Both the position numbers and the translations under genes were made by a program. Below, in pieces: positions 1 through 42,679 of a stretch of 42,679 nt of DNA. Every line of letters starts with the position of its first letter. Position 1 is the first letter of the stretch. The stretch comes from an uncultured Bacteroidales bacterium (GTDB taxonomy: Bacteria; Bacteroidota; Bacteroidia; Bacteroidales; Muribaculaceae). Below the pieces are notes generated by a model. That model was not told the DNA's origin, did not search any database, and saw only the letters and a program-made list of their open reading frames with translations. The stretch lies in NCBI GenBank assembly GCA_947072905.1, contig CAMTKF010000020.1, positions 1 through 42,679 of the forward strand. The letters run 5' to 3'.

Positions 1-77
1 TTCAGCATGAAAGCCTTATTTTTTTGTTGATGAACCACACAAAAGAGAGGCTGCCTAAACTTGTTAGACAGCCCCTT
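1..77. mobile_element. Probable insertion-sequence end at window edge
   Basis: The glycosyltransferase reading frame coming from the right loses its family-like sequence at about position 77, where a short inverted repeat begins (arms 49-58 and 64-73, one mismatch, loop of about 5 nt). A sharp break in a gene at a repeat of this kind is typical of an IS terminus. The first bases on the plus strand read FSMKALFFC and a stop, which could be a transposase C-terminus, but this is too short to assign. In the minus direction the hairpin is followed by CTCTTTTG, so an intrinsic terminator is an alternative reading. The rest of the element lies outside the window. Confidence 0.45.
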
Positions 78-141
78 CGTAAGTGCGACCTATAGTATGC
101 GCACGATTATATGTAGGAGTAAAAACAGTAAGAGTTTTCAT
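64..141 (-). pseudogene. Truncated family 2 glycosyltransferase, N-terminal fragment
   Basis: The fragment begins MKTLTVFTPTYNRAHTIGRTYE, the classic start of a GT2 (GT-A fold) glycosyltransferase: the first beta strand and the PTYNR motif that begins the nucleotide-sugar pocket. It then runs into three unrelated codons and a stop. The start codon overlaps the stop of the upstream polymerase gene (TAATG), the same coupling seen along the operon, so this was a genuine member of the locus. The DDGS and DxD regions are missing and no function is expected. The break coincides with the IS-like end at about 77. Confidence 0.8.
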
Positions 142-1247
142 TATGTATAATAGATCATTTCCATAAACCACGTGAATCCTATATGAGCAATCATTATTTG
201 GCTCGTTCTTTTCCCTTGCTGTTCTCCCCACACATTTAGTTTCAGTAGAGGGTATACAAGCACCAATGGATACATGAACCAAGAAAGATATGCAAATCGA
301 TTTGAGTAATTAGCTCGTATAACCATTACCCAAAAAGCGTTCGACAGAGTGTACGTATTTAATAAAATTTCATAATATTTGTTCCGAATACCACGCTTAA
401 TCACTACATAATATCCCAATAATATCGGCATCATACTATAGATTAGAAAATCCCATCTGAATCCCGCTCGATTAAATTTGCCAACGGTATTAGACGCTGT
501 AAGATAAGAGACTCTATCATCAAACCCAAAACTTGCAAAAAAACTCGTTATTGCACCTCCGGCAGCAAAACTTATTATAATGGATAATATCCAAAATGTA
601 GCAATCCACTTAAATTGTTTTATCATATATACAGAGACGAACAGGCTTATTGTAGGTAGTATAGTCGTTTTATGTATTGCAAAAGCGCAAGCTGACAAAA
701 CAAGAGCTAAAATTAGATTCCTATTTACTCCAATCATATAAGAAATAGCCAATAATACTATACTACATGCTAAACCATTTCTAATGCCATTGGTACCATA
801 AGTATAAAATGAAAATGCTCCCAGCATAAAAAGCAATGCTACCATAATATTGTTAGGACATATTCTCTTACAGGTCCATAGAGTGAATCCAAAATATAAA
901 ATATCAACTATTGTGAAGTATGTAGACACTTCTAAATATTGGGCTGCAGTTGACATCATTTTGGCCCATAACCATTCGCCTTCATCTCCAGTGTAAACAT
1001 TTAACCCTATACCATACCTATAATAAGTCAATGCATAGTTATTAGAGTCTCCGAAATAGCCACTATATATAGGTCGTCCGCCAAGAAACAATGCAAATGC
1101 AATACAAATGATAAAAGCTATTGCAAAATTGTTTTCTCCAGACTTAATTCTATTATAATTCTGACTTGATATTTTGGTCGCATAAATAAATGTCAGAATT
1201 AGGATAGAATAAATAAAAATTGGTAGATAAAATCTCCCTGGAATCAT
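141..1247 (-). CDS. EpsG-family membrane protein, probable Wzy-type polysaccharide polymerase
   Basis: A 368-residue polytopic membrane protein with about ten hydrophobic segments and the signature GTNGIRNGLA at residues 151-160, typical of the EpsG family. The acidic GDSNNYALTYYRYG stretch near residues 66-79 lies in an expected extracytoplasmic loop. EpsG-like proteins are taken to polymerise lipid-linked repeat units on the outer face of the inner membrane, in the place of Wzy. The ATG overlaps the stop of the GT32 gene (ATGA), and its own stop overlaps the start of the broken GT2. It is the only polymerase candidate here and pairs logically with the Wzx flippase at the head of the operon. 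The polymerase role is a family-level inference. Confidence 0.85.
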   Translation of the reverse strand: MIPGRFYLPIFIYSILILTFIYATKISSQNYNRIKSGENNFAIAFIICIAFALFLGGRPIYSGYFGDSNNYALTYYRYGIGLNVYTGDEGEWLWAKMMSTAAQYLEVSTYFTIVDILYFGFTLWTCKRICPNNIMVALLFMLGAFSFYTYGTNGIRNGLACSIVLLAISYMIGVNRNLILALVLSACAFAIHKTTILPTISLFVSVYMIKQFKWIATFWILSIIISFAAGGAITSFFASFGFDDRVSYLTASNTVGKFNRAGFRWDFLIYSMMPILLGYYVVIKRGIRNKYYEILLNTYTLSNAFWVMVIRANYSNRFAYLSWFMYPLVLVYPLLKLNVWGEQQGKRTSQIMIAHIGFTWFMEMIYYT

Positions 1248-1960
1248 ATCTTAAATAGTCTTTGAATTCTATGAAACCTTCGGGCGCACCATTGTCTCAA
1301 AGGATTTACTTTTAGCCATGTTTTCGAATACCAATGTATGGCGTATGTGTTCTTCGTTTTATTCAAAATACCGGTATTGTCATCAAATGGGTTGAAATAC
1401 TCGGCCGGATATATTGTCGTTTCAGCAACATTTTGAATTCCTGTTTTATACTCCAATCCGACTTTTGCCAGCTCTCGAGTTGTGATATTGACCACTGCAT
1501 CAGTCGTGTTATAAGAGCCGTCTGCATTGATAAAATTTAAATTGCTGTAATAATTTAAAATAGACTGATACAGCTTCATCCCTGAATAAGCTCCCATACA
1601 TAAACCTGGATTCACTGCGCCGTATTGACGTGCTGCGCATGGATCAATCTCAAATCCCATGAATGAGCCTTTTTCAATGATGTCATCCATCGGCCGGATA
1701 ACCTCAACATCGGTGTCGAAGTAAAGGCCTCCATGTTCATACAGGATTTTGAAACGGGCGTAATCACTTACAAAAGCATACTTCTTTGCTTCGTATGCCT
1801 GTCGGGTATAAGGAATGGAGTTGACGTCAAAATTATCCTCATTCCATTCTATAATTTCATACTCAGGCAGATATTTACGCCATGAGGCTATGCACTTCTG
1901 TGCAGATTCAGGAAGAGGATTTCGCCCAAACCAACAATAATGTATTTTCCTGGGAATCAT
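1244..1960 (-). CDS. GT32-type glycosyltransferase with DXD motif
   Basis: A 238-residue protein starting MIPRKIHYCWFG, the standard opening of the GT32 'glycosyltransferase sugar-binding region containing DXD motif' family (relatives of yeast Och1 and of many capsule enzymes). SDYAR (65-69) precedes the metal-binding DTD (82-84) in YFDTDVEV. It probably transfers a sugar from a nucleotide donor to the growing repeat unit at the cytoplasmic face. An in-frame start 25 codons upstream exists, but it would overlap the acetyltransferase tail and adds no family sequence, so the ATG at 1960, four bases after that gene's stop, is preferred. Donor and linkage cannot be predicted. Confidence 0.88.
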   Translation of the reverse strand: MIPRKIHYCWFGRNPLPESAQKCIASWRKYLPEYEIIEWNEDNFDVNSIPYTRQAYEAKKYAFVSDYARFKILYEHGGLYFDTDVEVIRPMDDIIEKGSFMGFEIDPCAARQYGAVNPGLCMGAYSGMKLYQSILNYYSNLNFINADGSYNTTDAVVNITTRELAKVGLEYKTGIQNVAETTIYPAEYFNPFDDNTGILNKTKNTYAIHWYSKTWLKVNPLRQWCARRFHRIQRLFKI

Positions 1961-1964
1961 GCAA

Positions 1965-2507
1965 TTAAATAATTTCTGTTTTTTGTGTAGTTTGAATAAC
2001 CCGAACAATAGTGTTATCAGGTATCTCTTTGTCAATGATGCAGCCGCAACCGATTACACAATTATTCCCTATTTTTGCCCCTTTAAGAATTGAGACGTTT
2101 GATGCAATCCAGCAGTTGTTTCCTATAGAAATTTCACCTATAGACAGGGATGATTCAACTCCATCTTTTCGATTAAACCGATGATTATTGTCAAATATTT
2201 TTACCGAAGGTCCAAACATACATCCTCTCCCAATACTAATTCTACCATGACAGCTAACCATACAGAAGTTATTCATATAGGTGCTGTCTCCAATTGAAAG
2301 TAAACCGTTGCCATGTACTAACAATTCAACATTTTTACCAAGCTCAATATTTCGACCAAGGTTGCACACACCATTGCTATATAATCTAATAGATGATGAA
2401 TATGCAAATCGTTCTATTAATGCTGAATTGTATCTACGCCCATATCTAAGTTTTCTTAAGAAATTTAGAATAATATTAAGGCTCAATTTCAATAAGAGAG
2501 ATAACAT
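1965..2507 (-). CDS. Hexapeptide-repeat O-acetyltransferase
   Basis: A 180-residue protein with imperfect hexapeptide repeats from about residue 50 to 170 (for example IGNNCWIASNVSILKGAKIGNN), which form a left-handed beta-helix. The NNHRF segment near 110 holds the histidine expected at the acetyl-CoA site of WcaF/LacA-like enzymes. It probably O-acetylates a sugar of the repeat unit. The C-terminal end (VIQTTQKTEII) lacks the usual VxxGNPAK closing motif seen in the other acetyltransferase at 4886, so the end of the domain may have diverged. It sits directly after a GT4 gene, repeating the GT4-acetyltransferase pairing at 4886-6588. Confidence 0.85.
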   Translation of the reverse strand: MLSLLLKLSLNIILNFLRKLRYGRRYNSALIERFAYSSSIRLYSNGVCNLGRNIELGKNVELLVHGNGLLSIGDSTYMNNFCMVSCHGRISIGRGCMFGPSVKIFDNNHRFNRKDGVESSLSIGEISIGNNCWIASNVSILKGAKIGNNCVIGCGCIIDKEIPDNTIVRVIQTTQKTEII

Positions 2508-2514
2508 AATTAGT

Positions 2515-3720
2515 TTAATTAATTCCTAAAAGTGAATAAATCTTATTTACTTCTGATTTGTTTGCAAAATCACCTTTTATAAGATTGCGCCGTAACTTAT
2601 TCTGTAGTTCTCTATCTTTAATGAGCTTAGAGGTACCTTTTGCGCATCCGTCGTTATCCATAGGAACAATAATGCCGTCTTCTCGATCATTAATTTGGGA
2701 TGAGGCTGTTTTGTAATTTGTTACAACCACGGGCTTGTACAATATTTGAGCTTCGCGTACAGTTACCGATTTACCTTCGTATCGTGAAGGCTGTACATAA
2801 ATATCGCATGCATCTATATAAGGGTAGGGATTATCCTTTTTACCTAATAAAATAACATGCTCCTCCATCCCGGCATCCATTATTCTTTGTCTAATAAGTG
2901 TTTCATCACTTCCATAACCAATTATGTACCATTTTACATCTGCTCCTGTATCCCTTAGGATTTTACATATTATTGGCACATTGTCGTAATTTTTAGCTGC
3001 GGTATATCTACCTACAGAAAGAAGGTTTATAGATCCATTTAACTCATTTTTTACATTTATTTGTTTTGCCCTTTTTCTTACAAAATCAGATGATAAGATA
3101 TTTTCAATCAATATGATTTTATCTTTTAAGGATGGAAATTTATCAGTGAATGATTTAGAAACGTCGTCTGAGATAGATACAATATTGTCATAAGCCTCCC
3201 ATACGGGAAGTTCCTGTTCAGGATTTAAACTGACGGTGGAATAATCGGTATGAATCCATGCTATACGTTTTTTTGCATTGACTTTATCTTTTCCGATATT
3301 ATGAGGAATAAGGAAACTGATACATAAGTCATACTCAACGCTTGAATTTATCCGAGGCAACCAAGGGGTGACATTGTCTTCCACGTACTGCATCATTGAA
3401 ATATCATCTGATGCATGAGATTGTCCTTTATCTTTTTTCCAATGTTTGTATTTAGCTAAAAGTCTGCCGATCAACACACCTATCTGACATTTTAAAGCAG
3501 CTTCTTTCATTGGGCGTTCAATTACTGAGTAAGCAGGATGTTCCGGCAACAAATTAACCCAATTAGGAATATGCTTCATCAAAGCCCCTTGATGGCTATA
3601 TATAAACAGATCAACATCTACTTTATGGGGATCTAATGCTTGAAGCAAGCCAATGAGAGCCATTTCAGCACCACCTAACTCCAGATAGTGCATCAGTATT
3701 AAAATCCGAGGTTTAGACAT
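2515..3720 (-). CDS. Family 4 glycosyltransferase
   Basis: A 401-residue GT-B fold enzyme. The N-terminal half opens with ILILMHYLELGGAEMAL, the glycine-rich acceptor-side loop of GT4 enzymes. The C-terminal half has SVGRYTAAKNYD and the donor-binding PSRYEGKSVTVREAQ, which contains the E-x7-E arrangement of retaining GT4 transferases. It should act in the cytoplasm on a lipid-linked intermediate using a nucleotide sugar. The start codon overlaps the stop of the pyruvyltransferase frame by one base (TAATG). Because that upstream frame carries a nonsense codon, coupled translation of this gene may now depend on restart within the broken gene. Confidence 0.9.
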   Translation of the reverse strand: MSKPRILILMHYLELGGAEMALIGLLQALDPHKVDVDLFIYSHQGALMKHIPNWVNLLPEHPAYSVIERPMKEAALKCQIGVLIGRLLAKYKHWKKDKGQSHASDDISMMQYVEDNVTPWLPRINSSVEYDLCISFLIPHNIGKDKVNAKKRIAWIHTDYSTVSLNPEQELPVWEAYDNIVSISDDVSKSFTDKFPSLKDKIILIENILSSDFVRKRAKQINVKNELNGSINLLSVGRYTAAKNYDNVPIICKILRDTGADVKWYIIGYGSDETLIRQRIMDAGMEEHVILLGKKDNPYPYIDACDIYVQPSRYEGKSVTVREAQILYKPVVVTNYKTASSQINDREDGIIVPMDNDGCAKGTSKLIKDRELQNKLRRNLIKGDFANKSEVNKIYSLLGIN

Positions 3721-4889
3721 TATTCAATCCCTAAAATATTGGGTAATGTTTTCAATTTGCGTTTTGCTTCAGAAGTATAATGCTGCTGTTGAACCGATAT
3801 CTCAGACTCATGAGTTTTTAAAAATTCAAACGCGTCAATTAGTTCGTGATTGGTTTTAAAATCTTTGGTCGGTTTTACATAATCGGTTTCATTTTCAAAT
3901 ATGTCGCGTGCTATTCCCCGACTTTTTACAGAGTAGCCAAGTACAAATGTTGGCACTCCGGTTGAATAGGCAGCTATAGATGCATGAGTGCGTGCAGCTA
4001 TAAAAAAGCGACATCTGGAAATATACCCTTTAAGCACTTCTGCCGGGGAGTCAGGAATTAGCGAAACTCGTCCGGTATGCCGAAATTTCTCGTAAAGGGG
4101 AGAAAGTATCATCAAATCATTGCTATGATTCCAAATTACATGAGGAATCAGGCATACACCCATTTCTGAAGTCGCCAAAATATGGGATATTAGATTCTCT
4201 GCATTTTTGTAAACAATATTACCACCAGATGAAAGATCTTCTACAAGTGGACTAAGGTTGATACCAACTGTATTGCCCTCTATAAATTCAGATGGGAGAG
4301 GCATTTCGATACTGTTTAACATAAATGCAGGATCGGGTATGAGATGTATGTTGGTTAATCCTGCATTTTTAAGAGCAGCAAATGTTATACTTTCGCGTGC
4401 GATGATAGCTTTATGCTTTTTCAAAGCATCTACTATATTAGGTTGGTAAATAATATCCGGCTCAATTGAACATCCTACTAATGCAGTATTGATTTTTTGA
4501 TTGTGAAAAATAGTATCAAGTTTTCCATAGTACTCTGCTCCTCCATAGCAATAGTTGTCACCACCTACACTAATTGCCAAATCTATTATGTTATGTCTTT
4601 TTAACTTTTTTAAAAAATTTGAATAGGGGAACAAATCTAATGAGTAAATATCACCCTTTAATTTTAGATTAAGGTAGCATTTAAGGAATTCTAAGCCCCT
4701 GCTTTGTATATTGGAAACATTTATTGATCTAACGATAGTTGAAAGACCTTATTTTATATCTTCCTCTGTGTTTTTTGTTAATGTTATTGGTTTATATTGA
4801 AGATTCAAAATTTTAATTAGTGAGCGTGTTATGGCCTCACATCCGTGATTGCCGGCACTACCATTGGCGTATAACAAAACATTTTTCAT
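3720..4889 (-). pseudogene. Polysaccharide pyruvyltransferase interrupted by in-frame stop codon
   Basis: One open frame of 390 codons runs from the ATG at 4887-4889 (ATGA overlap with the upstream acetyltransferase) to the stop at 3720, broken only by TAA at 4749-4751, codon 47. The first part, MKNVLLYANGSAGNHGCEA, is the standard N-terminus of the polysaccharide pyruvyltransferase (CsaB/WcaK-like) family. The second part carries the usual AISVGGDNYC, the conserved arginine-histidine region ARTHASIAAYSTGVPTF and the GYSVKSRGIARD segment. Family members add a pyruvate ketal from phosphoenolpyruvate to a sugar of the glycan. No frameshift is present, so this is a single nonsense change. A restart (TTG or ATT) downstream would give a protein lacking the N-terminal nucleotide-fold strand. 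A sequencing error or programmed readthrough cannot be excluded. Confidence 0.82.
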
Positions 4890-5446
4890 AAATCAAAACC
4901 GTATTTGTGTTCACGTAACATCTTTTTTAAGGTCGACCAATCATTCTTTGATCTTTCGCAAAAAAGTTGATTTGATACATAAGTATCTTTACTTGCCATA
5001 CGCTCTTTATTGCGTTTCAGGTATTCTGATGTAGTACATAAGATTTTAGCTGGATTTCCTGCTACTACACTATTGCTTGGAATATCATTAGCGACTACAG
5101 TACCTGCTCCAATTATAACATTATCGCCAATAGATGTAGACGGCAGAATTATCGCACCATTTCCAATAAATACGTTGTTGCCAATTGTAACTAGTCCGAT
5201 CTTACTATAACCTAAAAATTTTTTTGTACTTGCATCATGTGTCAAAATTCGAGCTCCGGTAATAGTCACATTATCCCCGATAGTAATCAGCGCTCCATGA
5301 CAACCATCAAGATATGAATCAATTATATCTACATTTTTTCCAATAATCACACCTCTACTGCGGTGATAATCTACAATGTTGTCATGAGCAGGTTGATGGA
5401 TAATTCCACATTTTTCAAGAAATACTTTAAATTTGTGCTTAATCAT
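4886..5446 (-). CDS. Hexapeptide-repeat acyltransferase (maltose/serine acetyltransferase-like)
   Basis: A 186-residue left-handed beta-helix acyltransferase. Hexapeptide repeats run from about residue 33 to 135, with THDAS near 70 supplying the probable catalytic histidine, followed by IGNNVFIGNGAIILPSTSIG and the closing motif VVAGNPAKIL typical of the LacA/NodL/WbbJ group. It probably acetylates a hydroxyl or amino group of a repeat-unit sugar. The start overlaps the stop of the upstream GT4 by one base (TAATG), and its end overlaps the pyruvyltransferase start (ATGA). The last 45 residues are charged and lie outside the helix. Confidence 0.87.
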   Translation of the reverse strand: MIKHKFKVFLEKCGIIHQPAHDNIVDYHRSRGVIIGKNVDIIDSYLDGCHGALITIGDNVTITGARILTHDASTKKFLGYSKIGLVTIGNNVFIGNGAIILPSTSIGDNVIIGAGTVVANDIPSNSVVAGNPAKILCTTSEYLKRNKERMASKDTYVSNQLFCERSKNDWSTLKKMLREHKYGFDL

Positions 5447-6588
5447 TATTTTAATAGTGCGTTAAATATGTTTATAACCTTACTGGGGCTGAATTTATCT
5501 ATTGTACTTATTCCATTTTCGATAACTTCAGTTCTTAGGTTTAGATTATCTTTTAAATGCTGTATATGAATTGCAATTTCTTCGGGATTACTCTTAACCA
5601 ATAATCCGTTTTTACCGTTAATCAAGTCAATTGCTCCGAGTGATGGAACAGAGATGCATGGCGTTTCAAGTGCCATTGATTCGAGTAATACGATGCCAAA
5701 TGATTCGATATTTGAAGGATGCATCATTAAATCTGCATATTTAATCCATGGATAAGGATTGTCCTTCTGTCCCCGAATTATTATCTCTTTCGTTAAATTT
5801 TCTTTATGAATTAATGCCTCAAGTTCTCCACGGATGTCTCCATTCCCTATAATATTCCATTCAAAATTAAAATCTTTACATTTCAGTTCTTTAGCACACG
5901 GAATTATCAGAGATAAGTTTTTCTCCTTAGAGAGTCGGCTTACTGTTATGATTCTAAAGCTTTCTGTGTTTTGGTATGGTGATACTTTTCCTGCTTTTTT
6001 AATTATATTTTGTTTGTCTATGATATTAGGTATAATCGTGACTTTATTAACCAATCTGGGGTCTAAATCACATATTTTAGTTGCTATGCTTTTTGAGACC
6101 GTTATTATCTTGTCAAATTTAATCCAATTTCCAACAATTTTTTCGTGAGGGATACCAATATTAAAATCGCCATGATGCCACCAGGTGTATTTTTTATTGG
6201 CAGAAACCATGTTTAGCACAATATCTTCACAAATGCCTGGTCGGAATGAAATAGCAATGTCATAATGTTTTTTTATTCCAAATGCTCTTCTTAAGAACTT
6301 CAGTAATGGATATCCAAGCAACAAACAAATCCTTAAAGCAATAGTAAAAGTATCAAATCTTTTTAATGCTTTGGTAAAAGTTTCAATAATAGGTCCATAA
6401 GCATTAGTTATATTCTTTTGAATGACATTGATATAATTGGGAATCTCGTTTAGATAATTATTGCCGGGTTGTAATAGAAGTAAATCAATGTCATAATCCT
6501 CATCCCTTAATCCTTTTAACAGACTGACAAGTGCCCGTTCTACGCCGCCAACCGCAAGATTTCCGTTTACAAATAAGATCCTTTTCAT
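5446..6588 (-). CDS. Family 4 glycosyltransferase
   Basis: A 380-residue GT-B fold enzyme opening with ILFVNGNLAVGGVERAL, the acceptor-side glycine loop. The C-terminal Rossmann half shows VSRLSKEKNLSLI, then HPSNIESFGIVLLESMA with the E-x7-E donor-binding pair. It resembles the GT4 at 2515 in layout (both have KDNPYP about 30 residues before the E-x7-E motif), and both are followed by a hexapeptide acetyltransferase, so the two pairs may descend from an old duplication. The 4-bp overlap with the GT2 upstream supports coupled expression. Sugar specificity is unknown. Confidence 0.9.
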   Translation of the reverse strand: MKRILFVNGNLAVGGVERALVSLLKGLRDEDYDIDLLLLQPGNNYLNEIPNYINVIQKNITNAYGPIIETFTKALKRFDTFTIALRICLLLGYPLLKFLRRAFGIKKHYDIAISFRPGICEDIVLNMVSANKKYTWWHHGDFNIGIPHEKIVGNWIKFDKIITVSKSIATKICDLDPRLVNKVTIIPNIIDKQNIIKKAGKVSPYQNTESFRIITVSRLSKEKNLSLIIPCAKELKCKDFNFEWNIIGNGDIRGELEALIHKENLTKEIIIRGQKDNPYPWIKYADLMMHPSNIESFGIVLLESMALETPCISVPSLGAIDLINGKNGLLVKSNPEEIAIHIQHLKDNLNLRTEVIENGISTIDKFSPSKVINIFNALLK

Positions 6589-7541
6589 TTAAACCAACAC
6601 TTTATATATTCCCACAGCAATACTATTTTTATCTTCCATAAAAACTTGCCATTAAATAGTATGCTGAAGAAGTTATGACTTACAAATGTTCTTATTCGTT
6701 CTTGATATTCGGCAAAAACGGTTGATTTATCAACAACAACCTTATTTAATGCTCCCATCCACTTACATGCAGATTCTGATGCTATTGCCAATGAGGGATT
6801 ATTGTATTGTGGCAAATTATCACAAATAAACCTCCATGTTGCCACAGCATTATCAAATTCACCAAGTGCCCTTTTTGATAATTTAAGATTGGAAAGACTA
6901 CCCGGATGAATTTCGTAAGTATATAATGGATGTGGGCAATATCCTATTTTATCCAATTTGGAAAAAATCTGAGCCTTTACATAATAGTCTTCGTTAATTG
7001 TTGCTTCTGGATATAGAATATTTTTAAATAGCGTCGTATGATAAATACCACCCCCAAAGCCCCAGAATTCATACTTAAAAAAACGAGCGAATAGTTCTTG
7101 AGAATTTAAAACATCGAATTCTAAGGGCGTTATCGTGTCATACTCATAATCCTTCCCTAAAGCAACTTTACGAAATGGACATACGGCAACTTTGGTTCCA
7201 TTATTGATAGCTGCCTGGTATAAAGCAGATGCATACTGTGGATGAACGTAGTCATCACTATCTACAAATGTGAGGTAAGTCCCATTTGCGGCCCTTATGC
7301 CGTTTTTACGAGCTATAGATGCACCTTGATTGTTTTGGTGAAAGACCTTTATTTTATCAGGATATAGGGATACCCATTTGTCGCATATTGCCGGTGAATT
7401 ATCAGTAGAGCCATCATCAACAAGTATCACTTCTATTTTATGATAATCTTGAGAAACTATTGAACCCAAGCACCTGTCAATATATTTTTCAACATTGTAT
7501 ACAGGTATAATAACGGAAATTAAATCTTCGTTTGAGATCAT
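6585..7541 (-). CDS. Family 2 glycosyltransferase
   Basis: A 318-residue GT-A fold enzyme. ISVIIPVYNVEKYIDRCL (8-25) is the first strand and loop, VDDGSTDNS (41-49) binds the nucleotide, and the DxD-type metal site is DSDD at 94-97. The C-terminal 200 residues carry a mixed helical region with FWGFGGGIY and PEATINEDYYV, matching the acceptor-side ED motif common in Bacteroides capsule GT2 enzymes. It is a cytoplasmic or peripheral membrane enzyme adding a sugar to the repeat unit. It overlaps its neighbours by 4 bp on both sides. This is the only intact GT2 in the operon. Confidence 0.9.
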   Translation of the reverse strand: MISNEDLISVIIPVYNVEKYIDRCLGSIVSQDYHKIEVILVDDGSTDNSPAICDKWVSLYPDKIKVFHQNNQGASIARKNGIRAANGTYLTFVDSDDYVHPQYASALYQAAINNGTKVAVCPFRKVALGKDYEYDTITPLEFDVLNSQELFARFFKYEFWGFGGGIYHTTLFKNILYPEATINEDYYVKAQIFSKLDKIGYCPHPLYTYEIHPGSLSNLKLSKRALGEFDNAVATWRFICDNLPQYNNPSLAIASESACKWMGALNKVVVDKSTVFAEYQERIRTFVSHNFFSILFNGKFLWKIKIVLLWEYIKCWFK

Positions 7542-8518
7542 CCTTTTTTGAAAATGGCAAATATTTTACGTAGAAGGCAATATAACCTATAACGCATAGA
7601 AATACCCTTATTTCTACTATCCAATATGAACTTTAGGAACTTATTTACAGCAGTATTAAACCCTTCCTTATCAACCGCAAGTTCAAATTCTAAAATATTT
7701 GATGGAGTATTGGGTGCATTAATTATTGCCGGGTTGAATCTTGCCACGTCTTCTACGGAAAGTGTAATTGGTGTAGCAATGCCGGATAAGGCGTCCTCGC
7801 CTCTCGAGGTATTGGAAATAGCTATTGTAGTGCCAAGATTGTTGTCTATTTCGGGAGCGAGAGACTCTATTCCCCAAAAGTCGCCCATGGATATGTCTGC
7901 TTTACTATTTGGGTATTTGAACGGACATTTTGAACAACCGGATTTGAGAGTATAATCATAGATGAAGGCAAGAATATATGGGTTGTTGCGATGACTCTGA
8001 ATGAATCTGGTACCATCTTTGAAGTCTATACGCACCGAGTAGTTTTTCCATCCGTTAGTCTTATCGCGAAAACTGATTGAGACTATATCGGCGCGTGTTT
8101 TTTGCTGGCTGGCGAGCAATTCGTTGAGATAAATATTCCAATATTTAGGGTCAGGAGCACCATGGCATACAACTTCCACGAGCAATAAATTATCATTATC
8201 TCCAAATTTTTTCCGAACGGAAGCAATTTGACATGGAGTGCCGACAATCAAGATTGTCCGATTGGCTGCAATATCGTCTGACAGCAGAGGGAAACATTTG
8301 CTGATATTTGTAAAAACATACTTACTGCCACGGAGCTTGTCTATTTTGGAGGCGCAATCAATTCTGCAATGACAAGGTTCCCAATTCGGGTCAAATGAAA
8401 CACCATATACAACTCCTCCATGATTAATAGTATTTTCGGCTAACGCAGAAAAAAGACCTCCGGCAGAACTGCGAGATCGTATATATTTATCGCAATTTTC
8501 GAATGTGAATATTCTCAT
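7538..8518 (-). CDS. FrhB-like (coenzyme F420 hydrogenase/dehydrogenase beta subunit family) protein, ferredoxin domain absent
   Basis: A 326-residue protein matching the N and C domains of the FrhB/FdhB beta subunit family, which is common in Bacteroidetes polysaccharide loci. Visible motifs are RSRSSAGGLFSALAE near the start, VGTPCQIAS near 92, EVVCHGAPDP and GCSKCPFKYPNSKADISMGDFWG in the C-terminal half, with cysteines that can hold an iron-sulfur cluster. Most relatives begin with a two-cluster 4Fe-4S ferredoxin domain, which is missing here; the start is fixed by a 4-bp overlap with the acyltransferase gene, which leaves no room for it. A flavin-dependent redox step on a glycan or its precursor is possible, but the role of the family in glycan assembly is not settled. 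Confidence 0.85.
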   Translation of the reverse strand: MRIFTFENCDKYIRSRSSAGGLFSALAENTINHGGVVYGVSFDPNWEPCHCRIDCASKIDKLRGSKYVFTNISKCFPLLSDDIAANRTILIVGTPCQIASVRKKFGDNDNLLLVEVVCHGAPDPKYWNIYLNELLASQQKTRADIVSISFRDKTNGWKNYSVRIDFKDGTRFIQSHRNNPYILAFIYDYTLKSGCSKCPFKYPNSKADISMGDFWGIESLAPEIDNNLGTTIAISNTSRGEDALSGIATPITLSVEDVARFNPAIINAPNTPSNILEFELAVDKEGFNTAVNKFLKFILDSRNKGISMRYRLYCLLRKIFAIFKKG

Positions 8519-9504
8519 CTGAATCCGAAAAGTGTTTGGTTAATTTTAAATGAAAATATTGACTTTGAAATTAATATAATAAGCGATGATATAATTAGAA
8601 TCAAACACCAGTCAAGAAACCAATTATTAGAGAAATAAAGATATTCCAACCCTAATTTTACATACATATGCAGGAAGTATATACCAAAAGATATCTCTCC
8701 TATTCGCAGAATTATTCTGGTCAGATAGTTTTGTTTATATCTTTTTTCTGTCTTTGGAGAAAGTAAACTTAATATAACGCCGGTAGAAAAAATGAAAGAA
8801 CTCAGCTTTATGCCTATCCCGCCGGTGTGATATGTTTTGAAATAATAATTCTCAGCAACAGACGCGACAAATCCTATAAACATTACAGCCAAAGAGACAG
8901 GTAAAGAAAATCTTTGTCGATGGAAAGAAATATAAATTCCCAACATAAAAAAGAAAATCCATAACACACAAGGTCCTGCATAAAAGATGAGACCTATCTT
9001 TAGTTGTTTAACATATAAAATGTATGAAACCACAGTTATACATATTGCCGAGATTACACCTGTAACGATGAGAGCTGTTGAGGAATCTTTGTATTTTAGT
9101 AGAATTGGTGCAAGAATATAGAACTGTATTATCAGTGCTATAAAATAATATATAGAAAAGCCACAGAAAACGAGATTGAATATATTAATGGGTAAATTGT
9201 CCAATTTAGAGAATTGCATTTCGAGTAGAAACCATCCCGATGAGAAGACTATGCATGGTATGTATACGGTTGGAATTTGCCTTTTCCAAAATGCTTTACA
9301 ACGTTCAGGTGTTGACAGGTCTTTTTTAGCAATAAAGAAACCAGATAAAGCTAGAAACAACGGAACAGCACAGTTCAAAATCTGTCGCATTAACATATAT
9401 GGCAATTTGTCAGAATAGCTTAAAGAAAATGTATGTATTCCTACCACCATAATTATGGCAATGCCACGTAAAAAGTCAAAGTATGCAATACGTTGGTTGC
9501 TCAT
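8515..9504 (-). CDS. Acyltransferase 3 family membrane protein
   Basis: A 329-residue protein with about ten membrane segments. FDFLRGIAIIMVVGIHT (9-25) contains the family residues R13 and H24, which mark acyltransferase 3 (OafA/WecH-like) enzymes. Such proteins move acyl groups, usually acetyl from cytoplasmic acetyl-CoA, across the inner membrane to a glycan. Together with the two hexapeptide enzymes this makes three acyltransferases in one operon, so the mature polysaccharide is probably heavily acylated. The start overlaps the wzx stop by one base (TAATG). Acyl donor and target are unknown. Confidence 0.88.
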   Translation of the reverse strand: MSNQRIAYFDFLRGIAIIMVVGIHTFSLSYSDKLPYMLMRQILNCAVPLFLALSGFFIAKKDLSTPERCKAFWKRQIPTVYIPCIVFSSGWFLLEMQFSKLDNLPINIFNLVFCGFSIYYFIALIIQFYILAPILLKYKDSSTALIVTGVISAICITVVSYILYVKQLKIGLIFYAGPCVLWIFFFMLGIYISFHRQRFSLPVSLAVMFIGFVASVAENYYFKTYHTGGIGIKLSSFIFSTGVILSLLSPKTEKRYKQNYLTRIILRIGEISFGIYFLHMYVKLGLEYLYFSNNWFLDWCLILIISSLIILISKSIFSFKINQTLFGFR

Positions 9505-11015
9505 TAGAATTTTGGAAAAACTTTTCGTATAGGGATAGATACAAGTCCACGTTCATAATCGTTTAAGCTATAACGCCAAAATGTTGGTATATAAACAGCC
9601 AAATAAATAGCTATGCAGACTGCAAGGGTTCCCCAATTAGTTATATCGTAAAATTTAAATGTAAATAATGCAATTAGTGTAACAAATATCGGAGCTATTG
9701 ACATCTTTGTTATCTCTTTCCAAAAGTTACGGATGTCAAGATGTTGTACATGCGAATAGTAAATATTCATAATTATCCATTGTCCGATAAATAAAGCTCC
9801 TGTAACTGCAGTGGCACAGCCTATAACTCCAAAATGTTTAGTCAAAATTACCTGGAAAATCAGGCTGAAAATAGCGATAAATAAATAGCATAAAGACCTG
9901 AATTTCTGTTGTCCTCGTGCCTGTAAAATTACAAGTCCGACATTTTGTATCAACGGGCAGATTAAGACAAGAAAAAACATTAGCGTAATGACAAATGATT
10001 TAGAGTAGTCCGTACCGGCCCAAATTCTGATAAATGCACTTCCAAAAACACTAAAACCACAAGCTATCAAAACAAGAACTGAAAATTGCAGCCTTCCGGT
10101 CTTCAAAAAAATATTCGAGATTTCGCAATCATTTTTTGAATCTGTGGCTAAAGTCGTGATTTTTGGTAGAAGAACGGAATTAAATGATGTGGACAAGGTA
10201 AGATACATTGACATTAGCGATATTGCTACTGAGAAGACTGCCACACTCGCAGGACCACTATATATTCCTAAAACAAATTGGCCGGTAGACCAATAAATTC
10301 TATCTACAATAGCCCCCAGGAAATTCCACCAACTAAAAACCATAATCTCTTTAAAGAGCGCGATCTTAAAATTGCGAAAATAAACCTTAATCTTCAGCTT
10401 ATATTTACAATATAAATAATTAACTACAAGATTAAGTATGCTGAAAATAGTTTGAACAATAACAAGCCCAATTGCTTTGTATCCAATTAGTAATACTGTA
10501 ATAAGTACGACCGTTGATAACACGATGCGTATAATGCTTACTACTCGTTGGAACACAAATTTCTCGTATGCTGTAATTATAGAGCCAAATACACTGAATG
10601 GGAATGAAACCGCGAGATTTGCCACCATCAATGCCATCATGATTCGGGCTTGATGAAGTTCTTCAAGAGACATCGTTCGGTCGAACATCCTATCGACGTT
10701 AAAATACAGTAATAGACCGGCAATAGTAACAATCACACCTATTATAGTATAACCACTAACAAACATGCCATAAAGTTCCCACTCGTCATTCTTTGTGCCG
10801 GTAGCTTTTATCCTTGCTGTATAGCGCACAATTGCCGAACCAAAACCGAAATCAAGTAATGTCAAATAAGCTATTACTGATGCAACTATTGAATATAATC
10901 CATATTCATTCTGGCCTAACGAGCGAAGCATAAACGGCGTGTACAATAGGCCTGTCAAAATATTTAATACAACAATTACATAGTTCAGTAGTACTCCAGC
11001 TTTTATCTGATTCAT
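9504..11015 (-). CDS. wzx: Wzx-type oligosaccharide flippase
   Basis: A 503-residue inner-membrane protein with 12-14 predicted segments in the MOP/PST superfamily. The N-terminus (NYVIVVLNILTGLLYTPFMLRSLGQNEYGLYSI) and the ILQARGQQKF region in the C-terminal half are typical of polysaccharide biosynthesis flippases. It should move the lipid-linked repeat unit from the cytoplasmic to the periplasmic face for the EpsG-like polymerase. The ATG at 11015 is preferred over an in-frame ATG 15 codons upstream because it begins the family sequence MNQIKAGVLLNY. It is the first structural gene after the upxY regulator, separated from it by about 285 bases. Confidence 0.9.
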   Translation of the reverse strand: MNQIKAGVLLNYVIVVLNILTGLLYTPFMLRSLGQNEYGLYSIVASVIAYLTLLDFGFGSAIVRYTARIKATGTKNDEWELYGMFVSGYTIIGVIVTIAGLLLYFNVDRMFDRTMSLEELHQARIMMALMVANLAVSFPFSVFGSIITAYEKFVFQRVVSIIRIVLSTVVLITVLLIGYKAIGLVIVQTIFSILNLVVNYLYCKYKLKIKVYFRNFKIALFKEIMVFSWWNFLGAIVDRIYWSTGQFVLGIYSGPASVAVFSVAISLMSMYLTLSTSFNSVLLPKITTLATDSKNDCEISNIFLKTGRLQFSVLVLIACGFSVFGSAFIRIWAGTDYSKSFVITLMFFLVLICPLIQNVGLVILQARGQQKFRSLCYLFIAIFSLIFQVILTKHFGVIGCATAVTGALFIGQWIIMNIYYSHVQHLDIRNFWKEITKMSIAPIFVTLIALFTFKFYDITNWGTLAVCIAIYLAVYIPTFWRYSLNDYERGLVSIPIRKVFPKF

Positions 11016-11103
11016 TTTACAAAAAAAATTGTTTGTCTTTTGAATACAGTTTAATACCAATTATTTATTACCTGGATCTTTTTATATTATAATAAAGAGA
11101 TAT

Positions 11104-11149
11104 CAATAATAAAAAACCAATGAATGCAATAATAATTTGCATTGGTTTA
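11104..11149 (-). terminator. Hairpin plus T-tract between upxY and wzx, possible attenuator
   Basis: Read in the operon direction, AAACCAATGCAA (11149-11138) can pair with TTGC-ATTC-ATTGGTTT (four bases bulged), closing a 6-7 nt loop, and is followed at once by a T-rich run (TTTTTTATTATT). The stem is AT-rich, so it should be a weak or conditional terminator. Its position just before the structural genes fits an attenuator whose effect could be overcome by UpxY. The antitermination role is inference. Confidence 0.45.
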
Positions 11150-11230
11150 TTGATACTTTAATGTCGTTAAAAGATGTCAATATGAATCTTGGTAATATCA
11201 AGGTAACTTTTGGTTGCGTTTATAAATAAG

Positions 11231-11265
11231 TATTAAATAGCAAGCTTTTATATATCTATTTAATA
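11231..11265. repeat. 10-bp perfect inverted repeat in upxY-wzx spacer
   Basis: TATTAAATAG (11231-11240) and CTATTTAATA (11256-11265) form a perfect inverted repeat around a 15-bp spacer, starting 35 bases after the upxY stop. As RNA it makes an all-AU-rich stem. Together with the hairpin at 11104-11149 these are the only visible structures in the 285-bp gap; no gene or -7 box was found there. Confidence 0.5.
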
Positions 11266-11299
11266 TCTTGGCACTTTAATTTTGCAACACGTGGTTACC

Positions 11300-11845
11300 T
11301 CAAACCAATTGTATGAATCCGTCGGCGATTTCGACTGAGGCGGTGAGGAGGCCTTTGAGTTGTACGACGAGGCGTTTGTTCTTGGAGCCTCTTTGTTTTA
11401 GCAGATGGCCTACCGCGCCGTCCATCACTCCGCCCACTATCTTTACTTTTTTGCCGAGCATGTCGGGGGTTATGTCTGCGGGGGAGTAGTAGATGCACGA
11501 TGAGTGTAAGGCTGTAACTGCCTTGACGAACCGGGTCATATCATCTATCGGAACGATCATCGGTGTCTCGCGTGCACCTTTAATGTATGTGTATTGAAGG
11601 GTTTCTGTCTTTTCAATTATCGGGTCAAGCTCTGATTTGAGCGATTTAACGAAAAGCAGCCCGTGGATGAATGGCACATATTCACGCGTTGTGCTTCCGG
11701 TGGTTTTGCCTTTTAACACCCAATGCATAGGGGTAAATGTCTCAAAGCCCAGTTCCGGCAGAACTTTGTATGCAGGTGCTTTCGCATTTGGCCTTTTAAG
11801 GTCGCGCAATACAAACCAACATGGTGTGTCAAATTCCTCTGCCAT
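11300..11845 (-). CDS. upxY: UpxY-family transcription antiterminator (NusG paralogue)
   Basis: A 181-residue protein with an N-terminal NusG-like domain (CWFVLRDLKRPNAK at 9-22, YVPFIHGLLFVK around 56-67) and a C-terminal KOW region at about 131-175 (GKKVKIVGGVMDGAVG). Members of the UpxY family, described in Bacteroides fragilis, head capsule operons and prevent premature transcription termination within their own locus. Here it is the first gene of a 12-gene polysaccharide operon, with a ~200-nt leader upstream and an AT-rich hairpin spacer downstream. No UpxZ-type partner is adjacent. The base composition is nearer that of the housekeeping genes than of the AT-rich genes it controls. Confidence 0.92.
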   Translation of the reverse strand: MAEEFDTPCWFVLRDLKRPNAKAPAYKVLPELGFETFTPMHWVLKGKTTGSTTREYVPFIHGLLFVKSLKSELDPIIEKTETLQYTYIKGARETPMIVPIDDMTRFVKAVTALHSSCIYYSPADITPDMLGKKVKIVGGVMDGAVGHLLKQRGSKNKRLVVQLKGLLTASVEIADGFIQLV

Positions 11846-12047
11846 AAGCCTTGTTCTAAACTGATAGGCAATAGTTAGAGTCCTGCAGTGTGGTGTATCT
11901 GTCTAATCCACTGCGAGTTATAAAGTTTTGCGTGAAAGTTCGCGGTTATTTCCATTGGTTCTGATCTATGAGTAAATCGAACCGGCTGGCTTATCACAAC
12001 CATTCTTTTTAAAAGGACTCACTCTCTATAATAGAGATTTTCGGGTG
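11846..12047 (-). promoter_or_regulatory. Untranslated leader of the polysaccharide operon
   Basis: About 200 nt lie between the promoter and the upxY start with no reading frame of note. Close to the expected 5' end is a perfect hairpin, TCTCTA-taa-TAGAGA (12023-12037), and nearer the gene GCAGTGG can pair with CCACACTGC (around 11885-11915) with a two-base bulge. In B. fragilis the 5' leaders of capsule operons are where UpxY acts; by analogy this leader is the likely target. The hairpins are seen; the role is inferred. Confidence 0.5.
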
Positions 12048-12055
12048 CAAAGTTA
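12048..12055 (-). promoter_or_regulatory. -7 box of the polysaccharide operon promoter
   Basis: TAACTTTG followed by C matches the Bacteroidetes -7 consensus TAnnTTTG. No good -33 TTTG is seen at the expected distance. I saw no inverted repeats flanking it of the kind used for promoter inversion in Bacteroides capsule loci. Confidence 0.6.
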
Positions 12056-12206
12056 CGAAATTTTTCTGAGATTCCTGCTATGTTCGGATGATTTCTCTTA
12101 TTTCTATCTTGTATTGCGCTGATTTTAAGGTATATGTTGGGTGTTCTATCGTTTATATCCCTAATTTTGAAATCTTGGATTTGTAAACAGTTAACCCTCA
12201 CTCAGC

Positions 12207-12243
12207 AGCCTGCCCCCGGCGCTAAGTCGGGGGCAGGCTTTTT
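12207..12243 (+). terminator. Strong GC-rich hairpin, terminator (possibly bidirectional)
   Basis: A perfect 12-bp stem, AGCCTGCCCCCG with CGGGGGCAGGCT, around a 9-nt loop, followed on the plus strand by a T-run. No plus-strand gene lies upstream, while the minus-strand barrel gene ends 16 bases away; in that direction the stem is preceded by A residues but has no T-run after it. It probably insulates the barrel gene from the polysaccharide promoter. Confidence 0.7.
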
Positions 12244-12259
12244 AGAATGATAAGCTGTC

Positions 12260-14353
12260 CTATTTCAAGATTGCAGAACCGGCAGTGCCCGAACCTGATA
12301 TTTCGTTGTTACGTTGTACTTTCTTTCCATATCCAATGGTATATGTGACAGATACCGAATATCGTGAATGGTGCTGTGTTCCGAATGTTGTGCGGTCAAA
12401 ACTATAATTCTCGCTCGATAATGTTTCCTTATAGTCCTCCCATGAGGTGTGGAAGAAATTATATGCGGATGCGTTAATATTCCATGCTCCCTTACCCCAG
12501 CCTATCTGAATCTGATATTTGGAAGGAGTACGGCTGATGACTCCGCTATGATTTTCTTGATACTTGCTTGGGGTCATGTAATAGCCCCATAGGTAAAAGT
12601 TCCCGAAATAGTACGTGAGCTGGGCTGTACAAGTCAATTGGTTGTTGCTCCACGCATAATCGCCCGTGGTCTTCCGAACCCAAAATTGAGGACGAAGTTT
12701 TGCAACGAGTTTACCTCCAAAGAATTTTCCGGTAGCGTTTATACCGATATAATCACTATAGTAGTCTCCGCCGTTGAAATATTGGCGCAGCATAGCTCCA
12801 TCAGGTCCGGTGGGAGAATAAAGAGTCACACATCTGTCCTTGATATAGCCAAAATAAGCATCAGCGGTCAATTGCCAACGGTTATTTGGCAACCATGTAT
12901 ATGACAGCAACGCGTTGGTGTACTTGTAATCCTTTAATTCAGGGGTTCCCTTATACCACATCAGCTCATCCTGCTGAAGCATATTCGGGCTTTTCTGAGA
13001 AGCATTTGGGAACATTGAGCCGTAATTGGCTGTGAAGTACAGTTGATTCTTGTCATTGGGCGACCATGTGGCGTTGATATTTGTCTGAGGAAAATTGTTG
13101 TCAGCATTTACGCCTGATATTCTGTTTGTCTCCCAGATCCATGCCAAACCTGCTCCCACATTCCATTTCTCATTGAAAATGTGCTGATAATTCTGCCCGA
13201 GGAAATAAATACCTACATCATATTTTTGTTTGGATGGTGAATTACCAAAGTAGTTGATAATGTTCCAATCATGCTGAACACCAAAATTGGAGAAGAATTG
13301 GTTTGACTTATTTGGATTCCATGTCAGGTGAAGATATGTCGTAAGCTTATGGACATCTTCCTTTGCATTGTTGATTATAGACAAACCATCAGGAATGCGG
13401 AAATTTGAATTAGATGAATTACGGCCATAAGTATAGGTTGCGTCAATATTGAGAGCCACCTGCTTGGACAGCATGAAGAAATATCCGCCCACATAGTTCA
13501 AAGCCCAATCTTTAGATGATGAAATTGTGGATGATTCTGATTCAGGAAATATATCGGAAGAATATGACAAGCTATTGGTCAAGTCGTTGTGCGGAATATT
13601 TGTCAGACTGTACGAGACTCTGTTTGAGATTTGTATATTCTCTGTGTTGTATAGGGCGCGAACGCTGAAATCATTACTGTTATTCCTATACAGGGACGCT
13701 TTTGTGTCGGAATTTCTTGTAACGGACATTGGACCATCTCCATTGAAGTCTGTAAAATTGAAGTGTTCCGTTGATGACAGACCCTTATGTCTGTTTGTAA
13801 GATATATCTCATCGGCAAATACATCAAAGGTCATCCGCTTATATGTCATCTTTGAGTATAGCGACCCCTCTGTACGATTAACACCGAACCATTTGTCGGC
13901 AGTAAGCTTGGTATATCCTCCCCATTCGTATTTTTGCATCACGAAGTTAATGACATATTTGGCACCCTGAAAACGTGCATCAGAGGGGTGAGTGTAGTAT
14001 TCAACTTTCCTGACATCCTGTGTCTTCATTCCTTGAAGGTCTGCAGAGGTTGCCGGAATATAATCAATGAAGATAGATACGTTTTGACCATGAGCCGTTT
14101 TAACAGCGAGATTTATGGGGTCAACGTCAATCTGAGGTATTGACATCTGAGAAAGCAGAGCTACCGCATTTTGTGCGGAATTTTTCTGACGAGCCATAGG
14201 AATGTAGGTCGATACCTCTACATTTGTCCTTTGGTTAGAAGCTTCTATTACGACTTCGTTGAGTTCTTGAGTTTTTATTGAATCAGAAGCTCCATTCTGC
14301 GCCAATGCTAAGATTGGAAGCAGTGCCATAAGTATTGCTATTATTGTCTTCAT
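12260..14353 (-). CDS. TonB-receptor-like outer-membrane beta-barrel protein
   Basis: A 697-residue protein with a signal peptide (MKTIIAILMALLPILALAQ), a short TonB-box-like stretch (ELNEVVIEA), a plug-like domain to about residue 145 (QMSIPQIDVDP, FIDYIPATSADLQGMK, DVRKVEYYTHPSDARF) and a long barrel rich in alternating aromatic strands, ending in a beta strand. It lacks the carboxypeptidase-like N-terminal domain of SusC proteins and has no SusD partner, so it belongs with the smaller 'outer membrane beta-barrel family' receptors; the substrate is unknown. A frame 55 codons longer exists, but the ATG at 14353 is the one that begins the signal peptide and lies about 20 nt after the promoter. 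It is divergent from the unknown gene at 14646. Confidence 0.85.
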   Translation of the reverse strand: MKTIIAILMALLPILALAQNGASDSIKTQELNEVVIEASNQRTNVEVSTYIPMARQKNSAQNAVALLSQMSIPQIDVDPINLAVKTAHGQNVSIFIDYIPATSADLQGMKTQDVRKVEYYTHPSDARFQGAKYVINFVMQKYEWGGYTKLTADKWFGVNRTEGSLYSKMTYKRMTFDVFADEIYLTNRHKGLSSTEHFNFTDFNGDGPMSVTRNSDTKASLYRNNSNDFSVRALYNTENIQISNRVSYSLTNIPHNDLTNSLSYSSDIFPESESSTISSSKDWALNYVGGYFFMLSKQVALNIDATYTYGRNSSNSNFRIPDGLSIINNAKEDVHKLTTYLHLTWNPNKSNQFFSNFGVQHDWNIINYFGNSPSKQKYDVGIYFLGQNYQHIFNEKWNVGAGLAWIWETNRISGVNADNNFPQTNINATWSPNDKNQLYFTANYGSMFPNASQKSPNMLQQDELMWYKGTPELKDYKYTNALLSYTWLPNNRWQLTADAYFGYIKDRCVTLYSPTGPDGAMLRQYFNGGDYYSDYIGINATGKFFGGKLVAKLRPQFWVRKTTGDYAWSNNQLTCTAQLTYYFGNFYLWGYYMTPSKYQENHSGVISRTPSKYQIQIGWGKGAWNINASAYNFFHTSWEDYKETLSSENYSFDRTTFGTQHHSRYSVSVTYTIGYGKKVQRNNEISGSGTAGSAILK

Positions 14354-14379
14354 ATTGGAGATGTTTTTGTTTACTGATG

Positions 14380-14387
14380 CAAAATTA
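14380..14387 (-). promoter_or_regulatory. -7 box for the outer-membrane barrel gene
   Basis: TAATTTTG followed by C matches TAnnTTTG and would start transcription about 20 nt before the ATG at 14353. It lies exactly 20 bp outside the left arm of the inverted repeat at 14408-14465, mirroring the plus-strand box at 14486. Confidence 0.7.
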
Positions 14388-14407
14388 CTATCGCAAAAAA
14401 TTCCTTG

Positions 14408-14465
14408 CCATACCCAAAAGTGTACGTTTGCATTTGCAGGCGAAAATATACACTTTTGGGTATGG
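14408..14465. promoter_or_regulatory. Perfect 17-bp inverted repeat between divergent promoters, probable operator
   Basis: CCATACCCAAAAGTGTA (14408-14424) and its exact complement TACACTTTTGGGTATGG (14449-14465) flank a 24-bp spacer. Arm centres are 41 bp apart, about four helical turns, so two protein dimers or a looped complex could bind one DNA face. The outer edge of each arm falls where a -33 element is expected for each divergent promoter, so a bound factor could contact RNA polymerase in both directions. No regulator is proven; the LuxR-type gene at 15206 is a neighbour candidate. Confidence 0.75.
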
Positions 14466-14485
14466 TACTGACTTGGGAAGTTCTC

Positions 14486-14493
14486 TAATTTTG
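14486..14493 (+). promoter_or_regulatory. -7 box for the divergent unknown gene
   Basis: TAATTTTG followed by C, identical to the box of the divergent promoter and exactly 20 bp from the right arm of the inverted repeat. It implies an unusually long leader of about 145 nt before the gene at 14646; the leader contains short hairpins such as CTTGC-aaa-GCAAG near 14579. Confidence 0.65.
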
Positions 14494-14645
14494 CGATGGA
14501 TAATTCTGCCTGCGGCAACGCGCACCGGGTTGTTCCCGTTGATCACCTACTACGTGGTCAGCCTACATGCGCTGAATTCTTGCAAAGCAAGCGCCGAGGC
14601 GATAATCCACGCGCGATTAGATAATTGCATCATAAAAATAATGAT

Positions 14646-15158
14646 ATGACAAGCGAAGAAAAGAATAAGATTGAGAGCTGCCGGGTAATGATAGTTGGCA
14701 GGGGTGAATTTGCAGACGCTATCAATACGGCTTTGCTAAAAGTCGGGTTTCTCGATGTTATATATATGGAAGCTCCGACGGGGTCTGCCGATATTGCGGT
14801 TGACTTGGCGATGAATGGAATATCGGCCCGTTTGGGCGGCAAATTGCCGGTAGTATATCCGTTTGATTTTATAGAGGGTGGCGCGGCTATGGTTGTGATG
14901 CCCGATGATAAGGTTGAATTTGAGGCACAGGGCGACGTGCGCCTGTGTGCCGCAAAGTATATGTCGGGTTATTGTGCGTTTTGGAATATTGATAACAGCG
15001 ACTGGTTACGCTTGGTATTGCCGAGGATTGAGCAGGGCGAACAATCCGCAAAGGCGCAGCAAACAGCAGCCTGTGTCTGCGCCCGGATATTGGCTAATAT
15101 CGCAGTGGGGCGCGATGTGAAGCACTTTCCGAGATTTTATTTAGTGGAGAGGGGGTAG
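14646..15158 (+). CDS. Unknown protein with Rossmann-like N-terminus
   Basis: A 170-residue soluble protein; an ATG seven codons upstream (14625) is also possible. I do not recognise it firmly. Residues 12-40 (SCRVMIVGRGEFADAINTALLKVGFLDVI) have the strand-loop-helix pattern of a Rossmann or ThiF/E1-like fold, but the usual glycine-rich GxGxxG is reduced to GRGEFA. The C-terminus (CARILANIAVGRDVKHFPRFYL) also vaguely recalls the end of ThiF-type proteins. There are no membrane segments or signal peptide. It shares a symmetric control region with the outer-membrane barrel gene and converges on a LuxR-type regulator, so it may serve the same pathway; this is inference. Confidence 0.7.
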   Translation: MTSEEKNKIESCRVMIVGRGEFADAINTALLKVGFLDVIYMEAPTGSADIAVDLAMNGISARLGGKLPVVYPFDFIEGGAAMVVMPDDKVEFEAQGDVRLCAAKYMSGYCAFWNIDNSDWLRLVLPRIEQGEQSAKAQQTAACVCARILANIAVGRDVKHFPRFYLVERG

Positions 15159-15210
15159 GGGAGAGTGTAGGGAAATCATATTAGATTATTTCTCTCCACT
15201 CTCCACTAAA
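15140..15210. terminator. Inverted repeat built from the ends of two convergent genes
   Basis: TTTAGTGGAGAG (15140-15151) and CTCTCCACTAAA (15199-15210) are perfect complements, and inner segments (GGAGAGTG...CACTCTCC-like) can extend the stem. The arms lie in the last codons and stops of the convergent genes at 14646 and 15206, giving a shared bidirectional terminator-like hairpin. Confidence 0.55.
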
Positions 15211-15961
15211 AAACTTTGTTATTTGCTGCTGCTGCGATAGCCTCGGATATGTTGCGCACACCGAGTTTTTCAAAAATGCGCTGACGGTATTTCTTGACTG
15301 TGTCGGGCGAAAGGCAGATGCGGTCGGCAATCTCCGACATCGTGTAGCCTTGTATTGAAAGTGTAAGCACCGACTTCTCCCCCTCGGTAAGACTCGGCAT
15401 AGTGTTCTTATCCCACCGACGGGTGACGGGATTAAATGCGAAATAGTCGGGGGTGCCGACATGGTGCATTTCGATATGGCCGGGCGTGGTATGGGTGGAA
15501 GCGGACACAACGCAGAGGGCAAGCCAAATCCTGCCGTCGGAAGTCAGGGCAAGGGAAGTCAGCTTATGATTGATAAGAATTGGATGGCCGTCGTTGAGAA
15601 TATGAAAATCGTATGATATATACCAATCCTTGCGCTGTTCGAGTGGGATTTGATTGTGAAAGGCAAAGCCCACGCGGTTTATGTCGAGCAAAAGGGCCTG
15701 TTCGTCCTCGGGCACAAATTTGAGATAGAACTGGTAGCCGAGATCAATCATCTGCTCCGGCGAAAGTCCGCACAAGAACATAGGATTGGGCGACACATAC
15801 AGGAAATTCTGCTTGAAATAGTCTATTATATAGACGCTTTGGTATGTAGAGCGAGAAAACGCCTCTGCGGAGCGGACATATTCGTCCACTCTGCTGTAAT
15901 CAAGCTCATCAGGCTGCTTGACTTCGTTGTCGGGTATGAAAAATTCGTTTAGCGTTTTCAT
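15206..15961 (-). CDS. LuxR-type transcriptional regulator with PAS-like sensor region
   Basis: A 251-residue protein. The last 65 residues form a LuxR/GerE helix-turn-helix: LTEGEKSVLTLSIQGYTMSEIADRICLSPDTVKKYRQRIFEKLGV, with the typical glutamates and the VKKYRQ recognition helix. The first 150 residues (IIDYFKQNFLYVSPNPMFLCGLSPEQMIDLGYQFYLKFV) look like a PAS fold that could sense a small molecule or redox state; there is no receiver domain. The ATG at 15961 is preferred over one 23 codons upstream because a -7 box lies just before it, though this leaves a very short leader. Its target is unknown; the symmetric operator at 14408 is the nearest candidate. Confidence 0.85.
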   Translation of the reverse strand: MKTLNEFFIPDNEVKQPDELDYSRVDEYVRSAEAFSRSTYQSVYIIDYFKQNFLYVSPNPMFLCGLSPEQMIDLGYQFYLKFVPEDEQALLLDINRVGFAFHNQIPLEQRKDWYISYDFHILNDGHPILINHKLTSLALTSDGRIWLALCVVSASTHTTPGHIEMHHVGTPDYFAFNPVTRRWDKNTMPSLTEGEKSVLTLSIQGYTMSEIADRICLSPDTVKKYRQRIFEKLGVRNISEAIAAAANNKVF

Positions 15962-15970
15962 GTTCAAGTG

Positions 15971-15978
15971 CAAATTTA
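15971..15978 (-). promoter_or_regulatory. -7 box before the LuxR-type gene
   Basis: TAAATTTG followed by C. It predicts transcription starting only about five bases before the ATG at 15961, so the message would be nearly leaderless; if the longer start at 16030 is used, this is not its promoter. Confidence 0.5.
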
Positions 15979-16030
15979 CTAAAAAATCGGTGGATTTTCG
16001 AAGCAGATATGATTCTATTTTCTTTTCCAC

Positions 16031-16259
16031 AGCAAAAGATTTGCAATCATTGACGGGTCGATGTTCGGAAGTGTTATCATATCAGTCGTAATGGTTTGAG
16101 AGTTCAACAATATTGCAGATAGTCAGGATTGAAGTTACCTTAATCAGATAATTAATTCTTGCTTCGCAAGCGCTTCGCTGTGACGAACCCTTATCGTTCT
16201 CATCTCGCCATATCCTTAAACGACGAAAGCCAAGCTTTACGCTTGACTTTCTTTCGTTT
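16031..16259. other. Non-coding spacer with hairpin downstream of tRNA-Ser
   Basis: No gene is seen here. Directly 3' of the tRNA (minus direction) a hairpin can form from CGAAAGAAAGTCAAGC and GCTTGGCTTTCG (about 16218-16256), a likely tRNA terminator although the T-run is poor. Further on is a small GCTTGCTTCGCAAGC-type palindrome near 16153-16168. Confidence 0.4.
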
Positions 16260-16349
16260 TGGCGGAGAGGACGAGATTCGAACTCGTGGTAGGATTGCTC
16301 CTACGTCAGTTTAGCAAACTGGTGGTTTCAGCCACTCACCCACCTCTCC
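16260..16349 (-). tRNA. tRNA-Ser(GCU)
   Basis: A 90-nt class II tRNA. The acceptor stem GGAGAGG pairs with CCTCTCC, the discriminator is G and the CCA end is encoded. The anticodon stem-loop reads CAGTTTGCTAAACTG with anticodon GCT, which reads AGC/AGU serine codons. A long variable arm (TAGGAGCAATCCTA) and the T-arm CGAGTTCGAATCTCG are both present. The long variable arm is the serine identity feature. Confidence 0.97.
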
Positions 16350-16380
16350 TTTGTATGACGGGGTTGCCGTTTGACGAGTG

Positions 16381-16411
16381 CAAAGGTATGATGTTTTTTT
16401 GATATATGCAA
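16381..16411 (-). promoter_or_regulatory. Promoter of tRNA-Ser
   Basis: TACCTTTG (16381-16388) as -7 box, with TTG (16409-16411) 20 nt upstream, about 32 bp before the mature tRNA 5' end. Confidence 0.65.
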
Positions 16412-16496
16412 GCTTTTGGGGCGTTTTTTTTAGAATGGATGTTATTTTGTTTGTTTTTGTGTGCGTGATTTTTTTATCGGAGACTTTGTGAATGAA

Positions 16497-16522
16497 GAAA
16501 GCCCGCTTGTGGGCGGGCTTTC
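16497..16522 (-). terminator. Terminator of the OmpA-like/TPR lipoprotein gene
   Basis: A perfect 10-bp stem, GAAAGCCCGC with GCGGGCTTTC and a 6-nt loop, 31 bases after the stop of the gene at 16554, followed by TTCATTC in the transcribed direction. Confidence 0.75.
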
Positions 16523-16553
16523 GGGGTATGATTTGAATTTATTTCAAATTCGA

Positions 16554-18239
16554 TCAGAGGGCGCTGTTGATGTTGAAGTTAGCGAACTCAAGGTCGCTCT
16601 TTGCGAGGTTGGCAAGGTTCTTGTTGAGTTTGATAGCCTGACGGAGGTTGCTTGTTACGAGCTGTTCGTTGTTGGTGCGGGCACCGAGAACGGCCATCAG
16701 GTAGTATGTGGTAGCGTCGGGTTTGGCGATAGCTGCGAGGGTCTGCTTGGCCTTGCTGTAGTCCTTGGTGAGGATTTGGGCGATGGCTGCGTTGTTGGTC
16801 TTGCTGTCGCCGAATGAGCGTACTGCAGCGGCGTTGTCACCGGTCTTGAGGTAGTATACACCGAGAGCGTCGTTGAGGCCTTCAACACCGGCTGCCTGAC
16901 CGAAGAGCTGGTTGGCTGCCTTGTAGTCGCCCTTTACGAGGTCGATGAGACCGAGGTTCATGCTGGGCTGCTTGTTGGCACCTGCCAGTGAGGCAGCTTT
17001 CTTGAAGCTGGCTTCAGCAGCTGCGTAGTCGCCGTCAACATACTGTGTCACGCCGAGGTCGTTCCATGTACGGTAGTCGTTGGGGTAGATGCGTACGGCC
17101 TGGTCGTAGATTTTCTGCTTGGCTTCGTTGTTGTCGGTGAGTGTGGCGGCGTAGAGGAGTTCTTCTACGTTGAGAGCCTTGGGATCAGAAGCGGCGAGCT
17201 TGCTGATTTCGCTGTCGCTCTTACCGATAACGTTGATAGAAGCTGTGATGCGTGAGTAGCGGAGCTGGGGGAGAATCTGGTCGGCGAGCTGTTCGAATAC
17301 GTTAGCAAGGTTGCGGATTTCCTGTTCGCGCTGTTCGGGATCTTTGTACATTGAGAGAACGCTCAGGATGAGGTCTTTGTCCTGGATGTTGCTCTGTGAA
17401 ACGAGGCGCTGGAAGCCTTCCCAGTCTTCAGCGGTGAATTGGGCTGTGAGGTCGCCGAATTCAGAGATTTTGTCTTTCTTGAGCTGCTTGTTGAGGTAGC
17501 TGAGGGTGTTGGTTTCGCGTTCCTGAGCAAGACGTTCGTTGAAAGAGAGGCTACCGTCGGGTGAAGCGTATGACTGAACGTTGAGTTCGGCGAGTACGCG
17601 GGCGGTGTCGTTGGCTGTTGAAAGGATTTCCTTGCGGAGTTCTTCCATAGCGTCTGTGTTGAGCTGGGCTGCGCGGATGTTGGCCTTGTTGATGAGGAAC
17701 ATGATGTCGGCAGCATACTTTTCGTTGATGATGCGCTGGAATGCATCGGGAGCGATAGCGGGCTGTACTGTGCCGGCGTTGGTGAGGGCTGCGGTGGCTA
17801 CTACGCCGTTGGCAACTTTAACGCGGGGAAGCACATACTGCTTCTTGCCCTGTGTTACGGTGAAAGCGAGTTCGAGGTCGCTCTTGTTCATTTCGGGCAC
17901 GTAAGCGTAGTTTGCGGGGATGGTGAATGTGCCGCCGTATTCGTAAGAAACTACGGGAGCGTTGCCGCGAACTTTCTCGCCCTGGAATGCGTAGGGCTGT
18001 GAAGCTGTTTCGGTGCCGTTGTAAACGAGGTAGGGGGTTACTGTCACTTCAGCGTTCTTAAGGAAGAACTTGGCGGGTACGCGGGCTGTGATCTGAGCGG
18101 GAACGTTTTCGCCTACGAGTTCGAGCGGGTTAGGATTGACAGTGAAGTTGTCGGCGCTGAACTGGCCGAGCTTCTTGCCACAAGAAGTCAGGGCAATCGC
18201 TGTGCCGAGTGCGATGACATAGCATGCTTTACTTTTCAT
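16554..18239 (-). CDS. Lipoprotein with OmpA-like region and tetratricopeptide repeats
   Basis: A 561-residue protein. The signal peptide ends in the lipobox LTSC with the modified cysteine at residue 20. Residues 25-160 form a beta-rich domain. At about 175-330 is an OmpA-like region, including SYASPDGSLSFNERLAQERE (223-242), which matches the peptidoglycan-binding helix with its conserved Ser/Asn/Arg. From 375 to 540 run TPR units (DYRTWNDLGVTQYVDGDYAAAEASF and following). It is probably anchored in the outer membrane facing the periplasm, linking envelope and peptidoglycan; the mix recalls but is not the same as PorE of Porphyromonas. It has its own promoter and terminator, so it is monocistronic. 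Confidence 0.85.
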   Translation of the reverse strand: MKSKACYVIALGTAIALTSCGKKLGQFSADNFTVNPNPLELVGENVPAQITARVPAKFFLKNAEVTVTPYLVYNGTETASQPYAFQGEKVRGNAPVVSYEYGGTFTIPANYAYVPEMNKSDLELAFTVTQGKKQYVLPRVKVANGVVATAALTNAGTVQPAIAPDAFQRIINEKYAADIMFLINKANIRAAQLNTDAMEELRKEILSTANDTARVLAELNVQSYASPDGSLSFNERLAQERETNTLSYLNKQLKKDKISEFGDLTAQFTAEDWEGFQRLVSQSNIQDKDLILSVLSMYKDPEQREQEIRNLANVFEQLADQILPQLRYSRITASINVIGKSDSEISKLAASDPKALNVEELLYAATLTDNNEAKQKIYDQAVRIYPNDYRTWNDLGVTQYVDGDYAAAEASFKKAASLAGANKQPSMNLGLIDLVKGDYKAANQLFGQAAGVEGLNDALGVYYLKTGDNAAAVRSFGDSKTNNAAIAQILTKDYSKAKQTLAAIAKPDATTYYLMAVLGARTNNEQLVTSNLRQAIKLNKNLANLAKSDLEFANFNINSAL

Positions 18240-18273
18240 AATAATTTAAAAAAATGTAGTTATAACTGTTGTA

Positions 18274-18305
18274 CAAAGTTAATATAAAAATTAGACAATT
18301 TCCAA
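18274..18305 (-). promoter_or_regulatory. Promoter of the OmpA-like/TPR lipoprotein gene
   Basis: TAACTTTG (18274-18281) with TTGG (18302-18305) 20 nt upstream, giving a leader of about 28 nt before the ATG at 18239. It partly overlaps the region just after the tamB stop at 18311. Confidence 0.7.
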
Positions 18306-18310
18306 GGTTT

Positions 18311-21300
18311 TTAATTAAATTTTATGAAATTTTCTTTGTCGGATGTATTAATGTGTTTACTTGTGTCTGTCTGTAAGGGGGTTACTTGTGCGGGAGCGAT
18401 ACTGTCTGATGTGTGTGATGTCTTGGTGGTATCGCTTTTTTCCGTGTGTTTTTTGTTGCGTCGGCTCGGTAAAAGCGAGTCGAAGTCGCGGCGGAATATA
18501 ATACCCACGCCCTGTGTGGTGGTGGCGGTGCGCACGTAGTAGTTCTGGTCGTTGTAGCGGTTGTAAGCCTTCAGGCGCCATGTGCCGCGGGGTGTGAGCA
18601 GGTATTCTATGTCGAAGTCGCCTATAAACTGGTTTGTGTTCAGGCTCTTGTCGCGGTATCCGAAATTGCCGTTAAAGAGCAGGCGGTTGTTGAGCAGTCG
18701 GCTCGACAGAGCCACGTCTACTTCCACATCCGAGAAGTCGCCGCGGTCGCTGCGCAGATTGGGCGCGATGCTCCAGTTGTCGCTCAGTTTGCCCAGCATG
18801 CTCGACAGGCGCGAGGCTATGGTTGACGATGCCACCGAGAACAGTTCGTTGCCCTTGGTGGTCGACATATAGTCGGGAGTATAGAATCGGTTGAGTGCCA
18901 GCAGGTAGATTATCTGCCGGTTCATCATCTCGTCGGTAGATATGATTGAGCGAACTTTGCGGTATGTGTCGGATGTAAGGGTAGGGAACGCCAGGTCAAA
19001 TGCTATATCGGGCTGGCGCATGTCGCCGGTCACCTTCAGCAGCGCCTGAACGGGCACGTTGGTGCGGTTGAGATCCTTATCCTGTGTGAACGATTCGTCG
19101 AGGTCGCTCAGGTTGGCATTCACCTGATAGATTGCTTCAAGGTCGAGCGAGGCTGAATACGGGTCGCCGCGGAATGTGATTGAGCTGCCAGGATTTATGG
19201 TGAAGTCCTTGATGATTATATCCTGCAGGGTGAAGTTGTAGCTGCCCCGGTCGAGGGTGTATGTGCCATACATGCGCAGGTCGTTTTCAATAGCGTCGTA
19301 TGTCATGTGCAAGTTGCCGGCACCGAAGGCTCTTATGCGGTCGCCGCCCACGGGGTCCATCACCAGTATCATCTGGGCGTCGGGGGTGATGTCTACCTTT
19401 ATGTCCATGATGTAGTTTGAGGGCTTGTCTTCTTTTTTAGCCTTCATGCGGGCCTGGAATTCCTTTACCACCTCGGGCGTGTCGTCTTGCTTCATCAGAA
19501 TTTCTTCGGATGAATATACGGTGGCATCGTTGAATGTGATGAACGAATATTGCTCGGCTTCAAGCCTGTCTGACAGTACGAAGGTAAATGTAGAACCCGG
19601 GGCTGTGGCCATGTCAACTCCGATATTGATCACACCCGGACGCCCCTTGACTGATGCGGAGCCGTTGCCGTAGATAGTACCGTACCAGTCGGGATTAATC
19701 TTTGATGTAACGTTATAGCTCAGGAAGTCGCGGGCTTCAGAAATCTTGAAGTCAAATACCGGCGAGTGGAAGTAATCGTGCGTGAGCACACCGTTGAGCA
19801 ATGCTGTGTGGCCGTTTACATCGTGCAGGGTTATATCGTCGAGCTGTATTCGGCCCGGACGTATGTGTATGGAGTCGGTGGCAGTGTAGTAGGTATTGGT
19901 GAAGTCAATGCGCAGGCGCAGGTCTTTGGCATATACGTCGCCCTCCATGTCAATATTGTGGAATGTGCCGAACAGGCGGGCCTTACCCGAAACGAATCCG
20001 GATATGTCTGAAGCAAAAGCGCTCATGAATGGCTGCATGAATCCCACCTTCACGTTCTCGGCAAGGAAGTTGAGGTCAAGGCTCTCGGCCGCGGGGAATA
20101 TATCGCCGTTGATGCGCGAATGCTGTCCCTGCGGATTCACAATATCAGCATCGAGGTAGAATGATTGCTTTTCGTTGTCCCACATTGCAGATATATCGGC
20201 ATTGCCCAGCACACAATAATTATATCCTATATCGTCTACATGCAGACAATCTGTGGTGAGGATGGGGATTTTTGAAAGGGCCTGCGATGCCTTGAATGTT
20301 CCGGTTGCTGTACCGGTGAGCAGAGCGTTGTCAATTTCAAGAGTCTCGAAAATTGAAATCAGCACAATATTCTTGAGGTCTATTGTGACAATGTCTTCGG
20401 GCGATGGCGATGCAACACCGTCTATCGAAATTTTTTGGTCGCCGGCAGCAAGTGCAAACTTGTCGATGGTAAGGCGATTGTCGCACCAGTCGATTGTTGA
20501 AGTGGCTATTTCCCATACCTCGTCGCCAAAGTTTATCTGGCCGGGGTTGAAGTTTGTAGACACGCATACATTGCCGCTCTCGGCGCGCGACAGCAGAACC
20601 GAGAAGTCTATCTTGCCGTTAAGCGGAATCTTGCGGTCTATATTCCAGTCTATTTTGGTGTCAAAGCGGCTCTCTGCACCGCTTACACCCAGTACCAGAG
20701 TCATAGGCCCCTTTTTGGTAGGCATGTGGGTGGTGGCATATATATTTGCCCGGTCGTCGTTAGCGTCGATAAGCACTCCGGCTACAGTCGAATCTATGAT
20801 TTTGTCGCCTTGTTGCAGATATGGAGCGTCGATATTCAGCGATGCTCTTTCGTCGCGTGAGCTCAGGGCTGCGCCTATCTCAACGGGATATATGATTTGT
20901 ACAGGAAGATGTAGGAACCGGCTCAGATGTTCGGCGTTTTCAAGGGTAAATTCAGCGGTGAAATCGTTGTGCGAACTGTCGGATTCGAGTTTCTCGTGTA
21001 AATCTTCACTGTGTTCTATAAGCGAAGGCACTATGTGCGAGGCGAAGTCTTTGGCAATGGCGGGGATGGTCGAGGGGTTTATCTCGCCCTCGATTTTGCC
21101 ATTGAGGAAATCGCTTTCTATTACTATTTGCTCAGGCATAGAGCTTCGTGATGCAGAAACCTTGAATAGCGCGATGTCAAGGCTGTCGCCGTCTGCATCC
21201 TTGAACCGCAAGCGGTCAAGGCGCACAAGACCCTCGATATCGTCAATATCAGAGCCTGATAGTTCGGCGGTAAGCATTCCCGAAGCCTTGAGACCCTTGC

Positions 21301-22915
21301 GTGGCACGGATATGTTGAGCGCGGCAGGCTCGAAGTTGTCAAGCTGCATCACGAGGTTGAGCCATTTGTCCTTGGCTATGAAGCTGCCCGTCGCATCAAG
21401 CGTCAAGCGGGCGGCCGGATCGGGCGACTCAACGCGCAGATGGCTGTCGGTGCCGTCGTGCGATGCGTTCAGAGCTATGTTGCCGTATGTATGATTGTTC
21501 CATGTGGCTGAGTTTATCACTGCATCCACATTTCCGCTGAATTCCCTGCCTTTGGCCTTGCCGTCCACATCCATAGCCAGACTGATGTTGCCAAGTTTGG
21601 CTTGCTGCAGTATCTCTCCGGCGTGAATGTCCTCAAGTTCAATATTTCCTGCGAAATCCATACTCTTGAACTTGTCGGCAGAAGATACTTCTCCGTCTAT
21701 TACAATAGCTCCCCCGCCGGTGTTGACAGTTAGGTCGGCCTCGGCTCGGCGCATGTCGCCCCGGGCCTTGCCATGTACCACAATACTACCGGCACGCCGC
21801 ACGTACTCAGCTGCCTTACGGTTGAAAATTCCGGTGATAGCCGCAGCCTCAGATGCCGGTGCAGCTATACGCTTTATGTTGAGATTGGCTGTAAGGTTAT
21901 CTTGATTGTCAAAGTTATCCACATCGCCGCTGAGCGCTATCTCCAGACCATGTGAATCATTTATCGTAAGGCGGCGGATGTCGGCATTGTGCAGGCTGGC
22001 TGAGATGTTAAAGTCAATGTCGATTTGCCTGTCGATTTTACCTAATTCAGGAACTAAACATGCAAAGTCGGCGGTCGACAGATGTATGGGCTGAGCAGGC
22101 TCCACCACCACCGCATTCGATTCAAGGCTCTCCTTGATTTTCATAAAACCGGGAGTTGTCAGCTCTAACGGATTCAGCGCCACCTCGCTTTCGGGCAATT
22201 TTAGCAAGAAGTCGCTCAGGTATATGCGCTCAGGCGACAGCACGGCCTTGGCGGTGAGATTATCGAGCTTGAACCCGGATTTCTCTGAAAATGAGAAAGA
22301 TTCGAGTTCCAAATCATAATTGTCGCGCGATGCGCTGCGCAGATAGGCATGCAGCCCCAGGTCTTTTATATGTATATGATTGGGATTGAATGCGGCTATT
22401 GAATCCGGCTGTGACAGCACATCATAGTTGAACCGTCCATACCTTATCACCACCGTGCCTATCTTGAGGTTGAATTCGGTAGGCGGCTTGTTCTTGTCTT
22501 TGGGTGCAAGGCGGTCGAGAATGGGCTGAATGTTGAGCGGCTCGCCGGGGGCGGCACGGTACAGATTCACCTCCGGAGCATCAATCAGCGCGTAATCGAA
22601 ATTGAAATTACCGGTACGCAGGAAATGAGCCATTTCAAACCTTGCCTGCAACTGACCGACGGCCAATGTCGCTTTGCCCTTGTCATCCCTTACGGTTATT
22701 GAGCTTATGGCGATGGTGTTGAAGGGGTTGTAGTCTATGCGCCCTATCTCTACGGGCGATCCCAGCAGCACGCTCAATTCCTTTACCGCAACCTCTCTGA
22801 GCTTATCCTGTGCCCACGGAGTGGAGAGTATCATATATATACCGGCAGGCAACACAATCACCACAAGGAGCAGTGTCATGAAAAATGCTCGTAAAAATTT
22901 TCGCAGTTTTGCCAT
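18311..22915 (-). CDS. tamB: Translocation and assembly module protein TamB
   Basis: A 1534-residue protein, within the usual TamB size range in Bacteroidetes. A single N-terminal membrane anchor (FLRAFFMTLLLVVIVLPAGIYMIL) is followed by a very long beta-rich region with AsmA-like repeats, which forms a groove across the periplasm. The C-terminal ~400 residues hold the DUF490 domain (GNGSASVKGRPGVINIGVDM, NLHMTYDAIENDLRMYGTYTLDRGSYNFTLQDI, FNGNFGYRD). TamB-type proteins help outer-membrane protein insertion or carry phospholipid between membranes. No TamA-like Omp85 gene is adjacent. A longer frame to 23029 is open, but the ATG at 22915 starts the membrane anchor and is preceded by a promoter and 39-nt leader. 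A 413-codon plus-strand frame inside it is a shadow. Confidence 0.93.
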   Translation of the reverse strand: MAKLRKFLRAFFMTLLLVVIVLPAGIYMILSTPWAQDKLREVAVKELSVLLGSPVEIGRIDYNPFNTIAISSITVRDDKGKATLAVGQLQARFEMAHFLRTGNFNFDYALIDAPEVNLYRAAPGEPLNIQPILDRLAPKDKNKPPTEFNLKIGTVVIRYGRFNYDVLSQPDSIAAFNPNHIHIKDLGLHAYLRSASRDNYDLELESFSFSEKSGFKLDNLTAKAVLSPERIYLSDFLLKLPESEVALNPLELTTPGFMKIKESLESNAVVVEPAQPIHLSTADFACLVPELGKIDRQIDIDFNISASLHNADIRRLTINDSHGLEIALSGDVDNFDNQDNLTANLNIKRIAAPASEAAAITGIFNRKAAEYVRRAGSIVVHGKARGDMRRAEADLTVNTGGGAIVIDGEVSSADKFKSMDFAGNIELEDIHAGEILQQAKLGNISLAMDVDGKAKGREFSGNVDAVINSATWNNHTYGNIALNASHDGTDSHLRVESPDPAARLTLDATGSFIAKDKWLNLVMQLDNFEPAALNISVPRKGLKASGMLTAELSGSDIDDIEGLVRLDRLRFKDADGDSLDIALFKVSASRSSMPEQIVIESDFLNGKIEGEINPSTIPAIAKDFASHIVPSLIEHSEDLHEKLESDSSHNDFTAEFTLENAEHLSRFLHLPVQIIYPVEIGAALSSRDERASLNIDAPYLQQGDKIIDSTVAGVLIDANDDRANIYATTHMPTKKGPMTLVLGVSGAESRFDTKIDWNIDRKIPLNGKIDFSVLLSRAESGNVCVSTNFNPGQINFGDEVWEIATSTIDWCDNRLTIDKFALAAGDQKISIDGVASPSPEDIVTIDLKNIVLISIFETLEIDNALLTGTATGTFKASQALSKIPILTTDCLHVDDIGYNYCVLGNADISAMWDNEKQSFYLDADIVNPQGQHSRINGDIFPAAESLDLNFLAENVKVGFMQPFMSAFASDISGFVSGKARLFGTFHNIDMEGDVYAKDLRLRIDFTNTYYTATDSIHIRPGRIQLDDITLHDVNGHTALLNGVLTHDYFHSPVFDFKISEARDFLSYNVTSKINPDWYGTIYGNGSASVKGRPGVINIGVDMATAPGSTFTFVLSDRLEAEQYSFITFNDATVYSSEEILMKQDDTPEVVKEFQARMKAKKEDKPSNYIMDIKVDITPDAQMILVMDPVGGDRIRAFGAGNLHMTYDAIENDLRMYGTYTLDRGSYNFTLQDIIIKDFTINPGSSITFRGDPYSASLDLEAIYQVNANLSDLDESFTQDKDLNRTNVPVQALLKVTGDMRQPDIAFDLAFPTLTSDTYRKVRSIISTDEMMNRQIIYLLALNRFYTPDYMSTTKGNELFSVASSTIASRLSSMLGKLSDNWSIAPNLRSDRGDFSDVEVDVALSSRLLNNRLLFNGNFGYRDKSLNTNQFIGDFDIEYLLTPRGTWRLKAYNRYNDQNYYVRTATTTQGVGIIFRRDFDSLLPSRRNKKHTEKSDTTKTSHTSDSIAPAQVTPLQTDTSKHINTSDKENFIKFN

Positions 22916-22960
22916 TATCAGCGTATATATGATAGTTTGAGAGTGTATACAAAATTCTTG

Positions 22961-22968
22961 CAAAGGTA
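22961..22968 (-). promoter_or_regulatory. -7 box for tamB
   Basis: TACCTTTG followed by C, predicting a start about 39 nt before the ATG at 22915 and excluding the longer frame start at 23029. Confidence 0.65.
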
Positions 22969-23013
22969 GAAATAAATATTGTATTAGGCAAAATTTGGGC
23001 GCAAACGGTTTAC

Positions 23014-23049
23014 AAAAAAATCCCCTCATCTGCTCGGCAGATGAGGGGA
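23014..23049 (-). terminator. Intrinsic terminator of the leucine-rich-repeat gene
   Basis: A perfect 13-bp stem, TCCCCTCATCTGC with GCAGATGAGGGGA, a 3-nt loop, then seven T residues in the minus direction. It separates the LRR gene from the tamB promoter. Confidence 0.9.
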
Positions 23050-23132
23050 GAAGTGAAATTGGGGATAGAGATGCGAATTTTATAGTAGGAGTGTAGTTGC
23101 TATTTTGTCATATTTGCCCGAAGGCTTGTTTT

Positions 23133-24191
23133 TTAGTAGTTCCACTGGCAGGCAACCATCGAGAGGTTGGGGCAAGCCTGGGTACGGAGGTCGGTGATGG
23201 TGTTGTAGCGGCAGTTGATGTAGGTGAGGTTTTCGTCGAACGATACATCAAGCATGTTGAGCTGGTTGTTGTTACAGATAAGGCGCTGCAGGAAAGTCTG
23301 GTTGCTGAGGGTGAGTGAGGTAAGGTCGTTGTATGAGCAGTCAACGAATTGGAGCTGCGGGCAGTCGCTTACACTGAGGTCGGTGAGGTTGTTGTAAGAG
23401 CAAACGAGGTCGAGCAGTGCGGGGCATTCACGTACACCGAGGGTCTGCATGTTGTTGTCGGAGCAAACGAAGAATGCGAGAGAAGGAAGTTTTGAAACAA
23501 TCATGTTTGAGAGATTGTTGTCGTCAACATTGAGGTTCTTCAGAGAGGTGAGTCCTGCGATGGTGAAAGAGCTGAGTTTGTTGTAGCCGCAATAAAGGTT
23601 CTTGAGGTTGGTGCAGTTGGCAACATTCAGGTTTTCAAGATGGTTGGACTGACAGTTGAGGGTTTCGAGAGTAGAGGAGTTGCTGACATCGAGCGAAACA
23701 AGATAGTTTGAGGCGATGTTGATGTTCTTGATCACGGGTGCTGCATCAATGGTGATGTCGGGCAGGCGGTTGTTGTTCAGAGTAAGCTTGACAATCTGCT
23801 TACATCCTGCGATTGAGAGCTCGGTAATACGGTTGCGTGAGGCGTTGACTTCGGTAAGAGCAGCGTCGTTTGCAAGGTCGAGTACGCTGAGGTGGTTACG
23901 GGATACATCGAGGGTGGTGAGAGCCGAGAAACCTGAGAGGTCGAGTGTACCGGCGAGTTTCTTGCCTTTCCAGTCGATGGCAGTTACATGGCCGTTGCTT
24001 ACTGTAACGCCTTCCCAGGAAGCTACGTTCTTGGTATCGGTGATCTTAAGAGCTTCGGCGTTTGTTGCGGCTTCCTGAGCCGGCTGAGCCAAGAAGGCTT
24101 GGAGCTGTTTGAGTTCGTTTTTGGCAACGTTTTGAGCCATAACGGAGAATGAGCTGATAGCAACAGCTAAGACTAATGCGATTTTTTTCAT
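23133..24191 (-). CDS. Secreted leucine-rich-repeat protein
   Basis: A 352-residue protein with a signal peptide (MKKIALVLAVAISSFSVMAQ), a short helical linker and then about ten leucine-rich repeats from residue 70 to the end, of the form L-x2-L-x-C/V-x2-N-x-L-x2-L-x-V/D (for example LTSLKNLNVDDNNLSNMIV, LLDLVCSYNNLTDLSVSDC). This is the internalin/Bacteroidetes LRR type, a solenoid usually used for protein or surface binding. There is no lipobox, no LPXTG and no type IX secretion tail, so it is probably periplasmic or released. The start at 24191 fits the signal peptide; 21 extra in-frame codons upstream are unlikely. The partner is unknown. Confidence 0.85.
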   Translation of the reverse strand: MKKIALVLAVAISSFSVMAQNVAKNELKQLQAFLAQPAQEAATNAEALKITDTKNVASWEGVTVSNGHVTAIDWKGKKLAGTLDLSGFSALTTLDVSRNHLSVLDLANDAALTEVNASRNRITELSIAGCKQIVKLTLNNNRLPDITIDAAPVIKNINIASNYLVSLDVSNSSTLETLNCQSNHLENLNVANCTNLKNLYCGYNKLSSFTIAGLTSLKNLNVDDNNLSNMIVSKLPSLAFFVCSDNNMQTLGVRECPALLDLVCSYNNLTDLSVSDCPQLQFVDCSYNDLTSLTLSNQTFLQRLICNNNQLNMLDVSFDENLTYINCRYNTITDLRTQACPNLSMVACQWNY

Positions 24192-24248
24192 ATCTTTTAG
24201 TTTTAGAGATTTTGTTTTGTTTCTTGTTTTGTAATCAATTTGTAATAG

Positions 24249-24264
24249 TAACAAGCGCTTGTTA
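24249..24264. promoter_or_regulatory. Perfect 16-bp palindrome upstream of the LRR gene
   Basis: TAACAAGCGCTTGTTA is an uninterrupted self-complementary 16-mer, 58 bp before the LRR start codon, in a divergent intergenic region. Its form suits a dimeric repressor or activator. No clear -7 box was found for the LRR gene itself. Confidence 0.45.
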
Positions 24265-24378
24265 AGAAAGGTTCGGCATTAACTTAATTTTTTACAAAAT
24301 TTTTTTCGGTAATAAAAATTATGGATTCAACACTTGAAATAATGCGGCTTGTAGGACTACAGGATGTTAAAAAAGTAG

Positions 24379-24386
24379 TATCTTTG
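24379..24386 (+). promoter_or_regulatory. -7 box for the metallophosphoesterase gene
   Basis: TATCTTTG followed by C, giving a leader of about 18 nt before the ATG at 24411. Confidence 0.65.
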
Positions 24387-24410
24387 CATTGAAATTTTAT
24401 CATTATTACT

Positions 24411-26243
24411 ATGAAAAACTTACAAAAGATTTTTTTAATCATCACATTTGTTTTTGTGGCATTTGCTGCCACCGCACAGCGGATAGCGGTGCTCTCCGAC
24501 GTGCACATTACTCCCGGCAACGCCTCCGAGCCAAAGCTGCGTCAGGCGGTACGCGAGATAAACTCTGATAATTACGATATGGTAATGATGATCGGCGACT
24601 TGACCAACGAGGGTTCCGACATCGAGCTTGCAAATGTCAAGGCTATACTCGACTCCATCTCACATCCCCTGTACGTCATCCCCGGCAACCACGACTCCAC
24701 CTGGAGTCAGTCGGCCACAGCCACATTCCTCAATCTGTGGGGCAACGACCGCTTTGTAGCCGAGGTAGATTCGCTGATTGTGGTTGCCATAAACTGCGGC
24801 CCATATATGAAGATGGGCGACGGCCACATCAAGACCGAAGACCTCGCATGGTTGCGCTATACCCTGCGCGAGCGCGTGACTCCGGGCAAAAAAGTACTTT
24901 CGGTGAACCACTATCCGCTCAACAGCGACCTCGACAACTTTGCCGAATATGCGGCTACCTTGGCCGAATTTCCCGTGATAGCCCACATCAACGGCCACTA
25001 TCACCGTTTTATTCCCTATACAGCCGGCAATGTAGACGGTGCGCTGCCCGGTGCTATGGTCAGAGCGCTCGACATGCGCAACGGCGACTACGGCTACTCA
25101 ATCATTGATATAGATCCGCAGTGGATTCATATCTACGAAAAGTCCATAGGCAAAAATCCCGTCCCCAAAATCGCATACCCCGTAGCTACTGACTACAAGA
25201 AAATAGAATATACAAAACCGCAGTGGACCTCGCCCGCCGGCTTCGATGTCAAGCAGGTCTGGTCCGACAAGGGCTCGGTGTTCACACGCCTTGCCGTGGA
25301 CGGTAATAATATATACTTCGGCAACTCGCTCGGCGAGATAAAGGCCGTGAGCAAGCGCGACAGCGTCGAGAACTTCGTTTTCAAAACCTCGGCTCCCATA
25401 TTCGCACGTCCGTTGGTGGTGAAGCCCGGCGAAGTTGCATTTCCATGCTCCGACGGCATTATTATATATAATGAGAAAAACGGCAAACTGAAGACCCTTC
25501 CTTCAAAAGAAGGCCCATACGTGGCCGATGGCGTAATGACGCCACGCGGGTGGGTGCAGGGCGGCTATAAGCGCATCGAACTGCGCGACCCCCGCAATTA
25601 CAAAGTGCGTTGGGAGTATGACTCCATTTTCAACTATTGCCAGGCGGCACCGGCAGTCGACGGCGACGACCTCGTGTTCGGAGCCTGGGACACAAACCTC
25701 AGATGCCTGGATTTGAAAACCGGCAAACTGCGCTGGGTATGGAACAACGGCAAAACCAACAATCTGCTCGGCCCGGGCAACGTGGTTCCTGTAATAGCCG
25801 GCGACAAGGTGATCATCGTGGCTCCCGACCGCTACATGACAGCAATTGACCGGGCTACCGGCAAGACTATCTGGCGCGACAATTCGCATCGCTACCGCGA
25901 GGCTCTCGGACACAGCGAGGACGGCAAAACCGTTTATGCCAAGACTATGGACGGTGAACTCGTGGCCGTGGATGCCACAGCCCCTGCCTTCAGCGAACTC
26001 TGGACCCTCGACATGGGCCTTGGCTATGAGCATGCCCCCTGCATAGTTCTCGAAAAAGACGGAGTGGTGTATGCCGGCTCGCGCCGCGGCATTGTCACCG
26101 CCGTAGACCCCGTAGCCCGCAAGGTGCTGTGGCAGCTGCCGCTTGGGGCAGGCGAGGTAAACGGTTTTGATGTTGACCCCACAACCGGCGATATCTATGC
26201 CTCGCTCATCGAAGGTACAATCTTCCGCATCAGCAAAAAATAA
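24411..26243 (+). CDS. Secreted calcineurin-like metallophosphoesterase with PQQ-type beta-propeller
   Basis: A 610-residue protein with a signal peptide ending at about TAQ (23). The phosphoesterase domain (24-250) has the full set of metal-site motifs: D30 and H32 (SDVH), D63 (GDLTNE), N93-H94 (GNHD), H166 (NHYP), and H195/H197 (GHYH). Residues 280-610 form a beta-propeller with repeated units such as VDGNNIYFGNSLGEIKAVSK, VDGDDLVFGAWDTNLRCLDLKTGKLRW and YMTAIDRATGKTIWRD, as in PQQ enzymes and BamB; PQQ binding itself is not implied. It is probably a periplasmic phosphatase or nuclease whose propeller binds a substrate or partner. Its GC content is high compared with the polysaccharide region. 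Confidence 0.9.
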   Translation: MKNLQKIFLIITFVFVAFAATAQRIAVLSDVHITPGNASEPKLRQAVREINSDNYDMVMMIGDLTNEGSDIELANVKAILDSISHPLYVIPGNHDSTWSQSATATFLNLWGNDRFVAEVDSLIVVAINCGPYMKMGDGHIKTEDLAWLRYTLRERVTPGKKVLSVNHYPLNSDLDNFAEYAATLAEFPVIAHINGHYHRFIPYTAGNVDGALPGAMVRALDMRNGDYGYSIIDIDPQWIHIYEKSIGKNPVPKIAYPVATDYKKIEYTKPQWTSPAGFDVKQVWSDKGSVFTRLAVDGNNIYFGNSLGEIKAVSKRDSVENFVFKTSAPIFARPLVVKPGEVAFPCSDGIIIYNEKNGKLKTLPSKEGPYVADGVMTPRGWVQGGYKRIELRDPRNYKVRWEYDSIFNYCQAAPAVDGDDLVFGAWDTNLRCLDLKTGKLRWVWNNGKTNNLLGPGNVVPVIAGDKVIIVAPDRYMTAIDRATGKTIWRDNSHRYREALGHSEDGKTVYAKTMDGELVAVDATAPAFSELWTLDMGLGYEHAPCIVLEKDGVVYAGSRRGIVTAVDPVARKVLWQLPLGAGEVNGFDVDPTTGDIYASLIEGTIFRISKK

Positions 26244-26257
26244 ATCAAATCGTTTCT

Positions 26258-26310
26258 AAAATATCAAAAGCCCGCGGCGAATTTTGAAATGCCGCGGGCT
26301 TTGATATTTT
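26258..26310. terminator. Bidirectional terminator between convergent genes
   Basis: AAAATATCAAAAGCCCGCGGC and GCCGCGGGCTTTGATATTTT form a near-perfect long stem (one unpaired A) around a 12-nt loop, with A-runs on one side and T-runs on the other, so it can work for both the phosphoesterase gene and the ROK kinase gene. Confidence 0.88.
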
Positions 26311-26323
26311 ATTTATTGTATGA

Positions 26324-27325
26324 TTACGGAAGAACGGGAGTGGATGCTCCGGCGGGAACATCAGGTGCCTTGGCTTCCCAGCCTAATGCGCTTGCACCAA
26401 GTACGGCGGCATCGGCTTCCTTAAGTTCTGAAAGAAGCACTTTGGCCTTACCCTTGAAGCAGCCGAGCATGTTCTTTTCCATGGCGTTGCGCAGGGGCTT
26501 GAGCAGGAGCTCGCCGCTCTTGGCAAGACCGCCGAAGAGCACAAAAGCCGAGGGCGATGAGAATACCATCATATCGGCCATAGCTTCGCCGAGAATGGTG
26601 CCTGTATATTCGAAGATGTCTTTTGCGATTTTGTCGCCTTGCATGGCTGCATCGTACACGTCCTTTGAGGTAATCTCGTCGATGGGGATATTGCGGAGCA
26701 AAGAGGGTTCGAGGGGATTTACTTCAAGGAATTCGCGTGCCGAGCGTGCCACACCTGTGGCAGAGCAGTAAGCCTCGAGGCATCCTGTACGTCCGCAGCC
26801 GCACAGACGTCCGTTGTTGCGCTTGACTATCATGTGGCCGAGCTCGCCGGCAAATCCGTCGTGGCCATATACCACCTGACCGTTGATCACGATACCCGAG
26901 CCTACGCCGGTGCCGAGGGTGATCATTATGAAGTCCTTCATGCCGCGGGCTGCGCCGTATGTCATTTCGCCTATAGCGGCGGCATTGGCGTCGTTGGTCA
27001 CTGCTACCGGAATACCGAATTTCTCGCTTACGATTTTGGCCAAAGGCAGCGGGGTGGGCCAGGGCAGGTTAACGCCTTCCTCGATTGTGCCGGTGAAGTA
27101 GTTGGCGTTAGGCGCGCCAATACCTATACCGTGAACTTTGTCTACGGCATCATTAGCCTCGATAAGCTGCATGGCAGCTGTGTGCAATTCTTCAATATAA
27201 GCGTTGAAGTCGCTGTGTTTCCGGGTCTTGATTGAACCGCTTGCAATGACAGCGCCACGAGCATCTACCAAACCAAACACGGTATTGGTGCCACCGATGT
27301 CAATGCCAAGAACGTAAGGTTTCAT
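26324..27325 (-). CDS. ROK-family sugar kinase, probable glucokinase
   Basis: A 333-residue protein of the ROK family. The phosphate-1 loop is DIGGTNT (9-15), the catalytic base is D112 in NDANAAA, and the zinc site is H164 with C175, C177 and C182 (ELGHMIV, CGCGRTGC). LGTGVGSG (137-144) is the second nucleotide loop. Length and motifs fit a glucokinase or N-acetylhexosamine kinase rather than a ROK repressor, since there is no N-terminal helix-turn-helix. It would phosphorylate a hexose with ATP in the cytoplasm. The gene stands alone with its own promoter about 90 nt upstream; substrate choice cannot be read with certainty. Confidence 0.9.
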   Translation of the reverse strand: MKPYVLGIDIGGTNTVFGLVDARGAVIASGSIKTRKHSDFNAYIEELHTAAMQLIEANDAVDKVHGIGIGAPNANYFTGTIEEGVNLPWPTPLPLAKIVSEKFGIPVAVTNDANAAAIGEMTYGAARGMKDFIMITLGTGVGSGIVINGQVVYGHDGFAGELGHMIVKRNNGRLCGCGRTGCLEAYCSATGVARSAREFLEVNPLEPSLLRNIPIDEITSKDVYDAAMQGDKIAKDIFEYTGTILGEAMADMMVFSSPSAFVLFGGLAKSGELLLKPLRNAMEKNMLGCFKGKAKVLLSELKEADAAVLGASALGWEAKAPDVPAGASTPVLP

Positions 27326-27417
27326 TGTCTTTATTGTATTTTTTATATGGTTTTTAGATTTTGTTTAATAATCTCTTGCAATAATGAGGATTTTGACCTC
27401 ACTTTTTTTACTGAAAA

Positions 27418-27451
27418 CAAAGGTAGTAAAATATTTTGGTTCCACTACCTT
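27418..27451 (-). promoter_or_regulatory. -7 box of the ROK kinase gene inside an inverted repeat
   Basis: TACCTTTG (27418-27425) is the -7 box. AAGGTAGT (27420-27427) and ACTACCTT (27444-27451) are perfect 8-bp arms with a 16-bp spacer, one arm covering the -7 box, so a repressor bound there could block the promoter. The leader of about 90 nt holds nothing else of note. Confidence 0.5.
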
Positions 27452-27477
27452 AAAAAATCAAAAAAAGCAGAGCCTTA

Positions 27478-27509
27478 CGTTATCGGTTAAAATCGTTATC
27501 GGTTAAAAT
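27478..27509. repeat. Perfect 16-bp tandem duplication at the prfC stop codon
   Basis: CGTTATCGGTTAAAAT occurs twice head to tail (27478-27493 and 27494-27509). The prfC stop (TAA, 27503-27505) lies in the copy nearer the gene. It looks like a recent slippage or repair duplication; a second stop-containing copy follows the gene harmlessly. Confidence 0.85.
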
Positions 27510-29083
27510 TCGCTTGAGAAATGGAATTTAATCTCGGGGAAGTCGGTCTGTGCCATCTGCAGCACGTAAGAAGAGTCGGCCAGGAATACATCGCGTCCTT
27601 CCTTATCGGTAGCCATAAACTGGTGTTTGCGGCGTTTGAAGTTGGCCACAGCCTCTTCGTTGTCGCTTTCAATCCAGCAGGCCTTGTAGAGCGACAGGGG
27701 TTCCCAGCGGCATTGTGCGCCATACTCATGGAGCAGGCGGTATTGTATTACCTCAAACTGCAGCTGGCCCACGGTACCGATGATTTTGCGGCCGTTGAAC
27801 TGATTGGTGAACAGCTGGGCCACACCTTCGTCCATAAGCTGACGTATGCCCTTTTCGAGCTGTTTGCTCTTCATGGGGTCGGTATTTTCAATGTATTTGA
27901 ACATCTCGGGCGAGAAGCTGGGCAGACCTTTGAAGTGGATTTCCTCACCCGAGGTAAGGGTGTCGCCTATCTTGAAATTGCCGGTATCGGGTATGCCTAC
28001 TATATCGCCGGGCCATGCGGTGTCTACAATGCTCTTTTTCTGAGCCATGAAAGCGGTGGGAGCCGAGAATTTCAGGAATTTGCCGGAGCGTACCTGCTTG
28101 TATGGCTCATTGCGCTCAAACTTGCCTGAACAGATTTTGACGAACGCGATGCACGAGCGGTGGTTGGGATCCATATTGGCATGAATCTTGAACACAAAGC
28201 CCGAGAATGCCTCTTCCTCAGGATTCACTGTGCGTTCCAGGGCATTGACGGGGCGTGGCGAGGGTGCTATCTTCACAAAGCAGTCAAGCAATTCCTTCAC
28301 ACCGAATGTATTGAGAGCCGAGCCGAAGAATACCGGAGCTATCTTGGCTTCGAGATAGTCGTTGACGTCAAATTCGGGATATACGCCCTCGATGAGTTCA
28401 AGATCTTCGCGCAGTTTGGCAGCATCAACCTCGCCCACGGCATTGTCTATGCGCGGGTCGTTCACATCGTCTATTTCCACACGTTCGCTCACCTTCTGCT
28501 TGTCGGGGGTGAACAGGTCGAGTGAATTTTCGTAGATGTTGTACACGCCCTTGAACTTGGCGCCTATGTTGATGGGCCAGCTCAGGGGGCGCACGCCTAT
28601 GTGGAGTTCAGATTCGAGCTCGTCGAGGATGTCAAACGGGTCGCGGCCCTCGCGGTCGAGCTTGTTTACGAAAATTATCACGGGGGTATTGCGCATGCGG
28701 CACACCTCCATGAGCTTGCGGGTCTGCTGTTCCACACCCTTTGCCACATCGACCACGATGATTACAGAATCAACTGCGGTGAGTGTGCGGTATGTGTCTT
28801 CGGCAAAGTCCTGGTGACCCGGAGTGTCGAGAATATTGATTTTATAGTCGCCGTAGTCAAAGCCCATCACAGATGTAGCCACCGAGATACCGCGCTGTTT
28901 TTCGATTTCCATCCAGTCGGATGTGGCGGTTTTCTTGATTTTATTTGATTTTACGGCACCGGCAATGTGAATCGCGCCGCCGAAAAGAAGCAATTTTTCA
29001 GTGAGGGTAGTTTTTCCCGCGTCGGGGTGTGAGATGATGGCAAATGTGCGCCGGCGCGCTATTTCGTCGTTAATCTGGGCCAT
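27503..29083 (-). CDS. prfC: Peptide chain release factor 3
   Basis: A 526-residue translational GTPase of the usual RF3 length. G1 is SHPDAGKT (18-25), with GISVAT in the switch I region, G3 is LDTPGHQDF and G4 is NKLDREG. The domain 2-3 portion includes the [15 protein letters not shown] and [13 protein letters not shown] motifs typical of RF3 rather than EF-G. It recycles RF1/RF2 from the ribosome after peptide release. It starts 15 bp after rmlD and has no promoter of its own, so the two genes form an operon. Confidence 0.96.
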
Positions 29084-29098
29084 TGGCTTTACGGAAAA

Positions 29099-29956
29099 TT
29101 ATTTTAAAATGCGGTTGATGCAATGAACGAGCGACTCCTCCCAGTGGGGGATAGGCGTGGAGTAGGTGGCACGGAAACGGCTCTTGTCGAGTACCGAGTA
29201 GAATGGACGTTGGGCCGGGGTGGGGTAATCGGCCGAGTGGCACGGGCGTATGGGGCAACCTGAGATTCCGGCTATACGCTGTATGGCTACTGCGAAGTCG
29301 TACCACGAGCATACTCCTTCGTTTGAGAAGTTGATGATGCCCGGAGTCCACTGGCGTGCGAATATTATTGTGGCTATGGCCTGGGCAAGGTCGCGGGCGT
29401 ATGTGGGAGTGCCTACCTGGTCGCATACAACCCTGAGCGATGATTCTGTAGAACTCAGTTTTAGAATTGTTTTCACAAAATTCTTGCCGTGGGGCGAGTA
29501 GAGCCATCCGGTGCGGATTATCACCGATTCGGGTGCAAGGCCAAGCAGTGCGGTCTCGCCCTTGCGCTTGGTGGTGCCGTACTGCGATACGGGATTCACC
29601 TTGTCGCTCTCGGTGTACGGACGATACGTACGTCCGTCAAAAACGTAGTCGGTTGAAATGTGTACAATCTTGATTCCCAGCTCATCGGCAGGACGAGCCA
29701 GGTTGGTTATGCCGTCTATATTGACTGAAGCGCACTGAAGCTTCTCTTCCTCGGCGCGGTCTACTGCGGTGTATGCAGCGCAGTTTATAATATGTGTGAA
29801 CTCGCCTGAGCGCAAAAACGCTTCGGTGGCAGCACGGTCGGTGATGTCGAGTTCATCAAGGTCGACATAGGTTGTGATGCCGCTCTGTCGTGCTTCGAGA
29901 ATGTCGTGCAGTTCACGACCAAGCTGACCATTGGTACCGGTTACTAATATCTTCAT
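29099..29956 (-). CDS. rmlD: dTDP-4-dehydrorhamnose reductase
   Basis: A 285-residue extended short-chain dehydrogenase. The NAD(P)-binding loop is GTNGQLG (7-13), the STDYVFDG block (101-108) is the family hallmark, and the catalytic pair is Y126 and K130 in YGTTK. It reduces dTDP-4-dehydro-L-rhamnose to dTDP-L-rhamnose, the last step of rhamnose donor synthesis. RmlA, B and C are not in the window. The polysaccharide operon has no nucleotide-sugar genes, so this enzyme may supply it from a distance. It has a strong promoter and leads the rmlD-prfC pair. Confidence 0.94.
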   Translation of the reverse strand: MKILVTGTNGQLGRELHDILEARQSGITTYVDLDELDITDRAATEAFLRSGEFTHIINCAAYTAVDRAEEEKLQCASVNIDGITNLARPADELGIKIVHISTDYVFDGRTYRPYTESDKVNPVSQYGTTKRKGETALLGLAPESVIIRTGWLYSPHGKNFVKTILKLSSTESSLRVVCDQVGTPTYARDLAQAIATIIFARQWTPGIINFSNEGVCSWYDFAVAIQRIAGISGCPIRPCHSADYPTPAQRPFYSVLDKSRFRATYSTPIPHWEESLVHCINRILK

Positions 29957-29978
29957 AAGGGATTCCTAAATTTGACTG

Positions 29979-30009
29979 CAAAAATACAAAAAATTCATCA
30001 CATAACAAA
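29979..30009 (-). promoter_or_regulatory. Promoter of rmlD-prfC
   Basis: TATTTTTG (29979-29986) with TTTG (30006-30009) exactly 19 nt upstream, a full match to the Bacteroidetes consensus; the leader is about 16 nt. Confidence 0.75.
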
Positions 30010-30016
30010 AAATGAT

Positions 30017-30024
30017 TAACTTTG
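30017..30024 (+). promoter_or_regulatory. -7 box for the MATE transporter gene
   Basis: TAACTTTG followed by C. It overlaps the possible upstream start at 30012, so translation must begin at the later ATG at 30048. It lies only 7 bp from the -33 element of the divergent rmlD promoter, so the two promoters probably compete. Confidence 0.65.
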
Positions 30025-30047
30025 CAGCTGCAAAAAACACTCATCTT

Positions 30048-31406
30048 ATGAATACTGATAAGTCAACCGGAGTTGATATGCTTCATGGCCCCATGGCTAT
30101 GAAAATATTGGTGTTCGCCCTGCCATTGATGGCGAGCGGCATATTACAGCAATCGTTTAATGCGGTGGATGTGGCTGTAATAGGCCGATATTCAAGCTCG
30201 CAGGCTATGGCAGCCGTAGGCAGCAACGGCGTGATAATAAGCATACTTGTGAATCTGTTTTTAGGTATAGCGGTTGGTGCCAACGTGGTGATTGCAAATT
30301 ATATAGGTCAGAAGAATAAAGACGGTGTGCGCCGTGCGGTGGCAACTGTGGGCATTGTGTCCATTATCAGTGGTCTGTTGCTGCTCGGTATCGGTGTATG
30401 TGTGGCAAGGCCTATTCTTGAGATGATGGAAGCTCCGGCCGATGTTATTGACCTGGCCACTGTGTATCTGCGTATCTACTTTCTGGGAATGCCGTTCATG
30501 ATGATATACAATTTCGGGTCGGCCATATTGCGCAGTATAGGCGATACACGCAGCCCCTTCTACTCGCTTGTGGCGGCTACGGCGGTCAATGCGGTGCTCG
30601 ACTGGCTGTTTGTGTCGCAGTTCGGGATGGGAGTTGACGGTGTTTCCATCGCTACGGTTATCGCAAACGCGGTGAACGCAGGCATCCTTGTATGGATATT
30701 GATGCGTCTGCCCGACCCGTATACTTTGAAACTCAGGGAAATGAAGGTGAGTACCCGCGATCTGTCAAAGATGCTCAAGATAGGTATTCCTGCCGGTCTG
30801 CAGGGCATGGTGTTCTCATTTTCAAATATCTTCATACAGACCTCCATCAACCGCTATGGCTCATACGCCATAGCAGGGTCGGCGGCGGCTGTCACCTACG
30901 AGGCTTATTGCTATTACATTGTCACAGCCTTCTGTGCGGCGACAATAGCTTTTACAGGTCAGAACTACGGGGCGTCACAGCCGGCACGTTGCAAGCGTGT
31001 ATTCGGCATATCAATGCTTATGGCTGTGATAGGTGCGGCTATTGCCAACGGTCTGATAGTATGGCAGGCCAAGGCATGTATAAGTGTGTTTACCGACAAT
31101 GAAATGGTGTATCACTATGCCATGGTGCGCATGCACACCGTGCTGTTGTACCAGTGTATAGCCGGTACTTACGAGATAGGCGGAGCATACATGCGTGGTC
31201 TCGGATACTCGATGACTCCGATGCTCCTTACCATATTCGGTACTTGCGTGCTGCGGCTCCTGTGGGTGTTCACAGTGGCGCCGCGCTACAATGACTTCTC
31301 CGTGCTGCTGTCGATATATCCCATTACATGGGCTATAACCGGCATTCTTGTGCTCGGCGCGGCATTCATAGTGCAACGCAAGGCATTCTCGCATCTTCCT
31401 GCTTAA
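30048..31406 (+). CDS. MATE-family multidrug/sodium antiporter
   Basis: A 452-residue protein with 12 membrane segments in two similar halves. The N-terminal ILVFALPLMASGILQQSFNAVDVAVIGRYSS and the matching start of the second half, MLKIGIPAGLQGMVFSFSNIFIQ, are hallmarks of the MATE (NorM/DinF) family. It exports cationic compounds or drugs in exchange for sodium ions or protons. It is followed after 13 bp by the DUF362 gene and then by a P-loop kinase gene, a likely three-gene operon. Substrate unknown. The start at 30048 is set by the promoter position. Confidence 0.92.
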   Translation: MNTDKSTGVDMLHGPMAMKILVFALPLMASGILQQSFNAVDVAVIGRYSSSQAMAAVGSNGVIISILVNLFLGIAVGANVVIANYIGQKNKDGVRRAVATVGIVSIISGLLLLGIGVCVARPILEMMEAPADVIDLATVYLRIYFLGMPFMMIYNFGSAILRSIGDTRSPFYSLVAATAVNAVLDWLFVSQFGMGVDGVSIATVIANAVNAGILVWILMRLPDPYTLKLREMKVSTRDLSKMLKIGIPAGLQGMVFSFSNIFIQTSINRYGSYAIAGSAAAVTYEAYCYYIVTAFCAATIAFTGQNYGASQPARCKRVFGISMLMAVIGAAIANGLIVWQAKACISVFTDNEMVYHYAMVRMHTVLLYQCIAGTYEIGGAYMRGLGYSMTPMLLTIFGTCVLRLLWVFTVAPRYNDFSVLLSIYPITWAITGILVLGAAFIVQRKAFSHLPA

Positions 31407-31419
31407 TAACCTACATATT

Positions 31420-32331
31420 ATGAATACTCAGAAATCTCCTTCAAAAGTCTATTTTTGTGAGCGTATCACCGCCGACAACCTTGTAAAGGTGTATAAGGCT
31501 CTTGGACGCGAGCCCAAGGGACGCGTTGCCATAAAACTCTCTACCGGCGAGGCCGGAAATCCCAATCACCTCAGCGTGGATGTCATTAAGAAATTCGTGC
31601 ATCTTGTCGACGGTACCATAGTGGAATGCAACACCGCTTACGACGGTCGCCGCTGCAATGTATCCGACCACATGCAGACCGCCGCCGAACATGGCTTCAC
31701 TGCCATTGCCGAGGTAGATATTATGGACGGAGAGGGCGACGTAGCACTCCCCGTGCGCAATGGCCGGCATCTCAAGGAAAATTATGTAGGCAAGAATTGG
31801 CTTAATTATGACTTTACCGTCGTCATGTCGCACTTCAAGGGCCATCCTATGGGCGGCTTTGGCGGGGCGCTTAAAAATGTGGCTATCGGTATGGCATCGG
31901 CCGCCGGCAAGGCTTGGATTCACACCGCCGGTAAGTCGCGTACGGTGCCCGTGGATTGGGAAAATGTGCCCCCTCAGAATGATTTTCTCGAGTCTATGGC
32001 CGAGGCCTGCGAATCGGTGTTTGACAAGGCCGGCGACAATATACTGTACATCAGCGTTGCCAATAACCTGTCGGTTGACTGCGACTGTGTGGCCGAGCCG
32101 GAGCCGGTGAAGATGCAGGATATTGGCATACTTGCATCGCTCGACCCCGTGGCTCTCGACAGAGCCTGTGTCGATATGGTGTATAACTCCGCCGATCCGG
32201 GCAAGGTGCATCTTATCGAACGCATAGAGTCGCGCAACGCCACCCATTTGCTTGACTATGCCGAGGAACTGGGCCTTGGTTCACAGGTCTATGAACTGAT
32301 ACACATAGAACCCGTAGCTCCTACAGTCTGA
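31420..32331 (+). CDS. DUF362 domain protein
   Basis: A 303-residue protein of the DUF362 family: AIKLSTGEAGNPNHLS at the start, VVMSHFKGHPMGGFGGALKNVAIG in the centre (conserved His and glycine run) and ILASLDPVALDRACVDMV near the end. Many relatives carry two 4Fe-4S ferredoxin motifs after this domain; here none is present, and the protein ends soon after the domain. A cysteine pair (CDC) lies at about 226-228. The family has no settled biochemical function. It is soluble, lacks a signal peptide, and is co-transcribed with the MATE transporter. Confidence 0.85.
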   Translation: MNTQKSPSKVYFCERITADNLVKVYKALGREPKGRVAIKLSTGEAGNPNHLSVDVIKKFVHLVDGTIVECNTAYDGRRCNVSDHMQTAAEHGFTAIAEVDIMDGEGDVALPVRNGRHLKENYVGKNWLNYDFTVVMSHFKGHPMGGFGGALKNVAIGMASAAGKAWIHTAGKSRTVPVDWENVPPQNDFLESMAEACESVFDKAGDNILYISVANNLSVDCDCVAEPEPVKMQDIGILASLDPVALDRACVDMVYNSADPGKVHLIERIESRNATHLLDYAEELGLGSQVYELIHIEPVAPTV

Positions 32332-32334
32332 CTC

Positions 32335-32862
32335 ATGGATATCGCAGCTTCACTATCCTCATGCCGGATTGTGGTGATGTGCGGTGTGAGCGGCTCGGGT
32401 AAGACCACCTTTGCCCGCACACTCAGTTCGGCCGGCTTCGTTCATCTGTCGCTTGACCGTATGATATGGGATAAGCATGGCGACGCATTTGCCACACTAC
32501 CGTTTGAGCGGCAGAAGCCTGTATTTGAGAGCGTGTTTGACGAGCTTGTCGAAGCGGCCTGCGGTCTGTTGCGCGAAGGCCACAGAGTGGTAGTGGATGC
32601 CACGATGTGCAAGCGGGCCAAGCGCGACCGGCTGCGCCGGGCTGTGGCACCGCTGGGGGTAAAACCGGTGCTGGTGTACATGAACGTACCGCTCGACGTA
32701 TTGAGCCTCAGGCTTGCCGCCCGTGCCGGTTCGGGACCTGACGACCAGATTGTTGACGAGGTGCAACTCGCGCGGTTCTTCTCAAATTTTGAGCGGCCCG
32801 GGGCTGATGAGGAATGTATTGAGATATCAACGGATAACAGAGAGTTTGGAACAAATTTGTAA
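32335..32862 (+). CDS. Small P-loop kinase (AAA/zeta-toxin-like fold)
   Basis: A 175-residue soluble protein with Walker A GVSGSGKT (17-24), an acidic pair in LSLDRM, and VVVDATMCKRAKRDRLRR, the segment that follows the Walker B-like strand in polynucleotide-kinase-type and zeta-toxin-like kinases (the Asp-Ala-Thr is typical). The lid region with arginines (LRLAARAGSG) follows. It probably phosphorylates a nucleotide, sugar or nucleic acid end. It starts 3 bp after the DUF362 stop, so the two genes are co-expressed. The substrate cannot be told. Confidence 0.82.
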   Translation: MDIAASLSSCRIVVMCGVSGSGKTTFARTLSSAGFVHLSLDRMIWDKHGDAFATLPFERQKPVFESVFDELVEAACGLLREGHRVVVDATMCKRAKRDRLRRAVAPLGVKPVLVYMNVPLDVLSLRLAARAGSGPDDQIVDEVQLARFFSNFERPGADEECIEISTDNREFGTNL

Positions 32863-32901
32863 AAACGCGAGTCTGAAGATACCATTTTGATAAAAATGTG
32901 T

Positions 32902-32909
32902 TATCTTTG
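32902..32909 (+). promoter_or_regulatory. -7 box for the AraC-type regulator
   Basis: TATCTTTG. It overlaps a possible GTG start at 32909 and so supports the ATG at 32924 as start, with a leader of under ten bases. Confidence 0.6.
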
Positions 32910-32923
32910 TGGCAAAAACATTC

Positions 32924-33829
32924 ATGGCGCACATTCATACTGAAATAGAAAATCTGAGGTTCTGCTCCATAGCACCCGAATCAGAAATTCTGATAAAATC
33001 GGGAGACGGAGACTCATATCCCGGATATTTCTTTGAAAATAAGCTGTATTCGACTGATTTTTTCGAAATTTTATTTTTCAGCGAGGGTGCGGGGCAGATT
33101 TGGATAAATGACAAGGAAGTGGTGGTCTCTGACAACTCGGTTGTATTTATCTCGCCAAGTCAGCGGCATTGCTATCATCTCGACATGTCGAGGTCTAAGT
33201 TTCATTACCTCGTCTTTAAGGAAGATGTGTTGCTTAATTTTCTGGAAGACAAGTATTTCACCTATCGCCTGCACTACTATTACCAGACTTCGTTAACGCC
33301 TGTGATGGAAGTGGATGCGGCTACGATGCAAGACTTCGATTTTGTGCTTAAAATGATTGAGAATGAATCTGCGTTCCGTCATTCAGATGCCGAGCCTGTG
33401 CTTGGCTCGCTGCTGTGCTACCTGCTGTCCTCGCTCAACCGTTCTTACGTGGATTTCTACAAGATAACGGCCACAAGCACCGACAACAATATAGCTTTCA
33501 GGTTCAAAGGCATGCTCGAAAAAGGCATGAAAGGCAAGCAGACCGTAGACCTGTATGCCAAGAAGCTCGGTGTGAGCCGTGTGACGCTTAATTCGGCAGT
33601 CAAGGCACAATTCGGTATGACTGCGTCCCAGATGATAAAAAACCGTCTGATAGTGCGCATAAAAAACGAACTCGTCGAGACCAACTACTCGGTGGCTTAT
33701 ATATCGGATAAATACGGTTTTTCGGAGTCAAATCATCTGATGCGATTCTTCAAGGCCCAGACCGGTCGTACCATTGGTCAGTATCTTGAGGATTTTGCCC
33801 GCAAGCTGCCCCCGTTCCATGCCGACTGA
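32924..33829 (+). CDS. AraC-family transcriptional regulator with cupin sensor domain
   Basis: A 301-residue protein. The N-terminal cupin-like domain (about 35-110: FFEILFFSEGAGQIWINDKEVVVSDNSVVFISPSQRHCYH) fits sugar or small-ligand sensing. The C-terminal ~100 residues carry two helix-turn-helices: VDLYAKKLGVSRVTLNSAVKAQFG and VAYISDKYGFSESNHLMRFFKAQTG, the latter matching the AraC signature. It probably activates nearby or unlinked genes; neither flanking gene gives a clear target. The plus-strand neighbours are gyrA downstream and the MATE operon upstream. Confidence 0.9.
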   Translation: MAHIHTEIENLRFCSIAPESEILIKSGDGDSYPGYFFENKLYSTDFFEILFFSEGAGQIWINDKEVVVSDNSVVFISPSQRHCYHLDMSRSKFHYLVFKEDVLLNFLEDKYFTYRLHYYYQTSLTPVMEVDAATMQDFDFVLKMIENESAFRHSDAEPVLGSLLCYLLSSLNRSYVDFYKITATSTDNNIAFRFKGMLEKGMKGKQTVDLYAKKLGVSRVTLNSAVKAQFGMTASQMIKNRLIVRIKNELVETNYSVAYISDKYGFSESNHLMRFFKAQTGRTIGQYLEDFARKLPPFHAD

Positions 33830-33916
33830 CGGGCATGCTTGAGCTTTTTTATGTTTTTGTTGGAGTTTTTAGGGCCTTTCATAAAATGAAATATTTCGTA
33901 TTTCAAAAAAAATTCA

Positions 33917-33924
33917 TACCTTTG
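33917..33924 (+). promoter_or_regulatory. -7 box for gyrA
   Basis: TACCTTTG, giving a leader of about 66 nt. A weaker TAATTTG follows 8 bp later. The preceding 90 bp (33,830-33,916) hold no gene. Confidence 0.6.
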
Positions 33925-33996
33925 TGAGATAATTTGCATAAGCGATAAAGATGCTTTTAAGTATCGGTCGCTCACGCTTTATTTTTCCTTATTATT

Positions 33997-36579
33997 ATGC
34001 TGGAAGAAGACCGTATTTTTAAGATAAACATTGAAAATGAAATGAAGTCGGCCTACATCGACTACTCTATGTCGGTGATAGTGTCGCGAGCTCTCCCTGA
34101 TGTACGCGACGGCATGAAGCCCGTTCATCGCCGCGTACTGTTTGGTATGAATGAAATGGGCAATACCTCCGACAAGCCCCATAAGAAAGCTGCAAACTGC
34201 GTGGGTGAGGTTATGGGTAAATATCACCCCCACGGCGACTCGTCGATTTACGGAACCGTAGTACGCATGGCCCAGGATTGGAACATGCGCTATACTCTGG
34301 TAGATGGCCACGGTAACTTCGGCTCGGTCGACGGCGACGGCCCTGCAGCCATGCGTTATACTGAAGTCCGTCTTGCAAAGATGGGCGAGGAGATGCTTCA
34401 AGATCTTGATTCGGATACTGTAGACTTCCAGCCCAACTACGACAACTCGCGCAAGGAACCCACCGTGCTGCCCACCCGTTTCCCCAATCTGCTGGTCAAC
34501 GGTGCTTCAGGTATCGCGGTCGGTATGGCCACAAATATGCCTACCCACAACCTTACCGAGTCGATCAACGCCTCTATAGCGGTGCTCGAAAATCCGGATA
34601 TCACCATTGATGAACTCATAAAGATAATCCCCGCTCCCGACTTCCCCACCGGCGGTACCATCTACGGTTACCAAGGTGTGCGCGAGGCCTACGAGACCGG
34701 CCGCGGACGTGTGATTATACGTGCCAATGCAACCATTGAACAGGAAGCCAACCACGAGACCATCATCGTTCACGAAATTCCCTACGGCGTAAACAAGGCC
34801 GAGCTTATCAAATACATTGCCGACCTTGTTACCGACAAGAAACTCGACGGCATAGCCGATGTAAACGACGAATCTGATGCCGAGGGCATGCGCATAGTAA
34901 TCAAGCTGCGTTCTGATGCCAACTCAAATGTAGTGCTCAACAAGCTCTACAAGATGACACAGATGCAGGCTTCGTTTGCCGTAAATAATGTGGCTCTTGT
35001 CAACGGACGTCCCAAGCTGCTCAGCCTTAAGGATATACTTGTGGCATTTGTGGAACACCGCCACGAGGTGGTTATCCGCCGCACCAAGTACCGTCTGGGC
35101 AAAGCGCAGGAACGCGCCCACATACTCGAAGGCCTTATCATTGCCTCCGACCACATCGACGAGGTTATACAGATCATTCGCAGCACTCCCCGCGATGAAG
35201 ATCCGCGCACACGCCTCATGGACCGCTTCGGACTCACCATGCCCCAGGCCCAGGCCGTGGTCGACATGCAGCTCAAGCGTCTCTCGGGACTCGAACAGGA
35301 TAAACTTCACGAAGCTTACAAAGCTGTGGAAGAAGAAATCGCAGGTTACGAACTCATCCTCAACGACCCCGAGGTATGTCGCAACCTCATAAAGAGCGAA
35401 CTCGAGGAAGTTCGCGACTCTTACGGCGACGAACGCAAGACCCAGATCAACTATCAGGGCGGCAGCTTCAACGCCGAGGCTTTCTATGCCGACGACGATG
35501 TGATTATCACAATCTCGCATCTCGGATATATCAAACGTACAGCCTTGAGCGAATACCGTGCGCAGAACCGTGGCGGCGTAGGCTCACGCGGCTCCGTGAC
35601 ACGCGATGAAGACTTCATCGAACACGTATACACAGCTTCGATGCACTGCTCTATGCTGTTCTTTACCGACAAGGGTATCGTCTACAAACTTAAGGTTTAC
35701 GAACTGCCCGAGGGTACAAAGACTTCAAAGGGACGTGCCCTGCAGAATCTGCTCAACATAGAACCGGGCGACAAGGTAAGTGCTTATCTCGCTGCCAAGA
35801 ATATGGAAGACCCCGAATTTGCCGGTTCACATTATCTTATCTTCGCCACCCGCAACGGTGTCGTGAAAAAGACAGCCCTGAGCGAGTACTCGCGTGTGAT
35901 GGCCAAGGGTAAGAAGGCTATCGTGCTGCGCGAGGGCGACCAGCTCATAGGCGTTGAACTCATAGACGACAGCTGCGATATTCTGCTCGCTGCCCGCGAA
36001 GGCAAGGCCAACCGCTTCCCCTCAGCATCGCTCAGACCAATGGGTCGTGTGAGCAGCGGTGTGCGCGGTATGCGTCTCACCGGCGACAACGAGGTTATCG
36101 GCCTTATCGCCATGTGTCCCGACTCGCCCAATACCGTGCTTGTGGTTTCTGAAAAAGGATATGGCAAGCGTACTCCGCTCGATGCCTACCGCCTTACCGC
36201 ACGCGGTTCTATGGGTGTCAAGACAATCAACGTCACCGAAAAGACCGGAAAACTCGTGGCATTCAAGAGCGTGAACGACGACAACGACCTGGTGATTATC
36301 AACCGTTCGGGCATGCTCATCCGCATCAGAGTGGCCGACATCAAGATAGCCGGCCGTGCAACCCAGGGTGTACGTCTTATCAATCTCGACAAGCGTGGCG
36401 ATGAAATAGCCTCTGTATGCCCCGTGCCTACCGATCCCGAAGAAGAATCGCAGACAATAGACGGCGAGGAACTTCCCGAACTCGACCTCTCGGTTGAGAT
36501 GGCCGATGACGACACAGATACAATTGTTGAAGATGAGGATGAAAACACCTCCGAGTCCGACGACAATACAAACGAATGA
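33997..36579 (+). CDS. gyrA: DNA gyrase subunit A
   Basis: An 860-residue protein. The catalytic tyrosine is Y121 in AAMRYTE, and the quinolone region is [11 protein letters not shown] (76-86), with Ser at the site of E. coli Ser83 and Gly at the site of Asp87. The C-terminal beta-pinwheel starts near residue 510 with the GyrA box in the variant form QNRGGVG, which marks gyrase rather than topoisomerase IV. The last ~45 residues are very acidic ([16 protein letters not shown], then [13 protein letters not shown]). It cuts and reseals DNA to introduce negative supercoils together with GyrB, which is not in the window. Confidence 0.97.
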
Positions 36580-36616
36580 ATATACTAACAAATTAATCCC
36601 TATTAATAATTTCATC

Positions 36617-37837
36617 ATGAAAAAACATCTTGTTCTTGCCGCAGCCGCCTTCTTTGCAGGCTCTATGGCTATGTCGGCTCAGATGCAGGTACTTAAGGAT
36701 GCCGAACGCGCCCAGAAGGGTGGTGAAGCTCCTGCAAAGGTTGTGGAAATAATCACTCCCGCCTTTACAAATTCTGAAACTGCCAACCTCGCGCAGACTT
36801 ACTACATCCCCGGTAAGGCTATGTTCGGCGAGTTTGACAAGCTCTTCGGTCTCAAGTCTCTCGGCCGCCTCGGCGACGGAGATGCCAAGAAAATGGCCGA
36901 CGACCTCATGCAGGGTTATGAATTCTACATGAAGGCTCTCCCCCTCGACTCTGTTGTTGATGCCAAGGGTAAGGTAAAGACCAAATACTCAAAGGATATT
37001 ATCAACACCATAGCCGGTCACGTATCCGACTATAACGATGCCGCCATCACATATTGGGATGTAAAGGACTACAAGGGTGCTTACAACGCCTGGAAGGTAT
37101 TCCTCGACATCTACGAAGTAGAACCCTTCAAGTCTAAGAACACTCCCCTTCAGGACACTGTACTCGCCGAAGTTTACTTCAACCAGGCTCTCGCAGCTTG
37201 GCAGGCCGACTCTCTGCGCAACGCCCTCAATTCTTTTGAAAAGGCTCATGCCAAGGGCTACAACAAAAAGACCCTCTACGACTACGCCCTCTCTGTATCA
37301 ACAGGCCTCAAGGACAACGACGCTATGTTCAAGTGGGCACAGCTTGGTAACGAGATCTATGGCAAGGAAGACCCCAACTACCTCGGCTACATGATCAACG
37401 TATACCTCCAGAATAAGGAATACGACAAGGCTTTCACAACCATCGACGCCGCTATCGCAAGCGACCCCAACAACTCACAGTACTACTTCGTGAAGGGTGT
37501 GCTCTACGACAACATGGACAAGAAGGCTGATGCCAAGGCTATGTTTGCCAAGGCTATCGAACTCAACGAAAGCAACGTTCAGGCTCTCACCCAGTATGGT
37601 GCAGCCCTCTGCCAGGAAGCATACGCTCTCAGCGACCAGGCTCCCACATCTGCCGCTGAATCTCAGGCATACTTCGACCAGAAGATCAAACCCCTCTTCG
37701 AAGAAGCCGCTACCTACCTCGAAAAGGCTTGGCAGCTCGATAACGACAACATGGACGCTCTGCGCTATCTCGAAAACATCTACTACAACCTGCGCGACGA
37801 ACAGAAGCAGAACGAAATCAAACAGCGCATGCTCTGA
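36617..37837 (+). CDS. Secreted tetratricopeptide-repeat protein
   Basis: A 406-residue protein with a signal peptide (HLVLAAAAFFAGSMAMSAQ, residues 4-22). Alpha-helical TPR-like units fill the rest; clear ones are AYNAWKVFLDIYEVEP, LNSFEKAHAKGYNKKTLYDYAL, YDKAFTTIDAAIASDPNNSQYYFVKGVLYDNMDKKADAKAMFAKAIEL and the C-terminal YLEKAWQLDNDNMDALRYL. It is probably periplasmic and a protein-binding scaffold. It starts 37 bp after the gyrA stop, so read-through from gyrA is likely, a layout I recall for Bacteroidetes. The start at 36617 fits the signal peptide; the longer open frame overlaps gyrA. Codon use is strongly biased, suggesting high expression. Confidence 0.87.
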   Translation: MKKHLVLAAAAFFAGSMAMSAQMQVLKDAERAQKGGEAPAKVVEIITPAFTNSETANLAQTYYIPGKAMFGEFDKLFGLKSLGRLGDGDAKKMADDLMQGYEFYMKALPLDSVVDAKGKVKTKYSKDIINTIAGHVSDYNDAAITYWDVKDYKGAYNAWKVFLDIYEVEPFKSKNTPLQDTVLAEVYFNQALAAWQADSLRNALNSFEKAHAKGYNKKTLYDYALSVSTGLKDNDAMFKWAQLGNEIYGKEDPNYLGYMINVYLQNKEYDKAFTTIDAAIASDPNNSQYYFVKGVLYDNMDKKADAKAMFAKAIELNESNVQALTQYGAALCQEAYALSDQAPTSAAESQAYFDQKIKPLFEEAATYLEKAWQLDNDNMDALRYLENIYYNLRDEQKQNEIKQRML

Positions 37838-37861
37838 TTTTGAACTGACAGCTTACAATAT

Positions 37862-37893
37862 GCAGCCCGCCCCCCCTCTCGGAGGCGGGCTGC
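37862..37893 (+). terminator. GC-rich hairpin after the TPR gene
   Basis: A 10-bp stem, GCAGCCCGCC with GGCGGGCTGC, loop of 12 nt, 24 bases after the stop codon. There is no T-run after it (TAAGTAAG), so termination may rely on Rho or on the structure at 37905. Confidence 0.6.
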
Positions 37894-37904
37894 TAAGTAA
37901 GCAG

Positions 37905-38048
37905 TGGAAAATAGTTAATATTATATGCGCCGTCTTATGGACAGCAGATTCAATACGATGAAGAGGGAGCGTAGCCGTAGCTACGTGACCGATGAAGAGG
38001 GTTGAAGATGCGTTCATAAGGCAAGCAGATGATATAAACTATTTTTCA
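37905..38048. repeat. Nested structured element with imperfect inverted repeat and direct repeats
   Basis: Outer arms 37905-37942 and 38013-38048 are imperfect complements (about four-fifths of positions). Inside are two exact copies of CGATGAAGAGGG (37956-37967, 37990-38001), and between them a perfect hairpin CGTAGC-cgta-GCTACG (37970-37985). The plus strand also holds a 26-codon frame (37925-38005) starting MRRLMDSRF and rich in Arg, Ser and Glu, with no evident ribosome site. The layout suggests a dispersed repeat or structured RNA. It sits between the gyrA-TPR unit and the nfo promoter. Confidence 0.6.
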
Positions 38049-38110
38049 ATGATTACTTATTATATAATGTGATATTATCCCTGTAAATTCAAAAATATTT
38101 TTACAATTAT

Positions 38111-38141
38111 TTTGACATTACGCCAATTCCTATTAATTTTG
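38111..38141 (+). promoter_or_regulatory. Promoter of the endonuclease IV gene
   Basis: TTTG (38111-38114), 19 nt, then TAATTTTG (38134-38141): a full consensus match with a leader of about 14 nt before the ATG at 38162. Confidence 0.75.
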
Positions 38142-38161
38142 TAGAACTAAAAGAATGCGTA

Positions 38162-39010
38162 ATGAAATATATTGGAGTCCATGTTGATAGCCTTGTCGAC
38201 ATTGCACGAGCGCCGGCAATAGCCGCGGGCATCGGAGCCCGTGCGTTTGCGCTTAATGTCGCCGATCCTGCCCGCTGGAAGTCGCCTACGATTCCACCTG
38301 CGCAGATTAACGGATTCAAGCAGTCATGCCTTGAATACGGCTTCAGCCCCCGGTATATCCTGCCGCATGGCCGTTTTGTGGTAAACCTCGGCTCGCCCGA
38401 GTCTTTCAAATTGAAACTTAGCCGCGAGTCGATGATAGACGAGATGATGCGTGTGCAGTCGCTCGGCCTTACCATGCTCAACTTCCACCCCGGTGCTCAC
38501 CTGCGAAAGATTACCGAGGATGAGTCTTTAGAGCGTGTGTGCGAATCGCTCAACATTGTACTCGCACAAACCGAGGGTGTGACGGCGGTGATTGAGAATA
38601 CAGCCGGACAAGGCTCCAACTTAGGCTACAGTTTCGAACATATTGCACGTATTATCGAAGGCGTTGACGACAAGACACGTGTGGGAGTCTGCATAGATAC
38701 CGCACACGCATACGCCGCCGGATATAATCTTGCCGACGATGATTCGTACGATGAATGCTGGAGCCGCTTCGGGCAGCTCATAGGATTTGAATATCTGCGC
38801 GGCATGCACATCAATGATTCAATCAAGCCACTCGGCTCGCGTGTTGACCGTCATGCCTCTATCGGTGCCGGTCTGATAGGCGATGCCTTTTTCAGCCGCT
38901 TGATGCAGGACAGCCGTTTCGACGATATTCCTTTGATTCTTGAGACTCCCGACCCCGGCCTGTGGCAGCAGGAAGTGGCAAAACTATACGGTTTTGAGAA
39001 AAATTCATAA
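38162..39010 (+). CDS. nfo: Endonuclease IV (AP endonuclease)
   Basis: A 282-residue TIM-barrel enzyme of the AP endonuclease family 2. All nine metal ligands of the E. coli enzyme are present and even share its numbering: H69, H109, E145, D179, H182, H216, D229, H231 and E261, in the motifs FHPG, IENTAGQG, CIDTAHAYAAGY, HINDS, DRHASIG and LETP. It cuts DNA 5' to abasic sites and removes 3' blocking groups in base excision repair. It may be co-transcribed with the transporter 43 bp downstream, an odd functional pairing. Confidence 0.96.
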   Translation: MKYIGVHVDSLVDIARAPAIAAGIGARAFALNVADPARWKSPTIPPAQINGFKQSCLEYGFSPRYILPHGRFVVNLGSPESFKLKLSRESMIDEMMRVQSLGLTMLNFHPGAHLRKITEDESLERVCESLNIVLAQTEGVTAVIENTAGQGSNLGYSFEHIARIIEGVDDKTRVGVCIDTAHAYAAGYNLADDDSYDECWSRFGQLIGFEYLRGMHINDSIKPLGSRVDRHASIGAGLIGDAFFSRLMQDSRFDDIPLILETPDPGLWQQEVAKLYGFEKNS

Positions 39011-39053
39011 AATATTCATAACTTACTTATCATAAACAGAGATTTTAATAACC

Positions 39054-40925
39054 ATGAAAAGCAAACCTGATTTGAGCTTTTGGAAACTGTGGAATCTGTC
39101 GTTCGGATTCTTCGGTGTACAGATAGCCTATGCGCTGCAAAGCTCCCAAGTTAGCCGTATTTTCTCAACCATCGGTGCCGACCCACACGACCTCAGTTAC
39201 TTCTGGATTCTTCCGCCGCTCATGGGGTTGATAGTTCAGCCCATCGTAGGCGCCGCATCCGATAACACGTGGAACCGCTTCGGCCGCCGTCTGCCCTATC
39301 TGCTCATAGGTGCCCTGGTGGCCATAATAGTGATGTGTTTCCTGCCCAATGCCGGGTCGCTCGGCCTTGGTGTAAGCCAGACCATCATTTTCGGACTTGT
39401 AATGCTCATGTTCCTCGATACTTCAATCAACATGGCCATGCAGCCCTTCAAGATGCTTGTAGGCGACTTTGTGAATGAAAAGCAGAAAGGCCTGGCCTAC
39501 TCCATACAGTCGTTCCTGTGCAACTCTGGTTCGGTTGTAGGTTATATAGCGTCCATCGTGCTCGCATTGTTCCTCAGCAACACAGCTCCCTCGGGCGAGG
39601 TGCCTCCCACCGTTACATGGGCATTCTACATAGGCGCGGCAGTCCTCTTGCTGTGCGTTCTCTATACCTTTGCCAAGGTTAAGGAAATGCCACCTCACGA
39701 ATATGCCGAATACCACGGCCTTAAGACCGTAGAGAAGGGCAAGAAGGAGAAAACCAACCTCGTGGCTCTGCTGGTTCATGCACCCAAGGTTTTCTGGACC
39801 GTGGGCCTTGTGCAATTCTTCTGTTGGGCAGGCTTCCTTTACATGTGGACATACTCGACTGATGCAATCGCAGGCCACGCCTTCAATTCACCTGCCGTGA
39901 AGATTGCTACCGGTCTCACCCTCGACGGTCACAATTACAACGATAAATACGTGTTCAACGGTCAGCGTCCGGTGCTTCTCGACGGCCACCTCGCACTTGG
40001 CGGCATTGAAGTTGACGGCGAATATTTCGAACCTACAACCGTAACTGTCGACGGCGACACCGTTATCAAAGACCGTCAGATAGTATACAGCTACGGTGTG
40101 CCCAAGGCTGAGATTTCGGCTTACGACAAGAGCGTGTTTGCCAAGCCCGGCCAGGTGGTGCGCATCAACAATTACGAACCGATACCCGTGCTGACCTCAG
40201 CCGCCACCATTTCTGAACTCTCGCTCGTAAAGCCCGGCACTTCGCTCACACTTGCTCACATAGCCAAGGAGCAGGCCAACGGTGAATATATCCTCGACGA
40301 AACCACAAGCCTGCCCTCGGTAGAGAATCCCGGTTCGTTGCAGGTGAATTATTCAACCGTGCTTAATGCCGCTTCCAAGGAATATCAGGATGCCGGCGAC
40401 TGGAACGGTGTGTTGCTGGCCATTCAGGCTATCGCCGCAGTACTGTGGGCAATTGTCCTGTCGCAGTTCCGCAACCGCAAGGCAGGCTACTCGTTGTCGC
40501 TCATCATAGGCGGTATCGGATTCATATCGGTATTCTTCATCAACAGCCACTACGTGCTCGGCGTAAGCTATGCGCTGATGGGATGCGCATGGGCAGCCAT
40601 GCTCGCCATGCCCTTCACCATTCTTACCAACGCATTGTCGGGCGAGCATATCGGCACATACCTCGGTCTGTTCAACTGCACCATCTGCATACCCCAGATT
40701 GTGGCCGCACTTTGCGGTGGACTCGTACTCGGTTGCTTCGCTCCCGATGCAAACGGCGCTCCCGCCACTATATGGATGCTTGTGGTTTCGGGCGTGCTGA
40801 TGCTGCTCGGTGCTGCTGCTGCTGTGTGGAATATCAAGGAGACATTCGGATCGCAGTCGGCCGGAAATGACAATGAACTTGAAGCTGCCGCTCTCTCGCA
40901 GATGGTAGCTGACGAAGATATTTAA
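39054..40925 (+). CDS. SLC45/GPH-like MFS sugar transporter with large periplasmic insertion
   Basis: A 623-residue member of the major facilitator superfamily. Twelve membrane segments are visible, with NRFGRRLPY (74-82) in the loop after segment 2, as in sucrose/SLC45-type symporters. Typical relatives are about 450 residues. Here some 170 extra residues (about 275-448) lie between segments 7 and 8 on the predicted periplasmic side. The insertion is hydrophilic and beta-rich (ALGGIEVDGEYFEPTTVTVDGDTVIKD) and may bind a sugar or partner. The next gene (L-serine dehydratase) begins 15 bp after its stop, suggesting co-transcription. The substrate is likely a di- or oligosaccharide, by family. 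Confidence 0.88.
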   Translation: MKSKPDLSFWKLWNLSFGFFGVQIAYALQSSQVSRIFSTIGADPHDLSYFWILPPLMGLIVQPIVGAASDNTWNRFGRRLPYLLIGALVAIIVMCFLPNAGSLGLGVSQTIIFGLVMLMFLDTSINMAMQPFKMLVGDFVNEKQKGLAYSIQSFLCNSGSVVGYIASIVLALFLSNTAPSGEVPPTVTWAFYIGAAVLLLCVLYTFAKVKEMPPHEYAEYHGLKTVEKGKKEKTNLVALLVHAPKVFWTVGLVQFFCWAGFLYMWTYSTDAIAGHAFNSPAVKIATGLTLDGHNYNDKYVFNGQRPVLLDGHLALGGIEVDGEYFEPTTVTVDGDTVIKDRQIVYSYGVPKAEISAYDKSVFAKPGQVVRINNYEPIPVLTSAATISELSLVKPGTSLTLAHIAKEQANGEYILDETTSLPSVENPGSLQVNYSTVLNAASKEYQDAGDWNGVLLAIQAIAAVLWAIVLSQFRNRKAGYSLSLIIGGIGFISVFFINSHYVLGVSYALMGCAWAAMLAMPFTILTNALSGEHIGTYLGLFNCTICIPQIVAALCGGLVLGCFAPDANGAPATIWMLVVSGVLMLLGAAAAVWNIKETFGSQSAGNDNELEAAALSQMVADEDI

Positions 40926-40940
40926 GAGCTTGTTTTAATA

Positions 40941-42137
40941 ATGGAATCCTTACGACAACTTTTCAAAATAGGCTACGGGCCTTCATCCTCCCATACAATG
41001 GGACCGCGCAATGCAGCAATTATTTTCAGCAAACTTGCCGAAGGTGCGTCAAAGTGCGTGGTGACGCTCTACGGATCGCTTGCAGCCACCGGTAAGGGTC
41101 ACCTTACCGATAAGGCAATTCTGGATGTACTCTCACCCCTGTACCCAACCACAATAGAGTGGGAACCCGACACCGTGTTGCCCTTCCACACCAATGCCAT
41201 GAAATTTCAGGCTTTCGATGCCCAAGGCGATGTGTTGGCTGAACGTATTTATTATTCGGTAGGTGGCGGCGATATCGTCCTCGACGGCGAATCACGCACC
41301 GCAGGCGAGTCGATATATCCTCTCAATAAGATAAAGGACATTCAGAAATGGTGTGAACAGACAGGTAAGTCGTACTGGGAATATGTAGGCGAAACCGAAG
41401 GCGAGGAAATATGGGACTACCTTGCCAAGGTGTGGGAAGTGATGAAAGCGGCCGTGAAACGTGGTATTGATGCCGAAGGTGTGCTGCCCGGCGGACTGGG
41501 TGTGCGCCGCAAGGCCGTCAGCTACTATATCCATGCTTCAGGTTACAATGCTTCGCTTAAGTCGCGCGGTCTGGTATACGCATACGCGCTGGCCGTGAGC
41601 GAGGAGAATGCCTCGGGCGGCGAGATTGTAACGGCTCCCACATGCGGTTCGTGTGGCATAGTGCCCGCGGTGCTGTATCATCTGCATACCTCAAAAGGAT
41701 TCTCAGAGAAGCGCATCCTTCGCGCTCTGGCCACCGCCGGACTGTTTGGCAACGTGGTCAAGCACAACGCATCGGTATCGGGTGCCGAAGTCGGCTGTCA
41801 GGGCGAGGTAGGTGTGGCATGCGCCATGGCTGCCGCAGCCGCCTCACAGTTGTTTGGCGGAACACCAGCACAAATTGAATACTCGGCCGAAATGGGTCTT
41901 GAGCATCACCTTGGCCTTACCTGCGACCCCGTGTGCGGTCTTGTGCAGATACCGTGTATCGAGCGCAATGCCTATGCCGCAGCCCGCGCCCTTGATGCCA
42001 ATCTGTACGCCGCCTTCTCCGATGGCCGTCACAGCGTTGACTTCGACCGCATAGTGGAAGTGATGAAGCAGACCGGCCACGATATCCCCTCACTCTACAA
42101 AGAAACCGCTCAAGGCGGCCTTGCTGTAATAAAGTAA
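40941..42137 (+). CDS. sdaA: Iron-sulfur L-serine ammonia-lyase (L-serine dehydratase)
   Basis: A 398-residue single-chain enzyme. The beta domain at the start carries GPSSSHT (13-19), the substrate-side loop. The alpha domain holds PTCGSCG (233-239), C286 in AEVGCQGE, and C328, C332 and C339 in CDPVCGLVQIPCIERNA. C286, C328 and C339 have the spacing (42 and 11 residues) of the cluster ligands of type 2 bacterial enzymes. The C-terminus ends AVIK without the cysteine tail that I recall closing the cluster in the Legionella enzyme. It converts L-serine to pyruvate and ammonia in the cytoplasm; the 4Fe-4S cluster makes it oxygen sensitive, fitting an anaerobe. Confidence 0.95.
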   Translation: MESLRQLFKIGYGPSSSHTMGPRNAAIIFSKLAEGASKCVVTLYGSLAATGKGHLTDKAILDVLSPLYPTTIEWEPDTVLPFHTNAMKFQAFDAQGDVLAERIYYSVGGGDIVLDGESRTAGESIYPLNKIKDIQKWCEQTGKSYWEYVGETEGEEIWDYLAKVWEVMKAAVKRGIDAEGVLPGGLGVRRKAVSYYIHASGYNASLKSRGLVYAYALAVSEENASGGEIVTAPTCGSCGIVPAVLYHLHTSKGFSEKRILRALATAGLFGNVVKHNASVSGAEVGCQGEVGVACAMAAAAASQLFGGTPAQIEYSAEMGLEHHLGLTCDPVCGLVQIPCIERNAYAAARALDANLYAAFSDGRHSVDFDRIVEVMKQTGHDIPSLYKETAQGGLAVIK

Positions 42138-42159
42138 ATACTGAATAAGTAATAAATTA

Positions 42160-42203
42160 AACTGCATTCCTTAAGTCTGATAAACGACTTTAGGAATGCA
42201 GTT
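42160..42203 (+). terminator. Terminator after the serine dehydratase gene
   Basis: Arms 42160-42177 and 42186-42203 pair over 18 bp with one mismatch around an 8-nt loop, 22 bases after the stop, followed by TGTTTAT. The T-run is short but the stem is long. Confidence 0.75.
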
Positions 42204-42257
42204 TGTTTATGGGAACAATCAAGGAAAATATGGTATGAATATAATGTTAAGTAGCTT

Positions 42258-42679
42258 AACATCCTTGTTATCAAGAATATGACTTCCGCAGGAAGTCTGC
42301 CACACCGTAACCGGGCATGCACAAGCGTAGCGCAGGGCATACCCGGTAGTAACGCAAGCCGCAAATGCATCCGGCAGGATGCGGTATAGGCCACAGCGAC
42401 ATCCACAGAGTCGCCTTATTGTACCCGGCCTCATATACTGCATCCTTGGCGGATGCCAATATCTTGTGTCCGCCTTTCCGGGCATGCCCTCCCTACGGTC
42501 GTGCATACCGCGGTTACGGTATTTGCAGACATCCTCGTCGGATGTCATATTCGGATAGCGGAAGATACGTCGTGTCCGATTCGGTGTAGTTATATCATGC
42601 CAAACATCCTTGTTATCAAGAATATGACTTCCGCAGGAAGTCTGCCACACCGTAACCGGGCATGCACAAGCGTAGCGCA
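42258..42679. repeat. Palindrome-rich tandem repeat, 345-bp period, runs off the window
   Basis: Bases 42603-42679 repeat 42258-42334 exactly (77 bp), giving a unit of 345 bp whose second copy is cut by the window end. The unit is dense in short hairpins: GACTTCC-gca-GGAAGTC (42281-42297), GCATCC-ggca-GGATGC (42367-42382), GCATCC-ttggc-GGATGC (42440-42456), ATACCG-cggtta-CGGTAT (42505-42522) and GACATCC-tcgtc-GGATGTC (42528-42546). Three of these share the core ATCC-N4/5-GGAT. A 143-codon minus-strand frame spans it but looks like a by-product. No gene is seen here. Confidence 0.75.

Follow-up and report, generated by a model that had tools for sequence, protein, structure and literature searches.

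A 42,679-nucleotide stretch of DNA from an uncultured Bacteroidales bacterium (hereafter the window) contains a perfect inverted repeat between two divergent promoters and raises the question of which protein binds the repeat and whether that protein controls both flanking genes. The reading that we favour, with a probability of about 0.78, is that the repeat comprises paired sites for a LuxR-type (PAS-GerE) protein, which would activate both genes by a class II mechanism, within a receiver-only cassette derived from an N-acyl-cyclolysine (ACL) circuit.

Each arm of the inverted repeat contains a dyad

The repeat consists of a left 17-bp arm, CCATACCCAAAAGTGTA, at positions 14408-14424 of the forward strand, and a right 17-bp arm, the exact complement of CCATACCCAAAAGTGTA, at positions 14449-14465 (reverse strand), separated by a 24-bp spacer (14425-14448) that has an A-tract, GAAAATA, next to the small-gene-side arm. 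Two copies of the sequence TAATTTTGC, corresponding to the −7 consensus TAnnTTTG (PMC7366714), are located 20 bp outside the respective arm edges: one at 14379-14387 on the reverse strand, for the leftward promoter of an outer-membrane-protein (OMP) gene, and one at 14486-14494 on the forward strand, for the rightward promoter of a small gene. This arrangement is as described in the initial annotation, apart from end coordinates that were off by one. The repeat is the sole perfect inverted repeat of at least 14 bp, with a gap of up to 100, in the 42.7-kb window, and when the 292-bp intergenic region was shuffled 1000 times with its dinucleotides preserved, the longest such repeat to arise was 13 bp.

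Each arm contains its own dyad, TACCC-N4-GTGTA: a 14-bp dyad, TACCCAAAAGTGTA, at 14411-14424 in the left arm, and a 14-bp dyad that reads TACACTTTTGGGTA on the forward strand, at 14449-14462 in the right arm. The 17-bp arm is real, but the unit is the 14-bp dyad. The centres of symmetry are therefore those of the dyads and lie 38 bp from each other, about 3.6 turns of DNA, and not, as first proposed, 41 bp, about four turns. The dyad centre is 30 bp upstream of TAnnTTTG and would be located near −41 if the box, like the −7 element described in PMC7366714, is centred at −7. The outer edge of the arm falls at about −31, rather than at −33 as previously assigned; position −33 is occupied by the arm end GTATGG, and TTTG is absent at −33 in both promoters of the window. 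As read from the sequence, both promoters have class II activation geometry.

The operator pair is conserved with its neighbouring genes

The window's genome (G000) contains two further operator pairs, C86 and C49. The C86 pair has the same 24-bp spacer as the window, has −7 boxes 20 bp out on both sides, and is flanked by genes for a paralogous small protein and an OMP_b-brl_3 protein; the C49 pair, with a spacer of 14 bp, has a single box, which precedes an esterase-like gene. A match at C58, a lone site with two mismatches inside a transporter-like ORF, was rejected as an operator and is probably due to chance.

The genomes searched were samples of the family and order; many were metagenome-assembled, and some had doubtful labels, such as Staphylococcus or Saccharibacteria in the record title. 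Within the family, 5 of 198 genomes contain the exact 15-mer pair. The consensus pair is present in 18 of 397, as compared to 0 of 397 for a reversed control. A match to the small protein occurs in 49 of 397 genomes (30 close matches, E<=1e-35; remainder weaker or partial), and all 18 consensus-pair genomes are among these 49. Of 30 small-protein loci, 23 have both arms ahead of the small gene, and a slightly different pattern gives the same count with L039 included and L047 excluded. The small gene is behind a DUF6624-kind gene with its own dyad in L033, L038 and L040 (Pfam having been run on L033 only), follows one decayed arm (one mismatch at 38 bp) in L023 and L046, and follows a single arm in L028; some neighbours are missing because of contig edges. 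The results show that the operator is retained where relatives keep the gene pair, and that pairs recur beside the same neighbours in related genomes. This conservation strongly supports the earlier proposal that one regulator serves both genes.

Separately, one locus (L036:968-1450, in G220) contains two complete operator pairs about 425 bp apart, as if the cassette had been duplicated or inserted.

The dyad and the −7 box are in fixed register

In the consensus operator, 23 bp separate a 14-bp dyad, TACMC-N4-GGGTA, from the downstream TAnnTTTG. In a scan without a preset distance, the box was found at exactly 23 bp for 73 of 148 distinct strict dyads, as compared to a chance expectation, for a box at a given position, of 0.0007, or about 0.1 of 148 dyads. 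(Several loci represent the same genome under different ids; counts marked as distinct have been dereplicated by sequence.) The other dyad-box distances were 15 (1), 19 (2), 27 (1), 40 (1), 53 (1) and 60 bp (4); 65 of the 148 dyads had no box in range, a number to which the reading of symmetric dyads on both strands contributes. For 33 distinct pairs, TAnnTTTG was located exactly 20 bp out on 58 of 66 sides, a one-letter variant was found on four sides, and none was found on four.

An exact second dyad was present within 119 bp for 80 of 118 distinct dyad-plus-box sites. The remaining 38 are single-dyad promoters, and pairing is therefore not obligatory. The centre-to-centre distances were 28 (1), 34 (1), 37 (6), 38 (45) and 39 bp (10) and, at longer range, 49 (1), 50 (2), 59 (12) and 69 bp (2); two additional small-gene pairs, one in Bacteroides muris (L076), have a distance of 49 bp. 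All distances except 34, a single case off the ladder, differ from 38 by whole turns to within about 1.5 bp; the ladder rests on few events because divergent pairs are counted twice and the 59-bp cases look like one lineage. The conserved feature is phase (28/38/49/59/69) and not, as had been supposed for the window, a whole number of turns. Both arms are retained at the four promoters that lack a box on one side (L009, L036:968, L073:54 and L091:2929), which weakens the idea that each arm serves only its own promoter, though single-dyad promoters exist. One 69-bp operator pair (L082:4863-4965) has a third, partly decayed dyad between its arms.

The fixed register bears on whether the regulator would activate or repress. 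With the same operator and the same regulator, a dimer could cover the −33 region and block polymerase until released by ligand; the arm edge does cover the −33 region, and some LuxR-type proteins repress. We consider repression unlikely, since the exact 23-bp register and the helical phasing fit an activator that touches sigma better than steric blocking, since the two promoters of the window have no TTTG at −33, and since the dyad centre near −41 is comparable to the position of the lux box, −42.5 (PMC7585371). In the activation reading, the dyad, the 23-bp interval, TAnnTTTG and the second dyad at 28, 38, 49, 59 or 69 bp would constitute a readable DNA code for a LuxR family of Bacteroidota, and regulons would therefore be predictable from sequence.

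A LuxR-type protein is the best candidate binder

The gene at 15206-15961 (reverse strand, ATG at 15961), convergent with the small gene, encodes, at 15209-15961, a LuxR-type protein with a GerE domain (PF00196, E 1e-13). AlphaFold and Foldseek indicate a PAS-like domain plus a GerE domain, with 3clo as the nearest structure (Foldseek E 3e-13; profile E 5e-18) and VqmA as the next; whole-chain TM-scores of the model are low, 0.45 with 3clo and about 0.3 with VqmA. A tRNA-Ser gene (16260-16349) is located just upstream of the LuxR gene and is a possible integration point of the cassette.

In 27 of 30 loci, a LuxR gene faces the small gene convergently at a distance of no more than about 0.6 kb; three of these LuxR genes are imperfect (L020 is truncated at a contig end, L040 is split into two pieces and L046 is incomplete). 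None was found in the other three small-gene loci (L028; L033, at a contig edge; L037). At the level of genomes, a LuxR match (E<=1e-20) is present in 47 of the 49 small-protein-positive genomes, as compared to 2 of 15 other chosen genomes; the window's genome has two small-gene copies and one LuxR match.

The half-site changes with the LuxR clade. KKYRQ occurs with TACAC..GGGTA, and KKYRK or R with TACCC..GGGTA; KSARR/KTARR occurs with CACAC..GTGTG or TACAC..GTGTA; KSRRR/K occurs with CACMC..GGGTG; and KACKR/KAYKR occurs with TACMC..GTGT(T/C/A/G). More distant LuxR clades have different half-sites in an unchanged architecture. Within the KKYR clade, recognition helix and half-site agree in 36 of 37 rows, with L050 as the exception; the sites of L052 are mixed. 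This set of rows is incompletely dereplicated, and some loci appear in it more than once. The tree of KKYR rows has three residue changes, four operator changes and one supported independent pair, and, because there is only one such pair, a sign test for covariation is not significant. With 1 to 3 independent changes, the covariation is no more than suggestive of LuxR specificity that tracks the operator, and natural protein-DNA covariation of this kind offers a way to test half-site choice by GerE domains.

The combination extends to a different family. L136 has a LuxR protein (47% identical) and a full ThiF protein, together with a pair of TACCCAATTGGGTA dyads at a distance of 38 bp; a box at 23 bp faces an OMP-like gene whose start is about 0.5 kb beyond. 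A symmetric scan of the seven other loci from the same search (L137-L143, five genomes) found no such site, and a looser pattern gave one site, in L143.

Another regulator, encoded elsewhere, could bind the dyads, with the LuxR gene as a linked passenger; binding by the LuxR protein is a prediction from sequence and models, and no LuxR gene is among the ORFs listed around the C49 pair. This we judge improbable, more so than repression, given the co-occurrence of LuxR with the small gene, the half-site changes that follow LuxR clade and recognition helix, and a dyad shape that is usual for GerE dimers. We conclude that the LuxR-type protein, already proposed as the one to test, is the best candidate binder of the operator, and that the inverted repeat is very probably the binding place of this neighbouring protein, which would switch on both genes.

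The spacer has a fixed orientation

The A-tract pattern of the spacer is on the small-gene side in 23 of 30 distinct small-gene pairs and on the other side in 0 of 30. Promoters of Bacteroidales can flip between inverted repeats (PMC4747536 and PMC8748976), a precedent for reading the repeat of the window as a site for site-specific recombination. We reject this reading as highly improbable: the orientation of the spacer is fixed, the −7 boxes are outside the repeat, and the arms are themselves dyads that track the LuxR clade and that also occur singly. That the repeat is a chance palindrome, an RNA hairpin or a terminator, for none of which we found support, has negligible probability, since the shuffles, the conservation across genera and the reversed control argue against chance and since both boxes direct transcription outwards, so that the repeat would be in neither RNA.

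The two putative target genes

The small gene (14646-15158, forward strand) encodes a 170-aa protein, initially annotated as an unknown soluble protein and now identified by profile and model as a shortened AclA-like (ThiF/E1-fold) protein. The structure closest to the model (pLDDT 90) is 9egb, 'AclA from Tenacibaculum discolor', with a TM-score of 0.83 normalized by query length. A profile that includes full-length homologues matches 9egc/9egb at E 9e-46; the small protein alone matches only AclA entries, at E 2e-7, over its C-terminal half only. Three 250-aa homologues tested are ThiF proteins (PF00899, E about 1e-36), and one of these full-length proteins, that of L109, gives E 5e-91 against the sequence of the AclA structure, with SUMO E1 next best at 4e-14. 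The small protein lacks the stretch from D-x-V-x-x-SNLNRQ to INALDFK that is present in full-length homologues. By profile and predicted structure, the small protein is a shortened relative of AclA with the ThiF/E1 fold, minus the adenylation segment.

The leader of the small gene contains a structured insert (14495-14632, forward strand; RNA fold z −3.28) that, by sequence comparison, is missing from most relatives and that, at the search threshold, has one copy in the window's genome. A related, shorter insert was seen by eye at the same place in L023, L029, L030, L031 and L042, and none was seen in other relatives.

The leftward gene (12260-14353, reverse strand, ATG at 14353) encodes a 697-aa outer-membrane beta-barrel-like protein. 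The protein has no Pfam match even at E 1, and its N-terminal 147 aa are 32% identical (E 6e-18) to a protein of L121 that itself matches PF14905. In the clade of the window (L018-L023), the LuxR protein is 90-97% identical to the window copy where whole (five of six loci), the small protein is 84-92% identical, and the opposite gene encodes one of two OMP types, an esterase-like protein or a 240-aa protein that by eye is lipoprotein-like. The cargo thus appears exchangeable, since LuxR and small protein stay alike while the opposite gene varies; the partner, predicted in the initial annotation to be an outer-membrane receptor, is not always a receptor. Further left, the window has an UpxY-type antiterminator gene and a polysaccharide biosynthesis (flippase-like) gene (9504-11845), possibly a capsule-like locus adjoining the OMP gene.

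Relation to ACL circuits

ACL signalling in Bacteroidota is reportedly the subject of a 2025 article in Nature by Linares-Otoya et al. (doi 10.1038/s41586-025-09418-9). AclA is the ThiF-like, signal-making enzyme of this system, and an ACL circuit has an acyltransferase for lysine acylation. Such signalling is described in PMC13419125. Among the titles listed in literature searches, none concerned this operator or receiver-only cassettes, either of which Linares-Otoya et al. 2025 may already describe.

Compared with LuxR proteins from loci that encode AclA-like proteins, the LuxR protein of the window is 43-55% identical. Seven loci (L109, L110, L113 and L117-L120) have a full AclA and a 208- to 210-aa protein under the same operator; the example tested is FeeM-like (PF21926, E 9e-4, below cut-off), and the 208-aa acyltransferase had no match to PDB sequences up to E 0.1. 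An oxazolone (OxzAB-like) reading of the acyltransferase and ThiF pair was set aside, the closest structure being AclA. The acyltransferase is present in 12 of 51 genomes, all 12 of which have a full AclA homologue, and in 2 of 30 short-form genomes (those with a close small-protein match), both of which also have a full AclA match. The window's genome has no acyltransferase match (E<=1e-4) and no full AclA match (E<=1e-15); a ThiF-like AclA with the adenylation motif, absent in the window, is present in the sister locus L109.

The AclA-like gene has no exact second dyad in any of 14 loci (L107-L120), whereas all seven acyltransferase sites have a second dyad at 38 or 39 bp. One dyad versus two suggests different thresholds for the two genes, and an ACL-type circuit with two-threshold wiring is possible on this pattern.

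Two further observations were made. A radical-SAM-like protein (Fer4_12, weak SPASM) and small GG-motif peptides are under the same dyad grammar (L108:2240-3292, L114:5051-5254, L113:5042-5185 and L109:598-825), a set that resembles modified-peptide clusters. In G228, two acyltransferase genes of equal score on a single contig (C7:17218-17841 and C7:20559-21182) are each 94% identical to the query.

Proposed mechanism

According to the activation reading, one regulator dimer would bind each 14-bp dyad, at a position centred near −41 relative to the promoter it serves, and would act as a class II activator that contacts sigma factor. Two dimers at a fixed helical phase would help each other, or the second dyad would aid the opposite promoter, and the A-rich spacer may help polymerase. 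Upon ligand binding by the PAS-like domain, the regulator would activate the OMP gene on the left and the gene for the shortened AclA-like protein on the right, as well as the further copies (C86 and C49) in trans. The sequences show the grammar of the operator, its conservation, the partnership of the genes and the homologies; from these we infer binding by this LuxR protein, activation, ligand and small-protein role, and ancestry is the ground for proposing an ACL as the ligand. The cassette would descend from an ACL-type circuit (LuxR, AclA and acyltransferase) in which synthesis was lost and the receiver kept, and the shortened AclA-like protein may bind signal or regulator instead of making signal.

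The gene content suggests that the module listens to a chemical signal apparently not made by its own genome. As a broader proposal, tentative and somewhat short of an even chance, gut Bacteroidales may carry receiver-only modules derived from ACL circuits, each combining a sensor or brake that has no catalytic activity with a surface protein that can be exchanged, and these modules would respond to a signal from neighbours. The sensor or brake would be the cut-down synthase homologue, working with the PAS-LuxR protein, and the surface protein would be encoded opposite it, controlled by a twin operator with helical phasing. In this case, commensals of the gut that lack genes for signal synthesis may still sense ACL-type signals and alter their surface proteins.

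Comparison with known systems

The locus shares with invertible promoters of Bacteroidales the presence of inverted repeats near surface-protein promoters but differs in that the promoters of the window are outside the repeat and no inversion was seen. The best structure match of the regulator, 3clo, is a LuxR-domain protein of Bacteroides thetaiotaomicron (NP_811094.1) and is 23% identical. In a PG1237/HmuR parallel from Porphyromonas, PG1237 is called a repressor. With LuxR/lux-box class II activation and LuxR solos, the locus shares the GerE helix-turn-helix, a dyad centre near −41, and a receiver without a synthase gene; it differs from both in having a PAS-like ligand domain (nearest 3clo and VqmA), two dyads in a helical ladder, and a retained, shortened synthase homologue. 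With the ACL system, it shares a LuxR-type regulator beside an AclA-like protein and an operator grammar common to the window and the full-AclA loci, and the sister locus L109 has a full-length AclA relative with a FeeM-like acyltransferase nearby. It differs from the ACL system in that the AclA-like protein of the window is without the adenylation segment, the genome is without an acyltransferase or full AclA match, and the putative targets include surface proteins.
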